Origin: Algimonas ampicilliniresistens
Lineage (GTDB): Bacteria; Pseudomonadota; Alphaproteobacteria; Caulobacterales; Maricaulaceae
Direction: 5' to 3'
DNA: 64,000 nucleotides
NCBI RefSeq assembly: GCF_030159955.1
Contig: NZ_BSNK01000002.1
Coordinates: forward strand, 868,001 to 932,000
Shown here piece after piece: positions 1 to 64,000 of this stretch. The notes under the pieces are model-generated. The model did not search any database. It was given only the letters and a program-made list of their open reading frames with translations, and was not told the DNA's origin. The position numbers were made by a program, and so were the translations under genes. Each line of letters opens with the position of its first letter. The first letter of the stretch is position 1.

Positions 1-1
1 G

Positions 2-223
2 GCGGACCAAATCCGCGTGCCTGTCCTATATTCACACGGCGCGATGGACCCTCGTATCGATGTGCATGAGACAGAAGTGATGGTCCGGGCGTTACGTGAC
101 AACGGTATCCGCGCTGACTATGTTTTGATGCCCGATGAAGGCCATGGTTGGCGCAAGTTGAGCAACCGTCTCTATTATGAACGAGTCCAAGCCGACTTCC
201 TTGCCGAGGTTCTCGAGAAATAA
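2..223 (+). CDS. S9 family (prolyl oligopeptidase-like) peptidase, C-terminal fragment
   Basis: The reading frame is open from the window edge, so this is the 3' end of a longer gene. The 73 or so visible residues match the end of an S9 alpha/beta-hydrolase catalytic domain. A VLYSHGAMDPR segment carries the presumed catalytic Asp, and DEGHGW carries the presumed catalytic His about 40 residues later. The nucleophilic Ser lies upstream of the window. A GTG at 17 is in frame but falls inside the conserved fold, so it is not the start. A terminator-like hairpin follows the stop codon. The family call rests on a short stretch. Confidence 0.75.
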   Translation, partial: ADQIRVPVLYSHGAMDPRIDVHETEVMVRALRDNGIRADYVLMPDEGHGWRKLSNRLYYERVQADFLAEVLEK

Positions 224-256
224 GTATTTTTAGGCTCAAAAATTTCTAACTGAATC

Positions 257-284
257 AACTCGCTACCTCGGTTGCGGGTTTTTT
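257..284 (+). terminator. Rho-independent terminator of the S9 peptidase gene
   Basis: A 7-bp stem (AACTCGC at 257-263 with GCGGGTT at 274-280, one wobble pair) has a 10-nt loop and runs straight into four more T residues. It lies 34 nt after the stop codon and separates the peptidase from the next operon. Confidence 0.6.
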
Positions 285-305
285 CATCTCGACAAACGAT
301 AAAAC

Positions 306-322
306 GATATCATATTGATATC
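306..322. promoter_or_regulatory. Perfect inverted repeat upstream of the SPFH operon (candidate Arc-type operator)
   Basis: GATATCA-TAT-TGATATC is a perfect 7+3+7 palindrome ending 24 nt before the SPFH start codon. It abuts a good -10-like CATAAT at 322-327. The operon encodes its own ribbon-helix-helix protein, so the simplest reading is an autoregulatory operator overlapping the promoter. That assignment is inferred from position and symmetry only. Confidence 0.5.
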
Positions 323-346
323 ATAATAAGTTGAGAGGAGAGACTG

Positions 347-1219
347 ATGAGTGAAATAAGAGAGAAAGATACGGGCTCACTGCCAGGCATACCCATGCTG
401 TTGGCATCTTTGGCTTTGATCGTGGCAGGCGCCTACATGTTCATTGCCTTGATCCGCGCTGACGCGGGAATCGTTGCCATTGGCGGCATTCTGGCAGCTC
501 TGATTGGGCTTGCGCTCATGGCGGGTCTCTACACGGTCGCCCCGAACCAATCCGCGGTTCTGTCTCTGTTTGGAAAATATGTCGGTACGGTTGATGAAAC
601 GGGCCTGCGCTGGAACAATATTTTCTACACGAAGAAGAAGATTTCCAAGCGTGTACGCAATTTCGAAAGTGGCAAGCTGAAGGTCAATGAACTGGATGGC
701 TCGCCGATCGAAATCGCCGCGATTGTGGTCTGGGAAGTCTCAGATTCGGCTGAAGCCGTGTTCAATGTCGACGACTATGAGAGCTTCGTCCAAATCCAGT
801 CTGAAGCCGCCATTCGGGCCATGGCGACCAGCTATCCTTATGATCAACATGAGGATGACCAGATCAGCCTGCGGTCTCACCCGGATGAAATTTCGGAGCG
901 CCTCCGTCACGAGATCCAAGAGCGTTTGGCCAAGGCGGGTATTCACGTCATTGAGAGTCGTATTTCGCACCTCGCCTATTCGCCTGAAATTGCCGGAGCC
1001 ATGCTGCAGCGTCAGCAGGCCGGGGCTATCATCGCGGCGCGTAAGAAGATTGTCGAAGGCGCTGTCGGTATGGTCGAAGACGCTCTGGCAGAGCTGCAAT
1101 CCAAAGACATTGTCGACCTGGACCCAGAACGTCGCGCAGCCATGGTCAGCAATCTTCTGGTCGTGCTCTGCTCGGACAAGGCGACCCAGCCGATCGTGAA
1201 TACCGGCAGCCTCTACTAA
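347..1219 (+). CDS. SPFH-domain membrane protein (slipin/stomatin/HflK-like)
   Basis: A 290-residue protein with two adjacent hydrophobic segments (about residues 14-36 and 41-64). An SPFH/band-7 domain follows, with a coiled, charged stretch near residues 160-225 ([18 protein letters not shown] and an [14 protein letters not shown] segment typical of the family). SPFH proteins form membrane-bound ring-like oligomers and often partner with proteases or organise membrane domains; no specific partner is evident here. A GAGAGGAGAGAC Shine-Dalgarno precedes the ATG. It is first in an operon with an Arc-type repressor and two DUF4177 proteins, spaced 6 nt or less or overlapping. Confidence 0.85.
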
Positions 1220-1225
1220 CGAGCT

Positions 1226-1405
1226 ATGGCTGATAAAAAGTCATATCCCTTAAGGATCAGCGCGCCGGTGCTCGACGCCATGCGCCGCTGGTCCGATGAT
1301 GAATTGCGCTCTTTAAATGCGCAGATTGAATATGTCCTGCGCGACGCGCTGCGAAAGCAAGGTCGTTTGTCACGGGACCAAGCGGACGATGGAGACGACA
1401 CATGA
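1226..1405 (+). CDS. Arc-family ribbon-helix-helix DNA-binding protein
   Basis: A 59-residue protein with the Arc/MetJ layout: a short N-terminal strand (YPLRI), then two helices containing the family-typical RSLNAQIEYVL stretch. The strand pair of a dimer would insert into the major groove. The gene starts 6 nt after the SPFH stop codon, and its TGA overlaps the next ATG (ATGA). It is the obvious candidate to bind the GATATCA palindrome upstream of the operon. No toxin is encoded next to it, so I read it as a transcriptional regulator, not an antitoxin. Confidence 0.8.
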   Translation: MADKKSYPLRISAPVLDAMRRWSDDELRSLNAQIEYVLRDALRKQGRLSRDQADDGDDT

Positions 1406-1575
1406 GACAAAAGTGGGAATATAGGATTGTTGAAGGTGGGAAAGGCATGACCGGCGGAAAAATCCGCGATGCCAGCACTGATATTCTTAACCGGCTCGGA
1501 CTGGAAGGCTGGGAATGTTACGCCGCTCACTTCAACACAGCACCGACGGTTTTTTACCTCAAACGCCCGCGATAG
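1402..1575 (+). CDS. DUF4177-like small protein, copy 1
   Basis: A 57-residue protein with the DUF4177 pattern: a WEYRIVE strand at the N-terminus, a central NRLGLEGWE helix-turn motif and a final FYLKR strand. It overlaps the RHH gene by 4 nt, so translation is probably coupled. The family has no firmly known function. Its pairing with the next gene, which has the same layout (WEYRIVE/YEYKVIT, LGLEGWE/LGMLGWQ, FYLKR/AFLKR), points to an old tandem duplication or a heteromeric pair. Confidence 0.7.
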   Translation: MRQKWEYRIVEGGKGMTGGKIRDASTDILNRLGLEGWECYAAHFNTAPTVFYLKRPR

Positions 1576-1584
1576 GAAACGGTC

Positions 1585-1761
1585 ATGCGATACGAATATA
1601 AAGTCATCACACTCAAAGGCAGCGTCTGGGGCGGGAAGCCTGAAAAGAAGGACCAGCAATTTCAATCTGAGCTTAATCAGCTGGGTATGCTGGGCTGGCA
1701 ACTGGTTGGCGTCACGCCCATCGCCCAAAATGTGCAGGCCTTCCTTAAGCGGGAGAAATAG
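1585..1761 (+). CDS. DUF4177-like small protein, copy 2
   Basis: A 58-residue paralogue of the preceding gene, with YEYKVITL at the start, NQLGMLGWQLVGV in the middle and AFLKREK at the end. An AGGAAACGGTC stretch precedes the ATG, 9 nt after the previous stop codon. It is probably the last gene of the SPFH operon, because the next gene has its own Shine-Dalgarno after an 84-nt gap. The function is unknown. Confidence 0.7.
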   Translation: MRYEYKVITLKGSVWGGKPEKKDQQFQSELNQLGMLGWQLVGVTPIAQNVQAFLKREK

Positions 1762-1845
1762 GTCGTCAGAATGCCCTGATTGGGGCCATGTCTCGCCATG
1801 ATGGGTGCGCCAAGACTGGATGCAATGTTGATGGAGCGAGATAGA

Positions 1846-2784
1846 ATGGATTTGGCGATTAGAACGGACGGACTGCGGCGGGCCTTCGGCTCTGTGCAGG
1901 CCGTGAATGGAATCGACCTGCATGTGCCGACAGGCAGTGTGTTCGGCTTTCTCGGTCCGAACGGATCCGGCAAGACAACAACGATACGATTATTGCTGGG
2001 TTTGATTCGCGCTGATGCGGGGTCAGTCTGGATCAATGGGGCCGATATCTGCACGCAACGCTCGGTGGCTTTGGCCAAAGTCGGCGCCATCGTGGAGAAT
2101 CCGGCGCTTTATCCAAACTTGACGGGCCGAGAAGTTTTACGAATTTCGACCGTGCTGCTCAAACTCGACACGTCCGAAATCGCCCGCGTGTTAGAGATTG
2201 TCGATCTACGCCAGGCCGCAGATCGGCGCGTGCGGGGATATTCGCTCGGCATGCGCCAGCGCTTGGCTTTAGCACGGGCCCTGATGGGGCATCCGAAACT
2301 ACTTATGCTGGACGAGCCAACCAACGGACTCGATCCGGCGGGCATCGCGGATATGCGGCGTCTCATCAAGACACTGCCAGAGCAATCCGGCACGACGGTT
2401 TTTGTTTCCAGTCATCAATTGTCGGAAATGGAACAGATGACGGACCATGTCGCCCTGATCAAATCTGGGCGTCTTCTCTTCCAAGGGCGGCTCGACAGTT
2501 TGATGGCGCAGACTCAGGCGGCACTAGTGATCGATACGTCTGACATAGAGGTGGCGCTCGCGACGGCCACATCTATGAAGCTGGACGCGAAGGCTGGGCC
2601 TAACGGTATCGTGGTCACCTCACCCATCGATGTGAAAGCGCGCGCGCGCTTGATCACAGCCTTGGTTGAGGTCGGATGTTCCGTCAGCCAAGCGCGCCTT
2701 GTCGAACCCAGCTTGGAACAGCTCTTCCTGACCCTGACGGCGGATGCTCAAATGCCGACAGACCGCATGGAGACGATGTCATGA
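1846..2784 (+). CDS. ABC transporter ATP-binding protein
   Basis: A 312-residue ATPase of the ABC-2 exporter type. It has Walker A GPNGSGKTTT, signature YSLGMRQRLALARAL, Walker B LLMLDEPTNGLDP, H-loop SSHQLSE and a C-terminal accessory region ending EPSLEQLFL, as in bacitracin/lantibiotic-type exporters. I start at ATG 1846 because GGAGCGAG lies 9-10 nt upstream; an in-frame ATG at 1780 would only add an unconserved stretch. The stop codon overlaps the permease ATG by 4 nt, so the two are translationally coupled. The substrate is unknown. Confidence 0.88.
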   Translation: MDLAIRTDGLRRAFGSVQAVNGIDLHVPTGSVFGFLGPNGSGKTTTIRLLLGLIRADAGSVWINGADICTQRSVALAKVGAIVENPALYPNLTGREVLRISTVLLKLDTSEIARVLEIVDLRQAADRRVRGYSLGMRQRLALARALMGHPKLLMLDEPTNGLDPAGIADMRRLIKTLPEQSGTTVFVSSHQLSEMEQMTDHVALIKSGRLLFQGRLDSLMAQTQAALVIDTSDIEVALATATSMKLDAKAGPNGIVVTSPIDVKARARLITALVEVGCSVSQARLVEPSLEQLFLTLTADAQMPTDRMETMS

Positions 2785-3506
2785 TCGCCTTATTGCAGGC
2801 TGAATGCCTCAAACTGCGGCGCTCCCTCATCGTTTTGCTGATCCTATCGATCCCGACCATGGTCTTCCTGCTCGGTGTAGCTGCCATCGCGACCGGAAAT
2901 AGTACCGACCAATGGAACAATATGGCGATGAGCGGCGCGGCCATTTGGAGTTTCTTCTTGTTGCCAATGTCGGCGACAGCGTTGACCGCCTTGATTGCGC
3001 AGCTTGAACATGGCTCGCGCGCTTGGTCCTACACGCTGGCATTGCCGTATCCTAAATGGGCCGTGTTCACCGCGAAGGCCGTCATCATTGTACTCGTCAT
3101 GGCCGTGATCAGTGCGCTCATTGGGGTCGCAACGATTATGAGTGGAATCGTTGCTGGCTGGATCGCGCCAGAGACGGCGATGCAGGGCGATCTGCCCTTG
3201 GCGCTCATGGGCGGTATATTGTTCAAGATGTGGCTGACCGGTTTGTTGGTTGTCGCCATTCAGTTTGCGGTCGCGATGCGGTTTGAAAGTTTCGCTGTCC
3301 CAGTCGTGGTCGGCATTGCGGGCACTTTCGTGGCGGTTGTCGCGACCAGCGCTCAGGCGGGCCTGTATTTCCCGTGGCTGATGGCGACGAATATTCTGAA
3401 CTCCGACCCTGAACGGGCGCAGCAGGCACTTCTCATGGGGAGTCTCGGCGGCGTGCTACTATTCGCACTAACCATCGCTTGGCTCTCACGCCGAGATTGG
3501 CACTAA
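2781..3506 (+). CDS. ABC-2 type transporter permease
   Basis: A 241-residue protein with about six membrane helices (near residues 17-37, 54-76, 98-127, 139-160, 166-190 and 212-232), of the lantibiotic-immunity-like ABC-2 permease type. I use the ATG at 2781, which overlaps the ATPase stop codon as ATGA; the frame is open further upstream but only within the ATPase gene. With the ATPase it would form a homodimeric exporter. Its end overlaps the end of the convergent glycosyltransferase gene by 4 bp. Confidence 0.85.
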   Translation: MIALLQAECLKLRRSLIVLLILSIPTMVFLLGVAAIATGNSTDQWNNMAMSGAAIWSFFLLPMSATALTALIAQLEHGSRAWSYTLALPYPKWAVFTAKAVIIVLVMAVISALIGVATIMSGIVAGWIAPETAMQGDLPLALMGGILFKMWLTGLLVVAIQFAVAMRFESFAVPVVVGIAGTFVAVVATSAQAGLYFPWLMATNILNSDPERAQQALLMGSLGGVLLFALTIAWLSRRDWH

Positions 3507-4648
3507 CGCACACTCTTTCCGCGTAGAATTCGCCAGAGCCTCCGGGTTTCGCGGCGAATAACATGCAGCGGGCTGCTGGCGATCTTGCCGAGACGGCGGA
3601 CCCGGCGCCAGCGTCTGCGGGCATTGGGTTCATAGACAGGAGTCAGATGGTCGAAGAAAATATCGGTGGCCGCGTCCCAGCTATACCGTTCCGCATGGCT
3701 GCGCGTGTCTTCCCGGGACAGGTCCAACGCGTCCAGACACGCTGTCTTCAAATCCTCTGCGACAATCCCGGCTTTTGAGTCCGGGATGATGTCGATGGGA
3801 CCGCTGACCGGATAAGCGGCGACCGGTGTGCCTGTGGCCATGGCTTCTATAATGACCAAACCAAATGTATCCGTCTTTGACGGAAAGACGAATACATCCG
3901 CGTCGGCGAAATGCCTCGCGAGATCGACGCCGAACTTCGCGCCCGTAAAGATGATGTCAGGATAGCGTTTTTTAAGCGCGTCCATTTGTGGACCGTCACC
4001 GACCACGACCTTGGAGCCCGGCAGATCGAGCTCAAGAAAAGCTTCGATATTCTTCTCAACGGCCACCCGCCCGACATTAACGAAAATGGGGCGGGGCAGA
4101 TCCGCATAAACGTCATCCGGCGCATGGCGTTTATCGGGATGGAATAAGTCGGTGTCCACGCCGCGCGCCCACACGCCGAGCCCGGTAAAGCCGCGTGTGC
4201 TTAGAAACTCCGCCATGCTCGGCGTCGTGACCATGGTTCGGCCGCCCGAATTATGAAAATCGCGCACGAATTTATAGGTCAGTGCCATTGGAATGAAGGG
4301 TACGCGCGCTTTGATATATTCCGGAAATTTGGTGTGATAGCTGGTTGTAAACGGCATGCCCCAGCGCAGGCAAAGCGACCGTGCCGCCAATCCCAACGGG
4401 CCTTCGGTTGCGATATGAACCGCTTCGGGGCCAAACCGGACAATACGTTGTTCCACATCATGTTTGGCAAAGGGGGCCAGGCGAATGTCTGGATAGGTCG
4501 GCAGCGGCATCGTCCAATAACCATCGCTCGGCGCAATGACCTCGACCTTGTGTCCCCGAGCGCGGAGTAATTCCACAGTCGTATCAAGTGTGCGGACAAC
4601 GCCGTTCATCTGCGGATGCCAAGCATCCGTTACGAGCAGGATTTTCAC
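3503..4648 (-). CDS. GT4-family glycosyltransferase (MgtA/alpha-mannosyltransferase-like)
   Basis: A GT-B fold glycosyltransferase of about 381 residues. The N-terminus KILLVTDAWHPQMNGVVRTL is typical of the family, and the C-terminal donor-binding block SKTDTFGLVIIEAMATG carries the EX7E motif. Related enzymes transfer mannose or glucose to membrane lipids; the donor here is not determinable. I start at GTG 4648 because GGAGAGG lies 5 nt upstream on this strand. The ATG at 4666 lacks a convincing Shine-Dalgarno and would add only six residues. Confidence 0.8.
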   Translation of the reverse strand: MKILLVTDAWHPQMNGVVRTLDTTVELLRARGHKVEVIAPSDGYWTMPLPTYPDIRLAPFAKHDVEQRIVRFGPEAVHIATEGPLGLAARSLCLRWGMPFTTSYHTKFPEYIKARVPFIPMALTYKFVRDFHNSGGRTMVTTPSMAEFLSTRGFTGLGVWARGVDTDLFHPDKRHAPDDVYADLPRPIFVNVGRVAVEKNIEAFLELDLPGSKVVVGDGPQMDALKKRYPDIIFTGAKFGVDLARHFADADVFVFPSKTDTFGLVIIEAMATGTPVAAYPVSGPIDIIPDSKAGIVAEDLKTACLDALDLSREDTRSHAERYSWDAATDIFFDHLTPVYEPNARRRWRRVRRLGKIASSPLHVIRRETRRLWRILRGKSVR

Positions 4649-4666
4649 AGCGCCCTCTCCGTTCAT

Positions 4667-5108
4667 CCACTCTTGGCAAGATCAAAGAGACCCTTGCAGA
4701 GCAGCCCTATACGGTCGTCCTACCGCTTCCAATGCCCGACCGACCGGAATAGACAAGTATGCAATTTATAGTCTTTTACTGCGTGAACGATTCGCCCGTT
4801 GAGTATTTCGACGCTTCTTCTGCAAAGAATGAGGCATTTTCTTAAAGCGGAATAACTTCGTTTCGCCCCAATCGGCTCTCTTACATATGGGTTACTGATT
4901 GCAGCGGTGTTCAATGCGTGTGCCTGTGTAAGAATCGTTGCGCAGGCGGGATGGTTATACAGCCCCATCCACAATCATAGACAAGGCGCATGGTTTCGTT
5001 TCGAAATCGATTCTTTGAAACACTTCAAAGACTTAGCCGAAGGCGGTCTTTGACCTGCGCGACAATCGCGTGACGTCGGCACGAAATATTTGTCGCGAAA
5101 CCAAGGCC
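4667..5108. other. Intergenic region with no recognised gene
   Basis: About 440 bp between the start of the minus-strand glycosyltransferase and the nrdA control region. It is A/T-richer than its flanks. Several short inverted repeats occur (TTTGAA-ACAC-TTCAAA near 5016-5031, CGCGA-CAA-TCGCG near 5058-5070), but no ORF with a plausible ribosome site and no tRNA. It presumably holds the glycosyltransferase promoter. Confidence 0.5.
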
Positions 5109-5123
5109 TTAACGAGTTGTTAA
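5109..5123. promoter_or_regulatory. CtrA-type binding site upstream of nrdA
   Basis: TTAA-CGAGTTG-TTAA is a full match to the TTAA-N7-TTAA recognition sequence of the cell-cycle regulator CtrA. It is centred about 40 bp upstream of the presumed -35 of nrdA. Cell-cycle control of ribonucleotide reductase would make biological sense, but one motif of this kind can occur by chance. Confidence 0.45.
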
Positions 5124-5145
5124 GCCTGTCTCCCCCATTGGAACC

Positions 5146-5192
5146 ACACAAGGTGTTGACGTATTAGCGGTGAGCGACACTATATGTAGTTA
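5146..5192 (+). promoter_or_regulatory. Tandem NrdR boxes overlapping the nrdA promoter
   Basis: The downstream box ACACTATATGTAGTTA (5177-5192) closely matches the NrdR-box consensus ACACWATATWTWGTGT. A weaker box begins exactly 31 bp upstream (ACACAAGGTGTTGACG, 5146-5161). This pair spacing of about three helical turns is characteristic of NrdR sites. A TTGACG -35 lies inside the first box and a TATATG/ACTATA -10 inside the second, so a bound NrdR would block RNA polymerase. Confidence 0.7.
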
Positions 5193-5197
5193 GAAGC

Positions 5198-5260
5198 TCC
5201 CTGCTTCGTCTTCACAACTTCAACGAAGGCGAGCCCGACTTTACCGCCGGGCCGCAGGGA
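5198..5260 (+). ncRNA. Structured nrdA leader RNA (predicted three-way junction)
   Basis: An outer 7-bp stem TCCCTGC (5198-5204) with GCAGGGA (5254-5260) encloses two hairpins: TTCGT/ACGAA (5205-5209/5223-5227) and GCCCG/CGGGC (5233-5237/5248-5252). A further GGTC/GACC hairpin (5267-5270/5277-5280) sits just before the first start codon. All pairs are perfect Watson-Crick. Nearly the whole predicted untranslated leader is therefore structured. I do not recognise a known riboswitch class. Confidence 0.4.
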
Positions 5261-5286
5261 CGTTTCGGTCTGCAAAGACCCAAATT

Positions 5287-7260
5287 ATGGGGGAAGAGAG
5301 CACCGTGAATATGAGTGAAGCTGAGTTTGGAAAAGAATTGGATGTGGCCGAATTGGAGCATGCTGAAGAGGCTGCCAGTCAGCTGATCGCGCGCGCCATT
5401 GCGCCTAAAGGCGGCGATTCACGTAAACGCCAGAAGCCGAAGGCTGCTGATCAAAAGAAGCGCGCTCGAGCGCCCAAGCAAGATCGGTCGCGCGACGCGC
5501 TGTTGACCGATTTTGGCAAAAAGACACTCGTTGACCGCTATCTTCTGCCCGAGGAGAGCTATCAGGACATGTTTGCCCGCGTCGCCGCTGTCTATGCCGA
5601 CGACGATGCGCATGCGCAGCGCCTGTACGATTACATGTCCCAGCTCTGGTTCATGCCAGCCACGCCAGTTCTCTCCAATGGGGGTGCGGGTCGCGGTCTG
5701 CCCATCAGTTGTTTCCTCAACTCCGTTGATGATAGTCTCGAATCGATTGTCAGCACATGGAATGAAAATGTCTGGCTCGCTTCGAATGGCGGCGGCATCG
5801 GTACCTATTGGGGTGGTGTGCGCTCTATCGGTGAGAAAATTGGTCGTGCCGGCAAGACGTCGGGCATTATTCCCTTTATCCGCGTGATGGACAGTCTGAC
5901 TCTGGCGATTTCCCAAGGCTCGCTGCGCCGGGGGTCCGCGGCTGTCTATCTTGATATTCACCACCCAGAGATCGAAGAGTTTCTGGAAATCCGCAAACCA
6001 TCTGGCGACTTCAACCGCAAATCACTGAACCTGCATCACGGCCTGAATATCACGGACGAGTTCATGGAAGCGGTGCGGGCCGGCGAGGAATTCGGCTTGA
6101 TTTCTCCGGCTTCCGGCGAGGTGATCAAGACCGTCGATGCGCGGGCCTTGTGGCAGAAAATTATCGAAATGCGCCTGCAAACGGGCGAGCCCTATCTGAT
6201 CTTCTCAGACACGGTGAACGACAAATTACCGGACTATCAGCGCGACGCTGGCCTGAAGGTACAGCAGTCCAACCTTTGTGCCGAAATCATGCTGGCCACG
6301 GGTAAGGATCAGTTTGACCGGGAACGCACGGCTGTGTGCTGCCTCTCGTCGATCAATGCCGAAACATATGACGAGTGGAAGAATGTCGATGGCTTCATCG
6401 AAGACATTATGCGCTTCCTCGACAATGTGTTGCAGGACTTTATCGACCGCGCGCCAGACGGCATGTCTGACGCCGTCTATTCCGCCATGCGCGAACGCTC
6501 TGTCGGTCTCGGTCTGATGGGCTTTCATAGTCTGTTGCAAAAGAAAGGCGTGGCCTTTGAAAGTGCCATGGCCAAGTCGCTGAATATGCGCTTGTTCAAC
6601 CATATTCGTAGCCAAGCTGATGCGGCGTCCCAGACGCTTGCAGAAGAACGGGGAGCTTGCCCTGATGCAGCCGATGCGGGCCGTATGGAGCGGTTCTCGC
6701 ACAAGATGGCGGTTGCGCCGACGGCGTCGATCTCGATCATCTGTGGCGGCACGTCAGCGGGCATTGAGCCTATTCCAGGCAACATCTACACGCATAAGAC
6801 ACTGTCTGGCAGCTTTACCGTTCGCAACAAGTTCCTCGAAGAGGTGCTGGAAGCGAAAGGGAAGAATACGGATGGGATCTGGGCAACAATCCTAGAGAAT
6901 GAAGGCTCTGTCGATCATCTTGATTGTTTGGACGACCATGAGAAAGACGTCTTTAAGACAGCCTTTGAAATCGACCAGCGCTGGGTGATCGAACATGCTG
7001 CGGATCGTGCGCCATTGATCTGTCAGGCACAGTCGCTCAACATCTTCCTGCCCGGCAATATCGACAAATGGGATCTCCATATGCTGCATTGGCAAGCCTG
7101 GGAGAAGGGCGTGAAGTCGCTTTATTATTGCCGTTCCAAATCGGTACAGCGGGCGGGTTTTGCGGGTCAAACCGAGGATAAGAGTGCAAAATCGGAGATT
7201 GAAGTGGCGATGGAAGCGGCTGCTCCGACCGATTATGAGGAATGTATCGCTTGCCAATAG
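5287..7260 (+). CDS. nrdA: Ribonucleoside-diphosphate reductase, class I alpha subunit
   Basis: Catalytic subunit that reduces ribonucleotides to deoxyribonucleotides with the radical from NrdB. Visible motifs are SCFLNSV, QSNLCAEI with CCLSSIN, GLGLMGFH, APTASISIICGGTSAGIEP and a C-terminal CIACQ with the CxxC pair that shuttles electrons. It is short (657 aa, against about 760 in E. coli). There is no N-terminal ATP-cone; the first 70 residues are a Lys/Arg-rich low-complexity stretch. No nrdB follows. ATG 5287 lacks a Shine-Dalgarno; GGGGGAAGAGAG at 5289-5300 favours GTG 5305 or ATG 5311 as the true start. Confidence 0.93.
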   Translation: MGEESTVNMSEAEFGKELDVAELEHAEEAASQLIARAIAPKGGDSRKRQKPKAADQKKRARAPKQDRSRDALLTDFGKKTLVDRYLLPEESYQDMFARVAAVYADDDAHAQRLYDYMSQLWFMPATPVLSNGGAGRGLPISCFLNSVDDSLESIVSTWNENVWLASNGGGIGTYWGGVRSIGEKIGRAGKTSGIIPFIRVMDSLTLAISQGSLRRGSAAVYLDIHHPEIEEFLEIRKPSGDFNRKSLNLHHGLNITDEFMEAVRAGEEFGLISPASGEVIKTVDARALWQKIIEMRLQTGEPYLIFSDTVNDKLPDYQRDAGLKVQQSNLCAEIMLATGKDQFDRERTAVCCLSSINAETYDEWKNVDGFIEDIMRFLDNVLQDFIDRAPDGMSDAVYSAMRERSVGLGLMGFHSLLQKKGVAFESAMAKSLNMRLFNHIRSQADAASQTLAEERGACPDAADAGRMERFSHKMAVAPTASISIICGGTSAGIEPIPGNIYTHKTLSGSFTVRNKFLEEVLEAKGKNTDGIWATILENEGSVDHLDCLDDHEKDVFKTAFEIDQRWVIEHAADRAPLICQAQSLNIFLPGNIDKWDLHMLHWQAWEKGVKSLYYCRSKSVQRAGFAGQTEDKSAKSEIEVAMEAAAPTDYEECIACQ

Positions 7261-7301
7261 TGATATTGTGCACGTAGAGCGTGTATATATTTATCGAAAT
7301 A

Positions 7302-7332
7302 AGGGCTCGGAGCATCGCTTCGGGCCCTTTTT
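7302..7332 (+). terminator. Rho-independent terminator of nrdA
   Basis: A 12-bp stem (7302-7313 with 7317-7328, two wobble pairs) has a 3-nt loop and ends in a run of five T. It lies about 40 nt after the nrdA stop codon, so nrdA is transcribed alone. Confidence 0.8.
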
Positions 7333-7553
7333 CATCGCTTACATTGCGCCATGTTAAGAGAACCGTGACCTTGTTGCCACATTTTCGTGCCAAAGTGATC
7401 CTAAGGGCCTTTCGGCACAACACTTGCTATTGAAGTGTTAGGCAAAATACCGCCAAAGTGGTTTCACGTTCGGGAACTGTTCAGGCTCGAAGGGGTAAAA
7501 GACGCGTCGGCTGATCAGAAATGATCAATCGGCAAACAGGAAAAGGATCTCCG

Positions 7554-8333
7554 ATGTTGGCAATGTCCAAACATCGCAGAGTCAAAAAGATGGCTCGTCA
7601 GACCGCACACCGCGCGGCGACGTTGACATTTGGCCTTCTGACAGGCCTCCTGCTAGCGGTCCCTGCTCACGCTCAAGATCCGAAACCGAATATCGATCTT
7701 CAATCGATCCAGCTTCCCTCGACCCCGCCAGCCTCTAACGGATTGTCCTATAATTTACCGACAGGGCCATCACGCGCCATTGATAGTTTCGACAATCTAT
7801 TCGTGCCAAGCTTGGATCTTCCGGTTGATGCGGTTGGCTCCACTCTATTCAAGCTCGATCTTTCAAATCCAAACTGTCTAAGCGGTTCAGCAAGCTGTGC
7901 GCGACGATCAGGCAGTGTTGATGTGGGGATTTCCAAATTCATTGCGGCCAAGCAGGATAACGGCATTGACCTTGTCCTACGTCCACGGGCGAGCTTCCGC
8001 TTCGATGATGATAGTAGCTCGGCTTTAGTCGGTGCCGTCGTTGAGATTGGTGAAGATTTGCGTCGCGGCTCCGAAATGGGGGCGAACACTTGGTACCTCT
8101 TTGCTGGCGCAGACGCCGAAGCGCTGACCTATTCACCTGATGGTGTCCGCCAACTCTCTTCGGGGCAATTCCATCTGCAAGACCGCATCATCGTTGGTGA
8201 TGCTCAAGCTGGCCTTGGTTACCGGATCGGCGATGCGGATGTTTCGCTGTCCTATCTACGCCGCGAAGCCAATGCAGAGGGCTTTAGCTACAATGAAGAC
8301 GCCGCGGCTCTGTCCTTCACCTGGAAACGTTAA
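7554..8333 (+). CDS. Predicted outer-membrane beta-barrel protein, exported
   Basis: About 259 residues. A basic N-terminus and a hydrophobic stretch ending AVPAHAQ give a clear signal peptide. The mature part alternates polar and hydrophobic residues (VLRPRASFRFDDD, TWYLFAGADAEALTY, DAQAGLGYRIGDADVSLSYLRRE) and ends in an aromatic/basic strand FTWKR, as expected for a barrel. The closing strands resemble LpxR-type lipid A deacylases, but I cannot confirm catalytic residues. I start at ATG 7554, which has AAAAGGAT 6 nt upstream, not at ATG 7521. Confidence 0.6.
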   Translation: MLAMSKHRRVKKMARQTAHRAATLTFGLLTGLLLAVPAHAQDPKPNIDLQSIQLPSTPPASNGLSYNLPTGPSRAIDSFDNLFVPSLDLPVDAVGSTLFKLDLSNPNCLSGSASCARRSGSVDVGISKFIAAKQDNGIDLVLRPRASFRFDDDSSSALVGAVVEIGEDLRRGSEMGANTWYLFAGADAEALTYSPDGVRQLSSGQFHLQDRIIVGDAQAGLGYRIGDADVSLSYLRREANAEGFSYNEDAAALSFTWKR

Positions 8334-8432
8334 GCGCAGCGACACTGTCGCGCTGACAGTCAGCAAACGACACAATATCGAATCCGTGTGACCGCTTGAA
8401 CATCCATGCGCGGTTGCGCATAGGCTCGCGCC

Positions 8433-9983
8433 ATGACCTTAGATGATCTCAAGTCCCGCGCAGTCTCCACGCCGTCTATCGCGTCCTTATTTGATGACGA
8501 ACCAGACCGGCTTGATCGGATGTGCCACAGAGTCGGACCTCTACGGGCGGATTTTTCCAAACAGCATGTGAGCGCGGACGATCTTGAGGCTTTGATTGCC
8601 ATGGCGGACACGCTGGATGTGCCGGGTTGGCAACAGCGTCTATTCGCGGGCGACCCGATCAATCAGTCCGAAAAGCGAGCGGTTCTTCATACGGCCTTGC
8701 GCGGTGTGGGCGGTAAGGCTGTGGCTGATGACGTCGCTGCTATGCGCGCGCGCATGGGACGTTTCGCGACAGACATTCGGTCTTCAAACAGGTTTGATGA
8801 TATTGTTCATATTGGCATTGGTGGATCTGACCTTGGGCCGCGTCTGGTCGCTGATGCCTTTGCGGCCACTCTGACGGCGTCACCGCGTCTGCATTTTGCC
8901 AATAATGTCGACGGCGCATCCGTCAATGATGCCATCCGGGGATTAGACCCGAAACGCACATTGGTGATCGTGGTGTCTAAATCCTTTGGGACGCAAGAAA
9001 CTAAGATGAACGCCGAGTCGGTTCGGGATTGGCTGACGGCAGCAGGATGCTCTGCGGCCGATCATGTTTTAGCAGTGTCGGCCAACCGTGACCGGGCAAT
9101 CGATTTCGGGATCGATCCGGATAATATTTTCGATTTTTGGGACTGGGTCGGTGGACGCTATTCCATCTGGAGCGCAGTTGGTCTGTCCTTGGCTATTGCT
9201 TACGGGCCGGATGCCTTTGGCGAGATGTTGGATGGTGCGGGCGCGATGGATCGACATTTCCGCGATACGCCAATGGCGGAAAACATCCCCGTTTTGATGG
9301 CGTTAATTGGGGTCTGGAACCGCAACGCACATGGTTATGATAGTTTGGCGGTGATCCCTTATGCGCGGCGTCTGCGGAAGCTAGCGGCGTTTCTACAGCA
9401 GTTGGAAATGGAGAGTAATGGCAAAGGCGCAACGCGCGACGGGGGACAGGCGGGACTTACCTGTCCTGTTATCTGGGGCGATGAAGGCACGAATGGTCAG
9501 CACGCATTCTTCCAATGGCTGCATCAGGGCACAAGTCATGGTGGTAATGGCGGTGCGCCTGTGGATTTTGTGGCTGTACTCAAAGATCACGAAGATCGTC
9601 CCGATCACCACCTTGCGCTCTTAGCCAATTGTTTCGCGCAATCCGAAGCACTCATGCTCGGCAAGGGTGAGGCTGTTGTCCGGCAGGAAAATGCGGACCG
9701 CGAAGACATTGACAGTCTGGCTCCGCAAAAAACCTTTCCGGGCAATCGTCCGTCAACGACCCTCACACTAGATGCGCTGACCCCATCGGCTATTGGTCAC
9801 TTGATCGCGCTCTATGAACACAAGACGTTCGTGCAGGGCGTAATCTGGGGGCTGAATAGTTTTGACCAATGGGGTGTTGAGCTTGGCAAAGTTCTAGCGG
9901 AGACGATTTTGTCAGAGTTGGAGAGCGGTGAGGCTGGTCAACATGATCCATCAACAATCGCCCTCATTCGCATGGCGCGATAA
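8433..9983 (+). CDS. pgi: Glucose-6-phosphate isomerase
   Basis: A 516-residue cytoplasmic enzyme that interconverts glucose 6-phosphate and fructose 6-phosphate. Both family signatures are present: a DWVGGRYSIWSAVGLSLAI block near residues 235-253 and a NSFDQWGVELGKVLA block near residues 476-490. HIGIGGSDLGPRL near residue 128 is the sugar-phosphate loop. A 6-bp perfect hairpin (ATGCGC-GGTT-GCGCAT, 8406-8421) sits just upstream of the start codon. The gene is monocistronic by spacing. Products of galU, ugd and the phosphomannomutase in this window draw on the same sugar-phosphate pool. Confidence 0.96.
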   Translation: MTLDDLKSRAVSTPSIASLFDDEPDRLDRMCHRVGPLRADFSKQHVSADDLEALIAMADTLDVPGWQQRLFAGDPINQSEKRAVLHTALRGVGGKAVADDVAAMRARMGRFATDIRSSNRFDDIVHIGIGGSDLGPRLVADAFAATLTASPRLHFANNVDGASVNDAIRGLDPKRTLVIVVSKSFGTQETKMNAESVRDWLTAAGCSAADHVLAVSANRDRAIDFGIDPDNIFDFWDWVGGRYSIWSAVGLSLAIAYGPDAFGEMLDGAGAMDRHFRDTPMAENIPVLMALIGVWNRNAHGYDSLAVIPYARRLRKLAAFLQQLEMESNGKGATRDGGQAGLTCPVIWGDEGTNGQHAFFQWLHQGTSHGGNGGAPVDFVAVLKDHEDRPDHHLALLANCFAQSEALMLGKGEAVVRQENADREDIDSLAPQKTFPGNRPSTTLTLDALTPSAIGHLIALYEHKTFVQGVIWGLNSFDQWGVELGKVLAETILSELESGEAGQHDPSTIALIRMAR

Positions 9984-10094
9984 CCCATGTTATTGGTTGC
10001 TCGATTGAAGTAGTTTAAGCGGCCACAACATATTAAAGCTCAATCGGATCTGGACGGAACCCGAGTTGAGTCATGGTTCGCGAAGGGGCCCAAT

Positions 10095-10472
10095 TTGACC
10101 ACCGTCTTCACCGGCGATGTTCTGATTGTCGAAGACAATTTTATCATCGCCATGGACGTCGAAGAGCTTGTAACTGAGCTTGGAGCGACCATAGTCCATA
10201 TTGCTAGCTCGTGCGACCAAGCTCTCAGCGCGATCAAGTCAGCCGAAATTACGGCAGCAATCCTCGATTTCAATCTCGATAATGATACATCTGTATCCGT
10301 TGCTGACGCGTTGCAGGAACGCGGTATCCCGTTTGTTTTTGCCACGGGTTATAGTGATCTCTCGATCCTTCCAGAGCGTTATCAGAGCCAGCCTCTGCTA
10401 AAAAAGCCTTACACGCGTGAGGATATCGCCATAGCATTTGGCCCAGTTAGTGACAGCCCATCCGATAGCTAG
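10095..10472 (+). CDS. Single-domain response regulator of the FATGUY type
   Basis: A 125-residue stand-alone receiver domain with no output domain. Visible are the acidic VEDN pocket, the phospho-acceptor Asp in AAILDFNL and the conserved Lys in LLKKPYT. PFVFATGYS matches the PFxFATGY signature of FATGUY receivers, which in alphaproteobacteria act as phosphate shuttles, often in general stress signalling. Start is TTG 10095, preceded by AAGGGG. No histidine kinase is adjacent. The gene lies between pgi and hisS with a 40-nt gap to hisS. Confidence 0.82.
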   Translation: MTTVFTGDVLIVEDNFIIAMDVEELVTELGATIVHIASSCDQALSAIKSAEITAAILDFNLDNDTSVSVADALQERGIPFVFATGYSDLSILPERYQSQPLLKKPYTREDIAIAFGPVSDSPSDS

Positions 10473-10512
10473 GCTTGCCGCTCCTCGCGCCGCCCGCTAG
10501 GGGCGCGGCGCT

Positions 10513-12006
10513 ATGGCCCAGAAATCGAAAAAGCAGAATAAACCTTTCCGCCCAAAGGCACGCCGACCGCGTGGATTTGAGGATCGCCCGGCAGATGTCA
10601 TGCGCGCGGAAGCTGCGCTCGTCGCAAGTGCGTTCGCGGTCTATGATTCTTTTGGTTTCGAGCCACTTCAAACGCCTGCTTTCGAATATGCCGATGCACT
10701 CGGAAAATTTCTACCGGACGAAGATCGCCCCAATGTCGGGGTTTTCGCTTTGCAGGATGATGATGAGCAGTGGTTATCACTGCGCTATGATCTGACCGCC
10801 CCGCTCGCACGCTATGTGGCAGAAAATTACGATGGTATTCCGAAACCATTTCGGCGCTATCAGGCTGGCTCTGTTTTTCGGAATGAGAAGCCTGGCCCGG
10901 GTCGCTTCAGAGAATTCACCCAGTGCGACGCTGATACGGTCGGCGCGGGTGGTGCTGTTGCCGATGCAGAAATGATCATGGTCGCGGCTGAGGTCGCGCG
11001 GGCGGCTGGCCTAGGGGATGATCAATATGCTGTGCGCGTGAACAACCGCAAACTCCTTGACGGTATTCTTGAAGCCTCGGGTGTTGCTAATACAGAAGAG
11101 GGCGCGATGCAGCGCTTACAAGTTCTGCGCGCGATCGATAAGTTGGACCGGCTGGGCGAAGATGGCGTCGAAGCTTTATTGGGTGAAGGCCGCGAAGATG
11201 AGTCCGGCGACTATACCAAGGGGGCAAAGCTGAACCCGGCTGGGATCCGCGCTGTTCTCGGTTTCACCACAGCGTCAGACCCCGACCGCGAAGTCACTTT
11301 GGCAACTCTGTCCGGATTGGTCGGCATCTCTGATCGCGGCAAGGCGGGCGTTGATGAGTTGGCGGAGATCGACCGATTGTTGACAGCGACTGGTTTCGGT
11401 CCGGAGCGCGTGAGTTTCGACACATCGGTTGTTCGCGGTCTTGGCTATTATACCGGTCCCGTTTTTGAGCTGGAGTTACTCGCTGAAATTACCGACCGTA
11501 AGGGCCGCCCAGTCCGGATCGGCTCGATTGGCGGTGGCGGTCGTTATGATGATCTGGTCTCGCGTTTTCGTGGCCAAGCGGTTCCGGCAACGGGCTTTTC
11601 CTTTGGCGTGTCGCGGTTCGTGACCGCATTGGAGCGCATGGATGCGCTGGTTGCTGCCGCGCAACCACCTGTTCTAATCACTGTTTTCGACCGTGCTTTG
11701 CTGCCCAACTATTTCCAACTTGCCTCTGAGCTTCGGGCGGCCGGCATCCGGGCAGAAGTCTTCACCGGATCGGGCAATGTAACCAAGCAGCTGAAATATG
11801 CGGATCGCCGCGGCGTGACCTTAGCGGTTCTGATTGGGTCGGATGAGGCGGCAGCCGGCGAGGTGACAATCAAGGATCTTGTCCTTGGCGCGGAAATGGC
11901 GAAAGCGATTGAGACAAATGAAGAGTGGAAGTCGGCACGACCCGCCCAACAAACGGTCAGCCGTGATCAAGCTGTCGCCACGATCCGAGATATGATGTCA
12001 GAATAA
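10513..12006 (+). CDS. hisS: Histidyl-tRNA synthetase, alphaproteobacterial type
   Basis: A 497-residue class II synthetase that charges tRNA-His. Motif 1 lies in the N-terminal block, and motif 2 reads FRNEKPGPGRFREFTQCDADTVG in place of the canonical bacterial FRYERPQ.GRYRQF form. The histidine A block (RGLGYYTGPVFEL) and motif 3 (GGGGRYDDLVSRF, GFSFGVSRF) follow, then an anticodon-binding domain. This variant motif 2 belongs to the alphaproteobacterial lineage whose tRNA-His lost the extra G-1. The AGGGG Shine-Dalgarno lies in the loop of a GC-rich hairpin. Confidence 0.93.
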   Translation: MAQKSKKQNKPFRPKARRPRGFEDRPADVMRAEAALVASAFAVYDSFGFEPLQTPAFEYADALGKFLPDEDRPNVGVFALQDDDEQWLSLRYDLTAPLARYVAENYDGIPKPFRRYQAGSVFRNEKPGPGRFREFTQCDADTVGAGGAVADAEMIMVAAEVARAAGLGDDQYAVRVNNRKLLDGILEASGVANTEEGAMQRLQVLRAIDKLDRLGEDGVEALLGEGREDESGDYTKGAKLNPAGIRAVLGFTTASDPDREVTLATLSGLVGISDRGKAGVDELAEIDRLLTATGFGPERVSFDTSVVRGLGYYTGPVFELELLAEITDRKGRPVRIGSIGGGGRYDDLVSRFRGQAVPATGFSFGVSRFVTALERMDALVAAAQPPVLITVFDRALLPNYFQLASELRAAGIRAEVFTGSGNVTKQLKYADRRGVTLAVLIGSDEAAAGEVTIKDLVLGAEMAKAIETNEEWKSARPAQQTVSRDQAVATIRDMMSE

Positions 12007-12027
12007 GTGTGAGCCACCCGAAAAGGG

Positions 12028-12073
12028 GGGCAGCTTGCGCGTTCGTCAGGGGAGGGAATGGCGCAAGCCGCCC
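12028..12073. other. GC-rich hairpin downstream of hisS
   Basis: GGGC-A-GCTTGCGC (12028-12040) pairs with GCGCAAGC-C-GCCC (12061-12073) around a 20-nt loop, with one mismatch. No T-run follows on the plus strand, so it is not a classical terminator, although it may stabilise or end the hisS mRNA. A second small repeat, GTTAAG/CTTAAC (12075-12080/12092-12097), follows. Confidence 0.4.
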
Positions 12074-12160
12074 AGTTAAGGGATGATCTTGCTTAACCCC
12101 TCAATCGTGACCTCAGCATGACGATTGGCTGACATGTTTGTGAGAGAATGCACCTCGCGC

Positions 12161-12192
12161 AAAAAAAAGGCCCGAACGCGAACGTTCGAGCC
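12161..12192 (-). terminator. Strong minus-strand terminator with UUCG tetraloop
   Basis: Read on the minus strand: GGCTCGAACG, loop TTCG, CGTTCGGGCC (one wobble pair), then eight T. It cannot serve hisS, which ends on the plus strand with no T-run. A short minus-strand transcript must therefore start within the next few hundred bases to the right, but no known minus-strand gene is there. Confidence 0.75.
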
Positions 12193-12221
12193 AAGTTGAA
12201 AAGAGAGAGACCGCGAACGGC

Positions 12222-12269
12222 CTAATGACGGAGTAGGATGTTCGCTCTGAACACTCCCTGAATGTCCAT
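12222..12269 (-). CDS. Possible 15-codon ORF in the short minus-strand transcript
   Basis: MDIQGVFRANILLRH followed by TAG, 30 nt before the UUCG terminator. The same frame stays open further upstream, antisense to the start of the MBL gene, so a longer peptide with a TTG start is conceivable. There is no convincing Shine-Dalgarno. The transcript could equally be a non-coding RNA. I list it because the terminator needs a transcript to terminate. Confidence 0.2.
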   Translation of the reverse strand: MDIQGVFRANILLRH

Positions 12270-12320
12270 TTTGTCATGCACGGCGTTGACGTAGCTCTCA
12301 TTGCCCCCGACATGGGCGCC

Positions 12321-12995
12321 ATGCTTGAACTTAAGATCATTCCCGTCACCCCGTTCCAACAAAATTGTTCTCTGCTCTACGATACGGAGACGATGAAGGG
12401 GGTTCTGATCGATCCGGGCGGTGAAGTGGACCGCTTGCGCGCTAAGCTACAGGAATTCGGCGTCACCCTAACTGAAATCTGGCTGACGCATGGCCATCTC
12501 GATCATGCGGGCGGGGCGGATCAGCTACGCGAGGAAACGGGTGTCCCGGTCATCGGTCCGCATAAGGACGACCAGTTCTGGATGGATGAGATTGGAGATC
12601 ACTGGGCACGTTATGGCCATCCTGGTATGGGCCGCGCCGTGGTCCCGGACCGCTATCTGGATGAGGGCGATCAGTTAAAACTCGGCGATATCACCTTCGA
12701 TGTCTCGCATACGCCCGGTCACACGCCGGGCCATGTGGTGATCCACAATCAAGACATGAAGATCGCCTTTGTCGGGGATGTCCTATTTGAGGGCTCAATC
12801 GGGAGAACGGATTTCCCCAAAGGTAATCACGCGCAGCTGATCGACAGTATCAAGACCAAACTTTTCCCACTGGGCGATGAGATGCGGTTCGTGCCAGGTC
12901 ACGGGAATATGAGCACATTCGGACAAGAACGGCGGCACAATCCATTTGTCGGGGAAGGCGCGACATCTGGGCCGAACACAAGTGGACCTGGCTAA
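12321..12995 (+). CDS. MBL-fold metallo-hydrolase (glyoxalase II-like, YcbL type)
   Basis: About 224 residues. It carries the metallo-beta-lactamase motif THGHLDHAGG (HxHxDH), a downstream His in HTPGHTPGH, Asp in FVGDVLFEGSIGRTD and a final His in PGHG, enough ligands for two metal ions. The N-terminus LKIIPVTPFQQNC is typical of YcbL-like hydrolases, which act on S-lactoylglutathione-like thioesters; the substrate here is not shown. I choose ATG 12321 by family length; ATGs at 12276 and 12312 are in frame, and none has a good Shine-Dalgarno. The gene ends overlapping the convergent YdbH-like gene. Confidence 0.82.
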   Translation: MLELKIIPVTPFQQNCSLLYDTETMKGVLIDPGGEVDRLRAKLQEFGVTLTEIWLTHGHLDHAGGADQLREETGVPVIGPHKDDQFWMDEIGDHWARYGHPGMGRAVVPDRYLDEGDQLKLGDITFDVSHTPGHTPGHVVIHNQDMKIAFVGDVLFEGSIGRTDFPKGNHAQLIDSIKTKLFPLGDEMRFVPGHGNMSTFGQERRHNPFVGEGATSGPNTSGPG

Positions 12996-15900
12996 GGCTG
13001 ACTGTCGGTCTGCTGCTGGCTGACGACCGATGCGACGATCCGCTCTTGTAGGCCATTCGGATTGAGACTTCTCGCGATATTGAACAACTCGCCCTCGACC
13101 GTGATAGCGAACTGAAACGGAACACCGTACAGCACTTCAGGGTTGGAGCCGGTAAACAGAACGCCCATTTCTATGTCGCCATCCAGCGGTCCGTCAATTT
13201 CGAGAAATAGAGCCTCGTAATTGAAATCTTCGAGCGCTTTAATAGCTTGTTGTGCATACTCATTCGGTAGGGCGTCGACTCCACCCTGGCTCTTGAAGCG
13301 GATGGTGCCCCCATTGCGGACTTCAAGCCGCCCATCATCCACACGTACATCGATACCACGCACGAGGACCGGAATTGTGCCGACCAATGTGCCTGTTGCG
13401 GATAGTCGGCCATCGCCAATGTCTTTCAGGAACTCACCAATTTCGACCTCGGCAACCCTGAGAACAACGCGGTTTTCCACGGCACTATAAACCCAAGTGA
13501 ATGGATCGAACGAAACCTGACCCTCACCAAAGGGGAAAACCGCTTCGGAAATTTCAACACCGTCAGCCACCAAGGCATAAACGAGTTCACCATTCTCCAA
13601 CGGAAAGCCCGGATCGAAACTGCGAATGCGCAAACGCTGGTCGGGGGCTGTGACAATCGGAAAGAGTGAGGTGAGTTCAATTTGTCCCGACAGGCCCGTG
13701 ATCGGACCAGGTGCGGTGCCGAGCGACATGTCAAAAATTTCAATGGAGCCCGTGCCGGATGGCGGCGTCTCACCGCCAAATAAGATATGGAGTTTGGCAT
13801 CAACGATGCCATCGACCCGTGCAATCTTACCGCGCAGGGCTGGCGCCATCTCTTGCGGTTGTAAGCCACCAGGTTTGAAACGAAGGCGGTCGATCGTGAC
13901 GTCGGCTTCACCCTGACCGTCGATCATTCGGTAGACGATATTAACCGGTGTATCTGGCACACGGGGCAGAAATGTTAGCGCCTGTCCGGAAAAGATGCCC
14001 GCGTCGACGGTCAAGTCACCAGATACTGGCAGAACCGGAAGCGGTATCGCATCCTCCGTCTGCGAGATCATGCGCACCCGTCCGCCACTATAGTTCATTG
14101 TATAGCGCTCAATCGTGCCTGCTGCATCCACAGCCATGCCGCGCACGACATAGCCGGGCGTGATCAGTGTTGATGCAGGTGCAGTCATGGAGAAGGATAG
14201 CGGGGCATCAGCTGACAGACCGACCGTCAATTCACCCTCTGGTAAAGTGAGATCTGTGCCGATGACAGGGAAGGTTTCCGATTTGACGCTGACGTCGGAA
14301 AATCCGACGTCCCAATTTTGGGCTATGTTTTGGACCCGACCCGCGATCTTGGCGCTGCCAACCTGTAGAAAGAGCGTGGCGACATCTAACGAGTCAGTTG
14401 CGGGTCTGACGGCGGAGAAACTTGCATCGCTGAGATTGGTCTGGATCGTAGTGATAGCCGATGCGGTGCGCGCGTAAACCGGCGAGCGTGGGGCGATAGA
14501 TCCGGAGAAATTTTCAACACGCCAGTCAGACGTTGTTTCCAGCTTTGAGAACGTCAGCTTGCGGTCAGGTTTGTAGTCAAGTTGGGTCCGACCCGCATTA
14601 AGTCGCATGTTCAGGACACCCCCTGCGGTCAAACTTTCAACATAACCCCCGGGAATGTCACCGTTATAATCGACGGCCCAGCGGAGCATCAGGCGAGAAG
14701 GGCTGTCCAATGGAGCGTCATACTCAAAACCGACTGATAAAGGAGCGACCCGCGCGGGCCGTCCCGCTCGGGTCGTGGCACGCCATGGCGCGTGTGTTTT
14801 AAACTGTCCCGTTGCGCTCGCTATCCCGTCAATAGTCAATCCATCGTTTGACCGAATGCGGACATTCAGAGGGTTGAGCGAAAGAGGGAGGGGGCGAGAG
14901 AGATCGATCTGAGTGTTGAGCGAAAACTCGCCTGAATTATCCTGATAGCGGTAGAAAGCCATGTCTGCGACAGGCGAGAGAATAGCGGTTGTCTTTTTCG
15001 TCTTCACGGTCATTGGCCCGCGCAGAGACAGCTGTCTTTGTTGTTTGTTGAGCAAAAGTGATACGGATGCGTCCAACTCAGCGCCGATGAGTAAATCTGC
15101 GACCGGACCCACCAGACTGGGCGCGAAATTTTTTGCGACAGGCGTATCTGACAACAGGTCAGCTAAGCTGAGTGTCCGCGAGAGAGATTTGCGTCGGTCT
15201 GCATTTGTCACGGTTAAGTCCGTGATCTGTGCATCAATGTCCGCGGTGGCAGACCCATCGACCCATCGTCCGTCAATCGTTACCTTCTTTAGCTCGCCAG
15301 CCAGACCCGCAGATGCGTCGAACGCGCCGCCTTGCAATCGGGCGCGACCCGAGAGCGAGCTATCATCTGGATTGAAAATTGCTGTGGTAGACAAAACTGT
15401 GTCGCGCACATTACCGGATGGATGATTGAGCGTCAGTCGTGTCTCTGGGGCCTCTACAGACACGGGTTTGCCCTGCCGCTCAATCGAAACAGGTCCGGCC
15501 GCAGTCACACTCACGCCGTCGCGGGTTAGCGTGGTTTCTGCTAACCTGCCGTCGAAGGTGAAGGCCTCAAGGCTCTTAATGGTGGCGTCTCCCGAAACGG
15601 GAACGTTGCCGAAGGGCGTTTTCAACAGGATTGTGCCGCGTTCGACCTCAATCCCATCAGGGGGTAACGCAACGCCACCGCTACCTGTCGAGGGCGGACG
15701 CCAGCCATCAACAATTTGCCCAGTCTCATCGACCGTGATCGTCGCATCTAATCCCGTGAAGACGAGGCGTTCTACGGCCCCGTTCAGAAGCTCTCGCCAT
15801 TGGTATGAGGCTTGCAAGCGATCAATAGTAAGAAACGGGTCGTCCTCATAGGACAGGCGGATGTTGCGAATATCTGCTGATCTACCGTTTGCGGATCTGA

Positions 15901-16096
15901 TTTTCAGGTCCGCGTCAATGCCGAGGGAGCCGAGATAGGTGATCGCTTGACGTTCGACCAACTCATATCGATTGGACCAGGCCCAGGCGGCGGCCAGCGC
16001 AATAATCAGCAGCGCCGTCGCAACCAGCCAGGCCAGAATACGGAGCGCGCGCTGAAGGGGTTTGCGCTTCTTGTTTGCATGGATGGCCGCGCTCAT
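12992..16096 (-). CDS. YdbH-family intermembrane transport protein
   Basis: A 1034-residue protein with one N-terminal membrane anchor (about residues 17-40) and a long beta-rich periplasmic part. The C-terminal region (LVGTIPVLVRGIDVRVDDGRLEV through VLYGVPFQFAITVEGE) matches the YdbH/dicarboxylate-transport domain. In E. coli, YdbH, TamB and YhdP form bridge-like proteins carrying phospholipids between the membranes. No small YnbE/YdbL partners are next to it here. It is divergent from the M23 peptidase gene, with about 100 bp between them. Confidence 0.75.
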   Translation of the reverse strand: MSAAIHANKKRKPLQRALRILAWLVATALLIIALAAAWAWSNRYELVERQAITYLGSLGIDADLKIRSANGRSADIRNIRLSYEDDPFLTIDRLQASYQWRELLNGAVERLVFTGLDATITVDETGQIVDGWRPPSTGSGGVALPPDGIEVERGTILLKTPFGNVPVSGDATIKSLEAFTFDGRLAETTLTRDGVSVTAAGPVSIERQGKPVSVEAPETRLTLNHPSGNVRDTVLSTTAIFNPDDSSLSGRARLQGGAFDASAGLAGELKKVTIDGRWVDGSATADIDAQITDLTVTNADRRKSLSRTLSLADLLSDTPVAKNFAPSLVGPVADLLIGAELDASVSLLLNKQQRQLSLRGPMTVKTKKTTAILSPVADMAFYRYQDNSGEFSLNTQIDLSRPLPLSLNPLNVRIRSNDGLTIDGIASATGQFKTHAPWRATTRAGRPARVAPLSVGFEYDAPLDSPSRLMLRWAVDYNGDIPGGYVESLTAGGVLNMRLNAGRTQLDYKPDRKLTFSKLETTSDWRVENFSGSIAPRSPVYARTASAITTIQTNLSDASFSAVRPATDSLDVATLFLQVGSAKIAGRVQNIAQNWDVGFSDVSVKSETFPVIGTDLTLPEGELTVGLSADAPLSFSMTAPASTLITPGYVVRGMAVDAAGTIERYTMNYSGGRVRMISQTEDAIPLPVLPVSGDLTVDAGIFSGQALTFLPRVPDTPVNIVYRMIDGQGEADVTIDRLRFKPGGLQPQEMAPALRGKIARVDGIVDAKLHILFGGETPPSGTGSIEIFDMSLGTAPGPITGLSGQIELTSLFPIVTAPDQRLRIRSFDPGFPLENGELVYALVADGVEISEAVFPFGEGQVSFDPFTWVYSAVENRVVLRVAEVEIGEFLKDIGDGRLSATGTLVGTIPVLVRGIDVRVDDGRLEVRNGGTIRFKSQGGVDALPNEYAQQAIKALEDFNYEALFLEIDGPLDGDIEMGVLFTGSNPEVLYGVPFQFAITVEGELFNIARSLNPNGLQERIVASVVSQQQTDSQP

Positions 16097-16199
16097 GCCA
16101 GAACACTTACGCGGGCTAATCTGAACCCACCATAAAAAAGCGGTAAGGTGACTGAGTTCGACAATAGAGTTAACACTTTACGAAGGGGAGGCGGGCACA

Positions 16200-16274
16200 A
16201 TGGGAAGCAAGCCAAACCCAGTGACACATTCCGACCCTGACACAGTGCCCAAGGACGACACGACACATGACTGA
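16200..16274 (+). CDS. Possible 24-codon upstream ORF overlapping the M23 peptidase start
   Basis: This short polar ORF (starts MGSKPNPVTHSD, ends DDTTHD) has the best ribosome site in the region, GAAGGGGAGG 8 nt before its ATG. It ends at 16274, overlapping the first codons of the peptidase gene (ATG at 16267) in another frame. It looks like a translational coupling device or a very small protein. The peptidase start itself has only AAGGACG 10 nt upstream. Confidence 0.4.
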   Translation: MGSKPNPVTHSDPDTVPKDDTTHD

Positions 16275-17649
16275 CACTTTCAAAAACGAACTGTCTGTCC
16301 GAATGCGCGCTTTTGCGGGATATAGTTCGACCCAAATTCCGACACGAAATAAGCTTAAAGCTTTGGTGGCAGGTGGGGCGCTGACTTTGATTGCATTGAT
16401 GGCGCTGCCGCAATCCCCCATCAATGACGAAGCCGCCGATGTTGCAGAGTTGGTTAGCGCAACGCCTGCTCATGATTTGTCCCGCTTCGACATGGCTTTA
16501 TCTGATGAGTTTATCGTGCCTCGACGTGAAATTCGTGAAGTCACGCTAAAGCCCGGCGACAATCTAGGGCCAATGTTGCAACGCGAAGGCCTGAGCGGGT
16601 CCGATGCGCATCGTTTCGTACAAGCATTTTCCAAAGACTTCTCACCGCGTCGGTTGCGAGGCGGTCAGACTTTTAATTTACATCTTCAAGACGGCGTTGT
16701 GAGCGATGTGACGTTCCGGCCATTTGCAGAACAAACGATCTTTGTGTCCCGTAAAGGGGAAGACTGGTTATCTCGCGCTGTGGAAGCTGAGTTCCGCTAT
16801 GAGACCTTGTCGGTTCGGGCGACGATTGAAAATTCGCTCTATGTTGATGCGACTCGCCTTGGTGCGCCGGACAAAGTCGTGGCGCAGTTCGCCAATATCT
16901 ATGAATATTCTGTCGACTTCCAACGCGACATCCAACCTGGCGATGAATTTGAACTCTTCTTTGAAGTCGCTCGCGATCATAAGGGTAATATCGTCAAAGC
17001 CGGCGATCTTCTTTATACCTCATTCTCACCTCGAGGACGCACGCTCGATTATTGGCTGTTCGAAGACAATGACGGTCGAGAGAATTTTTATGATGCTGAT
17101 GGCAAAACCGCCAAGCGTAAATTGCGCGCGACACCGATTAATGGCGCGCGCCTATCCTCATCTTACGGCAGCCGGAAACACCCAATTCTTGGCTATCGAA
17201 AAATGCATTCGGGCGTAGACTTCGCCGCGCCGCGTGGGACCCCAATTTTGGCCGCAGGGTCTGGCGTAGTCGAACGCGCGAACCGGTATGGCAGCTTTGG
17301 TAATTATGTCCGTATTCGTCATACGGATGGATACAAAACGGCCTATGCTCACATGAAAGGTTTTGCGCGAGGAATTAAAGCTGGCGCGCGTGTGCGGCAG
17401 GACCAAGTTATCGGTTATGTGGGTACGACGGGTCGCTCAACTGGCCCGCACCTACATTATGAAGTCATTCACAATGGCAAGAAAATTAATCCGCGTCGTC
17501 TGAGCCAATTGTCAGGCAAGCCGCTCTCTAAAGATCAATTACCAAGCTTTGAGTCTCGCCGGGCTGAGATCGAATCCCTTCGTGCCAATGCGACGGTTGT
17601 GCAGCCAGCGCAGCCTATGGCAGTCATGTCGGCCGAAATTCCGGGTTAA
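16267..17649 (+). CDS. M23-family (LytM-type) peptidoglycan endopeptidase
   Basis: A 460-residue envelope protein with one N-terminal membrane segment (about residues 30-48) facing the periplasm. A LysM-like/OapA-like region covers residues 88-150, and a C-terminal M23 domain covers residues 295-415. The zinc ligands are visible: HSGVD (His314, Asp318) and HLH (His395-His397), with His362 in YAHMKG. The domain is therefore probably catalytically active, cutting cross-links in peptidoglycan, and not a degenerate LytM activator. Its translation may be coupled to a short upstream ORF. Confidence 0.9.
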   Translation: MTDTFKNELSVRMRAFAGYSSTQIPTRNKLKALVAGGALTLIALMALPQSPINDEAADVAELVSATPAHDLSRFDMALSDEFIVPRREIREVTLKPGDNLGPMLQREGLSGSDAHRFVQAFSKDFSPRRLRGGQTFNLHLQDGVVSDVTFRPFAEQTIFVSRKGEDWLSRAVEAEFRYETLSVRATIENSLYVDATRLGAPDKVVAQFANIYEYSVDFQRDIQPGDEFELFFEVARDHKGNIVKAGDLLYTSFSPRGRTLDYWLFEDNDGRENFYDADGKTAKRKLRATPINGARLSSSYGSRKHPILGYRKMHSGVDFAAPRGTPILAAGSGVVERANRYGSFGNYVRIRHTDGYKTAYAHMKGFARGIKAGARVRQDQVIGYVGTTGRSTGPHLHYEVIHNGKKINPRRLSQLSGKPLSKDQLPSFESRRAEIESLRANATVVQPAQPMAVMSAEIPG

Positions 17650-17686
17650 TTCACACGTTAATTCCGCCGATATTTCTTTATCCGAT

Positions 17687-17711
17687 CACGCCTTAGGGGT
17701 TTTTTGGCGTG
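17687..17711 (+). other. Hairpin after the M23 gene (weak terminator candidate)
   Basis: CACGCC (17687-17692) pairs with GGCGTG (17706-17711). The T-run lies in the loop and not after the stem, so the arrangement is atypical and termination is doubtful. Confidence 0.3.
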
Positions 17712-17736
17712 TAAGTATTATTTGATTAACTTTAGG

Positions 17737-17753
17737 TTGGTCGAACAGACCAA
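17737..17753. promoter_or_regulatory. Inverted repeat upstream of the AT-hook membrane protein
   Basis: TTGGTC-GAACA-GACCAA is a perfect 6+5+6 repeat, 73 bp before the start codon. It could be an operator or a small hairpin. No regulator is linked to it. Confidence 0.35.
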
Positions 17754-17826
17754 TTCGCTTGCGTATCTATTTCAGTCTGGTCTATCGCTCCCGCTAGATT
17801 TTCGACTTCACCGGTAGATATTCCCC

Positions 17827-18747
17827 ATGAAAAACCTGCTCAATTTCTTTTTCTCTTTCGACAAATTGTTCAAAGAGAAGCTCATTGTCCCATTTTTTTG
17901 GCTGGCTCTCATCGTATGGGCACTGGCCTATTCTGCTGAAGCGCTTGATACAATTGCGCTAGATCCACTTGCGAGGCTGATTGAATTTGTCGGCTTCTTT
18001 GCCGAAGTCCTGCTCGTTCTTGTCACGATCCGGATTGTGTCGGAAATTTTTGTCGCAATATTTAGAATTAACGACAATCTTTCGCCGGATGGTGGAAAAG
18101 CGGAACTGGCCGATATTGATCCGGTTGGAGAAGCGCTTAAAGCCGCTGAGCATGCCACGGCTCGGACGCGGGAGATAACTAAAAGTGCCACGGATAAGAC
18201 TCGTCTTGTCACCCATACAAAAGCACCTTCGATGACGTCCAAGGAAAAGACCGAAGCTGTTATGGGTAAAGGATCTGTCCCAGAAGCTGGTGATGAGCCA
18301 ACACCCGTGAAGGCATTAGAGCCATCTGCAGTCGACTCAACCACCGTTAAGCGTGGTCGCGGGCGTCCAAAGGGTTCCACGAATAAGCCTAAAGCTGGCA
18401 CAGCATCTGCAGCCAGCGCATCCGCGCCTGTCAAACGGGGCCGCGGTCGTCCTAAAGGTTCGACTAACAAGCCGAAGACAGAGGCAAAATCTGCAGACGG
18501 CACGACACCTGTGAAGCGTGGCCGCGGTCGTCCGAAGGGCTCTAAGAATAAAACAACAGCCGATGCAGCGACAACTGCCGCGCCCGTTAAACGCGGTCGC
18601 GGTCGTCCGAAGGGTTCAAAGAATAAATCCACAACCGGGACTAAGCCGGGGCCGAAAAAAGGGGCACCAATCCCACGTGACGCAGATGGTAATCTGCTCA
18701 AGAAAGACGGCACGCCGCGCAAAAAGCCTGGACCTAAATCCAAATAA
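17827..18747 (+). CDS. DUF4282-like membrane protein with four C-terminal AT-hooks
   Basis: A 306-residue protein. The N-terminus (FFSFDKLFKEKLIVPFFWL) and two membrane helices (about 20-40 and 50-78) resemble DUF4282. Residues 85-170 are a polar linker. The tail carries four KRGRGRPKG AT-hooks, starting at residues 175, 203, 230 and 255. It ends in a Lys/Pro/Gly-rich segment (KPGPKKG, RKKPGPKSK). AT-hooks bind the minor groove of A/T-rich DNA, so the protein could tether DNA to the inner membrane; that role is inference. It is a single gene with its own terminator. Confidence 0.8.
   Translation: MKNLLNFFFSFDKLFKEKLIVPFFWLALIVWALAYSAEALDTIALDPLARLIEFVGFFAEVLLVLVTIRIVSEIFVAIFRINDNLSPDGGKAELADIDPVGEALKAAEHATARTREITKSATDKTRLVTHTKAPSMTSKEKTEAVMGKGSVPEAGDEPTPVKALEPSAVDSTTVKRGRGRPKGSTNKPKAGTASAASASAPVKRGRGRPKGSTNKPKTEAKSADGTTPVKRGRGRPKGSKNKTTADAATTAAPVKRGRGRPKGSKNKSTTGTKPGPKKGAPIPRDADGNLLKKDGTPRKKPGPKSK
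18349..18615 (+). repeat. Fourfold AT-hook coding repeat
   Basis: Four in-frame copies of a unit encoding (P/T)VKRGRGRPKGS(T/K)NK, spaced 28, 27 and 25 codons apart. The protein sequence is nearly invariant while synonymous codons differ between copies (AAGCGTGGTCGC, AAACGGGGCCGC, AAGCGTGGCCGC, AAACGCGGTCGC). That suggests selection on the peptide and not recent DNA duplication. Confidence 0.85.
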
Positions 18748-18771
18748 TAGGCTCCAGCCTCAAGAATTATG

Positions 18772-18801
18772 AAAGCCCGGTTCATTGAACCGGGCTTTTT
18801 T
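18772..18801 (+). terminator. Rho-independent terminator of the AT-hook gene
   Basis: A perfect stem AAGCCCGGTTC / GAACCGGGCTT with an ATT loop, followed by T residues. It lies 25 nt after the stop codon. The convergent clpB gene ends 55 bp further on, and the hairpin might weakly serve it too. Confidence 0.9.
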
Positions 18802-18855
18802 ATTTGGTCGATAAGACTGCGATGTCTTTAGAAACTATCGTCAATATTGGCTCTA

Positions 18856-21453
18856 TTAGGGCTGAGCGTCGAGCGCGACGGACCCCAAGACGCTCAGACG
18901 GATTTTGCCGCCAGCAGCGTCGATCTTGATCGTATCGCCGTCATGAATACGCCCAGCAAGAAGTTCACGGGCGAGCTCATCTTGCACTTGTTTTTGAATA
19001 ACGCGTTTGAGCGGACGGGCTCCGTAGCTCGGATCATAACCCGCCTTGCCCAAATGCTCACGTGCCGCGTCGGTTAGTTCGATCGTGATCTGTTTGTCAC
19101 GCAGCCACCCTTGTAGGCGCTTCATCTGAATATCGACAATCGCGCCCATATGTTCAGGCTTCAGTCTTTCGAACAACAAGATCTCATCAATCCGGTTGAG
19201 GAATTCGGGCCGGAAATGTGCGTTGACCTCTGCCATTACGCCAACTTTGGCTTTCTGTACGCTTTCTCCGTCGCCGAGATTTAGCAGATGCTGCGCCCCG
19301 ATATTGGATGTCATGATGATCAGCGTATTGCGGAAATCAACCGTACGTCCCTGACCATCAGTCAGGCGACCATCGTCGAGCACTTGCAACAATACGTTGA
19401 AGACGTCCGGATGAGCTTTTTCAATCTCGTCAAAGAGAACGACCTGATAGGGACGACGGCGGACGGCTTCTGTCAGCGCGCCGCCTTCCTCATAGCCTAC
19501 ATAGCCGGGCGGTGCACCGATCAGGCGCGAGACGCTGTGCTTTTCCATATATTCCGACATATCAATACGGGTGATCGCCTGATCACTATCGAACAGAAAT
19601 CCAGCAAGCGCCTTGGTCAGTTCGGTCTTGCCGACCCCAGTTGGGCCGAGGAACATGAAGGAGCCGATTGGTCGCTGTGGATCACGCAGCCCTGCGCGGG
19701 CACGACGCACCGCGTCTGACACCGCCTCAACTGCACTGTCCTGGCCGACGACGCGCGCGCTCAGTAGCGTCTCCATTTCCATCAGCTTATCGCGTTCACC
19801 TTCCAGCATCTTTTCGACGGGAATACCGGTCCAGCGCGACACCACAGCGGCGATCGTTTCAGAGGTGACGGTTTCCGAGTCCATCACGTCAACATCGCTA
19901 TCTTCCAACTCGGTTTCTCGAGCCTCTAGTTTTGGAATCTCGACATGTTGCAACCGGCCAGCGGCTTCATAGTCACCCTGACGCACAGCGTTCTGCAATT
20001 CGAAGCGGGCTTGCTCCAACTGTTCCTTCACGTCTGTAGCGGAGGCCAATTTGCCACGTTCAGCCTCCCAAGCCGCCGTCATCTCGTTGGATTGGGTGGT
20101 CAGGTCTTTGATCTCGGCTTTCCGTTTCTCAAGCCGATCCTTAGACGCATCATCTTTTTCCTTTTTGAGCGCTTCGACTTCGATTTTCAGCTGAACTAGC
20201 CGTCGGTCGATCTCGTCCAACGCTTCTGGCTTGCTATCGACCTGCATGCGCAGGCGTGAGGCCGCCTCATCCATCAGGTCGATGGCCTTGTCGGGTAGAA
20301 AGCGGTCGGTGATGTAACGGTCTGACAGTTTTGCCGCGGCCACAATGGATCCGTCCGAAATGCGGATGCCGTGATGGACTTCATATTTATCCTTGAGTCC
20401 GCGCAGGATCGAAATCGTGTCTTCTACGGTCGGTTCACTAACGAACACGGTTAAAAAGCGGCGGGCGAGCGCCGCGTCTTTTTCCAGGTGTTTGCGGTAT
20501 TCATCCAGCGTGGTCGCGCCGACGCAGTGAAGCTCTCCGCGCGCGAGCGCGGGTTTGAGCAGATTGGCCGCATCCATCGCGCCATCCGTTTTGCCGGCAC
20601 CAACCAGCTGGTGAATTTCGTCGATGAACAGAATGATCTGTCCATCTGCGTCTTCCACTTCCTTGAGCACAGCCTTGAGCCGTTCTTCGAACTCACCGCG
20701 ATATTTTGCACCTGCGACGAGCGACCCCAGATCGAGGGCGAGCAACCGTTTGTCGCGGATCGATTCCGGCACGTCCCCTGAGACGATGCGGTTAGCGAGG
20801 CCTTCTGCAATAGCGGTTTTGCCGACGCCCGGTTCGCCGATCAGCAGCGGATTATTCTTACCGCGTCGGCTCAGCACTTGGATTGTTCGGCGAATTTCCT
20901 CGTCGCGCCCGATAACAGGATCGAGTTTGCCATCGCGAGAGGCTTGCGTCAGATCGCGCGCATATTTGGACAGGGCGTCATATTGATCCTCGGCACTGTC
21001 AGATGTCACAGGGTCATCCTTTCTTACGCTTTTAATCGCCTCAGTCAGGCGAGATATGTCGACGGAAGCGGCATCCATCGCAGAGACTAAGTCTTTATCG
21101 GCATTTAGAGCTGTGGCCAGCAATAGGCGTTCAACCGTGACAAAGGCATCACCTGCTTTCTTGGCGGTCTTTTCCGCACTGGCAAAGGTTTTTGCCGCCG
21201 TTTGGGATAGGGATAACCCTGACCCGCCCTGAACTTTGGGCAGACGGTCTAACGTACGCTCAACATTGACCTGCAAAGCTTCAGCGGACCCACCCGCCAT
21301 TTGGATTAGGTTGCGCGGTAATCCGCCGTCTTCCATCAGCAAAGCCAACATGATGTGGCTAGGCATGATCTGTTGATTGTCACGCGTTACAGCCTCGGTT
21401 TGCGCCGATTGAATGACTGCGCGGCCGCGTTGGGTATAGGCTTGGATATCCAT
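18856..21453 (-). CDS. clpB: ATP-dependent disaggregase ClpB
   Basis: An 865-residue Hsp100 chaperone that, with DnaK, pulls polypeptides out of aggregates. It has the N-terminal Clp domain, a first AAA+ module with Walker [14 protein letters not shown] and Walker B in [14 protein letters not shown], a middle coiled-coil (about residues 400-525, [18 protein letters not shown]), and a second AAA+ module with [15 protein letters not shown] and [13 protein letters not shown]. The middle domain identifies ClpB and excludes ClpA/ClpC. Length is normal. It is a single gene with a heat-shock-like promoter candidate upstream. Confidence 0.97.
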
Positions 21454-21524
21454 TCTACCGTCCTCGTCTCAAAATTCTTTGGATGTGCAATAGCGCAGAT
21501 CGCCAGTGCATGATGCTGAGTCTG

Positions 21525-21552
21525 AGATAGGAATGATGTCCTAAAGTGTAAG
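21525..21552 (-). promoter_or_regulatory. Candidate sigma-32 (RpoH) promoter of clpB
   Basis: On the minus strand, CTTACAC (21552-21546) and CCTATCT (21531-21525) are separated so that CTTA-N17-CCTATCT matches the RpoH pattern CTTG-N17-CCCCATnT in spacing and most positions. The clpB start codon is about 70 nt downstream. clpB is a classical RpoH target; the match is imperfect in the -35. Confidence 0.4.
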
Positions 21553-21601
21553 GGGTGGATCTATATTATTTTGATCGGTTAGTTTCGGCAGTTTGTCTCT
21601 C

Positions 21602-21631
21602 TACAAGCATTCACTCACTCCCATGCTTGTA
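21602..21631. promoter_or_regulatory. 9-bp inverted repeat upstream of the TetR/TonB-receptor pair
   Basis: TACAAGCAT and ATGCTTGTA are perfect inverted arms separated by 12 bp, ending 28 bp before the tetR start codon. A TetR dimer is a reasonable candidate to bind it as an autoregulatory operator. The long spacer is unusual for TetR sites, so a hairpin in the leader is an alternative. Confidence 0.45.
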
Positions 21632-21659
21632 ATCGAACAAAAGCAGCGGCAAGGCGGCG

Positions 21660-22280
21660 ATGATGACTGCGTCCGTTTCTAATCGCCCCAGCGCGGCCAA
21701 GCGCAAACGTCTCTCGCCTGAAGAGAGGCGCTCGCAATTGCTTGAAACGGCGGTCGACGTGTTTGCAGAAATGGGCATTGAGCGCGCTGGTCATGGGGAC
21801 ATTGCCAAGCGGGCCGGTGTATCAACACCGACCGTGTTCAACTACTTCCCAACCCGCGCCCGTCTGGTCGAAGCGGTTTTAGCCGAGATCGAAGGGGATG
21901 TGGCGGAGATGTTCGCAAGCGTTCCTGTTGAGACGCCTGAGACAGGCAATGTTCGGCGCCACCGCATTCTACAACTCGCGACGGCCTATCAAAATATGGT
22001 CGAACGCAAGCCGGGTGCGGCGAAGACCTTCCTGAAATGGGGTGTGTCATTCGATCCGGATATTCGCCCGACTTATTTGGCGTTTCAGACGCGGATGCTT
22101 GATTTTCTTGTCGCCTATTTGCCGGACAACCCGGAAGATCCGGCCAAGGCGCGGGCTGAAGCACGCATTTTGTATGGTGCGGCCAACCTGTTGGCGGCCA
22201 TGGCGTTTGATAATTTCAAACCCGAAGAAATGTATGATTATGTGGGCCGTATCGCCGACATTTTAAGCCAGCCTGTCTAA
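21660..22280 (+). CDS. TetR/AcrR-family transcriptional regulator
   Basis: A 206-residue protein. The N-terminal helix-turn-helix is clear (LLETAVDVFAEMGIERAGHGDIAKRAGVSTPTVFNYFPTRARLVEAV, residues 26-72 or so), followed by a helical ligand-binding domain. The start codon is part of an ATGATG pair with AAGGCGG upstream. Its TAA shares one base with the ATG of the TonB-dependent receptor gene (TAATG), so the two are co-translated and the regulator presumably controls the receptor's uptake system. The ligand is unknown. Confidence 0.88.
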   Translation: MMTASVSNRPSAAKRKRLSPEERRSQLLETAVDVFAEMGIERAGHGDIAKRAGVSTPTVFNYFPTRARLVEAVLAEIEGDVAEMFASVPVETPETGNVRRHRILQLATAYQNMVERKPGAAKTFLKWGVSFDPDIRPTYLAFQTRMLDFLVAYLPDNPEDPAKARAEARILYGAANLLAAMAFDNFKPEEMYDYVGRIADILSQPV

Positions 22281-24232
22281 TGCGCTTTGCTGTGATTATA
22301 ACCGCCGCCATCTTCGCGGCAACGTCCGCTTATGCGCAAGATCCGGTCGTAGACGAAGTCACCGTCACGGACCAAATCATGCGGGTGAATGACCGGCCAG
22401 AGAGCATCGATATCATTCCGGCAGAGGCAGCACGTGCGTTCGTCCATCCGGCCGAATCGCTCAACGCGGTCGCGGGCGTAAATATCCACCGGGGTTCAGG
22501 ACAAGAACATCTGACGGCCATTCGCTCACCTGTTCTGACCGGCGGCGCTGGGGCCGGGAGTTTTCTATTTCTGGAAAACGGGATTCCGTTGCGCTCGGCA
22601 GGCTTTGCCAACGTGAACGGCCTATTTGAGGCAGGAACTGAGTTTGCGGAACAGATCGAAGTTTTCAAAGGGCCGGGGCCGACGGAATATGGCTCCAACG
22701 CCGTGCATGGCCTAATCAATATTGTGACACCCGAACCGGGGTCCGGCTCCACAACCACCATTATTGGTAGTACTCGCGGTTATGGCCGTGTCATCGTGGG
22801 CCATGATTTAACGGACGATCTTCGCGCCTCTATCAGTCTCGCTCATGATGACGGCTTCCGCGACGAGAGCGGGTTTGATCAACAAAAGGCAGAATTGCGC
22901 TACCGCACGGATTTCGGCGTTTGGGCTGTGGACGCCATCGCGGCATTCAATAATCTCAATCAAGAGACGGCTGGCTTTGTTCAAGGGACAGACGCCTATG
23001 TGGACGATACGCTACGCTTCACCAATCCCAACGTGGAAGCCTTTCGCGACGGGAAAAATTACCGGGCACAAGTCCGACTGTCGCGGGATCTGGGCGAGGC
23101 CGAGCTGGTCATGACGCCCTATGCGCGTCGGGCAGAGCTGCGCTTTTTACGCCATTTCGTGCCGGGTCAAGCTCTAGAGAAAAACGGCCATACGGCCTTT
23201 GGTGTGCAGACGGCGCTGATCGGCGACGATTGGTCTGTTGGGGTTGACGGGGAATGGACGGACGGGTTCCTCTATGAATTCCAAGACAACCCCACGCGTT
23301 TCTCATTCGTCCAAGGGCTGCATTTTGATTATCATGTCAAAGCTCTTGTTTTAGCGGGCTACGCGCAAAAATCTTTCGAGATGGACCGATTACGCCTCGA
23401 TGTCGGTGCGCGAGGCGAATATACGCATTATGATTATGACACGCTGGCTGCGCCAGGTGTGTCGGGACGTTTCATTCGGTCGCCAGATCGAACCGATGAC
23501 TTTTTTACGCTGACGCCGAAACTTGGTCTAACCTACGTGGCGGCGGATGATATCACGGTCTTTGCCCGCGCTGCGCGCGGGTCACGCGCACCGCAAACGA
23601 CCGACCTCTATGCGGTCGTCCAGAACCAGACTCCTGGTGAAGCCGATGTCGAAACACTCGATAGTCTGGAGGGCGGGGTTCGGTTCGGGCAAGGGGAGAC
23701 CCGGTTTGAGGTTACAGCCTACACAATGTGGAAAGATAATTTCTTTTTCCGCAATGCGGCGGGTTTTAATGTGGTGGATGGAAAAACGCGTCATACGGGC
23801 GTTGAATTTTCCTTCGCCGCGCCACTGACGGGTTGGCTCTCAGCCTCTGGTGAATGGGCTGTGTCCGATCAAAGCTACGCCTTTAATGATGCCAGTAGCG
23901 GCATACGCGACGGTCTCGCCGTGGACACCGCGCCGAATACACTCGGTACGATGCGATTAAACGCAGATTGGGGTCACATTGGTGCCGGGATCGAATGGCG
24001 TCATGTCGGACGCTACTACACAAATGAAGCCAATACTCAGACCTATCCAGGCCACGACATCTTTGTCGCGCGCGCGTCTTATGACGTCTCAGATACAGTC
24101 CGTGTCTTTGGGCGCGTCGATAACCTGTTCGATACGCGCTATGCGGACCGTGCCGATTTCGCCTTCGGCAATGAACGCTATTTCCCCGGACGACCAAGAA
24201 CGCTGTTTGTCGGTTTGACGGCGAACTATTGA
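22280..24232 (+). CDS. TonB-dependent outer-membrane receptor
   Basis: A 650-residue receptor with a signal peptide (cut after TSAYA), a short TonB-box-like DEVTVT segment and a plug domain (residues about 40-150: IDIIPAEAARAF, VEVFKGP-like IEVFKGPGPTEYGSNAVHGLINIVTPE). A 22-strand barrel follows, ending GRPRTLFVGLTANY. Such receptors import siderophores, heme, vitamins or metal complexes using TonB energy. The substrate is not evident. It is translationally coupled to the preceding TetR regulator. prfA follows after 18 nt. Confidence 0.93.
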   Translation: MRFAVIITAAIFAATSAYAQDPVVDEVTVTDQIMRVNDRPESIDIIPAEAARAFVHPAESLNAVAGVNIHRGSGQEHLTAIRSPVLTGGAGAGSFLFLENGIPLRSAGFANVNGLFEAGTEFAEQIEVFKGPGPTEYGSNAVHGLINIVTPEPGSGSTTTIIGSTRGYGRVIVGHDLTDDLRASISLAHDDGFRDESGFDQQKAELRYRTDFGVWAVDAIAAFNNLNQETAGFVQGTDAYVDDTLRFTNPNVEAFRDGKNYRAQVRLSRDLGEAELVMTPYARRAELRFLRHFVPGQALEKNGHTAFGVQTALIGDDWSVGVDGEWTDGFLYEFQDNPTRFSFVQGLHFDYHVKALVLAGYAQKSFEMDRLRLDVGARGEYTHYDYDTLAAPGVSGRFIRSPDRTDDFFTLTPKLGLTYVAADDITVFARAARGSRAPQTTDLYAVVQNQTPGEADVETLDSLEGGVRFGQGETRFEVTAYTMWKDNFFFRNAAGFNVVDGKTRHTGVEFSFAAPLTGWLSASGEWAVSDQSYAFNDASSGIRDGLAVDTAPNTLGTMRLNADWGHIGAGIEWRHVGRYYTNEANTQTYPGHDIFVARASYDVSDTVRVFGRVDNLFDTRYADRADFAFGNERYFPGRPRTLFVGLTANY

Positions 24233-24250
24233 AAGCCTAGCTGACGCGCC

Positions 24251-25309
24251 ATGCACATTCCCGATCAAAAATTAGCTCAGGTCGTCGACCGCTTTGAGCA
24301 AATCGAAGCCCGCATGGGCGCGACCACGGATGGCGAAGAGATCGTCCAACTTGGCAAGGATTATGCGGAGCTGAAGCCGATCGCTGAAGGTGTCCGAAAA
24401 TTGCAGGACGTCCGTGCCGAAATGGCGGATTTGGAAGCCATGATGGATGATCCGGAAATGGCCGCGATGGCCAAAGACGAATTGCAGACGCTTAAGGATT
24501 CACTGCCCGATTTGGAACACGAAGTGTCCCTGCTACTCTTGCCTAAGGACAAAGACGATCAGGCGGCTGTGGTGCTAGAAATCCGGGCCGGGACAGGCGG
24601 TGACGAAGCGGCGATCTTCGCAGGCGATCTGTTCGCCATGTATCAGCGCTATGCCAGCTTGCAGGGTTGGCGCGTCGAGATTGAAACCTCGGCTGAAGCT
24701 GACATGGGCGGATTTAAGGAAATCTCTGCCAGCATCAGCGGGGCGGGTGTCTATGGGCAGATGAAGTTCGAAAGCGGCGTCCACCGCGTGCAACGTGTGC
24801 CTGTCACTGAAACGCAGGGTCGCATTCATACATCGGCGGCGACTGTCGCGGTCCTGCCAGAAGTCGAAGATATCGATATCGGTTTTTCCATGAATGATGT
24901 GCGCGTCGATACGCTGCGCGCCTCTGGGGCGGGTGGACAGCACGTCAATAAAACCGACTCCGCCGTGCGCATGACGCACGAGCCAACCGGCACTGTCGTC
25001 TTCTGCGATGCCAAATCCCAGCACCAAAACCGCGCCAATGCCGAACGGCTTTTGAAGTTAAAGCTCTACGACATTGAAAAAGCCAAGCAGGATGCAGAAC
25101 GTTCTGAAGCGCGGTCTGGCCAGATCGGCTCGGGCGACCGGAGTGAGCGGATCCGCACTTATAACTATCCGCAGGGCCGGGTGACGGACCACCGAATCAA
25201 TCTGACGCTCTATAATCTCGATAAGATTGTTGCGGGCGATGCGCTGGACGAAGTGATCAACGCGCTGATTACGGAAGACCAGGCGGCGAAGCTGGCGGAG
25301 ATGCAGTAA
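24251..25309 (+). CDS. prfA: Peptide chain release factor 1
   Basis: A 352-residue factor that ends translation at UAA and UAG. The GGQ motif that triggers peptide release is at residues 228-230 ([18 protein letters not shown]), and the region just upstream corresponds to the stop-codon recognition domain. Length is typical. In many bacteria prmC, which methylates this Gln, lies next to prfA; here the downstream gene is an unrelated exported hydrolase. Confidence 0.96.
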
Positions 25310-25382
25310 GCATTTCAGTCTTTATCCGGCATCCTGATTTGATAAATTTGCGCTTTGCGACACTCTCAGTCATAGTTTCTCT

Positions 25383-26327
25383 ATGATCAAATATTGTCTC
25401 CCACTCGCCCTTCTAACTACCACTGCCGCGCCGGCCATTGCGCAGGACGCTATGTGCGAGGCCCAGACCCGCTTTGCAATCATTGTTCACGGCGGAACCT
25501 CGTCAGGCGAAGCTCGGCCCAAACGTCTGGCTTTTATTGAAACCATGCTGGCTGACCGCCGGGCGGAACTCAATGCAGGCGCCAGCGCGATCGACACGGT
25601 CGAAGCGGCCATCGTCGCGATGGAAGATTCAGGCCTGTTTAATGCAGGCAAGGCGGCGATTACTAATTCGGCGGGCTATGTCGAAACCGACGCTTCAATT
25701 ATGGATGGCCGGAACCTTAACGCCGGGTCAGTCGCTTCGCAGCGTGCGATCAAGAACCCGATCCGGGCGGCGCGTCTGGTGATGGATGAAACCCGGCACG
25801 TTATGATGGTGGGTGATCGGGGCGAGGTGGCGGTTACGGCGCTCGGTGCAGAAACTGTGGTGCCGGAGGAATACTTCACGCGGGCGACCAAAAAAGCCAA
25901 AGAGCCCAAGGAACACGGCACTGTCGGCGCGGCCGTGCTTGATCGTTGTGGCGACTTGGCGGCAGGCACGTCCACGGGCGGTTATGGCAGTAAAATTCCG
26001 GGGCGGGTTGGCGATAGTCCTATCATCGGGGCTGGAGTCTACGCGCAAAACGGTGTGATGGCGGGATCAGCGACCGGACATGGCGAATATTTCGTCCGCC
26101 ACACGGCGCTGCGATCTGTCGCCGCGCGTATGGATTACGGCAATCAGACCCTATCGGATGCCGTTCAAGCCGTGATCGACGGGATGGACACAGCTGGACC
26201 GGGTCGTGACGGGCAGGGCGGGATCGTGTCCGTCGACGCCAACGGTAATTTCGCCGCGATCCATTCCACCGTTGGTATGATTCACGGCATGACCAGCGAC
26301 CGGATCGCGCCCATAGCGGACCAGTAA
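25383..26327 (+). CDS. Exported isoaspartyl peptidase / L-asparaginase (Ntn hydrolase, T2 family)
   Basis: A 314-residue protein with a signal peptide (MIKYCLPLALLTTTAAPAIAQ), so it acts in the periplasm. The T2-family autocleavage site is visible in HGTVGAAVLDRCGDLAAGTSTGG; the Thr after HG becomes the nucleophile of the beta chain. FAIIVHGG begins the alpha chain. The enzyme removes beta-aspartyl residues from dipeptides and hydrolyses asparagine. A Cys pair near the N-terminus and in DRCGD could form a disulfide. Confidence 0.9.
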   Translation: MIKYCLPLALLTTTAAPAIAQDAMCEAQTRFAIIVHGGTSSGEARPKRLAFIETMLADRRAELNAGASAIDTVEAAIVAMEDSGLFNAGKAAITNSAGYVETDASIMDGRNLNAGSVASQRAIKNPIRAARLVMDETRHVMMVGDRGEVAVTALGAETVVPEEYFTRATKKAKEPKEHGTVGAAVLDRCGDLAAGTSTGGYGSKIPGRVGDSPIIGAGVYAQNGVMAGSATGHGEYFVRHTALRSVAARMDYGNQTLSDAVQAVIDGMDTAGPGRDGQGGIVSVDANGNFAAIHSTVGMIHGMTSDRIAPIADQ

Positions 26328-26352
26328 AGGCCGATCAGTGGGGCAGGCTGAT

Positions 26353-26643
26353 TTACTGTTTCCGCATCAAAAGATCGACCAGTTCAGCCACCTTCTGTTC
26401 GCGCTCATCTAAGTCATCGCTGGCAACTGCCGCGGCCAGACAGTGATCGGCGTGATCTTTTAGAAGCTCGCCTTCGACTTTTTTCAGCGCGGCGCTGACG
26501 GCCTTCACCTGTGTCAGCACATCAATACAATAGCGGTCATCCTCAATCATTTTGGACAGACCCCGAACTTGGCCTTCGATCCGCGCGAGCCGTTTCGAGA
26601 CATTCGTGCGGCGTTCTATCCGTGTGGGTGACGTTTTAGTCAT
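26353..26643 (-). CDS. csoR: CsoR-family copper-sensing repressor
   Basis: A 96-residue all-helical DUF156 protein. Counting from the chosen ATG at 26643, the metal ligands are Cys39, His64 and Cys68, with Tyr38 beside the first. The spacing (25 and 4) is the same as Cys36/His61/Cys65 of M. tuberculosis CsoR. This differs from RcnR, which has His at the last position, and FrmR, which lacks the third ligand. It diverges from the barrel/MerP/MerT-like genes and an ATACCC-CTATA-GGGTAT palindrome lies between. Cu(I) is the expected inducer. Confidence 0.85.
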   Translation of the reverse strand: MTKTSPTRIERRTNVSKRLARIEGQVRGLSKMIEDDRYCIDVLTQVKAVSAALKKVEGELLKDHADHCLAAAVASDDLDEREQKVAELVDLLMRKQ

Positions 26644-26680
26644 TCTGTTTTTTCCATCTTGCGGACACTGCAAACACCCT

Positions 26681-26697
26681 ATACCCCTATAGGGTAT
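26681..26697. promoter_or_regulatory. CsoR operator between csoR and the metal module
   Basis: ATACCC-CTATA-GGGTAT is a near-perfect palindrome with the G-tract arms typical of DUF156-family operators. It is 38 bp upstream of csoR and overlaps the first bases of the divergent barrel gene (ATG 26696). A TATACC -10 candidate (26680-26685) lies inside it. Confidence 0.75.
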
Positions 26698-27337
26698 GTT
26701 GTGTCGAGCCCTTCTCCCAGTTTCGGTCTGCCTGATGGCGACTGCTGCCCATGCGCGACCCGTCTCCTATCAAGGCGGGTGGACGCTGATCGCCGAGTCA
26801 GACCGGCAATCAAGCTCGGCGCTTGTTCATTATACGCCTGATCCGGCCTATTCAATTGGATTGCGGACTGAATGGGATCGGGTGGACGATCTTCTCTTCA
26901 CAGGCGTGCAAGGAACGTGGCTCGCAAAACGCTGGTTCGGTGACAACTACCAAGCCAATCTCTATTTCTGGGGCGCAGGCGGGGTGGTCGACGGTGTGGA
27001 TGGTAATCCCAGCGATGCACGGGCCGGGGCTATTATCGGTGTTATGGCGGATTGGGAAACACGGCGATGGTATCTCGGCTATCGCGCGCGGGCCAATGAT
27101 TACGGATCACTAGACCGTTCTGCCATGCAGGGCGCGCGTATCGGTTGGGCGGCCTATGAAGGTGATACGGGTGATCTTCATACCTGGCTCATGTTGGATG
27201 TAGATCATCGACCTGACGCAGAAAACCCGACCGACGTCACCCCGCTGCTGCGGTTCTTTAAAGGCTCAGCTTTATTCGAAGCGGGTTACAGCTTGCGGGA
27301 CAATCAACCGCTCATCAATTTTCAATATCGCTTCTAG
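26696..27337 (+). CDS. Small outer-membrane barrel protein of the CsoR-linked module
   Basis: About 213 residues. The signal peptide (LLPVSVCLMATAAHA, cut before RP) supports the start at ATG 26696, although that codon overlaps the operator and leaves almost no leader. The mature part alternates through eight or so strands (GWTLIAESD, ALVHYTPD, YSIGLRTEWD, QANLYFWGAGG, RRWYLGYRAR, TWLMLDVDH) and ends FQYRF, a BAM-type C-terminal signal. Position implies a role in metal transit or sensing at the outer membrane. I do not recognise a characterised family. Confidence 0.65.
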   Translation: MLCRALLPVSVCLMATAAHARPVSYQGGWTLIAESDRQSSSALVHYTPDPAYSIGLRTEWDRVDDLLFTGVQGTWLAKRWFGDNYQANLYFWGAGGVVDGVDGNPSDARAGAIIGVMADWETRRWYLGYRARANDYGSLDRSAMQGARIGWAAYEGDTGDLHTWLMLDVDHRPDAENPTDVTPLLRFFKGSALFEAGYSLRDNQPLINFQYRF

Positions 27338-27349
27338 ACGGAGAGACCC

Positions 27350-27817
27350 ATGCTTAGATCCCTCACCATAATTCTTGCCTTCAGCGTGGCAGGCCCGGCT
27401 TTCGGCCAAATGACCGACCATGATCAAATGACTAGTCACGATATAAGCGGTGATCATGAGGTTCATGATCATGCCAATATGGATCAGGCGTCCATGGAGA
27501 CGCCCTCCAATATCGATATGGCCGGCTTGAGTTTGGCGACCACGCCGGAATTACAGGCGGCATTGGAGGCGGGCGGCCAACCGATAGTGGCTAAAGTGCT
27601 GGGCGCCGTTTGTGATTTTTGCGCCATGGCCATGAACAAGACATTTGGGAAACGTGATGAAGTCGCCGCAACCCATGTTGATCTCGACGCGAAGACGCTC
27701 AGCCTCGTGTTAAAACCAGGCGCGGAACTTGATGACGAGACACTCCGCAAAGTCGTTAAGAAAGCCGGCTATCAGGTTGATGTGATCGACCGTGATCCGG
27801 CTCTCCCAACCAGCTAA
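27350..27817 (+). CDS. MerP-like periplasmic metal-binding protein with His/Met-rich leader
   Basis: A 155-residue protein. The signal peptide ends near AFG-Q (residue 20). Residues 21-57 are packed with His, Met and Asp (MTDHDQM, HDISGDHEVHDH, NMDQASM), a typical copper-binding composition. Residues 79-145 form a heavy-metal-associated-like fold with a C88-D-F-C91 pair and the final GYQV strand. This parallels MerP, which hands metal to MerT. It starts 12 nt after the barrel gene, with GGAGAG in front, and precedes the MerT-like gene. Confidence 0.72.
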   Translation: MLRSLTIILAFSVAGPAFGQMTDHDQMTSHDISGDHEVHDHANMDQASMETPSNIDMAGLSLATTPELQAALEAGGQPIVAKVLGAVCDFCAMAMNKTFGKRDEVAATHVDLDAKTLSLVLKPGAELDDETLRKVVKKAGYQVDVIDRDPALPTS

Positions 27818-27836
27818 ACTTGCAGCGAACTAAGCC

Positions 27837-28223
27837 ATGACACAGCCCATGACAAAAAAGGCTTATCTGGCCCCGACACTGTCTTTGTTTGCCAGTACGT
27901 CGACCTTGCTCTGCTGTGCGCTGCCAGCTCTGCTGGTAACGATCGGGGCGGGCGCGGTCATGGCTGGACTCGCCTCAAACGTGCCGGGCTACATCTGGCT
28001 GACTGAACATAAGGTCGGTTTGTTTCTCGCCAGTGGCTTTATGCTGGCGCTGGCTGCGATCATGCGCTGGCGATCCCGCAACGCCCCCTGTCCCATCGAT
28101 CCTGACCAAGCGCAGGCATGTCAGCGCATCCGCCGCGTCAGCGGAATTATGCTCTATGGCTCAGTAGTGATTTTGCTGATTGGCGGGTTTTTTGCCTTCT
28201 TTGCGGCGGACTTACTGCTCTAG
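27837..28223 (+). CDS. MerT-like inner-membrane metal transport protein
   Basis: A 128-residue protein with three membrane helices (about 12-42, 58-78 and 101-127). It has a vicinal Cys pair in helix 1 (Cys26-Cys27, LLCCALPALL) and two Cys in the loop between helices 2 and 3 (Cys85 and Cys95). MerT has the same layout: Cys24-Cys25 in helix 1 and Cys76/Cys82 in the cytoplasmic loop. It probably receives metal from the MerP-like protein. No merA, merR or arsenic genes are nearby, and the regulator is CsoR-type. Confidence 0.72.
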   Translation: MTQPMTKKAYLAPTLSLFASTSTLLCCALPALLVTIGAGAVMAGLASNVPGYIWLTEHKVGLFLASGFMLALAAIMRWRSRNAPCPIDPDQAQACQRIRRVSGIMLYGSVVILLIGGFFAFFAADLLL

Positions 28224-28260
28224 GATTTGAATCCCGCTGCGATTACCCTATCTTGGTGCC

Positions 28261-28575
28261 ATGTATTGCATCGTCTACCGTTTCAAACTGATTGAGCCGA
28301 CCCAGGCGACTGAAGCGAGGTTCGTCGAAACCTGGTCCGGGATCACCGACTATTTGAAACGAGAATGCAAAGCGCATGGCTCGCGCCTACATCAGGGTGA
28401 GGACGGCGTGTTTTTCGCTTACGCGCAATGGCCGTCCCTCGAGGTGTTCGAAGCCTCTGCCGCGCATGAACCCAAACTTGAATTCGTGGAAATGCGTCTC
28501 GATTGGGCGGATCTCTGCGAACCGACCGAAGTTATATTCGCCGGAGACTTACTGGCCGATCTGTCCAACGGTTGA
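28261..28575 (+). CDS. Antibiotic-biosynthesis-monooxygenase-like (ABM fold) small protein
   Basis: A 104-residue protein with the dimeric alpha-beta barrel pattern: YCIVYRFKL at the start, a helix with FVETWSGITDYLKRE, then GSRLHQGEDGVFFAYAQWPSLEVFEAS. Family members include small monooxygenases and heme-degrading enzymes, but many have no known activity. It starts 37 nt after the MerT-like gene and could be in the same transcript. No heme-ligand residue stands out. Confidence 0.55.
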   Translation: MYCIVYRFKLIEPTQATEARFVETWSGITDYLKRECKAHGSRLHQGEDGVFFAYAQWPSLEVFEASAAHEPKLEFVEMRLDWADLCEPTEVIFAGDLLADLSNG

Positions 28576-28597
28576 TGCCTATGCCATAGGCCCTGCC

Positions 28598-29515
28598 ATG
28601 GATCTGAGACATTTAACGCTTTTCTGCACGCTTCTGCTGACGGCTTGTGACCAGACGTGGACGCCTTCTGTGGTGGGTGAAGCCCCAGCTCCCGCCACAA
28701 GTGAACCTATCACACTGGGACAGTCCTATACGCTGATGTCGGATGTGTTTGGCGGTCCGCGCGAAATCAATGTTTACGTGCCTGATTTACCGGGTTGGGC
28801 GGATGGTTATTTTGATGACCCTCTACCCGTTCTTTACGTCGTTGACGGCGGACTGGAACAGGACTTCATCCATCTCGCGGGATTGTCGCATCTTCCCTTG
28901 ATCAATGCTGAACGAAGTCCAGCCATTATCGTCGGCGTTAAAACGGACGACCGCTACGGCGAGATCACGCCTGAGCCAACCGACCCGCGTTATATCGCTG
29001 AGTTTGAAGGCTATGGCGGCGCGGACACGTTCAGACGCTTTCTGCGCGACGAAGTTCAACCCTTTGTACGGTCTCTGGGCCACACGGGCCGTCCCGCTTT
29101 GATAGGTGAGTCACTGGCCGGATTATTCGTCTTGGACACACTCGCGGCGGAGCCGGATTTGTTCGATGACTATATAGCAATTTCGCCCAGTAGCTGGTGG
29201 GATGATCGCAAGCTTGCAAAGTCAGCGACTGAGACTTTGGCCGACACGCCGATAGGCAAGAGACTGGTGCTCGCCATGGCCAATGAAGGCGGGACAATGG
29301 AGATGGGTACGCTGGCTTTTCGGGATGCGGCTGCCGCCGACCCAGCGATCACGCTGAGCTTTCTCGATCGATCGGGTAGTGAAAGCCACAGCACAATCTA
29401 TCACGACGCTGCCCGCGATGCGCTGATCCTGCTGCACGGCATTGCGGCAGAGCCTTATGGCGACATGCCTTGGTATCTGATCGAGGGCGAAGAGCCGCCG
29501 ACGGACACGCCGTAA
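28598..29515 (+). CDS. Lipoprotein esterase (IroE/esterase D-like alpha/beta hydrolase)
   Basis: A 305-residue protein. The ATG at 28598 is followed by a lipoprotein signal with lipobox LLTAC (Cys17 or so); the frame continues upstream only by overlapping the ABM gene. The hydrolase core has VLYVVDGG, the nucleophile elbow IGESLAG and a late His in SESHSTIYHDA. The family includes the trilactone siderophore esterase IroE and related exported esterases. Whether the substrate is a siderophore cannot be told; the linkage to a TonB receptor is several genes away. Confidence 0.75.
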   Translation: MDLRHLTLFCTLLLTACDQTWTPSVVGEAPAPATSEPITLGQSYTLMSDVFGGPREINVYVPDLPGWADGYFDDPLPVLYVVDGGLEQDFIHLAGLSHLPLINAERSPAIIVGVKTDDRYGEITPEPTDPRYIAEFEGYGGADTFRRFLRDEVQPFVRSLGHTGRPALIGESLAGLFVLDTLAAEPDLFDDYIAISPSSWWDDRKLAKSATETLADTPIGKRLVLAMANEGGTMEMGTLAFRDAAAADPAITLSFLDRSGSESHSTIYHDAARDALILLHGIAAEPYGDMPWYLIEGEEPPTDTP

Positions 29516-30391
29516 CTAGGCTTGCGCATCACGCACTAACGCTCGGGCTCCATCCGCAATTTCCGGGTGGGTGAGAGCGTGTGCTAAGACAGCTTCGAAA
29601 TAGCCAAGCTTAGAGCCGCAATCATAATCCTGACCCGCATAAGCGAAAGCGTGAAAGGGCGACCCCGAATCCATTGCACGGGCCATCGCGTCCGTGAGCT
29701 GGATTTCACCCCCCGCACCGGTGTCTTGTGTCGCCAGCAGGTCCATGACGTCAGGCTGCAAAATATAGCGCCCCGTGATCTTGTAGCGTGACGGCGCGTC
29801 TTCGATGGCGGGTTTTTCAACCATGCCGGACATGGCGATCAACGGTCCGTCCAAACGGCCCTTCGGGGCTATGACGCCGTATTTTGACACGTCCGCTTCG
29901 GGCACTTCGTCAACGGCGATGATATTTCCGCCGACCTCAGAATAGGCAGTCATCATCTGCTGCAGGCAGCCAGTTTCGCCTTTAATGATGACGTCCGGTA
30001 GCAGCACGGCGAAGGGTTGATCACCGACAATATCCCGTGCGCACCAAACGGCGTGGCCGAGCCCGCGCGCAGATTGCTGCCGCACGAAACTCATCGTGCC
30101 TTCTTTCGGTCGTAGACGTTTTAGCTCGTCGGCAATCTCTGTCTTAGCTTTAGCGTCCAGTGCGGCTTCCAGCTCATAAGCTTCGTCGAAATAGTCCTCG
30201 ATCGCGCCTTTGTTTCGCCCAGTGATAAAAACAATATGTTCGATCCCGGCTTCTAACGCTTCATCCACCACATATTGCAGGGCCGGGCGGTCGACGACCG
30301 GTAACATTTCCTTCGGGACTGTTTTGGTCGCGGGTAAAACGCGAGTCCCGAAACCAGCGACAGGCATAACAGCGATACGAACGGGTTTCAT
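29516..30391 (-). CDS. galU: UTP-glucose-1-phosphate uridylyltransferase
   Basis: A 291-residue nucleotidyltransferase that makes UDP-glucose from UTP and glucose 1-phosphate. The nucleotide-binding motif MPVAGFGTRVLPATKTVPKEMLP is at the N-terminus, and FAVLLPDVII and GGEIQLTDAM follow. It begins 2 nt after the UDP-glucose dehydrogenase stop codon, so the two form an operon that supplies UDP-glucuronate for envelope polysaccharide. The protein is cytoplasmic and of normal length. Confidence 0.95.
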   Translation of the reverse strand: MKPVRIAVMPVAGFGTRVLPATKTVPKEMLPVVDRPALQYVVDEALEAGIEHIVFITGRNKGAIEDYFDEAYELEAALDAKAKTEIADELKRLRPKEGTMSFVRQQSARGLGHAVWCARDIVGDQPFAVLLPDVIIKGETGCLQQMMTAYSEVGGNIIAVDEVPEADVSKYGVIAPKGRLDGPLIAMSGMVEKPAIEDAPSRYKITGRYILQPDVMDLLATQDTGAGGEIQLTDAMARAMDSGSPFHAFAYAGQDYDCGSKLGYFEAVLAHALTHPEIADGARALVRDAQA

Positions 30392-30393
30392 GA

Positions 30394-31734
30394 TCAGGCA
30401 CTCTCGTTAGCAGGCACCGCTGGATAACCGATATTGGTGTAGGAAAAGCCAAGAGCGCGCATTTGCTTGCCGCGATAAATATTGCGCAGATCAATCACGT
30501 TTGGCGCGTTGAGGAGTTCTTTGACCCTGCGCATGTCGAACGCGCGGAATTCGTCCCACTCCGTGACGATGACAACGGCATCTGCGCCGTCGATGGCGGC
30601 GTAGGGACAGTCCGTATAGGCAATATCGGGCAGGTGCTTTTTCGCTTCCTCCATCGCTTCGGGATCGTAGGCGACGATCTCTGCGCCCTTATCGACCAAG
30701 CGCGGAATAATGGTGAGCGACGGGGCGTCGCGCATATCATCCGTATTGGGTTTGAAAGCGAGGCCGAGGATGCAAATGCGAAGCCCGTGAACGTCGCCCC
30801 CCAAAGCTGCGACGATCTTATTGGCCATCCGGCGCTTACGCGCTTCGTTCGCGTCGATGACGGACGAGACAATCGAGAGCGACACATTGGCTTCTTCAGC
30901 CGTTCGCGCCAGCGCCAACGTATCCTTGGGAAAGCAGGAGCCACCATAGCCCGGCCCGGCATGGAGGAATTTGTTGCCGATGCGTTTATCCAACCCGATG
31001 CCGCGTGCGACTTCTTGCACATTCGCGCCGACCGCTTCGCACAGATCGGCCATTTCATTGATGAAGGTGATCTTGGTCGCCAGAAAGGCGTTGGCGGCAT
31101 ATTTGATGAGTTCTGATGTGCGGCGCTCGGTAAACACGATGGGTGTCTCATTCAGATATAACGGGCGGTAAAGCTCCCGCATGACAGCTTCGGCGCGGCT
31201 ATCCTTGGTGCCGACCACGACACGGTCGGGCCGTTTGAAATCATCAATGGCCGCGCCTTCGCGCAGGAATTCGGGATTGGAAACGACTTCAAAGGCCGCG
31301 CGGGAGACATGTTCAGCCATGATCCGTTCGACCTCATCGCCTGTGCCGACCGGAACCGTCGATTTGTTGACGACGACAGTAAAACTATTGTCTCCTGTCG
31401 GAATCAGTCCGGCGATCTCTTCTGCGGCGGCATAGACATAAGACAGGTCGGCATAGCCATCACCGCGCCGCGACGGTGTGCCTACGGCGATAAAGACGGC
31501 ATCCGTTCCCTGCATCGCGGTTTTCAAATCCGTCGTGAAAGATAGGCGCCCCGCCTTCACATTTTTGGCGATCAAGTCTTCAAGGCCCGGCTCATAGATC
31601 GGAACCCCGCCCGCATTGAGCGTGTCGATCTTGGCGGGGTCTTTATCCACACAGACCACTTCATGGCCGAAATCTGCGAAGCAGACTCCCGACACCAGAC
31701 CGACATAACCCGTACCGACCATCGTAACTTTCAT
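30394..31734 (-). CDS. ugd: UDP-glucose 6-dehydrogenase
   Basis: A 446-residue NAD-dependent enzyme that oxidises UDP-glucose to UDP-glucuronate. The N-terminus MVGTGYVGLVSGVCFADFGHEV is the NAD fold, KSTVPVGT and NPEFLREG are family motifs, and GYGGSCFPKDTLAL holds the catalytic Cys near residue 264. A C-terminal UDP-binding domain follows. It is the first gene of a two-gene operon with galU. Confidence 0.96.
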   Translation of the reverse strand: MKVTMVGTGYVGLVSGVCFADFGHEVVCVDKDPAKIDTLNAGGVPIYEPGLEDLIAKNVKAGRLSFTTDLKTAMQGTDAVFIAVGTPSRRGDGYADLSYVYAAAEEIAGLIPTGDNSFTVVVNKSTVPVGTGDEVERIMAEHVSRAAFEVVSNPEFLREGAAIDDFKRPDRVVVGTKDSRAEAVMRELYRPLYLNETPIVFTERRTSELIKYAANAFLATKITFINEMADLCEAVGANVQEVARGIGLDKRIGNKFLHAGPGYGGSCFPKDTLALARTAEEANVSLSIVSSVIDANEARKRRMANKIVAALGGDVHGLRICILGLAFKPNTDDMRDAPSLTIIPRLVDKGAEIVAYDPEAMEEAKKHLPDIAYTDCPYAAIDGADAVVIVTEWDEFRAFDMRRVKELLNAPNVIDLRNIYRGKQMRALGFSYTNIGYPAVPANESA

Positions 31735-31816
31735 GAGAGCCGCTTAGCCGGATCGCAGCCGAACGTCACCCGCCTGCATTGACAAAATGCGTGACAGAGA
31801 TGAGCTAGGCTTGCAT

Positions 31817-32725
31817 ATGGAAACAGAACTCTCATTTCCGATGATTTTAGCTTGGGCGGCCCCGTTCTTTGTCGTGACGGTTGCGCTGGAATGGTGGCTC
31901 GTTGCGCGCGGTAAACTGGGCGGGCGTTATGAATGGCGCGATGCGGTGACATCTATGACAATGGGGCTCGGCAATCTGGTGACCGACCTGCTGTTTGGCT
32001 TCATTAGTCTCGGAATCCTCGTTTTCTTTTGGCAGTTCCGTCTGATTGATCTGGGCGTCAGCCTGCCGATCATCCTCTTGGCTCTCGTGGCGCAGGATTT
32101 CGTCTATTATTGGAAGCACCGCGCCAGCCACCGCATTCGCTGGTTCTGGAGCGCGCATGTGGTTCACCACAGCAGTCAGCATTATAATCTATCGACTGCT
32201 TTGCGGCAGCCCTGGACCAGCAACTTCACTGGTTACGTGCTGCTCTCATCGCCGCTAGTATTGATTGGCTTTCATCCATTGCTGATCGGTTTCGTGGGCG
32301 CGATCAATCTGCTCTACCAGTATTGGATACATACCGAAGCGATCAAAAAGTTCCCGCGTTGGTTCGAGTTCATCTTCAATACCCCGTCCCATCACCGCGT
32401 ACATCACAGCACTCACCCGACTCATCTTGATATGAATTATGCGGGCATCTTCATCGTCTGGGACCGGATGTTTGGTAGCTTTGTGGAAGAGCGTGATGAT
32501 GAGGTGATGACCTATGGGCTGGTCAAGAATATCGAAACCTACAATCCTGTGCGCGTTGCTTTGGCGGAATGGGTCGCGATTTTTCGAGATGCCTTCGGAC
32601 CGGGCCTGACGCTACGTCAGCGTTTTGGCTACGTCTTCGCCCCGCCAGGCTATAGCCATGACGGGTCAAGGCAGGGCAGCGAAGAGATATTAGCGGAGTG
32701 GAAAGCTCGCGAAGACGCCGGCTAG
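31817..32725 (+). CDS. Sterol desaturase / fatty acid hydroxylase family protein
   Basis: About 302 residues with several membrane helices and the eight-His di-iron pattern HRASH, HVVHHSSQHYN and HHRVHHSTHPTH. Members hydroxylate or desaturate lipids, sterols or carotenoids in the membrane. In bacteria without sterols the substrate is usually a lipid or hopanoid; it cannot be read from the sequence. I choose ATG 31817, with TAGG upstream, over ATG 31787. It ends overlapping the convergent phosphatase gene by 4 bp. Confidence 0.85.
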   Translation: METELSFPMILAWAAPFFVVTVALEWWLVARGKLGGRYEWRDAVTSMTMGLGNLVTDLLFGFISLGILVFFWQFRLIDLGVSLPIILLALVAQDFVYYWKHRASHRIRWFWSAHVVHHSSQHYNLSTALRQPWTSNFTGYVLLSSPLVLIGFHPLLIGFVGAINLLYQYWIHTEAIKKFPRWFEFIFNTPSHHRVHHSTHPTHLDMNYAGIFIVWDRMFGSFVEERDDEVMTYGLVKNIETYNPVRVALAEWVAIFRDAFGPGLTLRQRFGYVFAPPGYSHDGSRQGSEEILAEWKAREDAG

Positions 32726-34485
32726 CCCAGCCCAGCAAACAGCGCGCGTTGCGCGAGGCCAAGGCCGCGCGGCGCCCCAATCCGGAGCGTTTCTTTCCCG
32801 TCCTTACGGCGCGGTTTGACTGAGAAACTGGCGGCGCGGAACGATCCGTAATCGCGTGTATTGACGCTATCGATGGCATGCATGGTGATTTTACCAGACT
32901 TACGGCCCAGTTCGACCTCAACGAAACCATTGTGCAGCGCGTTGTAATAACGTGCATCGTCATTCTCCCGGGTCAGCAGCAAATTATGCTGCGCCGTGGC
33001 ATCGCCAAGATAGGCGATCAGCGTCTTGGAAGACACGGAGGAGGTGACGAATTCCGCCCCCATATGAGTGCCGTCGTCACGGGTTAGGCGGTTAGCCCAG
33101 AATTCATGCGCGTCACCGGTCACGACCAGAACGTCATTAACGCCAGCGTCGTCCAACGCCTCAAAAAACCGCTCGCGCGCGAATGGGTAACCGTCCCAAC
33201 TATCTGGATAGAAGGGCAGATTGTATTTGGATAAGGTCAGGAAATCGTGGATGCCGGGCCAGTCTTTCTCAATTGCGGTGGTCGCTTCTTCGGTCACATA
33301 AGGTGTGAAGTCCGGCGTCAGTAATCGACCGAGAATGACTTGGTTTGCCAACATGCGCCAGGACACGCCGTCGGCCTTCGATTGGGCGAAGGTTTCGACG
33401 ATATAATCTTGCTGCTCTTTGCCGAGCATTTCCCGGCTCGGATCGTTCAGATATTGATCCCGAAATGCATCAACGTCGGCGATAATCTCTTCGACAAACT
33501 CTTCAATAATGAGCGGCTCAGCACGGGCTGTCAGACGTGTTTCAACCCCGACGAGTGTTAGCAAATCACCGAACTGGAAACTACGGTAAAACGCCTCACG
33601 CGCCCGACCCGGGACGGGTTCGCGGACGGGCATCCATTCATAATAGGCACGTAGAGCGGCCTGTTTGCGTGTCTCCCATTCGCCTTCATCTTCGTTGTGA
33701 TTTTGGGCTCCACCACGCCAGCTATCATTGGCCGTCTCGTGATCATCCCAAATCGCGATCATCGGCATTTCGGCTGTGGCCGCTTGGAGGTTGGGATCGC
33801 GACGATATTGCGCGTGACGTGTGCGGTAGTCGTCGAGTGTTATGATCTCGTGTGCTGGTTCGTGGATGCGCCCTTCAGGCTTATCCGGTGCGTCATAGAC
33901 GTCGGCACCATATTCATAATAATAGTCGCCCAGATGCAGCATGGCATCATAGTGGTCGCCGCCCGCACTCTTTTGTTTCTGAGCGATCAAATCATAGACA
34001 TTAAAAAAACCATGTTCGTAATTCGCACAGGAAACGACGGCGAAACGAACCTGTTCTGGACTGCCTTCAGGCAGAGTTTTTGTCTGGGCGGTGACGGATA
34101 CGTCGTCCTCAGTCTTAAAGCGGTAGTGATAGACTGTACCGGCTTGCAGGCCGGTGGCTTCCACTTTGACCGTAAAGTCCTTGGCCGCCCGCGCTTCGAT
34201 TTCGCCGCTTATCGGGTTGGAAAAGTCGGCATCAGTGTCGATTTCCCACACCACTGGGACGACACCGCTTTCATTCGGCGTGACCCGCGTCCAGAGAATA
34301 ACTGACGTCGCCATCGGATCGCCGGACGCGACGCCGTGATCGAACGTTCCGCTCGCAGCGACATCGCCGGATAAGGTGCGCTCAACTGTCGGCGCACAAG
34401 CGGCTACACCCCCGAGGCCAAGCAAGGATAGTGCATTGCGTCGGGTCGGGCCGACTCCGGATTTATGACGCGGTAAGTCTGACAT
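32722..34485 (-). CDS. phoD: PhoD-type alkaline phosphatase, exported
   Basis: A 587-residue metallophosphoesterase. The N-terminus has a twin-arginine-type motif (TRRNALSLLGLGG) followed by a lipobox-like VAAC, so it is exported folded and possibly lipid-anchored. A PhoD N-terminal domain (GVASGDPMATSVILWTRV) precedes the catalytic part with HLGDYYYEYG, WDDHETANDSW and VVTGDAHEFW, which carry the Fe/Ca ligands. It releases phosphate from esters under phosphate limitation. No Pho box was recognised upstream. Confidence 0.9.
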   Translation of the reverse strand: MSDLPRHKSGVGPTRRNALSLLGLGGVAACAPTVERTLSGDVAASGTFDHGVASGDPMATSVILWTRVTPNESGVVPVVWEIDTDADFSNPISGEIEARAAKDFTVKVEATGLQAGTVYHYRFKTEDDVSVTAQTKTLPEGSPEQVRFAVVSCANYEHGFFNVYDLIAQKQKSAGGDHYDAMLHLGDYYYEYGADVYDAPDKPEGRIHEPAHEIITLDDYRTRHAQYRRDPNLQAATAEMPMIAIWDDHETANDSWRGGAQNHNEDEGEWETRKQAALRAYYEWMPVREPVPGRAREAFYRSFQFGDLLTLVGVETRLTARAEPLIIEEFVEEIIADVDAFRDQYLNDPSREMLGKEQQDYIVETFAQSKADGVSWRMLANQVILGRLLTPDFTPYVTEEATTAIEKDWPGIHDFLTLSKYNLPFYPDSWDGYPFARERFFEALDDAGVNDVLVVTGDAHEFWANRLTRDDGTHMGAEFVTSSVSSKTLIAYLGDATAQHNLLLTRENDDARYYNALHNGFVEVELGRKSGKITMHAIDSVNTRDYGSFRAASFSVKPRRKDGKETLRIGAPRGLGLAQRALFAGLG

Positions 34486-34569
34486 AGTGATTCGCTAGTC
34501 GATCTCGGGGATTGCGTCTATAGCACTGCATGAGCCGGAAATGTCAGGGCTTCGACTTAGGGGAATCTA

Positions 34570-35349
34570 ATGGAAGCTGATGAGCTGGAGTCCGGCAGCG
34601 GGGATTCGATCAATCGCGTCGATCTGCTCTTGATCGGCCTTGGGGTCGCGCTGATTGGGATATGGGGAACGTTCGCAAGTCTGATCGCGAGTCCCTCAAA
34701 ATTGTCACCCTATCTGATCGGACGAGCTGCCGATGCGAAGAATGAAGGAAAGCCAAACCGCTATCTTGGTCCCGGGCTGTTTTTCGTTCTCAGCCTGCTG
34801 ATCTTTATCGTCGTCATGTATTTGCTAAAACTTCAGGCTGTTCCCAGCGCTGAGCCGAGAGACGTAAGTGAAATCGTGCAGTCCAGTGCAAGCTATAAGG
34901 TCGGCTATGCATTAGCACAGTTGATCGATATGTTCGAACAACGTGTGATGTCAGGTAATATCTGGAGCGCCATTGTCATCGTGGTGCCAGTCTATGCGTT
35001 TGCTATCGCGCTGGCTCTGATCAACCGAGTTCTAATGGGCTGGATTGCACCGGGCTGGACAGCGGCCCATGCGGTCGGGGCGGCGCTTTATAACATTGGG
35101 ACAATCATCCTTTGGATGGGAATGACCGTGCTAATCAGCACCATCGCATCTAGTTTTCTGCCAACGCCTATATTGGCTGGTTTGACGGGTCTGGCGTTTC
35201 TGACGGTCATCGGATTGACGGCCGTTCAAACCTATCAATTTGCAGCGGACGTCACCGATGAGGCGGATTACCGTCTTGGTATTCTATCAGCCGTCACGCC
35301 CGTTGCTATTCTAGGCCTGATTGTCGTCTTCGTCATATTGCTGGTCTAA
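34570..35349 (+). CDS. Integral membrane protein of unknown function (Yip1-like?)
   Basis: A 259-residue protein with about six membrane helices (near 20-40, 66-86, 133-155, 168-190, 196-220 and 237-259) and a polar N-terminus. The layout resembles Yip1-domain proteins, but no diagnostic motif is visible, so this is a weak guess. A good AGGGGA Shine-Dalgarno precedes the ATG. It is a single plus-strand gene between two minus-strand genes and overlaps the end of the SDR gene by 4 bp. Confidence 0.6.
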   Translation: MEADELESGSGDSINRVDLLLIGLGVALIGIWGTFASLIASPSKLSPYLIGRAADAKNEGKPNRYLGPGLFFVLSLLIFIVVMYLLKLQAVPSAEPRDVSEIVQSSASYKVGYALAQLIDMFEQRVMSGNIWSAIVIVVPVYAFAIALALINRVLMGWIAPGWTAAHAVGAALYNIGTIILWMGMTVLISTIASSFLPTPILAGLTGLAFLTVIGLTAVQTYQFAADVTDEADYRLGILSAVTPVAILGLIVVFVILLV

Positions 35350-36137
35350 GATAGTGATTGTCCATCATCCACGGTTGTAACGGTGCCCGTGATCTGTCGG
35401 GAGTGATCGGAACACAGAAATAGGACGGTGCTATCCAGCGCGTCCGCATCAATGACCCGGCGTCGAGGCCATTTGGCTAACATGGAGCGTCCATAGTCCG
35501 TCTCGAACAGCCCATCATTTATCTCCGTCTGGATATAGCCGGGTGCGATCATATTCACATTGATGCCCATGCGCGCCCAATCATACGCCAAGACCCGACC
35601 CATTTGTGAGACGCCAGCCTTTGTCGCTGAATAGAAAGTGGAATGGGGGGAAATATCGAAACTGGTGATGGAACTGATCAGAACGATGCGCCCGTGTTCG
35701 CTCTGTTTCGAACCGGCTGCCATCATCCGCTTGGCCCCTTCACGCGCAGTCAGGAAAACGCCTCTCAAATTGACCGCATAGGTCGTGTCGAAATCTTCCG
35801 GTGGGTTGTCAGTCGCACGCTTTAGATCTCTCGCAATACCCGCATTAGCAATCACCGTATTAACCGGGCCGAGCGCTGCTTCGACGGCGTCATAGGCGGC
35901 GATGGTCTGTTCTTCGGACGCTACGTCAAGGTTGACGGCAAAAGCTGTTCCGCCGTGATCCTCAATATCGCGTTGGAGCTGGGCGAGGCGATCAACCCGC
36001 CTTGCGGCTAAGGCGACCTTCGCCCCATGCGTCGCCAACACTTTCGCCATCCGTGCGCCCAACCCCGATGAGGCCCCCGTGACCAACACCACCCGGTCAG
36101 ACAAGTCATAAGTAAAGGGAGAAAAGGGATCGCGCAT
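35346..36137 (-). CDS. Short-chain dehydrogenase/reductase
   Basis: A 263-residue Rossmann enzyme of the classical SDR type: VLVTGASSGLGARMAKVL (TGxxxGxG) near residue 17, NAGIA near residue 98, catalytic Ser in ISSITS and YSATKAGV (YxxxK) near residue 170. LAARR after strand 2 suggests NADP preference. The substrate is unknown. It is the last gene of a minus-strand group with the M15-like protein and the phosphohexomutase (gaps of 1-4 nt), which does not by itself explain its role. Confidence 0.88.
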   Translation of the reverse strand: MRDPFSPFTYDLSDRVVLVTGASSGLGARMAKVLATHGAKVALAARRVDRLAQLQRDIEDHGGTAFAVNLDVASEEQTIAAYDAVEAALGPVNTVIANAGIARDLKRATDNPPEDFDTTYAVNLRGVFLTAREGAKRMMAAGSKQSEHGRIVLISSITSFDISPHSTFYSATKAGVSQMGRVLAYDWARMGINVNMIAPGYIQTEINDGLFETDYGRSMLAKWPRRRVIDADALDSTVLFLCSDHSRQITGTVTTVDDGQSLS

Positions 36138-36138
36138 T

Positions 36139-36777
36139 CTAAGTGTTTAGACGCTTGATCGCCTCATTGTAATGGTTCGAGTGATCACCACCGTGATTGT
36201 CCATGCCAGGCTTGGTCAGGCAGCCTTTAGGCGCGACGTAACTGTCGATCCGTCGGGCTGGATTTTCGTGCCATCCAATGTTGAAAGCACAGAGCTTTGG
36301 ATAGAAGTATAGCGATCCATAGGGCAGATGATCGTGGATCCACCATGCCAGTGATTGCCAATCCTGCGTACGATCAAAGTAATCGATGTATCGGTTCACA
36401 ACCACAGTTGCGAGTGCGCCTTTGTGACCGTTTGTGTCCGGGTAATCCCAGATGTGATGGGCGTAGTTCGCTGCGTTGCTAGCGCAGCTATAACCCGATT
36501 TTCCGTTTTTTTGCTTTTCATTGCAGAAGGCGTTGACGCTTGGGCTTCGGTAAGCGGACCGAATGCTAATTTTACCGAAGGTCTTTTGCAGCGGCTCCAG
36601 AAGCTCTTGGCAGAGACGCGATCCCGTTTCGATTGCGATGTCCGGAAAGTCAGGAACATTGGGCATTCCGTGATGGTTCGCCACCTCAGAATATAACATG
36701 TCGCGCATGAAAAAATTGTCGGAAAGCTGAACGCGTCCCAATTCTGTGAGGCTCACAACAGATTCAGGTTTTTTCAT
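36139..36777 (-). CDS. M15-like (D-Ala-D-Ala carboxypeptidase fold) protein, unusual motif
   Basis: About 212 residues. SIRSAYRSPSVNAFCNEKQ matches the substrate-side block of M15 peptidases (IxSxYRSxxxN). The expected SxHxxGxAxD zinc motif is not canonical: the equivalent region reads YAHHIWDYPDTNGHKGALATVVV, with His/Asp present but the spacing altered and no Asp after GALA. Further His occur late (GGDHSNHYNEA). It may be an active variant or a binding-only protein. It starts 4 nt after the phosphomannomutase stop codon and is probably co-transcribed with it. No signal peptide is seen. Confidence 0.55.
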   Translation of the reverse strand: MKKPESVVSLTELGRVQLSDNFFMRDMLYSEVANHHGMPNVPDFPDIAIETGSRLCQELLEPLQKTFGKISIRSAYRSPSVNAFCNEKQKNGKSGYSCASNAANYAHHIWDYPDTNGHKGALATVVVNRYIDYFDRTQDWQSLAWWIHDHLPYGSLYFYPKLCAFNIGWHENPARRIDSYVAPKGCLTKPGMDNHGGDHSNHYNEAIKRLNT

Positions 36778-36780
36778 CAC

Positions 36781-38301
36781 TCAGATTTTCTGGTCGAACG
36801 CTCCGACCTCAGAGTAGGCGGCCAAGCGTCGTTCAATATCGCGAAATATACCAACCGTGTTCTCTTTCGCCGTCGGGCTTTCGACGACGACGACGAGGTT
36901 AGGTGTGTTGGAACTCGCGCGGATCAGACCCCAACTGCCATCTTCGAGGGTGAAACGCACGCCATTGATCGTATTTACGTCGACAATGGATTGGCCGATA
37001 ATCGTCTCGCCCGTATCGGCGGCGTGTTTGATCTCAGTGATGATACGGTCGACGACGCCGTATTTTTCCTCATCCGAGCAGTAGGGACTCATGGTGGGAG
37101 AACCGTAAGTCGTTGGCAGGTCACGGCGGAGATCGGCAAAGCTCTTGTCCGGATTACGATCAAGCATTTGCAGGACCGCGACAGCGCTGACGAGGCCGCA
37201 ATCATAGCCCCGGCCGATTGGTGCATTGAAGAAATAATGACCGGACTTCTCAAACCCCACCAACGCGTCTAGTTCGTTGACACGGCGTTTGATGTAGCTG
37301 TGACCCGTCTTGTAATAGTCGGTTTTTGCCCCGTTGGCCTTCAGCACCGGGTCGGTGTGATAGAGCCCGGTCGATTTCACATCGACGACAAACTGTGCGT
37401 TAGCGTGAATGGCGGAGAGATCGCGCGCGAGCATGACGCCGACCTTATCTGCGAAAATCTCTTCGCCTTCATTATCGACCACGCCGCATCGATCCCCGTC
37501 GCCATCAAACCCAAGCGCAACATCGGCGCCGTGTTCTAACACGGCGTCGCGCATAGCGTGCAGCATTTCCATCGCTTCGGGATTCGGATTGTAGTGCGGG
37601 AACATGTAATCGAGATCGCACTCAATCGGGATAACCTCGGCGCCAATGCGTTTCAGTAGCTCCGGCGCAAACGCCCCCGCCGTGCCATTGCCACAAGCTG
37701 CAATGACCTTGATCGGGCGGGAGAGTTTTACGCCTTTAGCGACATCGTCGATGTAAGCGTCGCGGACGCCGTCCACATACTCATAGGATCCACCAGGGCG
37801 GGCTTTGCCTTCGCCATTCAGAACGATGGCTTTCAACCGGGCCATTTCGTCAGGTCCGAAAGTAAGCGGCGGTTCGATCCCCATTTTCACGCCGGTCCAG
37901 CCATTGGAGTTATGCGAAGCCGTGACCATCGCGACACCAGCGGCGTTGAGATGAAATTGGCTGAAATAGGCCATCGGTGAGAGGGCGAGCCCGATATCGA
38001 GCACTTTGATCCCGGCATTCATGAGCCCGGCGATGAGTGTCATCTTGATGCCCATATTGTAGTGCCGGAAATCATGTCCGACCGCGATGACCGGATCGAT
38101 GCCACGTTCATGCATCAGCGTGCCGAGCCCTTCGCCGAGAGCGCGCACGCCATAGAGGTTTAATTCTGGATCTTTGCCGTCTCCCGGTATGCCGAACCAC
38201 CAGCGCGCATCATATTCGCGAAACCCCGTTGGCTTAACCAGCGCTGTGGTTTCAAAGGCGTAGCTATTGGGCGCGATTTGCGCCTCGGGTTTGCGTGACA
38301 T
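36781..38301 (-). CDS. Phosphomannomutase/phosphoglucomutase
   Basis: A 506-residue alpha-D-phosphohexomutase of the AlgC/ManB type. The phospho-Ser loop reads VTASHNSNGWTGVK (Ser in TASHN), the metal loop GFDGDGDRCGVVD, and the sugar loop GFEKSGHYF (EKSGH). It interconverts hexose 6- and 1-phosphates and so feeds GalU in this window and mannose activation. It is the first gene of a minus-strand group with the M15-like gene and the SDR. Confidence 0.92.
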   Translation of the reverse strand: MSRKPEAQIAPNSYAFETTALVKPTGFREYDARWWFGIPGDGKDPELNLYGVRALGEGLGTLMHERGIDPVIAVGHDFRHYNMGIKMTLIAGLMNAGIKVLDIGLALSPMAYFSQFHLNAAGVAMVTASHNSNGWTGVKMGIEPPLTFGPDEMARLKAIVLNGEGKARPGGSYEYVDGVRDAYIDDVAKGVKLSRPIKVIAACGNGTAGAFAPELLKRIGAEVIPIECDLDYMFPHYNPNPEAMEMLHAMRDAVLEHGADVALGFDGDGDRCGVVDNEGEEIFADKVGVMLARDLSAIHANAQFVVDVKSTGLYHTDPVLKANGAKTDYYKTGHSYIKRRVNELDALVGFEKSGHYFFNAPIGRGYDCGLVSAVAVLQMLDRNPDKSFADLRRDLPTTYGSPTMSPYCSDEEKYGVVDRIITEIKHAADTGETIIGQSIVDVNTINGVRFTLEDGSWGLIRASSNTPNLVVVVESPTAKENTVGIFRDIERRLAAYSEVGAFDQKI

Positions 38302-38353
38302 GGAGAGCCCCTGCTAGTGTCTGAGGGCTTGTTAGCGCAATTTCACCAACGCC

Positions 38354-39343
38354 TTATGAAGACCGGACACGATTCCGCCGTTCAGTCACGGCGCGCGGGT
38401 TCTTGATCAGGACGGGAAGAATAGTGGTGCTGCCTTTGGGGTAAGACCGACGTGACGCCAATATGCTGGGAAGCCCCTTAATGCCATGCCAGACACCGCG
38501 TGCGGTGGCGCGAAAACGCCCGGATCGGAAGGCGCTCCAGACGATAAAAGCAATCGTTGCACCGAGGTGAAGCGGCAATAGACCGATCATAAGACCGATT
38601 GGCATCGCCCCAAACCAGGTCCACATCCGGTTGCGGGTTCCGTGATAGACCGCGAATTCAGACTCAGTGCCGCTGATGCCGGATCCGACATGATGAACCA
38701 CAGCATCGTGAACCTGCATGGCTCGACCACCCAGACGACGCATCTTCAGGGCTATTTCGACATCTTCGTGATAGCAAAAGAACCGCTCGTTAAATCCGCC
38801 TGCGGCCTCAAAATCGGTTCGTTTGTAAGCCGCGGCTGCGGCGCAGGGGCCAAAGACGGGAAAGTCTTCGCTGACTGTGCGAACAGGTTTGCCGTACCCC
38901 GCACGGTACGCCACGCCGAAGATGGAAAGCTCATCGCCCGTGCCATCGAATTTTTCCGGCGTTTCAGCGGCGATTTGCATAGACCCCAGCATGGTCACGA
39001 AAGGATGGCGTTGAGTGGCTCTGTGTAAGGCTGCGAGCCAATCGGGCTTGGCGAAAGCGTCGGGGTTCAACATCACCAGCCAATCTGCCCGCGCTTGGAG
39101 CGCGGCGAGATTATTAGCTGCTGCAAAACCGAGATTTTCGCCCGCTTCTATGATGGTGAAACGGTCATCAAGATCAGGTAAGGCCGCCATGGACCCGTCC
39201 GTGCTGCCGTTATCGACAATAAAGGCTTCGAAGTCTGCCAATGTCTGGCTGGCCAACGCCTTGACGGCGCGAGGTAGATAGCTGCCGCCATTATAATTGA
39301 CGATGATGACGGAAAAAGTCGGAATTTTGGATGGAATCGAGAT
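38354..39343 (-). CDS. GT2-family glycosyltransferase with a non-standard start
   Basis: A GT-A fold transferase (rhamnosyltransferase-like). FSVIIVNYNGGSYLPRAVKAL is the universal first strand, followed by FIVDNGSTDG, DWLVMLNPDA and FCYHEDVEIALKMRRLG, then a C-terminal hydrophobic patch. The frame is open to a TAG at 39355-39353 but has no ATG, GTG or TTG before the first conserved strand. The first standard codon, TTG 39256, would delete that strand. AGGA at 39354-39351 lies 7 nt before an ATC at 39343, which I use as the putative start; ATT 39337 is another option. A sequencing error or decay is also possible. Confidence 0.75.
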   Translation of the reverse strand: MSIPSKIPTFSVIIVNYNGGSYLPRAVKALASQTLADFEAFIVDNGSTDGSMAALPDLDDRFTIIEAGENLGFAAANNLAALQARADWLVMLNPDAFAKPDWLAALHRATQRHPFVTMLGSMQIAAETPEKFDGTGDELSIFGVAYRAGYGKPVRTVSEDFPVFGPCAAAAAYKRTDFEAAGGFNERFFCYHEDVEIALKMRRLGGRAMQVHDAVVHHVGSGISGTESEFAVYHGTRNRMWTWFGAMPIGLMIGLLPLHLGATIAFIVWSAFRSGRFRATARGVWHGIKGLPSILASRRSYPKGSTTILPVLIKNPRAVTERRNRVRSS

Positions 39344-39402
39344 GGAGCGGTCCTAACGACGCGATTGGGGTCAAGCAATGACCCGAAGCCATGTAAAAAC
39401 GC

Positions 39403-39422
39403 ATATAAAGAAATTGTTATAT
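39403..39422. promoter_or_regulatory. A/T-rich inverted repeat upstream of ahcY (candidate SAM-cycle regulator site)
   Basis: ATATAAAGAAATTGTTATAT has 6-bp arms around an 8-bp centre, 68 bp before the ahcY start codon. ArsR-type SahR/SamR regulators of the methionine cycle in proteobacteria bind A/T-rich palindromes of this general shape; the match is from memory of the pattern and is inference. A TTATGG/CCATAA hairpin (39436-39441/39461-39466) follows in the leader. Confidence 0.4.
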
Positions 39423-39489
39423 CGTCTGGAGTGGTTTATGGGGCGCGCGACTTTCATATTCCATAACACCTTCGCAAAAGGCCTCAGTC

Positions 39490-40899
39490 ATGAGCGCACA
39501 CGACTACATTATTAAAGATATCAAGCTGGCCGACTATGGCCGCAAAGAACTCGATATCGCTGAAACTGAAATGCCGGGCCTTATGGCGCTGCGTGAAGAA
39601 TTTGGTGAATCCAAGCCGCTTGCAGGTGCGCGGATTGTCGGATCGCTGCATATGACGGTCCAGACAGCCGTTTTGATCGAAACGCTGACTGCGCTCGGCG
39701 CAGACGTTCGCTGGGCATCATGCAATATCTACTCCACACAAGACCATGCGGCCGCTGCGATTGCAGCGTCCGGCGTTCCCGTCTTCGCCATCAAAGGTCA
39801 GACGCTGGAAGAGCATTGGGATTATCTCGACAAGTCGTTCCTATTCCCAGAAGGTGCGAACATCATCCTTGATGATGGCGGCGATGCAACCCTTTACGTT
39901 CTGCTTGGCGCCCGCGTCGAAGCTGGAGAGACAGACCTCATTGAGGGCGAGCCGGGTTCCGAAGAAGAAGCCGCGATCTTTGCACAAATCAAAAAACGTC
40001 TGGCTGCGAGCCCGGGTTGGTTCACAAAAACACACGACGATATTGTGGGTGTTTCTGAAGAAACCACAACCGGTGTCCACCGCCTGTATGAACTGCAGCG
40101 TGAAGGCCGTCTTCCGTTCCCAGCCATTAACGTGAATGACTCCGTTACCAAGTCGAAGTTCGACAATAAATATGGCTGTAAAGAGAGCCTCGTCGACGGC
40201 ATCCGCCGCGCAACGGACACAATGATGGCGGGTAAAACCGCTGTTGTCCTCGGCTACGGCGATGTCGGTAAAGGCTCTGCCGCGTCGCTTAAAGGCGCTG
40301 GCGCCCGCGTGAAAGTCACCGAAGTTGACCCGATCTGCGCGCTACAAGCAGCCATGGACGGGTTCGAAGTCACAACATTGGAAGATGCGGTTTCAACTGC
40401 GGATATTTTTGTCACTACAACAGGTAATAAAGACGTCATCCGCCTCGAGCATATGCGCGAGATGAAAGACATGGCGATTGTCGGCAATATCGGTCACTTT
40501 GATAATGAGATCCAAGTTGCGGCGCTCAACAACATCCAAATGACCAACATTAAAGACCAAGTTGACATGTACACTTTCCCCGGTGGCAAGCGCATGATCC
40601 TGCTGTCCCAAGGTCGTCTGTTGAACCTCGGTAATGCAACGGGTCACCCATCCTTCGTTATGTCTGCCTCTTTCACCAACCAGGTTCTGGCGCAGATCGA
40701 ATTGTGGGAAGATAGCAAGGCGTCTTCCAAGAAATACGCCAACGAAGTCTACATGCTGCCCAAACATCTCGACGAAAAAGTCGCGCGTTTGCACCTAGAG
40801 AAAATCGGCGTGAAGTTGACCGAAATGACCAAAGAGCAAGCGGATTATATCGGTGTGCCGAAACAAGGCCCCTACAAGCCGGAACATTACCGCTACTAG
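39490..40899 (+). CDS. ahcY: Adenosylhomocysteinase
   Basis: A 469-residue NAD-dependent hydrolase that splits S-adenosylhomocysteine into adenosine and homocysteine, recycling the product of methyl transfer. NAD fold: [20 protein letters not shown]. Active-site blocks: [51 protein letters not shown]. The C-terminal [10 protein letters not shown] with its Lys/Tyr is diagnostic. Length fits the long bacterial form. metK follows 108 nt downstream, so two steps of the SAM cycle lie side by side. Confidence 0.97.
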
Positions 40900-40926
40900 T
40901 CAGTCAATTCAGACAAATCTCATTAG

Positions 40927-41004
40927 GGCGCGGGGCATCCGCGCCATTCATTTCCAGGCTCCGAATAATAATAAAAAGCGCAGAGCCTTAAAATCCTGGA
41001 GCCT
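40927..41004 (+). promoter_or_regulatory. Candidate translational RNA switch in the metK leader
   Basis: First a perfect GGCGCGG/CCGCGCC hairpin (40927-40933/40939-40945). Then AGGCTCC (40956-40962) can pair either with GAGCCT (40983-40988, 6 bp) or with GGAGCCT (40998-41004, 7 bp). The latter contains the metK Shine-Dalgarno GGAG, 6 nt before the ATG. The two pairings exclude each other, so ribosome access can be switched. Known SAM/SAH riboswitches also sequester the metK ribosome site, but I do not see their conserved core here. Confidence 0.5.
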
Positions 41005-41007
41005 ATT

Positions 41008-42210
41008 ATGAGTCGCGAAACTTACGAATTCACCTCCGAGTCAGTCTCTGAGGGCCACCCCGATAAAGTCTCTGACAGAATTTCTGACGAGATTGTGGAT
41101 CTCTATTTCCGCGAATCGATTGCTGACGGCATGTCGCCGTGGGATGTTCGCGTCGCGGCTGAAACGCTGACGACGACAAACAAGGTGGTCATTGCGGGTG
41201 AAACGCGGGGTACGGACCGTATTACACACGATATGATCGAAGAGGTTGCGCGCGCGGCGATCAAGGACATTGGTTACGAGCAGGAAGGATTCCATTGGAA
41301 ACATGCCGACGTGGACGTGCTTCTTCACGCTCAATCCGTCGATATTGCACAAGGCGTCGATAGCGGGACTGGGCTGCATTCTGAAGAAGGTGCGGGCGAT
41401 CAAGGCATCATGTTTGGTTATGCGACGTTGGACGTGCCAGGCCACCTGATGCCAGCTCCCGTTCATTACAGTCACAAAATTCTCGAACGTCTCGCCAAGG
41501 CGCGCAAGCATGAAGGTGAGACATGGCTTGGCCCGGACAGCAAATCTCAGGTTACGGTCCGCTACCATCATGGTCGCCCGGTCGAAGCCACCGCTATTGT
41601 TCTGTCTACTCAGCATCTGGACGCTAGCCTCGACTCTGCCGATATCGCAGAGCGGGTGAAGCCCTATATTCACGAAGTCCTTCCGGCCGGATGGATCACG
41701 GATAATACGATCTGGCACATCAACCCGACGGGTAAATTCGTCATTGGCGGACCCGATGGGGACGCTGGGCTGACGGGTCGTAAGATTATTGTCGATACAT
41801 ATGGGGGTATGGCTCCACATGGTGGCGGCGCATTTTCTGGTAAAGATCCAACGAAAGTTGATCGTTCTGCTGCCTATGCGACGCGTTACCTCGCCAAAAA
41901 CCTTGTTGCTGCGGGCGTTGCGCCATGGGTTGAAATTCAGGTCAGCTATGCCATCGGTATCGCCGCGCCGACATCAATTTATGTCAATGTTGATGACCAT
42001 AACCCGATCAAAGGCGATAAGATCGAGACCATTATTCGATCTGTCATGGATTTGACTCCACGCGGTATCCGTAAGCACCTTGACCTCAATAAGCCGATCT
42101 ATGCGCCGAGCGCGGCCTATGGTCATTTCGGTCGTGATCCGGGGGCGAATGGGGAATTTTCGTGGGAGAAAACGGACTTGGTCGATGAGATTAAGTCGAG
42201 GCTCCAATGA
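41008..42210 (+). CDS. metK: S-adenosylmethionine synthetase
   Basis: A 400-residue enzyme that makes SAM from methionine and ATP. The N-terminal [20 protein letters not shown], the ATP loop [12 protein letters not shown] and the phosphate-binding [19 protein letters not shown] are all intact. GGAG sits 6 nt before the ATG, inside a possible RNA switch. The last codons overlap rimM (ATGA), so rimM translation depends on metK. It lies directly after ahcY. Confidence 0.97.
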
Positions 42211-42755
42211 CAAAGCTTGCGCTCACCTGCGTGGCCGCTGTCGCGGATGCTCATGGCGTCCACGGCAATGTCAAAATTAAGTCCTTCACGCGTGATCCAG
42301 CCGCTTTTGCGACTTATGGGTCACTGCTGGATCAGACCGGCGAAAAAATCCTGACTCCTATCAAGGCCCGCCCGGTTGGACGGTTCTTCAGCCTGTCGGT
42401 TGAGGAAAAAATGACGCGTGAGCAGGCCGAAGCGCTAAAATCGACCAAACTCTATGTCTTGAGGTCGGTTTTACCAGAGCCAGATGAGGACGAATTTTAC
42501 TATTCTGATCTGATTGGACTGCAGGTCGACAATCAAGACGGCGAAACTGTCGGAACGGTCCAAGCCGTGCATGAATTCGGGGCGGGTGACACGCTGGAAA
42601 TCAAACCATCCCAAGGCCCAAGCTTCTACCACCCGTTCACGCTCGAACATGCGCCGACTGTGGATATAGCAGCCCGGCACATCATAATTGTGCAAGAGGA
42701 AGCCGAAGAAGCCCGCGGAGACGGAGCGCCTGCACAATCTGCTGACGAACATTAG
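42207..42755 (+). CDS. rimM: 16S rRNA maturation factor RimM
   Basis: A 182-residue protein that binds ribosomal protein S19 and helps mature the 30S head. The N-terminal RimM domain carries [16 protein letters not shown]. The PRC-barrel domain starts at [13 protein letters not shown] and includes GAGDTLEI. An acidic tail follows. It overlaps metK by 4 nt. In most proteobacteria rimM lies between rpsP and trmD; neither is present here. Confidence 0.9.
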
Positions 42756-42822
42756 CCCGTTTTAACCTCCTTCGTCCGATTGATCCTGACAGGACCCCTG
42801 TTGGTGCGCTAAGCAGCTCATA

Positions 42823-45099
42823 ATGAGCCTTACTCCAGACATAGTCACGACCCCGCCGAAATTAATGCGGGCCATCCGCGCTGCAATGGCCGGAACAGAG
42901 TCGGTTCAGGTCCGCTTGGATGACTTCGTATCGGCGATCAGTTCGTCGATGCGGGTGAATGTGGCGTCGATCTATCTCTTGCGAAAAGGCGATGAGTTGG
43001 AGCTTTCTGCCACGAAAGGCTTGAAGCGCTCTGCCGTGCATAAGACACGGATGAAGCCTGGTGAAGGTTTGGTCGGCCATGTTGCCTTGACGGCTCGTCC
43101 GCTTAATCTGGCCGATGCACCGTCCCATCCACTCTTCTCATACCGACCGGAGACGGGCGAGGATCCATACAAGTCTTTCCTCGGCGTGCCGATTTTGCGC
43201 GGTGGCCGCACGCTGGGTGTTCTTGTGGTTCAGTCCAAGGAAGACCGCATTTTTTCTGAAGATGAGGTCGAAGACCTACTGACCGTAGCGATGGTGCTGG
43301 CCGAAATTATCGTTGATGACGAACGGATCGGCGGCAAGAAGGCGGCCCTAAAAGGTATCCAACTCACCCAGATCAAGCCCGAGAGTTTGACTGGCAAAGC
43401 TTTCTCGCCGGGGCTCGCGCGCGGTCATGCTGTCTTGCACCGCCCGCCTGTCGCACCGGCTAATTTGCTAGCCGAGAATATCGCACAGGAAGAAATTCGT
43501 CTCGAAGACGCGATTGCTGAGCTTCGCCGTCATGTTGACGCTATGGTCTCTGGCGAAATTGCGGCTCTGACCCGGGCGTCCAAGGAAATTTACGAGGCCT
43601 ATCGCACCTTTGCCTATGACCGGAAATGGGTCGGTCGGTTACGCGAAGCGGTCCATTCAGGGCTGACAGCTGAGGCTGCCGTAGAGCGCGTGCGCAACGA
43701 ACATCGCGCTCGTCTGATGAAAGTGCGGGATCCCTATTTGCGGGCGCGGCTGCATGATCTCGAAGACCTCGCCAATCGCATGCTGCGTCTCTTAGCTGGT
43801 GAAAGCACCACGCCAGAAATTCCTGATGACGCTATTCTGTTTGCGCGCGAACTCGGCCCGGCTGAGTTGCTGGACTATGACCGCAAAAAACTGGCGGGGT
43901 TGGTTCTGGAAGAAGGATCGGCATCATCCCATACCGCCATCATCGCGCGCGCTCTGGGCTTGCCCCTGATTGGCCGGGTGAGCGGTGTGCTCGACCGGAT
44001 TGAGACCGGCGACGATGTCCTCGTGGATGCTGAAGACGGTAATATCCATCTTCGGCCGTTGGAATCGCAAGTTTCCGGCTTCCAGTTGCGGCTCAATATT
44101 CGCGGCGAGATGAGCCGGGCTTATGACCAGCTTCGGTTTAAAAAAGCGGTCACGCGGGACGGCATTGAGGTCGATCTGATGCTCAATGCCGGGTTGCTTG
44201 TCGATCTACCGCAGTTGGACTTGGCTGGCGCAGATGGCATTGGCCTTTTCCGGACAGAATTTCAGTTCATGGTCAGTGATTTCATGCCGCGGTTGGAACA
44301 ACAGACCGACCTCTACCGCAAGGCGATCTTGGCGGCAGGGGACCGACCTGTCACCTTCCGGACCCTTGATCTCGGGGGCGATAAGATCCTGCCCTATATC
44401 GACCCGGTGCCAGAGGAAAACCCAGCGATCGGCTGGCGCGCGATCCGCATTGGCTTGGATCGACCAGGCCTGATGCGCTATCAGCTTCGTGCCTTAGTGG
44501 CAGCGGGCGCAGGCCGACATTTACGTGTCATGTTCCCGATGGTGACGACGGTGGAGGAAATGGTCGCGTCGCGCGCTTTGTTTGACCGCGAGATCGAACG
44601 CGCCAAGACATTAGGTCGCGAACTGCCGGCCAAGGTCGAAGTGGGGGTGATGTTGGAAACGCCATCGCTGGCGTGGCAGGTCATCAGCGTGTGCGATCAT
44701 GCTGATTTTGTCAGTGTGGGCGCGAATGATCTTATGCAGTTCTTCTTTGCTGCTGACCGGGACAATGCTCGTGTGTCAGACCGTTATGATCCGCTCTCGC
44801 CTCCCGCTCTGTCGATCTTGAGTTTTATTGCGGAGAATTGTCGCCAAAATAATACGCCCGTCTCCGTGTGCGGAGAAATCGCTGGTCGACCGTTGGAAGC
44901 AGCCTGTCTTGTCGCCCTTGGCTTTCATACCTTGTCGATGTCGGCCACCGGGATCGGCCCTGTGAAGAGTACACTCATGGCACTTAATGCCGCCGAACTA
45001 CGAGAACTGATCCTGCCAAACATCAAGGTCACGTCGCGACTATCATCGCTACGCGAGACAGTGCGAAACTATTGTATCGACAATGGTGTTCCAGTTTAA
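42823..45099 (+). CDS. ptsP: Phosphoenolpyruvate-protein phosphotransferase of the nitrogen PTS (EI-Ntr)
   Basis: A 758-residue enzyme. An N-terminal GAF domain (about residues 15-165) senses small molecules such as glutamine. The EI part has the phospho-His swivel (GSASSHTAIIARALG, active His370) and a PEP-binding TIM barrel (GIGLFRTEFQFM, FRTLDLGGDKILPY, VSVGANDLMQFFFAADRDN, VCGEIAG). It starts the PEP to NPr to EIIA-Ntr relay that regulates nitrogen, potassium and stress responses. The end overlaps the open frame of the next gene, but that gene's real start is 47 nt downstream. Confidence 0.95.
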   Translation: MSLTPDIVTTPPKLMRAIRAAMAGTESVQVRLDDFVSAISSSMRVNVASIYLLRKGDELELSATKGLKRSAVHKTRMKPGEGLVGHVALTARPLNLADAPSHPLFSYRPETGEDPYKSFLGVPILRGGRTLGVLVVQSKEDRIFSEDEVEDLLTVAMVLAEIIVDDERIGGKKAALKGIQLTQIKPESLTGKAFSPGLARGHAVLHRPPVAPANLLAENIAQEEIRLEDAIAELRRHVDAMVSGEIAALTRASKEIYEAYRTFAYDRKWVGRLREAVHSGLTAEAAVERVRNEHRARLMKVRDPYLRARLHDLEDLANRMLRLLAGESTTPEIPDDAILFARELGPAELLDYDRKKLAGLVLEEGSASSHTAIIARALGLPLIGRVSGVLDRIETGDDVLVDAEDGNIHLRPLESQVSGFQLRLNIRGEMSRAYDQLRFKKAVTRDGIEVDLMLNAGLLVDLPQLDLAGADGIGLFRTEFQFMVSDFMPRLEQQTDLYRKAILAAGDRPVTFRTLDLGGDKILPYIDPVPEENPAIGWRAIRIGLDRPGLMRYQLRALVAAGAGRHLRVMFPMVTTVEEMVASRALFDREIERAKTLGRELPAKVEVGVMLETPSLAWQVISVCDHADFVSVGANDLMQFFFAADRDNARVSDRYDPLSPPALSILSFIAENCRQNNTPVSVCGEIAGRPLEAACLVALGFHTLSMSATGIGPVKSTLMALNAAELRELILPNIKVTSRLSSLRETVRNYCIDNGVPV

Positions 45100-45145
45100 G
45101 CAGGCCGATCTGAAACTTGCCGCACAATCCATGCGTAGAGACCTT

Positions 45146-45655
45146 ATGAAATATGCTCGTCTAATATCTGTATTCGCCCTTGTCCTAACTGCCTGCGGTA
45201 ATTCCAGCGACGTGAGCTCGGTCGAAAGTCCGACTGAAAGCTCGACTGCTGAAACGCAGATGGACCTTGTGAGCCTCGATCAACCCTCTAACATTCCATC
45301 GTCAATGGATGCTGACGGCAAAGTTCTGATTACGGTTGAGCGACTGGTGCCTGAATCCGCCGCCTGTCTGGTCATGATGTCTGTCGTCAACGGCACAGAC
45401 GAAACAGTGAATGCGGGCCTGTTCGCATTTAACGTCACAGGCAATGGCGAGACGGCAGGCGCGAATATGTTTCCGCAAACAGCCGAGGCGGGCGTGATAA
45501 AGACGGCGCAGATTGTCTTGCCGGGCGCGGATTGTAAAAATGCTAAGCAGATCGACGGCGGGCAGTTGAATTGCCGTCTGGTTGATTCTGGCGAAAGCTG
45601 CATGGACGTGACGGAGCTGCGCGACGGGATTGTCGATTTCACGGCTAATGATTGA
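45146..45655 (+). CDS. Predicted lipoprotein of unknown function
   Basis: A 169-residue protein. MKYARLISVFALVLTACGN is a clear lipoprotein signal with lipobox LTAC; I start at ATG 45146 for this reason, although the frame is open from 45083. The mature part begins with a Ser/Glu/Thr-rich linker and continues as a beta-rich domain with four Cys (AACLVMM, GADCKNA, LNCRLV, GESCMDV) that could form two disulfides in the periplasm. I do not recognise the domain. Confidence 0.7.
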   Translation: MKYARLISVFALVLTACGNSSDVSSVESPTESSTAETQMDLVSLDQPSNIPSSMDADGKVLITVERLVPESAACLVMMSVVNGTDETVNAGLFAFNVTGNGETAGANMFPQTAEAGVIKTAQIVLPGADCKNAKQIDGGQLNCRLVDSGESCMDVTELRDGIVDFTAND

Positions 45656-45660
45656 TCCGC

Positions 45661-46806
45661 ATGTCTGATGCGACGGCTGTGACGGCGCGCTTGCTGTCAC
45701 GAATATCGGAGGTTGAGGCTGAGGACTGGGACGCGTTGATCCCGTCTGGCAATCACCCGTTTTTGAGCCATCGCTTCCTGCACGCACTCGAAGCGTCAGG
45801 CTGCGCGACCGTGGAGACAGGTTGGGCCCCGCACCACGTCTGGGTTGAAGGCCCGGACCGCAGCGCTATTGCCGCCGCACCGCTTTATGCAAAAACGCAT
45901 TCGCAAGGCGAATATGTGTTCGATCACGGTTGGGCTGATGCGTTGGAGCGCGCGGGTATTCCTTATTATCCCAAGTTACAATGTTCGGTCCCGTTTACAC
46001 CCGCGACAGGGCCGCGCTTGCTGGCTCCCACGCGTGAAGGTCAGCTAGCTGCACTGGCGACGATGGTTCAGGCTTGCCAACAGCTTGATTGTTCGGGGGC
46101 ACATCTGACGTTTCTGTCTGAGTCGGATCGCAGCGTGTGTGATGAAGCCGGGTTTCTTCACCGCATGGATAGGCAGTTTCATTTCATCAATCGTGGCTAT
46201 CCGGATTTCGATGCGTTTCTCGCCAGCCTCGCGTCACGTAAGCGCAAAAACATCCGCAAAGAGCGGAAAGCCGCGCAAGACGGCGTGACGATCAAACGTC
46301 TCACTGGTGACGACCTTAAAGCTGAGCATTGGGACATTTTCTATCGCTGCTATCTCGATACGGGACGTCGAAAATGGGGAAACCCTTATCTAAACCGAGA
46401 GTTTTTCGCGCGCATTCATGAAACGATGGCGGATGATATCGTCTTGATCATGGCGTGGACGGACGGCGATCCCGTGGCCGCTGCACTTAACTTTATTGGT
46501 TCTAACGCGCTCTATGGCCGCAATTGGGGCGCGCTTGTGCATAAGCCCTTCCTGCATTTTGAGCTTTGTTATTATCAGGCGATCGAAGCGGCCCTTGAGC
46601 GAGGTTTGCCGCGCGTCGAAGCGGGCGCTCAGGGTGAGCATAAGCTCGCGCGGGGCTATGAGCCCGTGACCACTCATAGCGCCCATTATCTCGCGCATCC
46701 GGGCCTGCGAGACGCGGTCGGCGACTATTTGGAACGTGAACGTAACGCCGTCGATTTCGATGTCGCTGTGCTCGGGCGGCACACGCCGTTCAAAAAGAAC
46801 AACTGA
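45661..46806 (+). CDS. GNAT/FemAB-like N-acyltransferase (COG3146 type)
   Basis: About 381 residues. The sequence fits the peptidogalycan-biosynthesis/GNAT family: NHPFLSHRFLHALEASG and HPLY-like APLYAKTHSQGEYVFDHGWADA, then SRKRKNIRKERK, YRCYLDTGRRKWGNPYLNREFF and YGRNWGA with GAQGEHKLARGYEPVTTHSAHY. Members are thought to aminoacylate envelope precursors or modify small molecules; the substrate is unproven. ATG 45661 is preferred over TTG 45652; neither has a strong ribosome site. Confidence 0.75.
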   Translation: MSDATAVTARLLSRISEVEAEDWDALIPSGNHPFLSHRFLHALEASGCATVETGWAPHHVWVEGPDRSAIAAAPLYAKTHSQGEYVFDHGWADALERAGIPYYPKLQCSVPFTPATGPRLLAPTREGQLAALATMVQACQQLDCSGAHLTFLSESDRSVCDEAGFLHRMDRQFHFINRGYPDFDAFLASLASRKRKNIRKERKAAQDGVTIKRLTGDDLKAEHWDIFYRCYLDTGRRKWGNPYLNREFFARIHETMADDIVLIMAWTDGDPVAAALNFIGSNALYGRNWGALVHKPFLHFELCYYQAIEAALERGLPRVEAGAQGEHKLARGYEPVTTHSAHYLAHPGLRDAVGDYLERERNAVDFDVAVLGRHTPFKKNN

Positions 46807-46862
46807 TCGGAAACATTCTATGGTCGAGGCGTTGTTTTGAAACAACAATGAAGGACGATCCA

Positions 46863-47402
46863 ATGCAAGACTGGTTCATGATGGACCCGGACAAAATTAT
46901 CTGGGTTGCTCTCAGCGCCATACTCGGTGTGATAATACTCATCAGCTTCAACCGTATGTTCGGTTTGCGAAGCTTTTCCAAACTGAGCGGGTTTGACTTT
47001 GCGATCACGGTCGCATTCGGTTCGATCTTAGGCGGGGTGGTGATGTCCGAGAACCCGTCGGTTCTGCAAGGCGGCATCGCGCTGCTGGCGCTATTCGGCG
47101 TTCAATCTATTTTTGCCTTTATGCGCCGCAGGTCGGATCGTTTCGCGCGCCTTATCAACAATGATGCTCGGCTTGTTTATCGTAACGGCGAGTTCCTAGA
47201 GGACCAGATGAAGCGGGCGCAAATAACGCGGTCTGACATTGTTGCGAAAATGCGTGAAGCCAACGCCCTTCGGCTTGAGGATGTTCTCGCGGTTGTTGTG
47301 GAGACGACGGGCGATATCTCTGTTCTACACAAGACGGGTGATGATCGTAAAATCGACACGGTGCTGATGGAGGATGTGTTGGGGTGGTCCAACAAGGCCT
47401 GA
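46863..47402 (+). CDS. DUF421 (YetF-like) membrane protein
   Basis: A 179-residue protein with two or three N-terminal membrane helices (about 15-34, 44-65 and 72-90) and a soluble C-terminal YetF domain with ARLVYRNGEFLEDQMKRAQITRSDIVAKMREANALRLEDVLAVVVETTGDISV. The charged part likely lies in the cytoplasm. The function of the family is unknown. I use ATG 46863, which has AAGGA 8 nt upstream, and not ATG 46848. Confidence 0.82.
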   Translation: MQDWFMMDPDKIIWVALSAILGVIILISFNRMFGLRSFSKLSGFDFAITVAFGSILGGVVMSENPSVLQGGIALLALFGVQSIFAFMRRRSDRFARLINNDARLVYRNGEFLEDQMKRAQITRSDIVAKMREANALRLEDVLAVVVETTGDISVLHKTGDDRKIDTVLMEDVLGWSNKA

Positions 47403-47478
47403 AGCGTATCTCACAAGGGGTTTGCGGGGAATGGTTGATGGGGGTGGTTGATCGCAGTTTTTATCTTATAGAGGCCCC

Positions 47479-47913
47479 ATGTCCCTGCACGGTAATTACG
47501 ATCCTGAAAACGTCTTTGCGAAGATATTGCGCGGGGAAATTCCGGCAGCCGTGATCGCAGACGAAGGTCACGCCATTGCCATCATGGATGCTTTTCCACA
47601 GACGCGCGGCCATTGTCTCGTCATTCCCAAATCTCCATCGCGCAATCTTCTTGAGGTCTCGCCCAAGGACTTGGGTCGATTGTTTGGGCTAGTGCAACGG
47701 GTTGCCAAGGCCGTGGAAACGGCCTTGAAGCCAGATGGGATCATCATTTCGCAATTTAATGGTGAGCCGGCCGGGCAGACGGTCTTCCACACCCATGCTC
47801 ATATCATTCCTCGGTATAATCTGTCGGACATGTCCGAACATGCCCAAGGCAAGATGGCCGATAAAGATGAGCTTGATTCATTGGCAGAGCGCATTCGCGC
47901 CGCCCTCAATTAA
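47479..47913 (+). CDS. HIT-family nucleotide hydrolase/transferase
   Basis: A 144-residue protein of the Hint branch. FAKILRGEIPAAVI is the typical N-terminus, FPQTRGHCLVIPKSPSRNLLEV the central strand region, and QTVFHTHAHIIPR the histidine triad (HxHxHxx). Enzymes of this type cleave phosphoramidates such as AMP-lysine. It is a cytoplasmic single-domain protein, 14 nt upstream of the lipoprotein peptidase gene and perhaps co-transcribed with it. Confidence 0.9.
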   Translation: MSLHGNYDPENVFAKILRGEIPAAVIADEGHAIAIMDAFPQTRGHCLVIPKSPSRNLLEVSPKDLGRLFGLVQRVAKAVETALKPDGIIISQFNGEPAGQTVFHTHAHIIPRYNLSDMSEHAQGKMADKDELDSLAERIRAALN

Positions 47914-47927
47914 TCGGAGATATTTTC

Positions 47928-49613
47928 ATGAAACATTGGCTTCTCTTTGCCTCAGCCACCGTGCTTATGGCCTGCTCAGGCGCTTCCGAATCGGATGTTG
48001 CCGACACGACTGAAACCGAAGTGGTCGAAGTCCAGGCGCAGCCATTCTACGATGTAGAGGGCCAATATGCGAAGTTCGCTGAAATCCGGATGGACTCCGA
48101 CACGTCCTTTCTGACGGATAGCGAACGGGCCGTGGCCAATAAGTTGATGGAAGTGGGCCCGCTGCTGGACGAAATATTCCTATTACAACGCAACGCCGAT
48201 AATCGCGCCATCCGTACGCGCATTGCCTCGACAGGTGACGCGGATGCGCTTGCCATGTTTGATTTGCATTTTGCGCATTGTGACGGGCTGGAAGGTGACG
48301 CGCCGTTTGCCGACGGTCTGGGCGATTGCCCACTCGGGGGCGGCTTCTATCCGGCGGATATGAGCAAGGATGAGTTTGACGCGCATTTGGCGGTCAATCC
48401 TGACGACCGCGACGCGTTCACATCGGGCTACACCGTGATCCGTCGTAATGAAGACGGCGGCCTCTACGCCGTGCCTTATTCCGAGGCTTACGCTGACCAA
48501 CTCAAGCCAGCCACGCGCCTGTTGCGCGAAGCTGCTGCATTGAGTGAGGAGCCAACGCTCAAGCGTTTCTTGAGCTTGCGCGCGGATGCCTTCGAATCCG
48601 ATGATTACTTTGAATCCGAACTGGCTTGGATGGATCTGGAAGGTCCGATCGAAGTCGCGATCGGTCCTTACGAAGTCTATGATGACCAGCTATTTGGCTA
48701 CAAGACGGCGTATGAGATGTTTCTAACGCTCAAAGATCCGCAAGCTTCTGCCGCGCTAGACAAATACAAAGCCTACCTCCCGGACATGGAAGCTAACCTG
48801 CCCGTCGACGACCGCTACAAGAATACAACGCGTGGATTTGAAAGCCCAATTGCGGTGGTCGATCAAATCAAAGGCGGTGGCGATAATTCCAACGGCGTGC
48901 AGACCATTGCGTTTAACTTGCCGAATGATGAACGGGTGCGCGAAGCCAAAGGTGCGAAGAAAGTCATCCTGTCCAACGTGTTGGGCGCAAAATATGACCG
49001 TATCCTTGCGCCGATTGGCGAACGCGTTCTGGTCCCACAACAAGCTGAATTGACCGCCAAAAAATGGATGAGCAATAACACACTCTTCCACGAATTGTCA
49101 CACTCGCTCGGCCCTGGCAAAATCACGGTGAATGGACGTGAAACCGAAGTTCGACTTGAACTGAAAGAGCTTTATTCCGGGCTTGAGGAAGGCAAGGCCG
49201 ATGTGATGGGGGCCTATAACATCCTTTACATGATGGACCGGGGAGAGCTGGATCCAACGGATCGTAATGCGTTCTTGGCGACTTATTTTACTGGAAAATT
49301 CCGCTCTATGCGGTTCGGCGTGACAGCCGCCCATGCCAAAGGCGCGGCCTATCAATACCGCTATTACCGTGAAGTTGGCGCCGTCGAATGGTTGCCGGAA
49401 GTCGAGCGCTTCCGCATTGATTTCGACAAGTTGGCAGAAGCGATTAGCGACCTGACAGGTAAGGTCGTGATGTTACAAGGCGACGGCGATTATGATGCGG
49501 CGAAAACCTTCATGGACACTTACGCGGTCCTTGATGCTGAGGCCGAAATCATCCTTAGTAACCTCGATGACATCCCGTACGATATTCGGCCGGTCTACCC
49601 GAACAAAATCTAA
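47928..49613 (+). CDS. Lipoprotein zinc metallopeptidase, DPP III (M49)-like
   Basis: A 561-residue protein with a lipobox (VLMACS), so it is anchored in the envelope. The fold resembles dipeptidyl peptidase III: HELSHSLG near residue 389 as zinc motif and EEGKADVMGAYN about 50 residues later as the third ligand. Classical M49 enzymes have HEXXGH with an extra residue; here it is plain HEXXH. It probably trims peptides in the periplasm. Its stop codon shares a base with the next start codon (TAATG). Confidence 0.75.
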   Translation: MKHWLLFASATVLMACSGASESDVADTTETEVVEVQAQPFYDVEGQYAKFAEIRMDSDTSFLTDSERAVANKLMEVGPLLDEIFLLQRNADNRAIRTRIASTGDADALAMFDLHFAHCDGLEGDAPFADGLGDCPLGGGFYPADMSKDEFDAHLAVNPDDRDAFTSGYTVIRRNEDGGLYAVPYSEAYADQLKPATRLLREAAALSEEPTLKRFLSLRADAFESDDYFESELAWMDLEGPIEVAIGPYEVYDDQLFGYKTAYEMFLTLKDPQASAALDKYKAYLPDMEANLPVDDRYKNTTRGFESPIAVVDQIKGGGDNSNGVQTIAFNLPNDERVREAKGAKKVILSNVLGAKYDRILAPIGERVLVPQQAELTAKKWMSNNTLFHELSHSLGPGKITVNGRETEVRLELKELYSGLEEGKADVMGAYNILYMMDRGELDPTDRNAFLATYFTGKFRSMRFGVTAAHAKGAAYQYRYYREVGAVEWLPEVERFRIDFDKLAEAISDLTGKVVMLQGDGDYDAAKTFMDTYAVLDAEAEIILSNLDDIPYDIRPVYPNKI

Positions 49614-50155
49614 TGTCCGGCGTCACCCTAGCGGAACATCAGGCTGACTTACGACGGTCTTATTTAGGTGGTGGTCTCGGTGCAATTGTTTCGGGATTGG
49701 TCTGGTTGGCGGCTGCCATCACAGCATCCCGCGCCGGGATAGAGGTCGGTTACACCGCGCTCTTCTTTGGCGGTTTTCTGATATTCCCGCTCGCCACGTT
49801 GATCGGAAAACTGTTTTTCAAACGTCCGGCCGTTCGTGCCGACAATCCGGGCGGTGCGCTGGCGATGGAAACGCTGCCAGCAATGATCGGCGTACTGGTG
49901 ATCGGCTTCCTGCTGCTGAATGTGAAGCCGGATTGGGTGTTTCCGCTCGCAGCGATCGCTGTCGGCGCGCATTACTTTCCGTTTCGAACGGCATATGGCG
50001 ACAGGACTTATTGGGTACTGGGTGCGCTCATGATGGCGGTCGGTTTTGCCAGCCTTATGATGGGTTTGTTTGGCGGAATAATAACCGCCTATGCCATTGC
50101 CGTGATCGAAATTACGTTCGGTATTTGGCTCACGGGTTGCAATCGCAAGATCTAA
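49613..50155 (+). CDS. Multi-pass inner-membrane protein of unknown function
   Basis: A 180-residue protein with about six short membrane helices (near 20-40, 46-66, 86-104, 108-124, 132-150 and 153-172) and a cytoplasmic N-terminus. No enzymatic motif is visible; I do not recognise the family with certainty. It is translationally coupled to the DPP III-like gene, which suggests a shared role or only co-expression. Confidence 0.6.
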   Translation: MSGVTLAEHQADLRRSYLGGGLGAIVSGLVWLAAAITASRAGIEVGYTALFFGGFLIFPLATLIGKLFFKRPAVRADNPGGALAMETLPAMIGVLVIGFLLLNVKPDWVFPLAAIAVGAHYFPFRTAYGDRTYWVLGALMMAVGFASLMMGLFGGIITAYAIAVIEITFGIWLTGCNRKI

Positions 50156-50184
50156 AAAAGCCCGCCCTGATTGCTCAGGACGGG
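50154..50184 (-). terminator. Terminator of the small minus-strand membrane protein gene
   Basis: On the minus strand, CCCGTCCTGA-GCAA-TCAGGGCGGG with one mismatch is followed by C and six T. On the plus strand the same hairpin comes right after the stop codon of the multi-pass membrane protein gene but lacks a good T-run, so it serves the minus strand mainly. Confidence 0.8.
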
Positions 50185-50215
50185 TGTTAAATTTGTCGTC
50201 CGACTAAGCTGTTCG

Positions 50216-50371
50216 CTAGTTGGTATCAATATCGATCCCGCTTTCGCTGACATCGATCGACAGATCAGGTTCGTTGGATTCTTGAACCATAAAGAAGCCA
50301 ACCGCGATCACGGCGACGACAATCGCGCCGATGATGAAATACATTGCGTTTCCGCCGGATTTATTTGCCAT
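50216..50371 (-). CDS. Small single-pass membrane protein, 51 residues
   Basis: An unannotated-looking small gene with strong signals. AGGAGAG lies 6 nt before the ATG, the sequence starts MANKSGGNAMYF, a membrane helix covers residues 11-29 (YFIIGAIVVAVIAVGFFMV), and a very acidic tail follows (SNEPDLSIDVSESGIDIDT). Its own terminator lies 30 nt downstream. The acidic periplasmic or cytoplasmic tail and size suggest a regulatory or stabilising subunit. I recognise no family. Confidence 0.8.
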   Translation of the reverse strand: MANKSGGNAMYFIIGAIVVAVIAVGFFMVQESNEPDLSIDVSESGIDIDTN

Positions 50372-50438
50372 GAAGTCTCTCCTATGAATGGCTAAAGGCT
50401 AACACAGAGTGCGACAATCTGTTCCATCTTAATCAGAC

Positions 50439-52292
50439 TTAATTTCCAACCCAGATGGCACTGCTCCACGCACGGTCCTGTAAAGTCGTCAGCATTTTTG
50501 GACTAGGTGGCGTACCGGCGCGCAACGCGTCCCATGTACTCCAACGACATTTAGGTCGCTCAAGGACGCGTAAGTAATACGCCGCGCGTTCGCCGTCACG
50601 ACTGTCAGGGTCATCCCACAGGGCGGATAGTTCACCCGCTCCTGCGCCGCTTGACGCGCAGGTCGACAGATCGACTTCGCCTTCCGGCAAGGTGCAGCGA
50701 TGCGTGTTCGGATTAATCGGAGCGCCGTCGGCGCAGGCAACATCATAAATCATTTCCGACCCATCTTCGCGTAGAGCAATGATCTGCATCCGCTCTAATG
50801 GTTCGCCCTGTGGGTCAGCATAGCCCAGCGCCATGAGTGTTCCCGTCACATCCGTCTTAGTGCCCATCGGCACACCAGAAGCATAGGCACGCTCTAATAG
50901 GTCCGGTGCGGTTAGGTCCGTGATACTATAATCGCCCATGAACAACCGTACCCGGATGCGCGGGCCAGAGGTCGCAAAGGTTTCGCGCGCACGCATGGCA
51001 CTAAAGATGTCCTCGCGCGTATTGGCTTCAGCCCAAACCCCCGCCAAACCGGACGCCCCATATTGCGGAGCAGAAATCAGCTCCTCGTCGGCTTCAGTCT
51101 CGGCTGCCCATCCGGCTTTAAGGTCACTGGGTACGGACCGGCGCATCACATTGTCCATATCATGTGAAAATTTACCGAAATGATCTTCTTCGGACAGGGA
51201 CGGCGCGCCCAGATGAGTGTCAGAACTGCCAATAACACCAACTTCATAAGGATTGCTGACCCCACCAGCACCGAAGCCAAGTCCACGCGCGAGCGCGTTT
51301 CTCACAAAACTACCCGGGACGATGATGGAGGCTTCATTCGATCCGATAAGATTCCGATATTGTTCGAAATTGGCCCACTCATCATTGGGCGCGAGTTGCG
51401 GGTGAGTTTCTGATGTGCCTTTGAGCTGAGTAATTTCGACCAAGGGCTCGTTGCGCATGCGTTGTTCGACATACGGGGCGCCGATGGGCGATCCATCTGT
51501 CTGTGTCATCGCGAACATCATGCCATTACTGGCGTTACTATTGTGCGGAATTGTGAGTAGATCGTGACCCGTGTCGCGTTGGTTATCCATCCAGTCCCAC
51601 AGATCCTCCGGGTTGGTGCTATCCAATGTTGTGAACAGCCGATCAGGCGTTGTGTCTTTAAAAATCACATTGCGGTGGAGGTTGGCGGCACCCGTCTCTG
51701 TCGCTTGCATCATGGCTGTGTATTCATAACCTGCAAAAGTCGTGAATGTGCCAGGCGCATTGTGACGCTCCGCCGTCGCAACCGTGTCGGACCAGACACT
51801 GTCCATGTGATCCCGGTCATAGACATCCATGATGGGTTCGCCTGAAACGACGGTTGCGCCGACCCTGAGAAAATTGGCGCGGCGATCTTGTGCAAACAGA
51901 CCAAAAATCGACTTGGACGTTTCCGTTTTGGACAAGTCGGAACCGCGTCGTTGCATTTCTTTGATAATACCGAGATATTCGCCGTGATCCGTTACGGCGT
52001 AGAAGTCGAGCGGAGGACCAGAGAGGGTGATTGAAGTCCCGGCACCATTGTCGATCGTGGCCCCGCGCGCGAATGCATAAGCATCGTCCGGGGTAGCCCT
52101 TGTTCCAAGAATGTAGGCGTCGAAACTGTTGGCTGTATGAACATGTAAATCGCCGAACAGAGCCACTTTAGTGGGTGTGCGAGTGATTTCGGCGGCGGGC
52201 ACTGCGACGGGTGCGCTCGGTTCAGCATTGTCCGATGCAGCTCGACATCCGACCAACGCGATCAATGTTGCACTGAGCAATAGATGTTTCAT
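50439..52292 (-). CDS. DUF3604-family lipoprotein (PHP-like metallohydrolase)
   Basis: A 617-residue protein with a lipobox (ALVGC), so it is membrane-anchored outside the cytoplasm. The motifs FGDLHVHTANSFD and FYAVTDHGEYLG resemble the metal-binding start of PHP phosphoesterases. Later GVIGSSDTHLGAPSLSE and FATSGPRIRVRLF are typical of DUF3604. Substrates are unknown; similar genes often lie near sulfatases or desaturases. GAGGAG precedes the ATG. It follows ilvA on the same strand with no terminator seen between. Confidence 0.85.
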   Translation of the reverse strand: MKHLLLSATLIALVGCRAASDNAEPSAPVAVPAAEITRTPTKVALFGDLHVHTANSFDAYILGTRATPDDAYAFARGATIDNGAGTSITLSGPPLDFYAVTDHGEYLGIIKEMQRRGSDLSKTETSKSIFGLFAQDRRANFLRVGATVVSGEPIMDVYDRDHMDSVWSDTVATAERHNAPGTFTTFAGYEYTAMMQATETGAANLHRNVIFKDTTPDRLFTTLDSTNPEDLWDWMDNQRDTGHDLLTIPHNSNASNGMMFAMTQTDGSPIGAPYVEQRMRNEPLVEITQLKGTSETHPQLAPNDEWANFEQYRNLIGSNEASIIVPGSFVRNALARGLGFGAGGVSNPYEVGVIGSSDTHLGAPSLSEEDHFGKFSHDMDNVMRRSVPSDLKAGWAAETEADEELISAPQYGASGLAGVWAEANTREDIFSAMRARETFATSGPRIRVRLFMGDYSITDLTAPDLLERAYASGVPMGTKTDVTGTLMALGYADPQGEPLERMQIIALREDGSEMIYDVACADGAPINPNTHRCTLPEGEVDLSTCASSGAGAGELSALWDDPDSRDGERAAYYLRVLERPKCRWSTWDALRAGTPPSPKMLTTLQDRAWSSAIWVGN

Positions 52293-52307
52293 GCCGACTC
52301 CTCATCT

Positions 52308-52322
52308 TTCAATTAAATTGAA
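52308..52322. promoter_or_regulatory. Perfect A/T-rich palindrome in the DUF3604 upstream region
   Basis: TTCAATT-A-AATTGAA is a perfect 7+1+7 palindrome 16 bp upstream of the start codon, next to the Shine-Dalgarno (52297-52302). It may be an operator or a small leader hairpin. Confidence 0.35.
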
Positions 52323-52389
52323 GATTGCGCAGCGTCAAAACGGGCTCCAACTTATCAGGGAGTGGATATGAGGCGGTTGGTTCGGCTGG

Positions 52390-53907
52390 TTAAAGGAATA
52401 GCTGCGTGGCCGGATTGTCTGTTTCTTCCCAGACCGGGAAACCGATTGCGCTTAAGCTTTCTTCTAAGGCAGATTTATCATCCTTGGGCAGTTGAAATCC
52501 GCAGAGGACATGTCCTTCGGCTGCGCCGTGATTGCGGTAGTGGAACAGGCTAATGTTCCACCGTGCATCCAGCGCGCTGAGGAATTGCCCCAAAGCGCCG
52601 GGACGTTCCGGAAACTCGACGCGGTAAAGGACTTCACGCATGGTCGTGTCCGGGTCTCCGCCAATCATATGACGAAGGTGCCGCTTGGCGAGACGATCAT
52701 TGGATAGATCCAGAGCGGCGACGTTGGCGGCGTTCAGATCATTCATGACATTGTCGCGTTCCGCCCCGGATTTGATCTTCAGTCCGACGAGAAGATGCGC
52801 CTGTGCGTCATTTTGGTAGCGGTAGGAAAATTCTGTCACGGCGCGGTGGCCGAGAGCTTCGACAAAGCGCTGAAATGCACCGCGTTGTTCCGGGATCGTC
52901 GCACCGAAGAGCATTTCTTCGCCTGCACCCAGTTCGGCCCGTTCAACCATATGACCGATCCGGTCGAAATTGACGTTGGCACCGGATACAGTCACGACAC
53001 AGTCACCATCGGGCGCGCGCCCATCGGCCACGTCGCGGCGCAAGGCCGCCAAGGCTACGGCACCCGCCGGTTCGACAACGGTTCGTGTTGCCTCGAAAAT
53101 ATCCCGGACTGCCGCGCAAATTTCATCGTTGGTGACAGTGACGCAATCATCGACCACGTCGCAACATAGCGCATAGGTCAACGTTCCAATGCGCCGAACG
53201 GCCACCCCGTCCGCAAAGCCGTCAACGTGGTCTAGATCGACGGGCTGCCCGGCGGCCATCGCAGCCTTGAGCGTAGCGGCCCCGAGGGGCTCAGCGGCGA
53301 CGATACGTGTGTCTGGCGACACAGATTTTGCGTAAGCCCCGATGCCGGAGACTAAACCACCACCGCCCGTACAGACATAAATAGCGTCAATTTTCCGCGT
53401 CGCTTGCTCAAAGATTTCTTTGGCGACGGTGCCCTGACCCGCAATCACGTCCAGCTCATCAAACGGGTGAATAAAGATTGCGCCTGATTTTTGTGAATGC
53501 TCGATGGCGGCGTCGCAAGCCTCATCATAATTGTCGCCGACCAAGCGTGTTTTGCCGCCCAGCGCTTCAACAGCCGCAACCTTAATCGTGGGGGTGGTGA
53601 CGGGCATGAAGATCAATGCATCAATGCCGTAATGGGCTGCGGCCTTGGCCACGCCTTGCGCGTGATTGCCGGCACTGGCGGCGCACACACCCTGTACCCG
53701 TGCGATTTCGCCTAAGCCCGCCATCCGGTTGGCGGCGCCTCTGATTTTGAACGAAAAAACGTCCTGCAAATCTTCGCGTTTGAGCCAGATGCGGCGGCCC
53801 AATTCACGGCTTAGCTTGGGAACGAGCTGAAGCGGTGTGCGGTGCGCCAGTTCATAAACTTGTGCGGCGTCGATGCGCGCGCGTAGATCATGGATGTCAT
53901 GTCGCAC
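52390..53907 (-). CDS. ilvA: Threonine ammonia-lyase, biosynthetic
   Basis: A 505-residue PLP enzyme that deaminates threonine to 2-oxobutanoate, the entry to isoleucine. The PLP Lys is in FSFKIRGAANRM and the phosphate-binding Gly-rich loop in CTGGGGLVSGIGAY. Two ACT-like regulatory repeats occupy the C-terminus (RGAFQRFVEAL and RPGALGQFLSAL) and it ends NPATQLFL, so isoleucine feedback is expected. I prefer GTG 53907, which overlaps the leuB end by 11 nt; TTG/ATG-type starts up to 53970 are in frame but would add only unconserved residues. It is the last gene of the BCAA operon. Confidence 0.93.
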   Translation of the reverse strand: MRHDIHDLRARIDAAQVYELAHRTPLQLVPKLSRELGRRIWLKREDLQDVFSFKIRGAANRMAGLGEIARVQGVCAASAGNHAQGVAKAAAHYGIDALIFMPVTTPTIKVAAVEALGGKTRLVGDNYDEACDAAIEHSQKSGAIFIHPFDELDVIAGQGTVAKEIFEQATRKIDAIYVCTGGGGLVSGIGAYAKSVSPDTRIVAAEPLGAATLKAAMAAGQPVDLDHVDGFADGVAVRRIGTLTYALCCDVVDDCVTVTNDEICAAVRDIFEATRTVVEPAGAVALAALRRDVADGRAPDGDCVVTVSGANVNFDRIGHMVERAELGAGEEMLFGATIPEQRGAFQRFVEALGHRAVTEFSYRYQNDAQAHLLVGLKIKSGAERDNVMNDLNAANVAALDLSNDRLAKRHLRHMIGGDPDTTMREVLYRVEFPERPGALGQFLSALDARWNISLFHYRNHGAAEGHVLCGFQLPKDDKSALEESLSAIGFPVWEETDNPATQLFL

Positions 53908-54970
53908 GACGGACCCGATCTGCGATCTGCGATCCAACCTGATCGGTGGATAGGGTTCCACCCAGATCACCGGTCACGTCGCCAGAGGCCAGAGCCTGTT
54001 CGACCGCGGTTTCGATGGCAGCGGCTTCTGGGTTCAGTCCGAAGGACAAGCGCAGCATCCAAGCCGCCGACAGGATCATCGCGAGCGGGTTGGCCTTCCC
54101 TTGACCCGCAATGTCGGGCGCGCTGCCGTGGATCGGTTCGAACATGCCGACGACCCTTTGGTCCTCTCTGGCATCAGAAAGAGAGGCTGACGGGATCACG
54201 CCCATCGACCCACACAGGACAGACGCTTCATCGGTCAAAATATCGCCGAACATATTTTCTGTTAGCACCACATCGAACGCCGTCGGCCGGGTCAGCATAT
54301 GCATGGTCATCGCGTCAACGAGGAGGTGTTCCAATTCGACCTGTGGATACCGGCTCGCCACGCGTTCAACCGTTTCGCGCCAAAGGCGGGAGGTTTCCAA
54401 CACGTTGGATTTGTCGACTGATGTGACCTTCTTGCGGCGGGTCATCGCCAGGTCAAACGCCTTAATCGCAATACGCTCGACTTCGGACTCAGAGTAGCGG
54501 CACTCATCATAAGCGCCTTCCGCATCACGACCTTTTTTGCCGAAATAGATGCCCCCGGTGAGTTCGCGCATGACGACGAAGTCTGTCCCTTCCAGCCGGT
54601 CCCGCTTGAGCGGGGCGCGGTCGAGCAGGGCTTCATAGGGCTTGCAGGGGCGGATATTGGCGTAAAGGTTCAGGCGCTTTCGTAGCGGCAGAAGCGCGCC
54701 CAATTCAGGCCGATCCGCGCCTTTGAGATGATCCCATTTCGGACCTCCGACCGCACCGAGCAGCACAGCTCCTGTGCGCTGGCAGGACTCAAAACTTGTC
54801 TCGGGCAAGGGTTTTTCGCCGGCATCAATCGCCGCCCCGCCAACGAGATGGTGTTCGGCCTCTAACGTATGACCAAATCTCTGAGTGGTCGCTTGGAGCA
54901 CAGCCATCGCTGCTGCGCCAACTTCCGGACCGATCCCGTCACCGGGCAGATAGGTGAATTGGATATTCAT
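53897..54970 (-). CDS. leuB: 3-isopropylmalate dehydrogenase
   Basis: A 357-residue NAD-dependent enzyme that oxidises and decarboxylates 3-isopropylmalate to 2-oxoisocaproate in leucine synthesis. LPGDGIGPEV at the start, ELTGGIYFG, VDKSNVLETSRLWR and GSAPDIAGQGKANPLAMILSAAWML are the family signatures. It overlaps leuD by 4 nt upstream and ilvA by 11 nt downstream. Confidence 0.96.
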   Translation of the reverse strand: MNIQFTYLPGDGIGPEVGAAAMAVLQATTQRFGHTLEAEHHLVGGAAIDAGEKPLPETSFESCQRTGAVLLGAVGGPKWDHLKGADRPELGALLPLRKRLNLYANIRPCKPYEALLDRAPLKRDRLEGTDFVVMRELTGGIYFGKKGRDAEGAYDECRYSESEVERIAIKAFDLAMTRRKKVTSVDKSNVLETSRLWRETVERVASRYPQVELEHLLVDAMTMHMLTRPTAFDVVLTENMFGDILTDEASVLCGSMGVIPSASLSDAREDQRVVGMFEPIHGSAPDIAGQGKANPLAMILSAAWMLRLSFGLNPEAAAIETAVEQALASGDVTGDLGGTLSTDQVGSQIADRVRRAT

Positions 54971-55551
54971 TTGCCGAGCCGTTCTTCGTAATCGGAAATT
55001 GCGCTCACTTGTCCGTCTAGATAACCAAGTTCGTCCACGCCTTCGATCAGGCAGTGGGCCGAAAAATCATCGACATCAAAACGGTACGTACCGCCATTGC
55101 CGGGCAGGCGGACTTCGCGGCGGATCAAATCGACGGCCACATCTGCGCCTGGATGATCGAGCAGCCATTGATGTGCGCCTTTTTCGATCACGATGGGCAG
55201 CAGTCCATTCTTCACTGCATTTGAGCGGAAAATATCGGCGATTTCGCTGCTGATGACAACGCGAAAGCCGTAATCCGTCAGCGCCCAAGGCGCGTGTTCA
55301 CGCGAGCTGCCGCAACCGAAATTATGGCCACCGACGAGGATTTGCGAAGCTTTTGCGGCTTCACCATTCAACTCATGGTCTGTTTCCGATCCGTCCTCAG
55401 CATAGCGCCAGTCATTAAAGGCGTGTTTGCCGAGGCCGTCGCGCGAGGTGACCGTCAGGAACCGCGCCGGAATGATTTGGTCCGTATCGATATTCTCCGC
55501 CGGAAGAACAACCGTGCGGGAGGTGAGAGTGGTGAGGGGGGCGTTGCTCAT
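54967..55551 (-). CDS. leuD: 3-isopropylmalate dehydratase small subunit
   Basis: A 194-residue swivel-domain subunit that completes the active site of Leu[14 protein letters not shown] near residue 20 and [18 protein letters not shown] near residue 73 are diagnostic. It overlaps leuC and leuB by 4 nt each (ATGA), so the three products are translated in a coupled way. The normal stoichiometry is one LeuD per LeuC. Confidence 0.96.
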
Positions 55552-56945
55552 GATGCTAACCCCGCAACACTGGTTACAACGCCGGCGATAGCGCTTGCTG
55601 CGGCTGTCTCCGGGCTGGCTAGAACGGTGCGGGCGCCGGGACCTTGACGGCCTGCGAAATTGCGGTTGCTCGTGCTCACCACCAGCTCGCCCGGTGCAGC
55701 CTTGTCACCATTCATAGCGATGCACATGGAGCATCCCGGTTCGCGCCATTCCGCACCGGAAGCCATGATGATCTCGTGTAGACCTTCAGCTTCGGCCGCT
55801 GCTTTGACGCTCTCACTGCCGGGGACAACAATTGCGCGAACACTTGTCGCAACGGTCCGGCCTGACAGAATGTTCGCGGCAGCGCGCATGTCTTCTAGGC
55901 GGGCATTAGTGCAAGAGCCGATAAAGACACGGTCAACACGTTGCCCGGCCATGGTCTGACCAGCCGTGACTTGCATATAGCTGAGCGCTTTTTCGTCAGC
56001 TTCATTGGCAGGGTTTGGAATGGGCGCGTCAATCGGCGCAGCCATGCCGGGATGCGTGCCATAGGTCGCCATCGGACGAATTGTTGCAGCGTCCATGCGC
56101 ACGATCTTGTCGAACGTCGCGCCCTCATCGGTTGTCAACTTACGCCATTGATCGACAGCCGCATCGAAATCCTCTGGTGAATGCGGTCTCCCGCGCAGGA
56201 AATCGAACGTTGTCTCATCCGGCGCAATCAAGCCGCAGCGTGCGCCCGCCTCAATGCTCATATTGCAGACGGTCATTCGGCCTGCCATGCTCATTTCTTC
56301 GAATACAGTACCGCGATATTCCAAGGCATAGCCCGTACCGCCGCCGACACCGATTTCGGCAATGATCGCCAAGATTACATCTTTGGGCGTCACGCCGTCG
56401 ACAAGCTCACCCGTCAGTTCGATCGCCATTGTCTTTGGTTTGCGCATAAGCAAACATTGCGTGGCCAGCACATGGCCGACCTGGGTCGTGCCGATGCCAA
56501 AAGCGATAGCCCCAAACGCGCCATGTGTGGAGGTATGGCTGTCGCCGCAAACAATGGTCATGCCGGGCTGCGTCGCGCCAAGTTCTGGCCCCATGACGTG
56601 CACAACCCCGCGATTGTCACTGTCCCAACCATGCGTTTCGACACCGTGCTCTGCTGTGTTGGCGAGTAGGGTCGCGACCTGAGTCTTGGCTTGCGCGTTG
56701 ACATAAAGCGGCGCGCCGTCCTCGTCCTTCAAGGTCGGCGTCGAATGGTCGATTGTCGCGAGCGTCCTGTCAGGGCGACGCACGGGCAGGTTCCGGTCGC
56801 GTAAGACGGTGAAGGCCTGCGGGCTGGTGACTTCATGGATCAAATGCAAGTCGATATAGAGCGTCGCCGGATTGGCCGCCGCTTCCGGCGTCACCACATG
56901 CGCGTCCCAGATTTTGTCGAAGAGCGTTAGAGGGTTACTGGCCAT
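55548..56945 (-). CDS. leuC: 3-isopropylmalate dehydratase large subunit
   Basis: A 465-residue aconitase-family enzyme that isomerises 2- to 3-isopropylmalate. The 4Fe-4S ligands are visible: Cys in [16 protein letters not shown] and the pair in [30 protein letters not shown] is a substrate-binding block. It begins 1 nt after the leuA stop codon and overlaps leuD. Confidence 0.96.
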
Positions 56946-56946
56946 A

Positions 56947-58494
56947 TCAGTGCTGCGCCGCGATGGAGGCCTGACGCACGGTGCGCCGCTCGACGCGGTT
57001 GATCACGTCCAGATAGGCCCGGGCCGAGGCGAGAACGGTGTCCGTGCTGGCGCCCCGCCCCTGATAAGTTTCAAACTCGGTTGCGACGCGCACGGTGGCT
57101 TCAGCCATCGCATCTTCACCGCCCGACACGGAGGTCACAGCGTAATGTTCTAGCGTCATTGGTGTGTCGGTAATCCGGCTAATCGCGTCGAACACGGCGT
57201 TCATCGGCCCGGCCATTTCGGAGACATGCGTTTGGGTACGTCCATCCTTGTGTTTTAATGCCACCGTGGCCTTGGGCATACGGTGCTCGTCCGATCCAGC
57301 GGAGACATAAAGGCTCTCAATTTCCCAAGGGCCAACGGACCCAACCGCTTCGCCCAACACCAACGCTTCAATATCGCTGTCGAAGACTTCCTTCTTGGCA
57401 TCTGCCAATTCTTTGAAGGCGACGAAGATGGATTGAAGCTGATTGTCCGACAGGGTGAAGCCGAGCTTTTCAGCCCGGTTCTTCAAGGCGGCGCGTCCGG
57501 AATGTTTGCCGAGCACAAGGTTGTCCGTGGATACGCCGACATGTTCCGGCTTCATGATCTCATAGGTTTCGCGATTGGCGAGCACACCATGCTGGTGGAT
57601 ACCGCTCTCATGCGCGAAGGCGTTTTTACCGACGATGGCCTTGTTGCGCGGGACGGCATTGCCTGTGATCGCGGCGAGGAGTTTGGACGCGCCGTAGATC
57701 CCCTCGGTGCGAACCCGTGTGTCGATACCGAAAAAGTCGCGCCGCGTGCGTAGCGCCATGACGACTTCTTCCATCGCGCAATTACCTGCCCGTTCGCCGA
57801 TACCGTTGAGTGCGCATTCGACTTGGCGCGCGCCGCCGCGCACAGCAGCAAGGCTATTGGCAACCGCCAAGCCCAGATCGTCGTGGCAGTGGGCCGAGAA
57901 GATCACATCATCTGCGCCTTCGACTTCGGTCGTGAGGAATTGGAACAAATCGGTGATTTCTTCCGGCGTTGTGTACCCGACCGTGTCCGGGATATTGATC
58001 GTGCTTGCGCCCGCTTGGATAGCGGCTTCGACAACGCGTTTCAGATAGTCGCGTTCTGTGCGGATCGCGTCTTCACAGGAAAACTCGACATCATCCGTAT
58101 ATTGCCGGGCGAGTTCAATCGCGGCGATGGCGCGGCGGACAATCTCGTCCTTATCCATCTTCAACTTGAACTCGCGGTGCAGCGGGGAGGTCGCAATGAA
58201 GGTGTGGATGCGGCCGGATCGGGCAGGCTTAATGGCTTCGCCCGATGCCCGGATATCGCCCTCATTGCAGCGCGCAAGCGAGCAGACGGTGGCTTCCGTG
58301 ACCATTTCTGCAATGGCTTTGATGCCCTCGAAATCACCGGGAGAAGCGGCGGCGAAGCCCGCTTCAATCACGTCTACGCGCAGACCTTCAAGTGCCTCGG
58401 CCATAGCGAGCTTTTGTCCCGCGCTCATGGAAAAGCCAGGGGCTTGCTCACCGTCGCGCAAGGTCGTGTCGAATATCTTTACGCGATCGGTCAT
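56947..58494 (-). CDS. leuA: 2-isopropylmalate synthase
   Basis: A 515-residue enzyme that condenses acetyl-CoA with 2-oxoisovalerate, the first committed step of leucine synthesis. The TIM barrel starts [16 protein letters not shown], has [17 protein letters not shown] (metal His pair) and [15 protein letters not shown], then [11 protein letters not shown]. The C-terminal regulatory domain (residues about 395-515) that binds leucine is present. Its start overlaps ilvN by 4 nt. Confidence 0.96.
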
Positions 58495-58793
58495 GCCCGC
58501 TCCGCCCGTTTTCGACGTCCAACTTTCTCTGCGCTGACGACATTATAAAGCCGTTCCAATTGTTTGCAGAGAATGTCGAGATTGCGCGGTCCGCCAATAT
58601 CCTCGATCCGTACCAGCAAATCGAAATCCCCATCGACGCGCTGCGTACAGTGGACATCGCGATAATCGTAACCACGCCGTTCAATCGTGCCGAGTGTTCG
58701 CAGCAGCGTGCCAGAGACATCATGCAGCACGACCTTGAGCGTGCCTGACACGCCGGAGGATTCGAAGGTTTTATCGCGTTGAAGTTCAGTCAT
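58491..58793 (-). CDS. ilvN: Acetolactate synthase small (regulatory) subunit, short form
   Basis: A 100-residue protein with one ACT domain (about residues 20-80: LKVVLHDVSGTLLRTLGTIERRGYDYRDVHCTQR) and a short basic tail. Typical alphaproteobacterial IlvH/IlvN subunits are about 160-190 residues with a second C-terminal domain, which is absent here; the size is closer to E. coli IlvN or IlvM. It starts one base after the ilvB stop codon and overlaps leuA. The single ACT domain is expected to bind valine. Confidence 0.8.
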   Translation of the reverse strand: MTELQRDKTFESSGVSGTLKVVLHDVSGTLLRTLGTIERRGYDYRDVHCTQRVDGDFDLLVRIEDIGGPRNLDILCKQLERLYNVVSAEKVGRRKRAERA

Positions 58794-58794
58794 T

Positions 58795-60522
58795 CTACCG
58801 CTCCATCATGTCGGCATTGGAGCGCCCTGGCGGGACGAGCGGCCAGACATTTTCCATTGTGTCGATTTTGACGTGCATCAGGATCGGGCCGTCTGCCGCC
58901 AGCAGGCGATCAATGCCAGCATCGACTTCGCTGCGCTCACGCACGACAAAGCTCTCAACCCGGAAGGCTTCAGCAACCTTGGAGAATTCCGGATTATCGT
59001 CCAAATTCACTTCGGAATAATTCTGTTCGAAAAAGACTTCCTGCCACTGCCGCACCATGCCGAGCGCGCTATTATCCAGGAGCACAATTTTGAGCGGGAT
59101 TCCGTAGCGGTGCAGCGTTTGCAGCTCTTGGATATTCATCATGATCGAGCCGTCACCTGAGACGGTGATCACAGTTCGGTCGGGTGCGCCAAGTTTTGCG
59201 CCGAGCCCAGCTGGCAGGCCGAAGCCCATCGTGCCGAGGCCGCCGGATGTGATGTGATCTTTCGGGTCATCGAAATAGCAATGCTGCGCGACCCACATTT
59301 GGTGCTGGCCCACGTCGCAGGTGAAAATCGCGCTATCGGGTGCGCGGCGCGATAGATCATGCAGCAATTTGGGCGCGTAAACACCGTTGCCGGGCGCGTC
59401 ATAATCCCACTCATACATGGACCGACGCGAATAGCAGAGCTCTCGCCATGGTTCGATCTGCGCTTTCTCATAGGGCTCGTCTTTGAATGGATCGAGCGCA
59501 GAGAGGTTCTTTTTCAAACTGCCATCGAGGAACACATCGGCGCGGCGTAGCTTATCGATTTCCGCCACGTCGATATCCATATGGATGACTTTTGCGCCCG
59601 GCGCGAATGTGTCGAGCTTGCCCGTGGCACGGTCATCAAACCGTGCGCCTGCGACGATCAGTAAGTCACATTCCTGTACCGCATAGTTGGCGGCTTTAAG
59701 ACCATGCATGCCGAGCATGCCGAGATAGTGCGGATGATCTGACGGCAATGAGCCCAGTCCCTTTAGGGTTGAGACAACAGGAATTTCGGTGCGTTCGACC
59801 AACTCGCGCAGCTCCGCCACGCCGTCGCCTTGGGCGATGCCGCCACCAATATAGAAGAGTGGACGTTCCGCCGCGCGGATCAGAGTTTCGGCGCGCGAGA
59901 TATTTTCCGACGTGCCCATTTCTGGTTTGACCTTAGGATAAGGTCGCCAGCGATGACGCTCGGTCGTGACAGCATTGGCGACGTCTTTGGGCAAGTCGAT
60001 CAGCACCGGACCGGGACGACCTTCGCCCGCGATAAAGTAGGCTTCCGCGACCATGCCCGGAATATCCGCCGGGTCGCGCGCAATATAGCTATGCTTCACA
60101 ATCGGCATGGTGATGCCGACAATGTCGACTTCTTGAAACGCGTCCGTGCCCATCAGATCGGACGGGACCTGACCGGTGATAAAGACGACCGGAACCGAGT
60201 CTAGATAGGCGTCCGCGATAGCGGTGACGAGGTTGGTCGCGCCCGGTCCTGATGTCGCCAGCGCCGTGCCGACCTTGCCCGTTGCCCGCGCATAACCGAT
60301 GGCTGCCATGCCGCAGCCTTGCTCATGACGGCAGAGAATATGTGTCAGGGACGTGCGTGGCAGCACATCATAGACAGGCATGATCGCCCCGCCGGGATAG
60401 CCGAAAATCAGATCGACGCCCTGCGCCTCGATCGCTTCGAGGAGAAGCTGCGCGCCGGATTTCGGCGCACGATTCTCAAAGATCTCGGTCTGTTGCTTGG
60501 CGAACTGGGTAGCAGTCGTCAT
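58795..60522 (-). CDS. ilvB: Acetolactate synthase large (catalytic) subunit
   Basis: A 575-residue ThDP enzyme that forms 2-acetolactate and 2-aceto-2-hydroxybutyrate, the shared step of valine, leucine and isoleucine synthesis. HEQGCGMAAIGYARATG carries the ThDP-activating Glu, GPGATNLVTAIADAYLDSVP is family-typical, and GDGSIMMNIQELQTL is the ThDP/Mg motif. AGGAAG precedes the ATG. A 71-nt gap separates it from ilvC. Confidence 0.95.
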   Translation of the reverse strand: MTTATQFAKQQTEIFENRAPKSGAQLLLEAIEAQGVDLIFGYPGGAIMPVYDVLPRTSLTHILCRHEQGCGMAAIGYARATGKVGTALATSGPGATNLVTAIADAYLDSVPVVFITGQVPSDLMGTDAFQEVDIVGITMPIVKHSYIARDPADIPGMVAEAYFIAGEGRPGPVLIDLPKDVANAVTTERHRWRPYPKVKPEMGTSENISRAETLIRAAERPLFYIGGGIAQGDGVAELRELVERTEIPVVSTLKGLGSLPSDHPHYLGMLGMHGLKAANYAVQECDLLIVAGARFDDRATGKLDTFAPGAKVIHMDIDVAEIDKLRRADVFLDGSLKKNLSALDPFKDEPYEKAQIEPWRELCYSRRSMYEWDYDAPGNGVYAPKLLHDLSRRAPDSAIFTCDVGQHQMWVAQHCYFDDPKDHITSGGLGTMGFGLPAGLGAKLGAPDRTVITVSGDGSIMMNIQELQTLHRYGIPLKIVLLDNSALGMVRQWQEVFFEQNYSEVNLDDNPEFSKVAEAFRVESFVVRERSEVDAGIDRLLAADGPILMHVKIDTMENVWPLVPPGRSNADMMER

Positions 60523-60593
60523 TTTATCTTCCTGTCAGGCCTTGGGCCTTCCGCGCCTTTGCGATCATTCACAAAGGGCGAAATTTCAACCGA

Positions 60594-61619
60594 CTAGTTC
60601 TTATCCTTGTCGATGATTTTGTTGGCGGCGATCCACGGCATCATTTCGCGCAACTGGCCACCAATCTGTTCGATCTGGTGCTCTTCCATGTTGCGGCGGC
60701 GGGCGGTCATGGATGGATACCCCATGGCGCCTTCGATGATGAAGTTCTTGGCATAAGTGCCGTCTTGAATGTCCTTCAGCGCCTTGCGCATGGCAGTGCG
60801 AGAGCTTTCATTCACAACCGCTTCGCCGGTCACATATTCCCCAAATTCCGCATTGTTGGAGATCGAGTAATTCATGTTGGCAATGCCGCCTTCATAGATC
60901 AGATCGACGATCAGCTTGGTCTCATGCAGGCACTCGAAATAGGCCAGCTCTGGCGGATAACCGCCTTCGACCAAGGTTTCGAAACCCATCTTAATCAACT
61001 CGACAATACCGCCGCAAAGCACGGCCTGCTCGCCGAATAGATCGGTTTCAGTTTCGTCCTTGAAGGTGGTGTAGATGATCGCTGTGCGACCACCGCCAAT
61101 AGCCGAGGCGTAGGACTTCGCTGTCTCAAGCGCCGCTCCGCCATTGGCGTCTTGCGCCACAGCGATCAGATCGGGAATGCCGCGGCCATTCGTGAATTCG
61201 TTGCGAACCGTATGGCCGGGCGCTTTGGGCGCCACCATGATTACGTCGAGGTCGCGGCGCGGAATGATCTGGCCGTAATGGACGGCGAAACCGTGACCAA
61301 AGGCGAGTGTTGCGCCTTCCTTGATATTGGGTTCGATATCTTCGCGATAGATTTTAGCCTGCCATTCGTCCGGCGTCAGCACCATGACGACGTCTGCGCC
61401 TTTGACAGCATCGGCTGTGGCGAGGCTTTCGAGACCGTCCCGCTTGACCTTTTTATTGGTTGCGCTGCTCGGCTTCAGGCCGACAACGACATCGACGCCA
61501 CTATCATTCAGGTTCAGGGCATGGGCGCGGCCCTGACTGCCATAGCCCAGCACGGCGACGCGCTTGCCTTTGATGATATCAACGTCGCAATCTGCGTCGT
61601 AAAAAATTTCAATGCTCAT
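60594..61619 (-). CDS. ilvC: Ketol-acid reductoisomerase
   Basis: A 341-residue class I enzyme that isomerises and reduces acetohydroxy acids with [26 protein letters not shown] is the nucleotide fold; [11 protein letters not shown]-like [26 protein letters not shown] and [22 protein letters not shown] hold the metal-binding acidic residues. It starts 6 nt after the ilvD stop codon. The reductoisomerase is normal in length. Confidence 0.96.
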
Positions 61620-61625
61620 GGGAGT

Positions 61626-63296
61626 CTAGTCCTGTTGGAATGGGAAAGAGGTGACCGCGCCTTTGGACGCGCTGCCGACGAGTGCGGCGAATTTTGCGTA
61701 GGCACCGACTGTGTCGCGCGGGAGCGATGGTGCCCATCCCTCCGCGCGTGCTTTCAAGTCAGCGTCGACATTTATGGTTTGGGCTTCGACATCAATGGTG
61801 ATGAGATCGCCGTCTTGGACGAAAGCAATCGGCCCACCGTGAGCGGCTTCAGGGGCAACATGACCGATAACGAAGCCGTAGCTTGCGCCAGAGAAACGAC
61901 CGTCGGTAATTAATGCGACATGGTCGGCCAGATCCTGCCCAACGAGCGCCGCCGTCACGGCTAACATCTCGCGCATACCGGGTCCGCCGCGCGGGCCTTC
62001 ATTGCGAATGACGACAACGTCGCCTTTGTTAATGCCGTTATTTTGGACAACCTCGAAACAGGCTTCTTCGCTTTCGAATACGCGGGCGCGGCCTTCAAAA
62101 TAAAGCGCCCCGTGACCCGCGAGTTTCACAACACAGCCTTCGGGCGCGAGATCGCCATACAGAATACCGTAACCGCCCCGCGATTTGACGGGATCGTCAA
62201 AGGTTCGGACCACATCCTGTCCGGTTTTTTCGTCTGCGGCGGCAATTTCCGCGAAGAGTGAGAGGCCGCTGACTGTTGGTTGATCCGTGATCCGATCATC
62301 CGCGACCAAACGCTGTCCGATCAGGCCAGACCCGCCAGCCTCATACAGATCAAACGCCATATATTTGCCGCCTGGCTTCAGATCGCCAATGACGGGTGTG
62401 GTGCGACTGACATGGTCAAACGCATCAATGTTGAATTCTTCAACCTGCGCTTCGCTGGCGATAGCCAGAAGGTGCAAGATCGCATTGGTTGACGCGGCTG
62501 TCGCTGACAGCGCAATCGCTGCGTTCATCAGGCTGTCTTTGGTGATCATCTCTCGCGGCAAGCGGTTGTGTTTCACGCAATCCACGACACACATACCGGC
62601 ATCATAGGCCGCGCGGGTCTTATCTTCATGCACGGCGGGAATATCGTTTGTGCCCATGGGCGACAGGCCCAAGAAAGTCATCGCCATCGCCATACTATTG
62701 GCGGTGAACTGACCGCCACACGCACCTGCGCCGGGGCAGGCGGATTTCTCGATTTCGGTCAGTTCCTCTTCATCGATCAACCCTGCTGCGCAGGCCCCGA
62801 CCGCTTCGAAGACATCCTGAACTGACAGGTCACGACCCTTGTGACTTCCCGGCATAATCGAACCGCCATAGAGCACGACACCCGGCACATTCATGCGTGC
62901 CAATGCCATGCCCGCCGCTGGAATGGTTTTGTCGCAACCGACCAAAATGATGACACCATCGAGTGAGTGGCCGCGCACGGCCAACTCAATGGAATCGCAA
63001 ATGACTTCGCGGCTCATTAGTGAGGCCCGCATGCCGTCGCTACCCATCGTGATGCCGTCGGACACGGCGATGGAATTGAAATCGACGGGCGTGCCGCCTG
63101 CAGCCCGGATCCCCGCTCGAACAGGGATAGCCAGCTTATCCAGATGCATGTTGCACGGGCCCATATTGGTCCACGTATTGAACACGGCGATGATCGGCCC
63201 TTCGAAGGACTCGTCCGTCATACCGGAAGCCCGCAGCATGGCCCGCGCCGCAGAACGGTCTCGGCCAGTGACAATCGCGTCGGAACGCTTGCTCAT
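61626..63296 (-). CDS. ilvD: Dihydroxy-acid dehydratase
   Basis: A 556-residue Fe-S enzyme that dehydrates dihydroxy acids to 2-oxo acids. Three cluster Cys are visible: [22 protein letters not shown] and [16 protein letters not shown], the pattern of the 2Fe-2S type. Late motif: [21 protein letters not shown] start at ATG 63296 because AAGGGG lies 6 nt upstream; the frame is open to 63344 but would run into the terminator hairpin. It is the first enzyme gene of the BCAA operon and sits 33 nt behind the attenuator-like terminator. Confidence 0.95.
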
Positions 63297-63328
63297 TTCC
63301 ATCCCCTTAACAGCCAGATGAACGCAAT

Positions 63329-63356
63329 AAAAAACCCGCCTCAAATGGGGCGGGTT
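63329..63356 (-). terminator. Terminator/attenuator between the leader ORF and ilvD
   Basis: On the minus strand: AACCCGCC (63356-63349), 8-nt loop, GGCGGGTT (63340-63333), then a T-run. The 5' arm with the preceding C (CAACCCGC, 63357-63350) is also perfectly complementary to GCGGGTTG (63390-63383) in the last leader codons, which gives an 8-bp antiterminator with a 25-nt loop. The two structures exclude each other. Confidence 0.8.
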
Positions 63357-63379
63357 GCTTGCTGGCTTAAGATACTCGC

Positions 63380-63505
63380 CTACAACCCGCTCAGCACCCC
63401 AAGAAGGAGTACAATAAGACCAACGATTAGTACGAGTTCGACATTCGCGCTCGACGCACGGGTCTCGACCTTCACTTTAGGCTCGTCTTTATGAAACGGG
63501 TTCAT
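63380..63505 (-). CDS. Candidate BCAA leader peptide (41 residues) for the ilvD operon
   Basis: AAGG lies 5 nt before the ATG. The peptide begins [14 protein letters not shown] and its residues 22-41 contain 8 Leu, 5 Val and 2 Ile out of 20, including a VLLL run at 32-35. The stop codon is 23 nt before the terminator stem. The last codons (Ser39-Leu41) can form an antiterminator with the terminator's 5' arm. If ribosomes stall on Leu/Val/Ile codons, the antiterminator can form; if they reach the stop codon, they cover it and termination wins. A small single-pass membrane protein is the alternative reading. Confidence 0.6.
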
Positions 63506-63564
63506 GTGAGCCTTAAACCGTAAACGCGGCCTAGTCTCAAGAGGAAAATTTGCCGCTGATTTGC

Positions 63565-63583
63565 AAAAAGCTTCGAAGAAGCT
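63565..63583 (-). terminator. Short terminator after the trans-sulfuration gene
   Basis: On the minus strand: AGCTTC-TTC-GAAGCT followed by four T. It lies 24 nt downstream of the stop codon of the PLP enzyme gene, so the BCAA leader transcript starts after it. Confidence 0.5.
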
Positions 63584-63606
63584 GTAAAATCATGCCCTAA
63601 TTATTG

Positions 63607-64000
63607 TTAAATTGAGGCAAGGGCTGCCTCCAGCGCTGCGATGAGGTCCTCTTTCGCTTCGATTCCGGTCGACACACGGATCAATGTTTCGTCCAATCCT
63701 GCTGCGGCCCGTGCCTCTGGTGCCATACCGCGATGGGTCATTGTCGCAGGTTGGCAAATCAGGCTTTCGACCCCGCCAAGTGAGGCGGCCAAGCGGAAGA
63801 GTTCTATGCTCTCCATGACCGAAGCAGCGGCGGCTGCGCCGCCTGCCACACGGAAAGACAACATCGCGCCCGGGCCGGACTGTTGCTTTACGGCCAAGCC
63901 AGCGTCCGGGTAATAGACATCCGTCACTTTATCATGGTCGCGTAAGACGGCGACGATGGCTTTGGCATTAGTTTCTGCCGCGTTGATGCGCAGAGCCAGC
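63607..64000 (-). CDS. Cys/Met-metabolism PLP enzyme (cystathionine gamma-synthase/lyase type), C-terminal part
   Basis: The frame runs off the right edge; about 130 C-terminal residues are visible. LRINAAETNAKAIVAVLRDHDKV, GPGAMLSFRV and especially SLGGVESLICQPATMTHRGM are the conserved C-terminal blocks of MetB/MetC/MetZ enzymes. Which reaction (cystathionine synthesis, cleavage or sulfhydrylation) cannot be told without the N-terminal half. GTG 63927 lies inside the domain and is not the true start. Confidence 0.88.
   Translation of the reverse strand, partial: LALRINAAETNAKAIVAVLRDHDKVTDVYYPDAGLAVKQQSGPGAMLSFRVAGGAAAAASVMESIELFRLAASLGGVESLICQPATMTHRGMAPEARAAAGLDETLIRVSTGIEAKEDLIAALEAALASI

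Follow-up and report, generated by a model that had tools for sequence, protein, structure and literature searches.

The bacterium analysed here, Algimonas ampicilliniresistens, presumably belongs to the same order as Caulobacter crescentus. A leader attenuator of the C. crescentus ilvBN (ilvIH) genes is attributed in PMC4117421 to Tarleton, Malakooti and Ely (1994). PMC6123439 summarises how operons for branched-chain amino acids (BCAAs) are attenuated in Gram-negative bacteria; it cites the survey by Vitreschak et al. (2004) and gives the leader peptide of Escherichia coli ilvGMEDA as 32 amino acids long, with 15 BCAAs. Our literature searches, with most subscription journals outside their coverage, returned no paper that by its title or the start of its abstract dealt with the leader described below in Algimonas or its family.

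This leader lies on the minus strand of a stretch of 64,000 nucleotides (the window), in front of nine tightly spaced or overlapping genes of the same strand. Their order is ilvD (dihydroxy-acid dehydratase, 61626-63296), ilvC (ketol-acid reductoisomerase, 60594-61619), ilvB (acetolactate synthase large subunit, 58795-60522), ilvN (58491-58793), leuA (2-isopropylmalate synthase, 56947-58494), leuC and leuD (isopropylmalate dehydratase large and small subunits, 55548-56945 and 54967-55551), leuB (3-isopropylmalate dehydrogenase, 53897-54970) and ilvA (threonine ammonia-lyase, 52390-53970, start codon uncertain). Eight of them were identified by NCBIfam models; the small ilvN-like protein had no NCBIfam match at 1e-20 and was recognised by its ACT domain (Pfam ACT_5). 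These matches support the nine-gene operon named in an earlier, sequence-only reading of the window. We consider it highly probable that the ilvDCBN-leuACDB-ilvA operon is preceded by a ribosome-mediated transcription attenuator.

The leader ORF, also found in relatives, has 41 codons and a TAG stop (63380-63505, from the ATG at 63505 to the stop at 63380), and 101 nt separate its ATG from a cystathionine gamma-synthase-like gene that ends at 63607 on the minus strand. A Shine-Dalgarno-like AAGG (63511-63514), read from the sequence, stands 5 nt before the ATG as the putative ribosome site. Codons 22-41 (63383-63442) form a tail, evident from the sequence, its composition and the leaders of relatives, in which 15 of the 20 final residues are Leu, Val or Ile (L/V/I); among 18,242 stretches of the same length, taken from 48 long ORFs of the window, none contains at least 14. 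Stall modelling points to GTA CTC CTT CTT (codons 32-35, Val-Leu-Leu-Leu, 63401-63412) as the probable main control codons.

A predicted intrinsic terminator begins 23 nt past the leader stop (63329-63356 with its T-run, hairpin 63356-63333). It consists of AACCCGCC-CCATTTGA-GGCGGGTT, with eight pairs, rich in GC and followed by Ts, and was recognised from the sequence and by pair counting. Segment 2, GCGGGTTG (63390-63383), lies in the last leader codons and is the exact complement of segment 3, CAACCCGC (63357-63350). By sequence and folding, and for segment 2 also by the swap tests below, segment 2 would be the 5' strand of an antiterminator, with segment 3 common to antiterminator and terminator; the two hairpins are predicted to be mutually exclusive. 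The ORF with its AAGG and L/V/I tail, the 8-bp terminator and the complementarity of the leader end to the terminator 5' arm had all been claimed in the sequence-only reading, and all were found in place. Its ilvD start, too, lies close behind the T-run: the likely ATG is at 63296, with AAGGGG ahead and about 32 nt past the T-run, and a second in-frame ATG at 63302 is an alternative.

A strong promoter between terminator and ilvD had been named earlier as an observation that would speak against attenuation. A promoter scan of the minus strand found no match there, which is weak evidence, as it found none before the leader either. An AT-rich stretch followed by CTTGA was noticed by eye at 63536-63552 (minus strand), at least about 30 nt upstream of the leader ATG, and recurs, again by eye, ahead of the leader start in many of the loci L031-L077. 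It is perhaps part of a promoter, although it was not among the matches of the promoter scan.

In the proposed mechanism, RNA polymerase would make the leader and a ribosome would follow on the 41-codon ORF. With charged Leu, Val and Ile tRNAs plentiful, the ribosome would arrive at the stop codon and cover segment 2, segment 3 would pair with segment 4 (GGCGGGTT) to form the terminator, and transcription would stop before ilvD. A stall in the Leu/Val/Ile run up to codons 32-35 would leave segment 2 free to pair with segment 3 before segment 4 exists, giving read-through into the operon, and a response would be expected to each of the amino acids. When no ribosome is present, segment 2 may be held by segment 1 (AACCCG, 63497-63502), a possible protector strand just behind the leader ATG that the folding model points to, and the default would be off.

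Relatives were collected in two ways. A search with the leader peptide gave matches in 41 of 138 family genomes at E<=1, the weaker ones probably by chance. Among 30 fetched peptide-match loci (the window's included), 21 had ilvD in the flank and 2 had ilvC instead; the 7 without ilvD were left out of further comparison. From the ilvD search, in which the closest named relative was Algimonas arctica (92%), 40 of 80 loci were examined (L031-L068, L071, L077). Screening of 64 loci removed 3 without ilvD, 2 ending before the leader and 17 repeats of another copy. The 42 that were left, together with L017 and L019, gave a set of 44 leaders, of which one is the window's and 43 come from relatives; two rows of their alignment (A2) are identical, so that 43 rows are distinct. 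In L021 the leader lies further upstream, and in L021 and L054 (Robiginitomaculum antarcticum) the terminator is separated from ilvD by a reading frame of about 120 codons.

The ORF was found in all 44 leaders. Three elements do not vary in any of them, namely CGGG close to the leader stop, CCCGC and GCGGGTTTTTT, to be read with the fact that the search patterns already held most of these letters. The terminator core CCCGC/GCGGG is kept across the set, and the terminator pattern was present in all 59 ilvD loci whose upstream sequence was long enough (two contigs were too short). The peptide drifts except in its L/V/I tail and, for some of the leaders, in an N-terminal motif. Such an alignment had been suggested with the sequence-only reading, and its expectation held: tail, terminator and the pairing of leader end with terminator persist while the peptide changes. 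The leader also stays with the head of the operon, standing before ilvC in L017 (ilvC 86%, ilvB behind) and L019 (ilvC 92%).

The antiterminator pairing was examined by permuting its halves between genomes, uncorrected for relatedness of the leaders. Across the 44 leaders the cognate mean was -16.50 kcal/mol versus -13.05 (sd 0.36) for permuted halves, and the cognate mean was reached in 0/20,000 permutations. The cognate hairpin was better than its own swapped mean in 39 leaders and no better in five (L009, L017, L050, L051, L056). With the short arms alone (segments 2 and 3) the same leaders gave z -9.2 (0/5000). As controls, two further stretches of the leader were swapped against segment 3, with z 0.3 and 0.1, and the 24 nt that precede the ATG were swapped against segment 2, with z 0.3. 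Swapping segment 3 against segment 4 gave z -4.0.

A duplex version of the test, in which L192, L203 and L166 were omitted because they repeated or nearly repeated other leaders, gave z -6.3 for 73 leaders, -5.0 for the 44 alone and -4.2 for 32 leaders picked one per lineage. In 29 leaders of other genera alone the signal was weak (z -2.4, 106/10,000). Pair counting in the 8-bp antiterminator core found no covariation above shuffles (82.8% vs 82.8%), a count that is uninformative because four pairs never vary. The compensatory changes anticipated for this pairing thus did not exceed shuffles in the invariant core, and support for the pairing comes from the surrounding sequence, where cognate arms outperform swapped ones. 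For the terminator, 94.8% of cells were paired and 8 cells had changed on both sides vs 2.0 expected (0/500 shuffles).

We considered whether the ORF could instead be a gene for a functional small tail-anchored membrane protein, with the hairpin as its own terminator and ilvD under a separate promoter. The charged N-terminus followed by a hydrophobic run fits such a protein, as does the amino-acid-level conservation of the N-terminal motif in 26 of the 44 leaders. The tail, however, lacks ordinary transmembrane composition. Pooled over the 44 leaders, tails hold 34.9% L, 25.4% V and 13.2% I (73.5% L/V/I), with 1.2% A, 0.8% M and 0.6% F, whereas 30 transmembrane-like segments of the window have 20.7% L, 13.7% I, 13.0% A, 10.7% V, 6.8% F and 3.3% M. 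The remainder of the peptide drifts, the motif is missing from 18 leaders, and the antiterminator arms pair in a partner-specific way. The ORFs of L050 and L056 already end ahead of segment 2, and segment 2 is retained there all the same; selection on a protein hardly explains this. A separate promoter would have to fit into the short gap between T-run and ilvD, where the scan gave no match (nor did it before the leader). Conservation of the peptide as a membrane protein, raised earlier as an objection, thus does not hold for the A/F/M-poor tail and holds for the N-terminal motif in part of the set; we regard the membrane-protein explanation as very improbable. As a separate observation, the leader stop of L205 likewise precedes the antiterminator strand, and the strand persists beyond the end of the ORF.

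Codon choice in the tails is also biased. Pooled without correction for relatedness, tails use ATT for Ile at a frequency of 0.84 (0.37 in the window's own operon, 0.54 in ilvD of 34 relatives), GTG for Val at 0.57 (0.27 and 0.27) and CTT for Leu at 0.33 (0.11 and 0.19). In the window's leader the last 20 codons contain CTT three times and GTG only once. Strong synonymous bias in leaders fits the selective charging of isoacceptors, as described in PMC1183508. The putative control codons match the amino acids made by the ilv-leu operon.

Consequences of ribosome position were modelled with an assumed footprint of 12 nt, starting at the first base of the codon in the A site. For RNA ending before segment 4, stalls at codons 30-35 gave modelled energies between -20.8 and -20.6 kcal/mol; the values were -15.5 at codon 36, -7.1 at 37-38 and -0.5 at 40-42. 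By this measure codon 35 is the last stall that leaves the whole antiterminator free, and the probability of segment 2/segment 3 pairing stays above 0.5 through codon 36. The fall in energy after codon 35 and the loss of pairing past codon 36 therefore place the modelled switch at the end of the Val-Leu-Leu-Leu run. The earlier claim that a ribosome stalled in this run would leave the antiterminator strand uncovered, and one at the stop codon would cover it, agrees with the pre-terminator folding model.

The stall model was applied to 43 of the 44 leaders, excluding L010, which has a different pairing register. Relative to the last permissive codon, L/V/I make up 98% at positions -4 and -3, 21-29% at positions 0 to +2 (21-23% at 0 and +1), 2% and 0% at +3 and +4, and 37% at +5, mostly the last codon. 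Where the permissive boundary falls depends mostly on how far away CGGG is, so the count shows that the spacing between the L/V/I run and segment 2 is maintained. At equilibrium the full leader favours the terminator even with stalls at codons 31-35 (P 0.97, 0.97, 1.00, 0.69 and 0.67), so the model needs folding in 5'-to-3' order during transcription. The modelling suggests that ribosome position decides which hairpin forms, in folding before segment 4 only.

Without a ribosome, segment 1 of the window's leader pairs with segment 2 in the model (P 1.00, at nt 7 counted from the ATG) and the terminator has P 0.9996. The terminator is favoured in this state in only 29 of the 44 leaders, and the family-wide segment 1 swap (z -2.1) is close to its control with codons 9-16 (z -1.8). 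Segment 1 is not established as a family-wide feature; the protector step may apply locally, to the window's leader. Neither such a segment nor the N-terminal motif figured in the sequence-only reading.

The positions of the codons also bear on whether the region is a metabolite-binding riboswitch or a protein-controlled attenuator in which the ORF is incidental. A 5' leader with alternative hairpins would suit either, and a weak 'ilvD motif' riboswitch candidate is described for Veillonella in PMC8632094. However, the L/V/I codons sit where a stall matters, the aligned ends of the 44 leaders are variable outside the pairing cores, and no Rfam family was found in the window at the cut-offs. 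A loose-limit Rfam scan gave hits to leader, sRNA and other families, all of them below threshold; among these, Leu_leader (RF00512), Thr_leader (RF00506), Trp_leader (RF00513) and Phe_leader (RF01859) scored 13.2-21.2 bits against cut-offs of 41-55. We judge this explanation the least probable of those considered, marginally below the membrane protein, and retain ribosome-mediated attenuation.

The leader peptide may carry more than control codons. Near the N-terminus, the pattern [KR][VIA]K[VIT] occurs in 26 of the 44 leaders, mostly as PKVKVAxR, and is absent from 18; in the window it reads PKVKVETR (codons 9-16, 63458-63481), recognised from relatives' leaders and codon differences. Over the five codons from the motif start, mean pairwise differences at codon positions 1, 2 and 3 were 0.087, 0.100 and 0.502, where the conservation of the four pattern residues is inflated by using the pattern to pick the leaders; the linker after the motif gave 0.71, 0.61 and 0.68. 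The Ala and Arg positions, which lie outside the selection pattern, showed 0.12, 0.34 and 0.73. In the 26 leaders the motif looks to be under selection at the amino-acid level. Pfam gave no match for the leader peptide.

From this it could be proposed that attenuation is real and that the N-terminal motif gives the peptide an additional action, either once it is released or while still in the ribosome, a reading that adds to the attenuator explanation rather than competing with it. The retention of first and second codon positions while third positions vary, unlike in the linker, and the same contrast at Ala and Arg argue for it. Lys is not a BCAA codon, and therefore the motif Lys is no BCAA control codon. 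A leader peptide acting in trans has a precedent in Sinorhizobium peTrpL, as presented in PMC7298713 and PMC10117765. Against the proposal stand the pattern-based choice of leaders, the 18 leaders in which the motif is missing, the weaker contrast within L001-L005 alone (0.08, 0.24 and 0.24) and its absence, by eye, from the leaders of other genera, whose start codons are not certain; a similar pattern could also arise if selection acted on how the early codons are translated. We consider a second function unlikely, if well above the two competing explanations in probability. If true, PKVKVAxR would give the released peptide or nascent chain a second function, and the attenuator would encode a dual-function small protein.

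The attenuator extends beyond the 44 leaders, from which an RNA model (R1) was built. In its own genome the window's attenuator is the sole R1 match at E<=0.01. Matches at 1.6e-6 or better occur in 47 of 138 family genomes, many of which are in the model itself; at E<=0.01 there are matches in 91/138 and 123/399 genomes, which are not counts of this attenuator. When 20 weaker places were inspected, 9 lay by ilvD (for L160, the leader is on the opposite strand). Of the other 11, 4 look like Thr leaders and 7 like ordinary terminators. Leader and terminator were also present in L152, L155, L165 and L166, fetched through R1 matches.

An ilvD match was found in 104 genomes of the order (151 searched). 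Beyond the ten nearest (L172-L181), the region upstream of ilvD was inspected in 40 of the 104, with 54 outside the sample, a leader being counted when at least 8 of 14 residues were L/V/I and a terminator followed. Such a leader with terminator precedes ilvD in 27 of the 40. Two are ambiguous (L204 without a recognised T-run, L208 with 6/14 L/V/I), and in 11 no leader was seen before ilvD (L182, L183, L185, L186, by eye, and L214-L220); L214-L220 carry a more distant ilvD type (47-50% identity). In L183, ilvD follows directly behind threonine synthase without an attenuator, and L182, L185 and L186 look alike by eye. Several wider relatives have GGGAGCGG as leader strand and CCGCTCCC as partner in place of GCGGGTTG and CAACCCGC, and the same switch therefore appears with other letters.

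Two further features were noticed in these genomes. In L159, L161, L162 and L163 (about 380-820 of the oriented locus), a Thr-rich leader ORF with terminator stands before an aspartate kinase-like gene, which in L162 matches models for aspartate kinase and for homoserine dehydrogenase with scores under the curated cut-offs; from their sequence, these Thr-rich leaders in other family genera look like a threonine attenuator. A TTGCAnnGCAA-like palindrome, possibly an operator, was seen by eye just before the leader ORF in L155, L160, L167, L188 and L193; a check of window positions 63500-63610 found no pattern of this type.

Attenuation itself is textbook, and the window's leader is very probably a new example of this known mechanism that falls below every Rfam cut-off. 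This is probably how Algimonas-like bacteria and their relatives control a BCAA operon of nine genes. The leaders form a large natural set of one attenuator, with control codons, stop codon and antiterminator strand shifted relative to one another, and could serve for testing models of ribosome position and codon choice.

Comparison with described systems rests on their published descriptions. The C. crescentus ilvBN leader is presented in PMC4117421 as having tandem Ile/Val codons and a rho-independent terminator in front of BCAA genes, as here; that attenuator is described for ilvBN (ilvIH in the figure legend), whereas the window's precedes ilvD and heads nine genes. E. coli ilvGMEDA, ilvBN and leuABCD share the BCAA-rich leader peptide with terminator and antiterminator and differ in operon content, according to PMC6123439. 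Sinorhizobium trpL, another alphaproteobacterial attenuator, encodes the leader peptide peTrpL, described in PMC7298713 and PMC10117765 as a 14-amino-acid Trp leader, while a second role of the window's peptide is only a possibility. Corynebacterium glutamicum ilvBNC, as described in PMC11857589, has the arrangement of anti-antiterminator, antiterminator and terminator that is proposed here, with CUU and GUA control codons; it belongs to another phylum, controls another operon through a 15-amino-acid leader, and its hairpins were tested by mutation, whereas those of the window are modelled.
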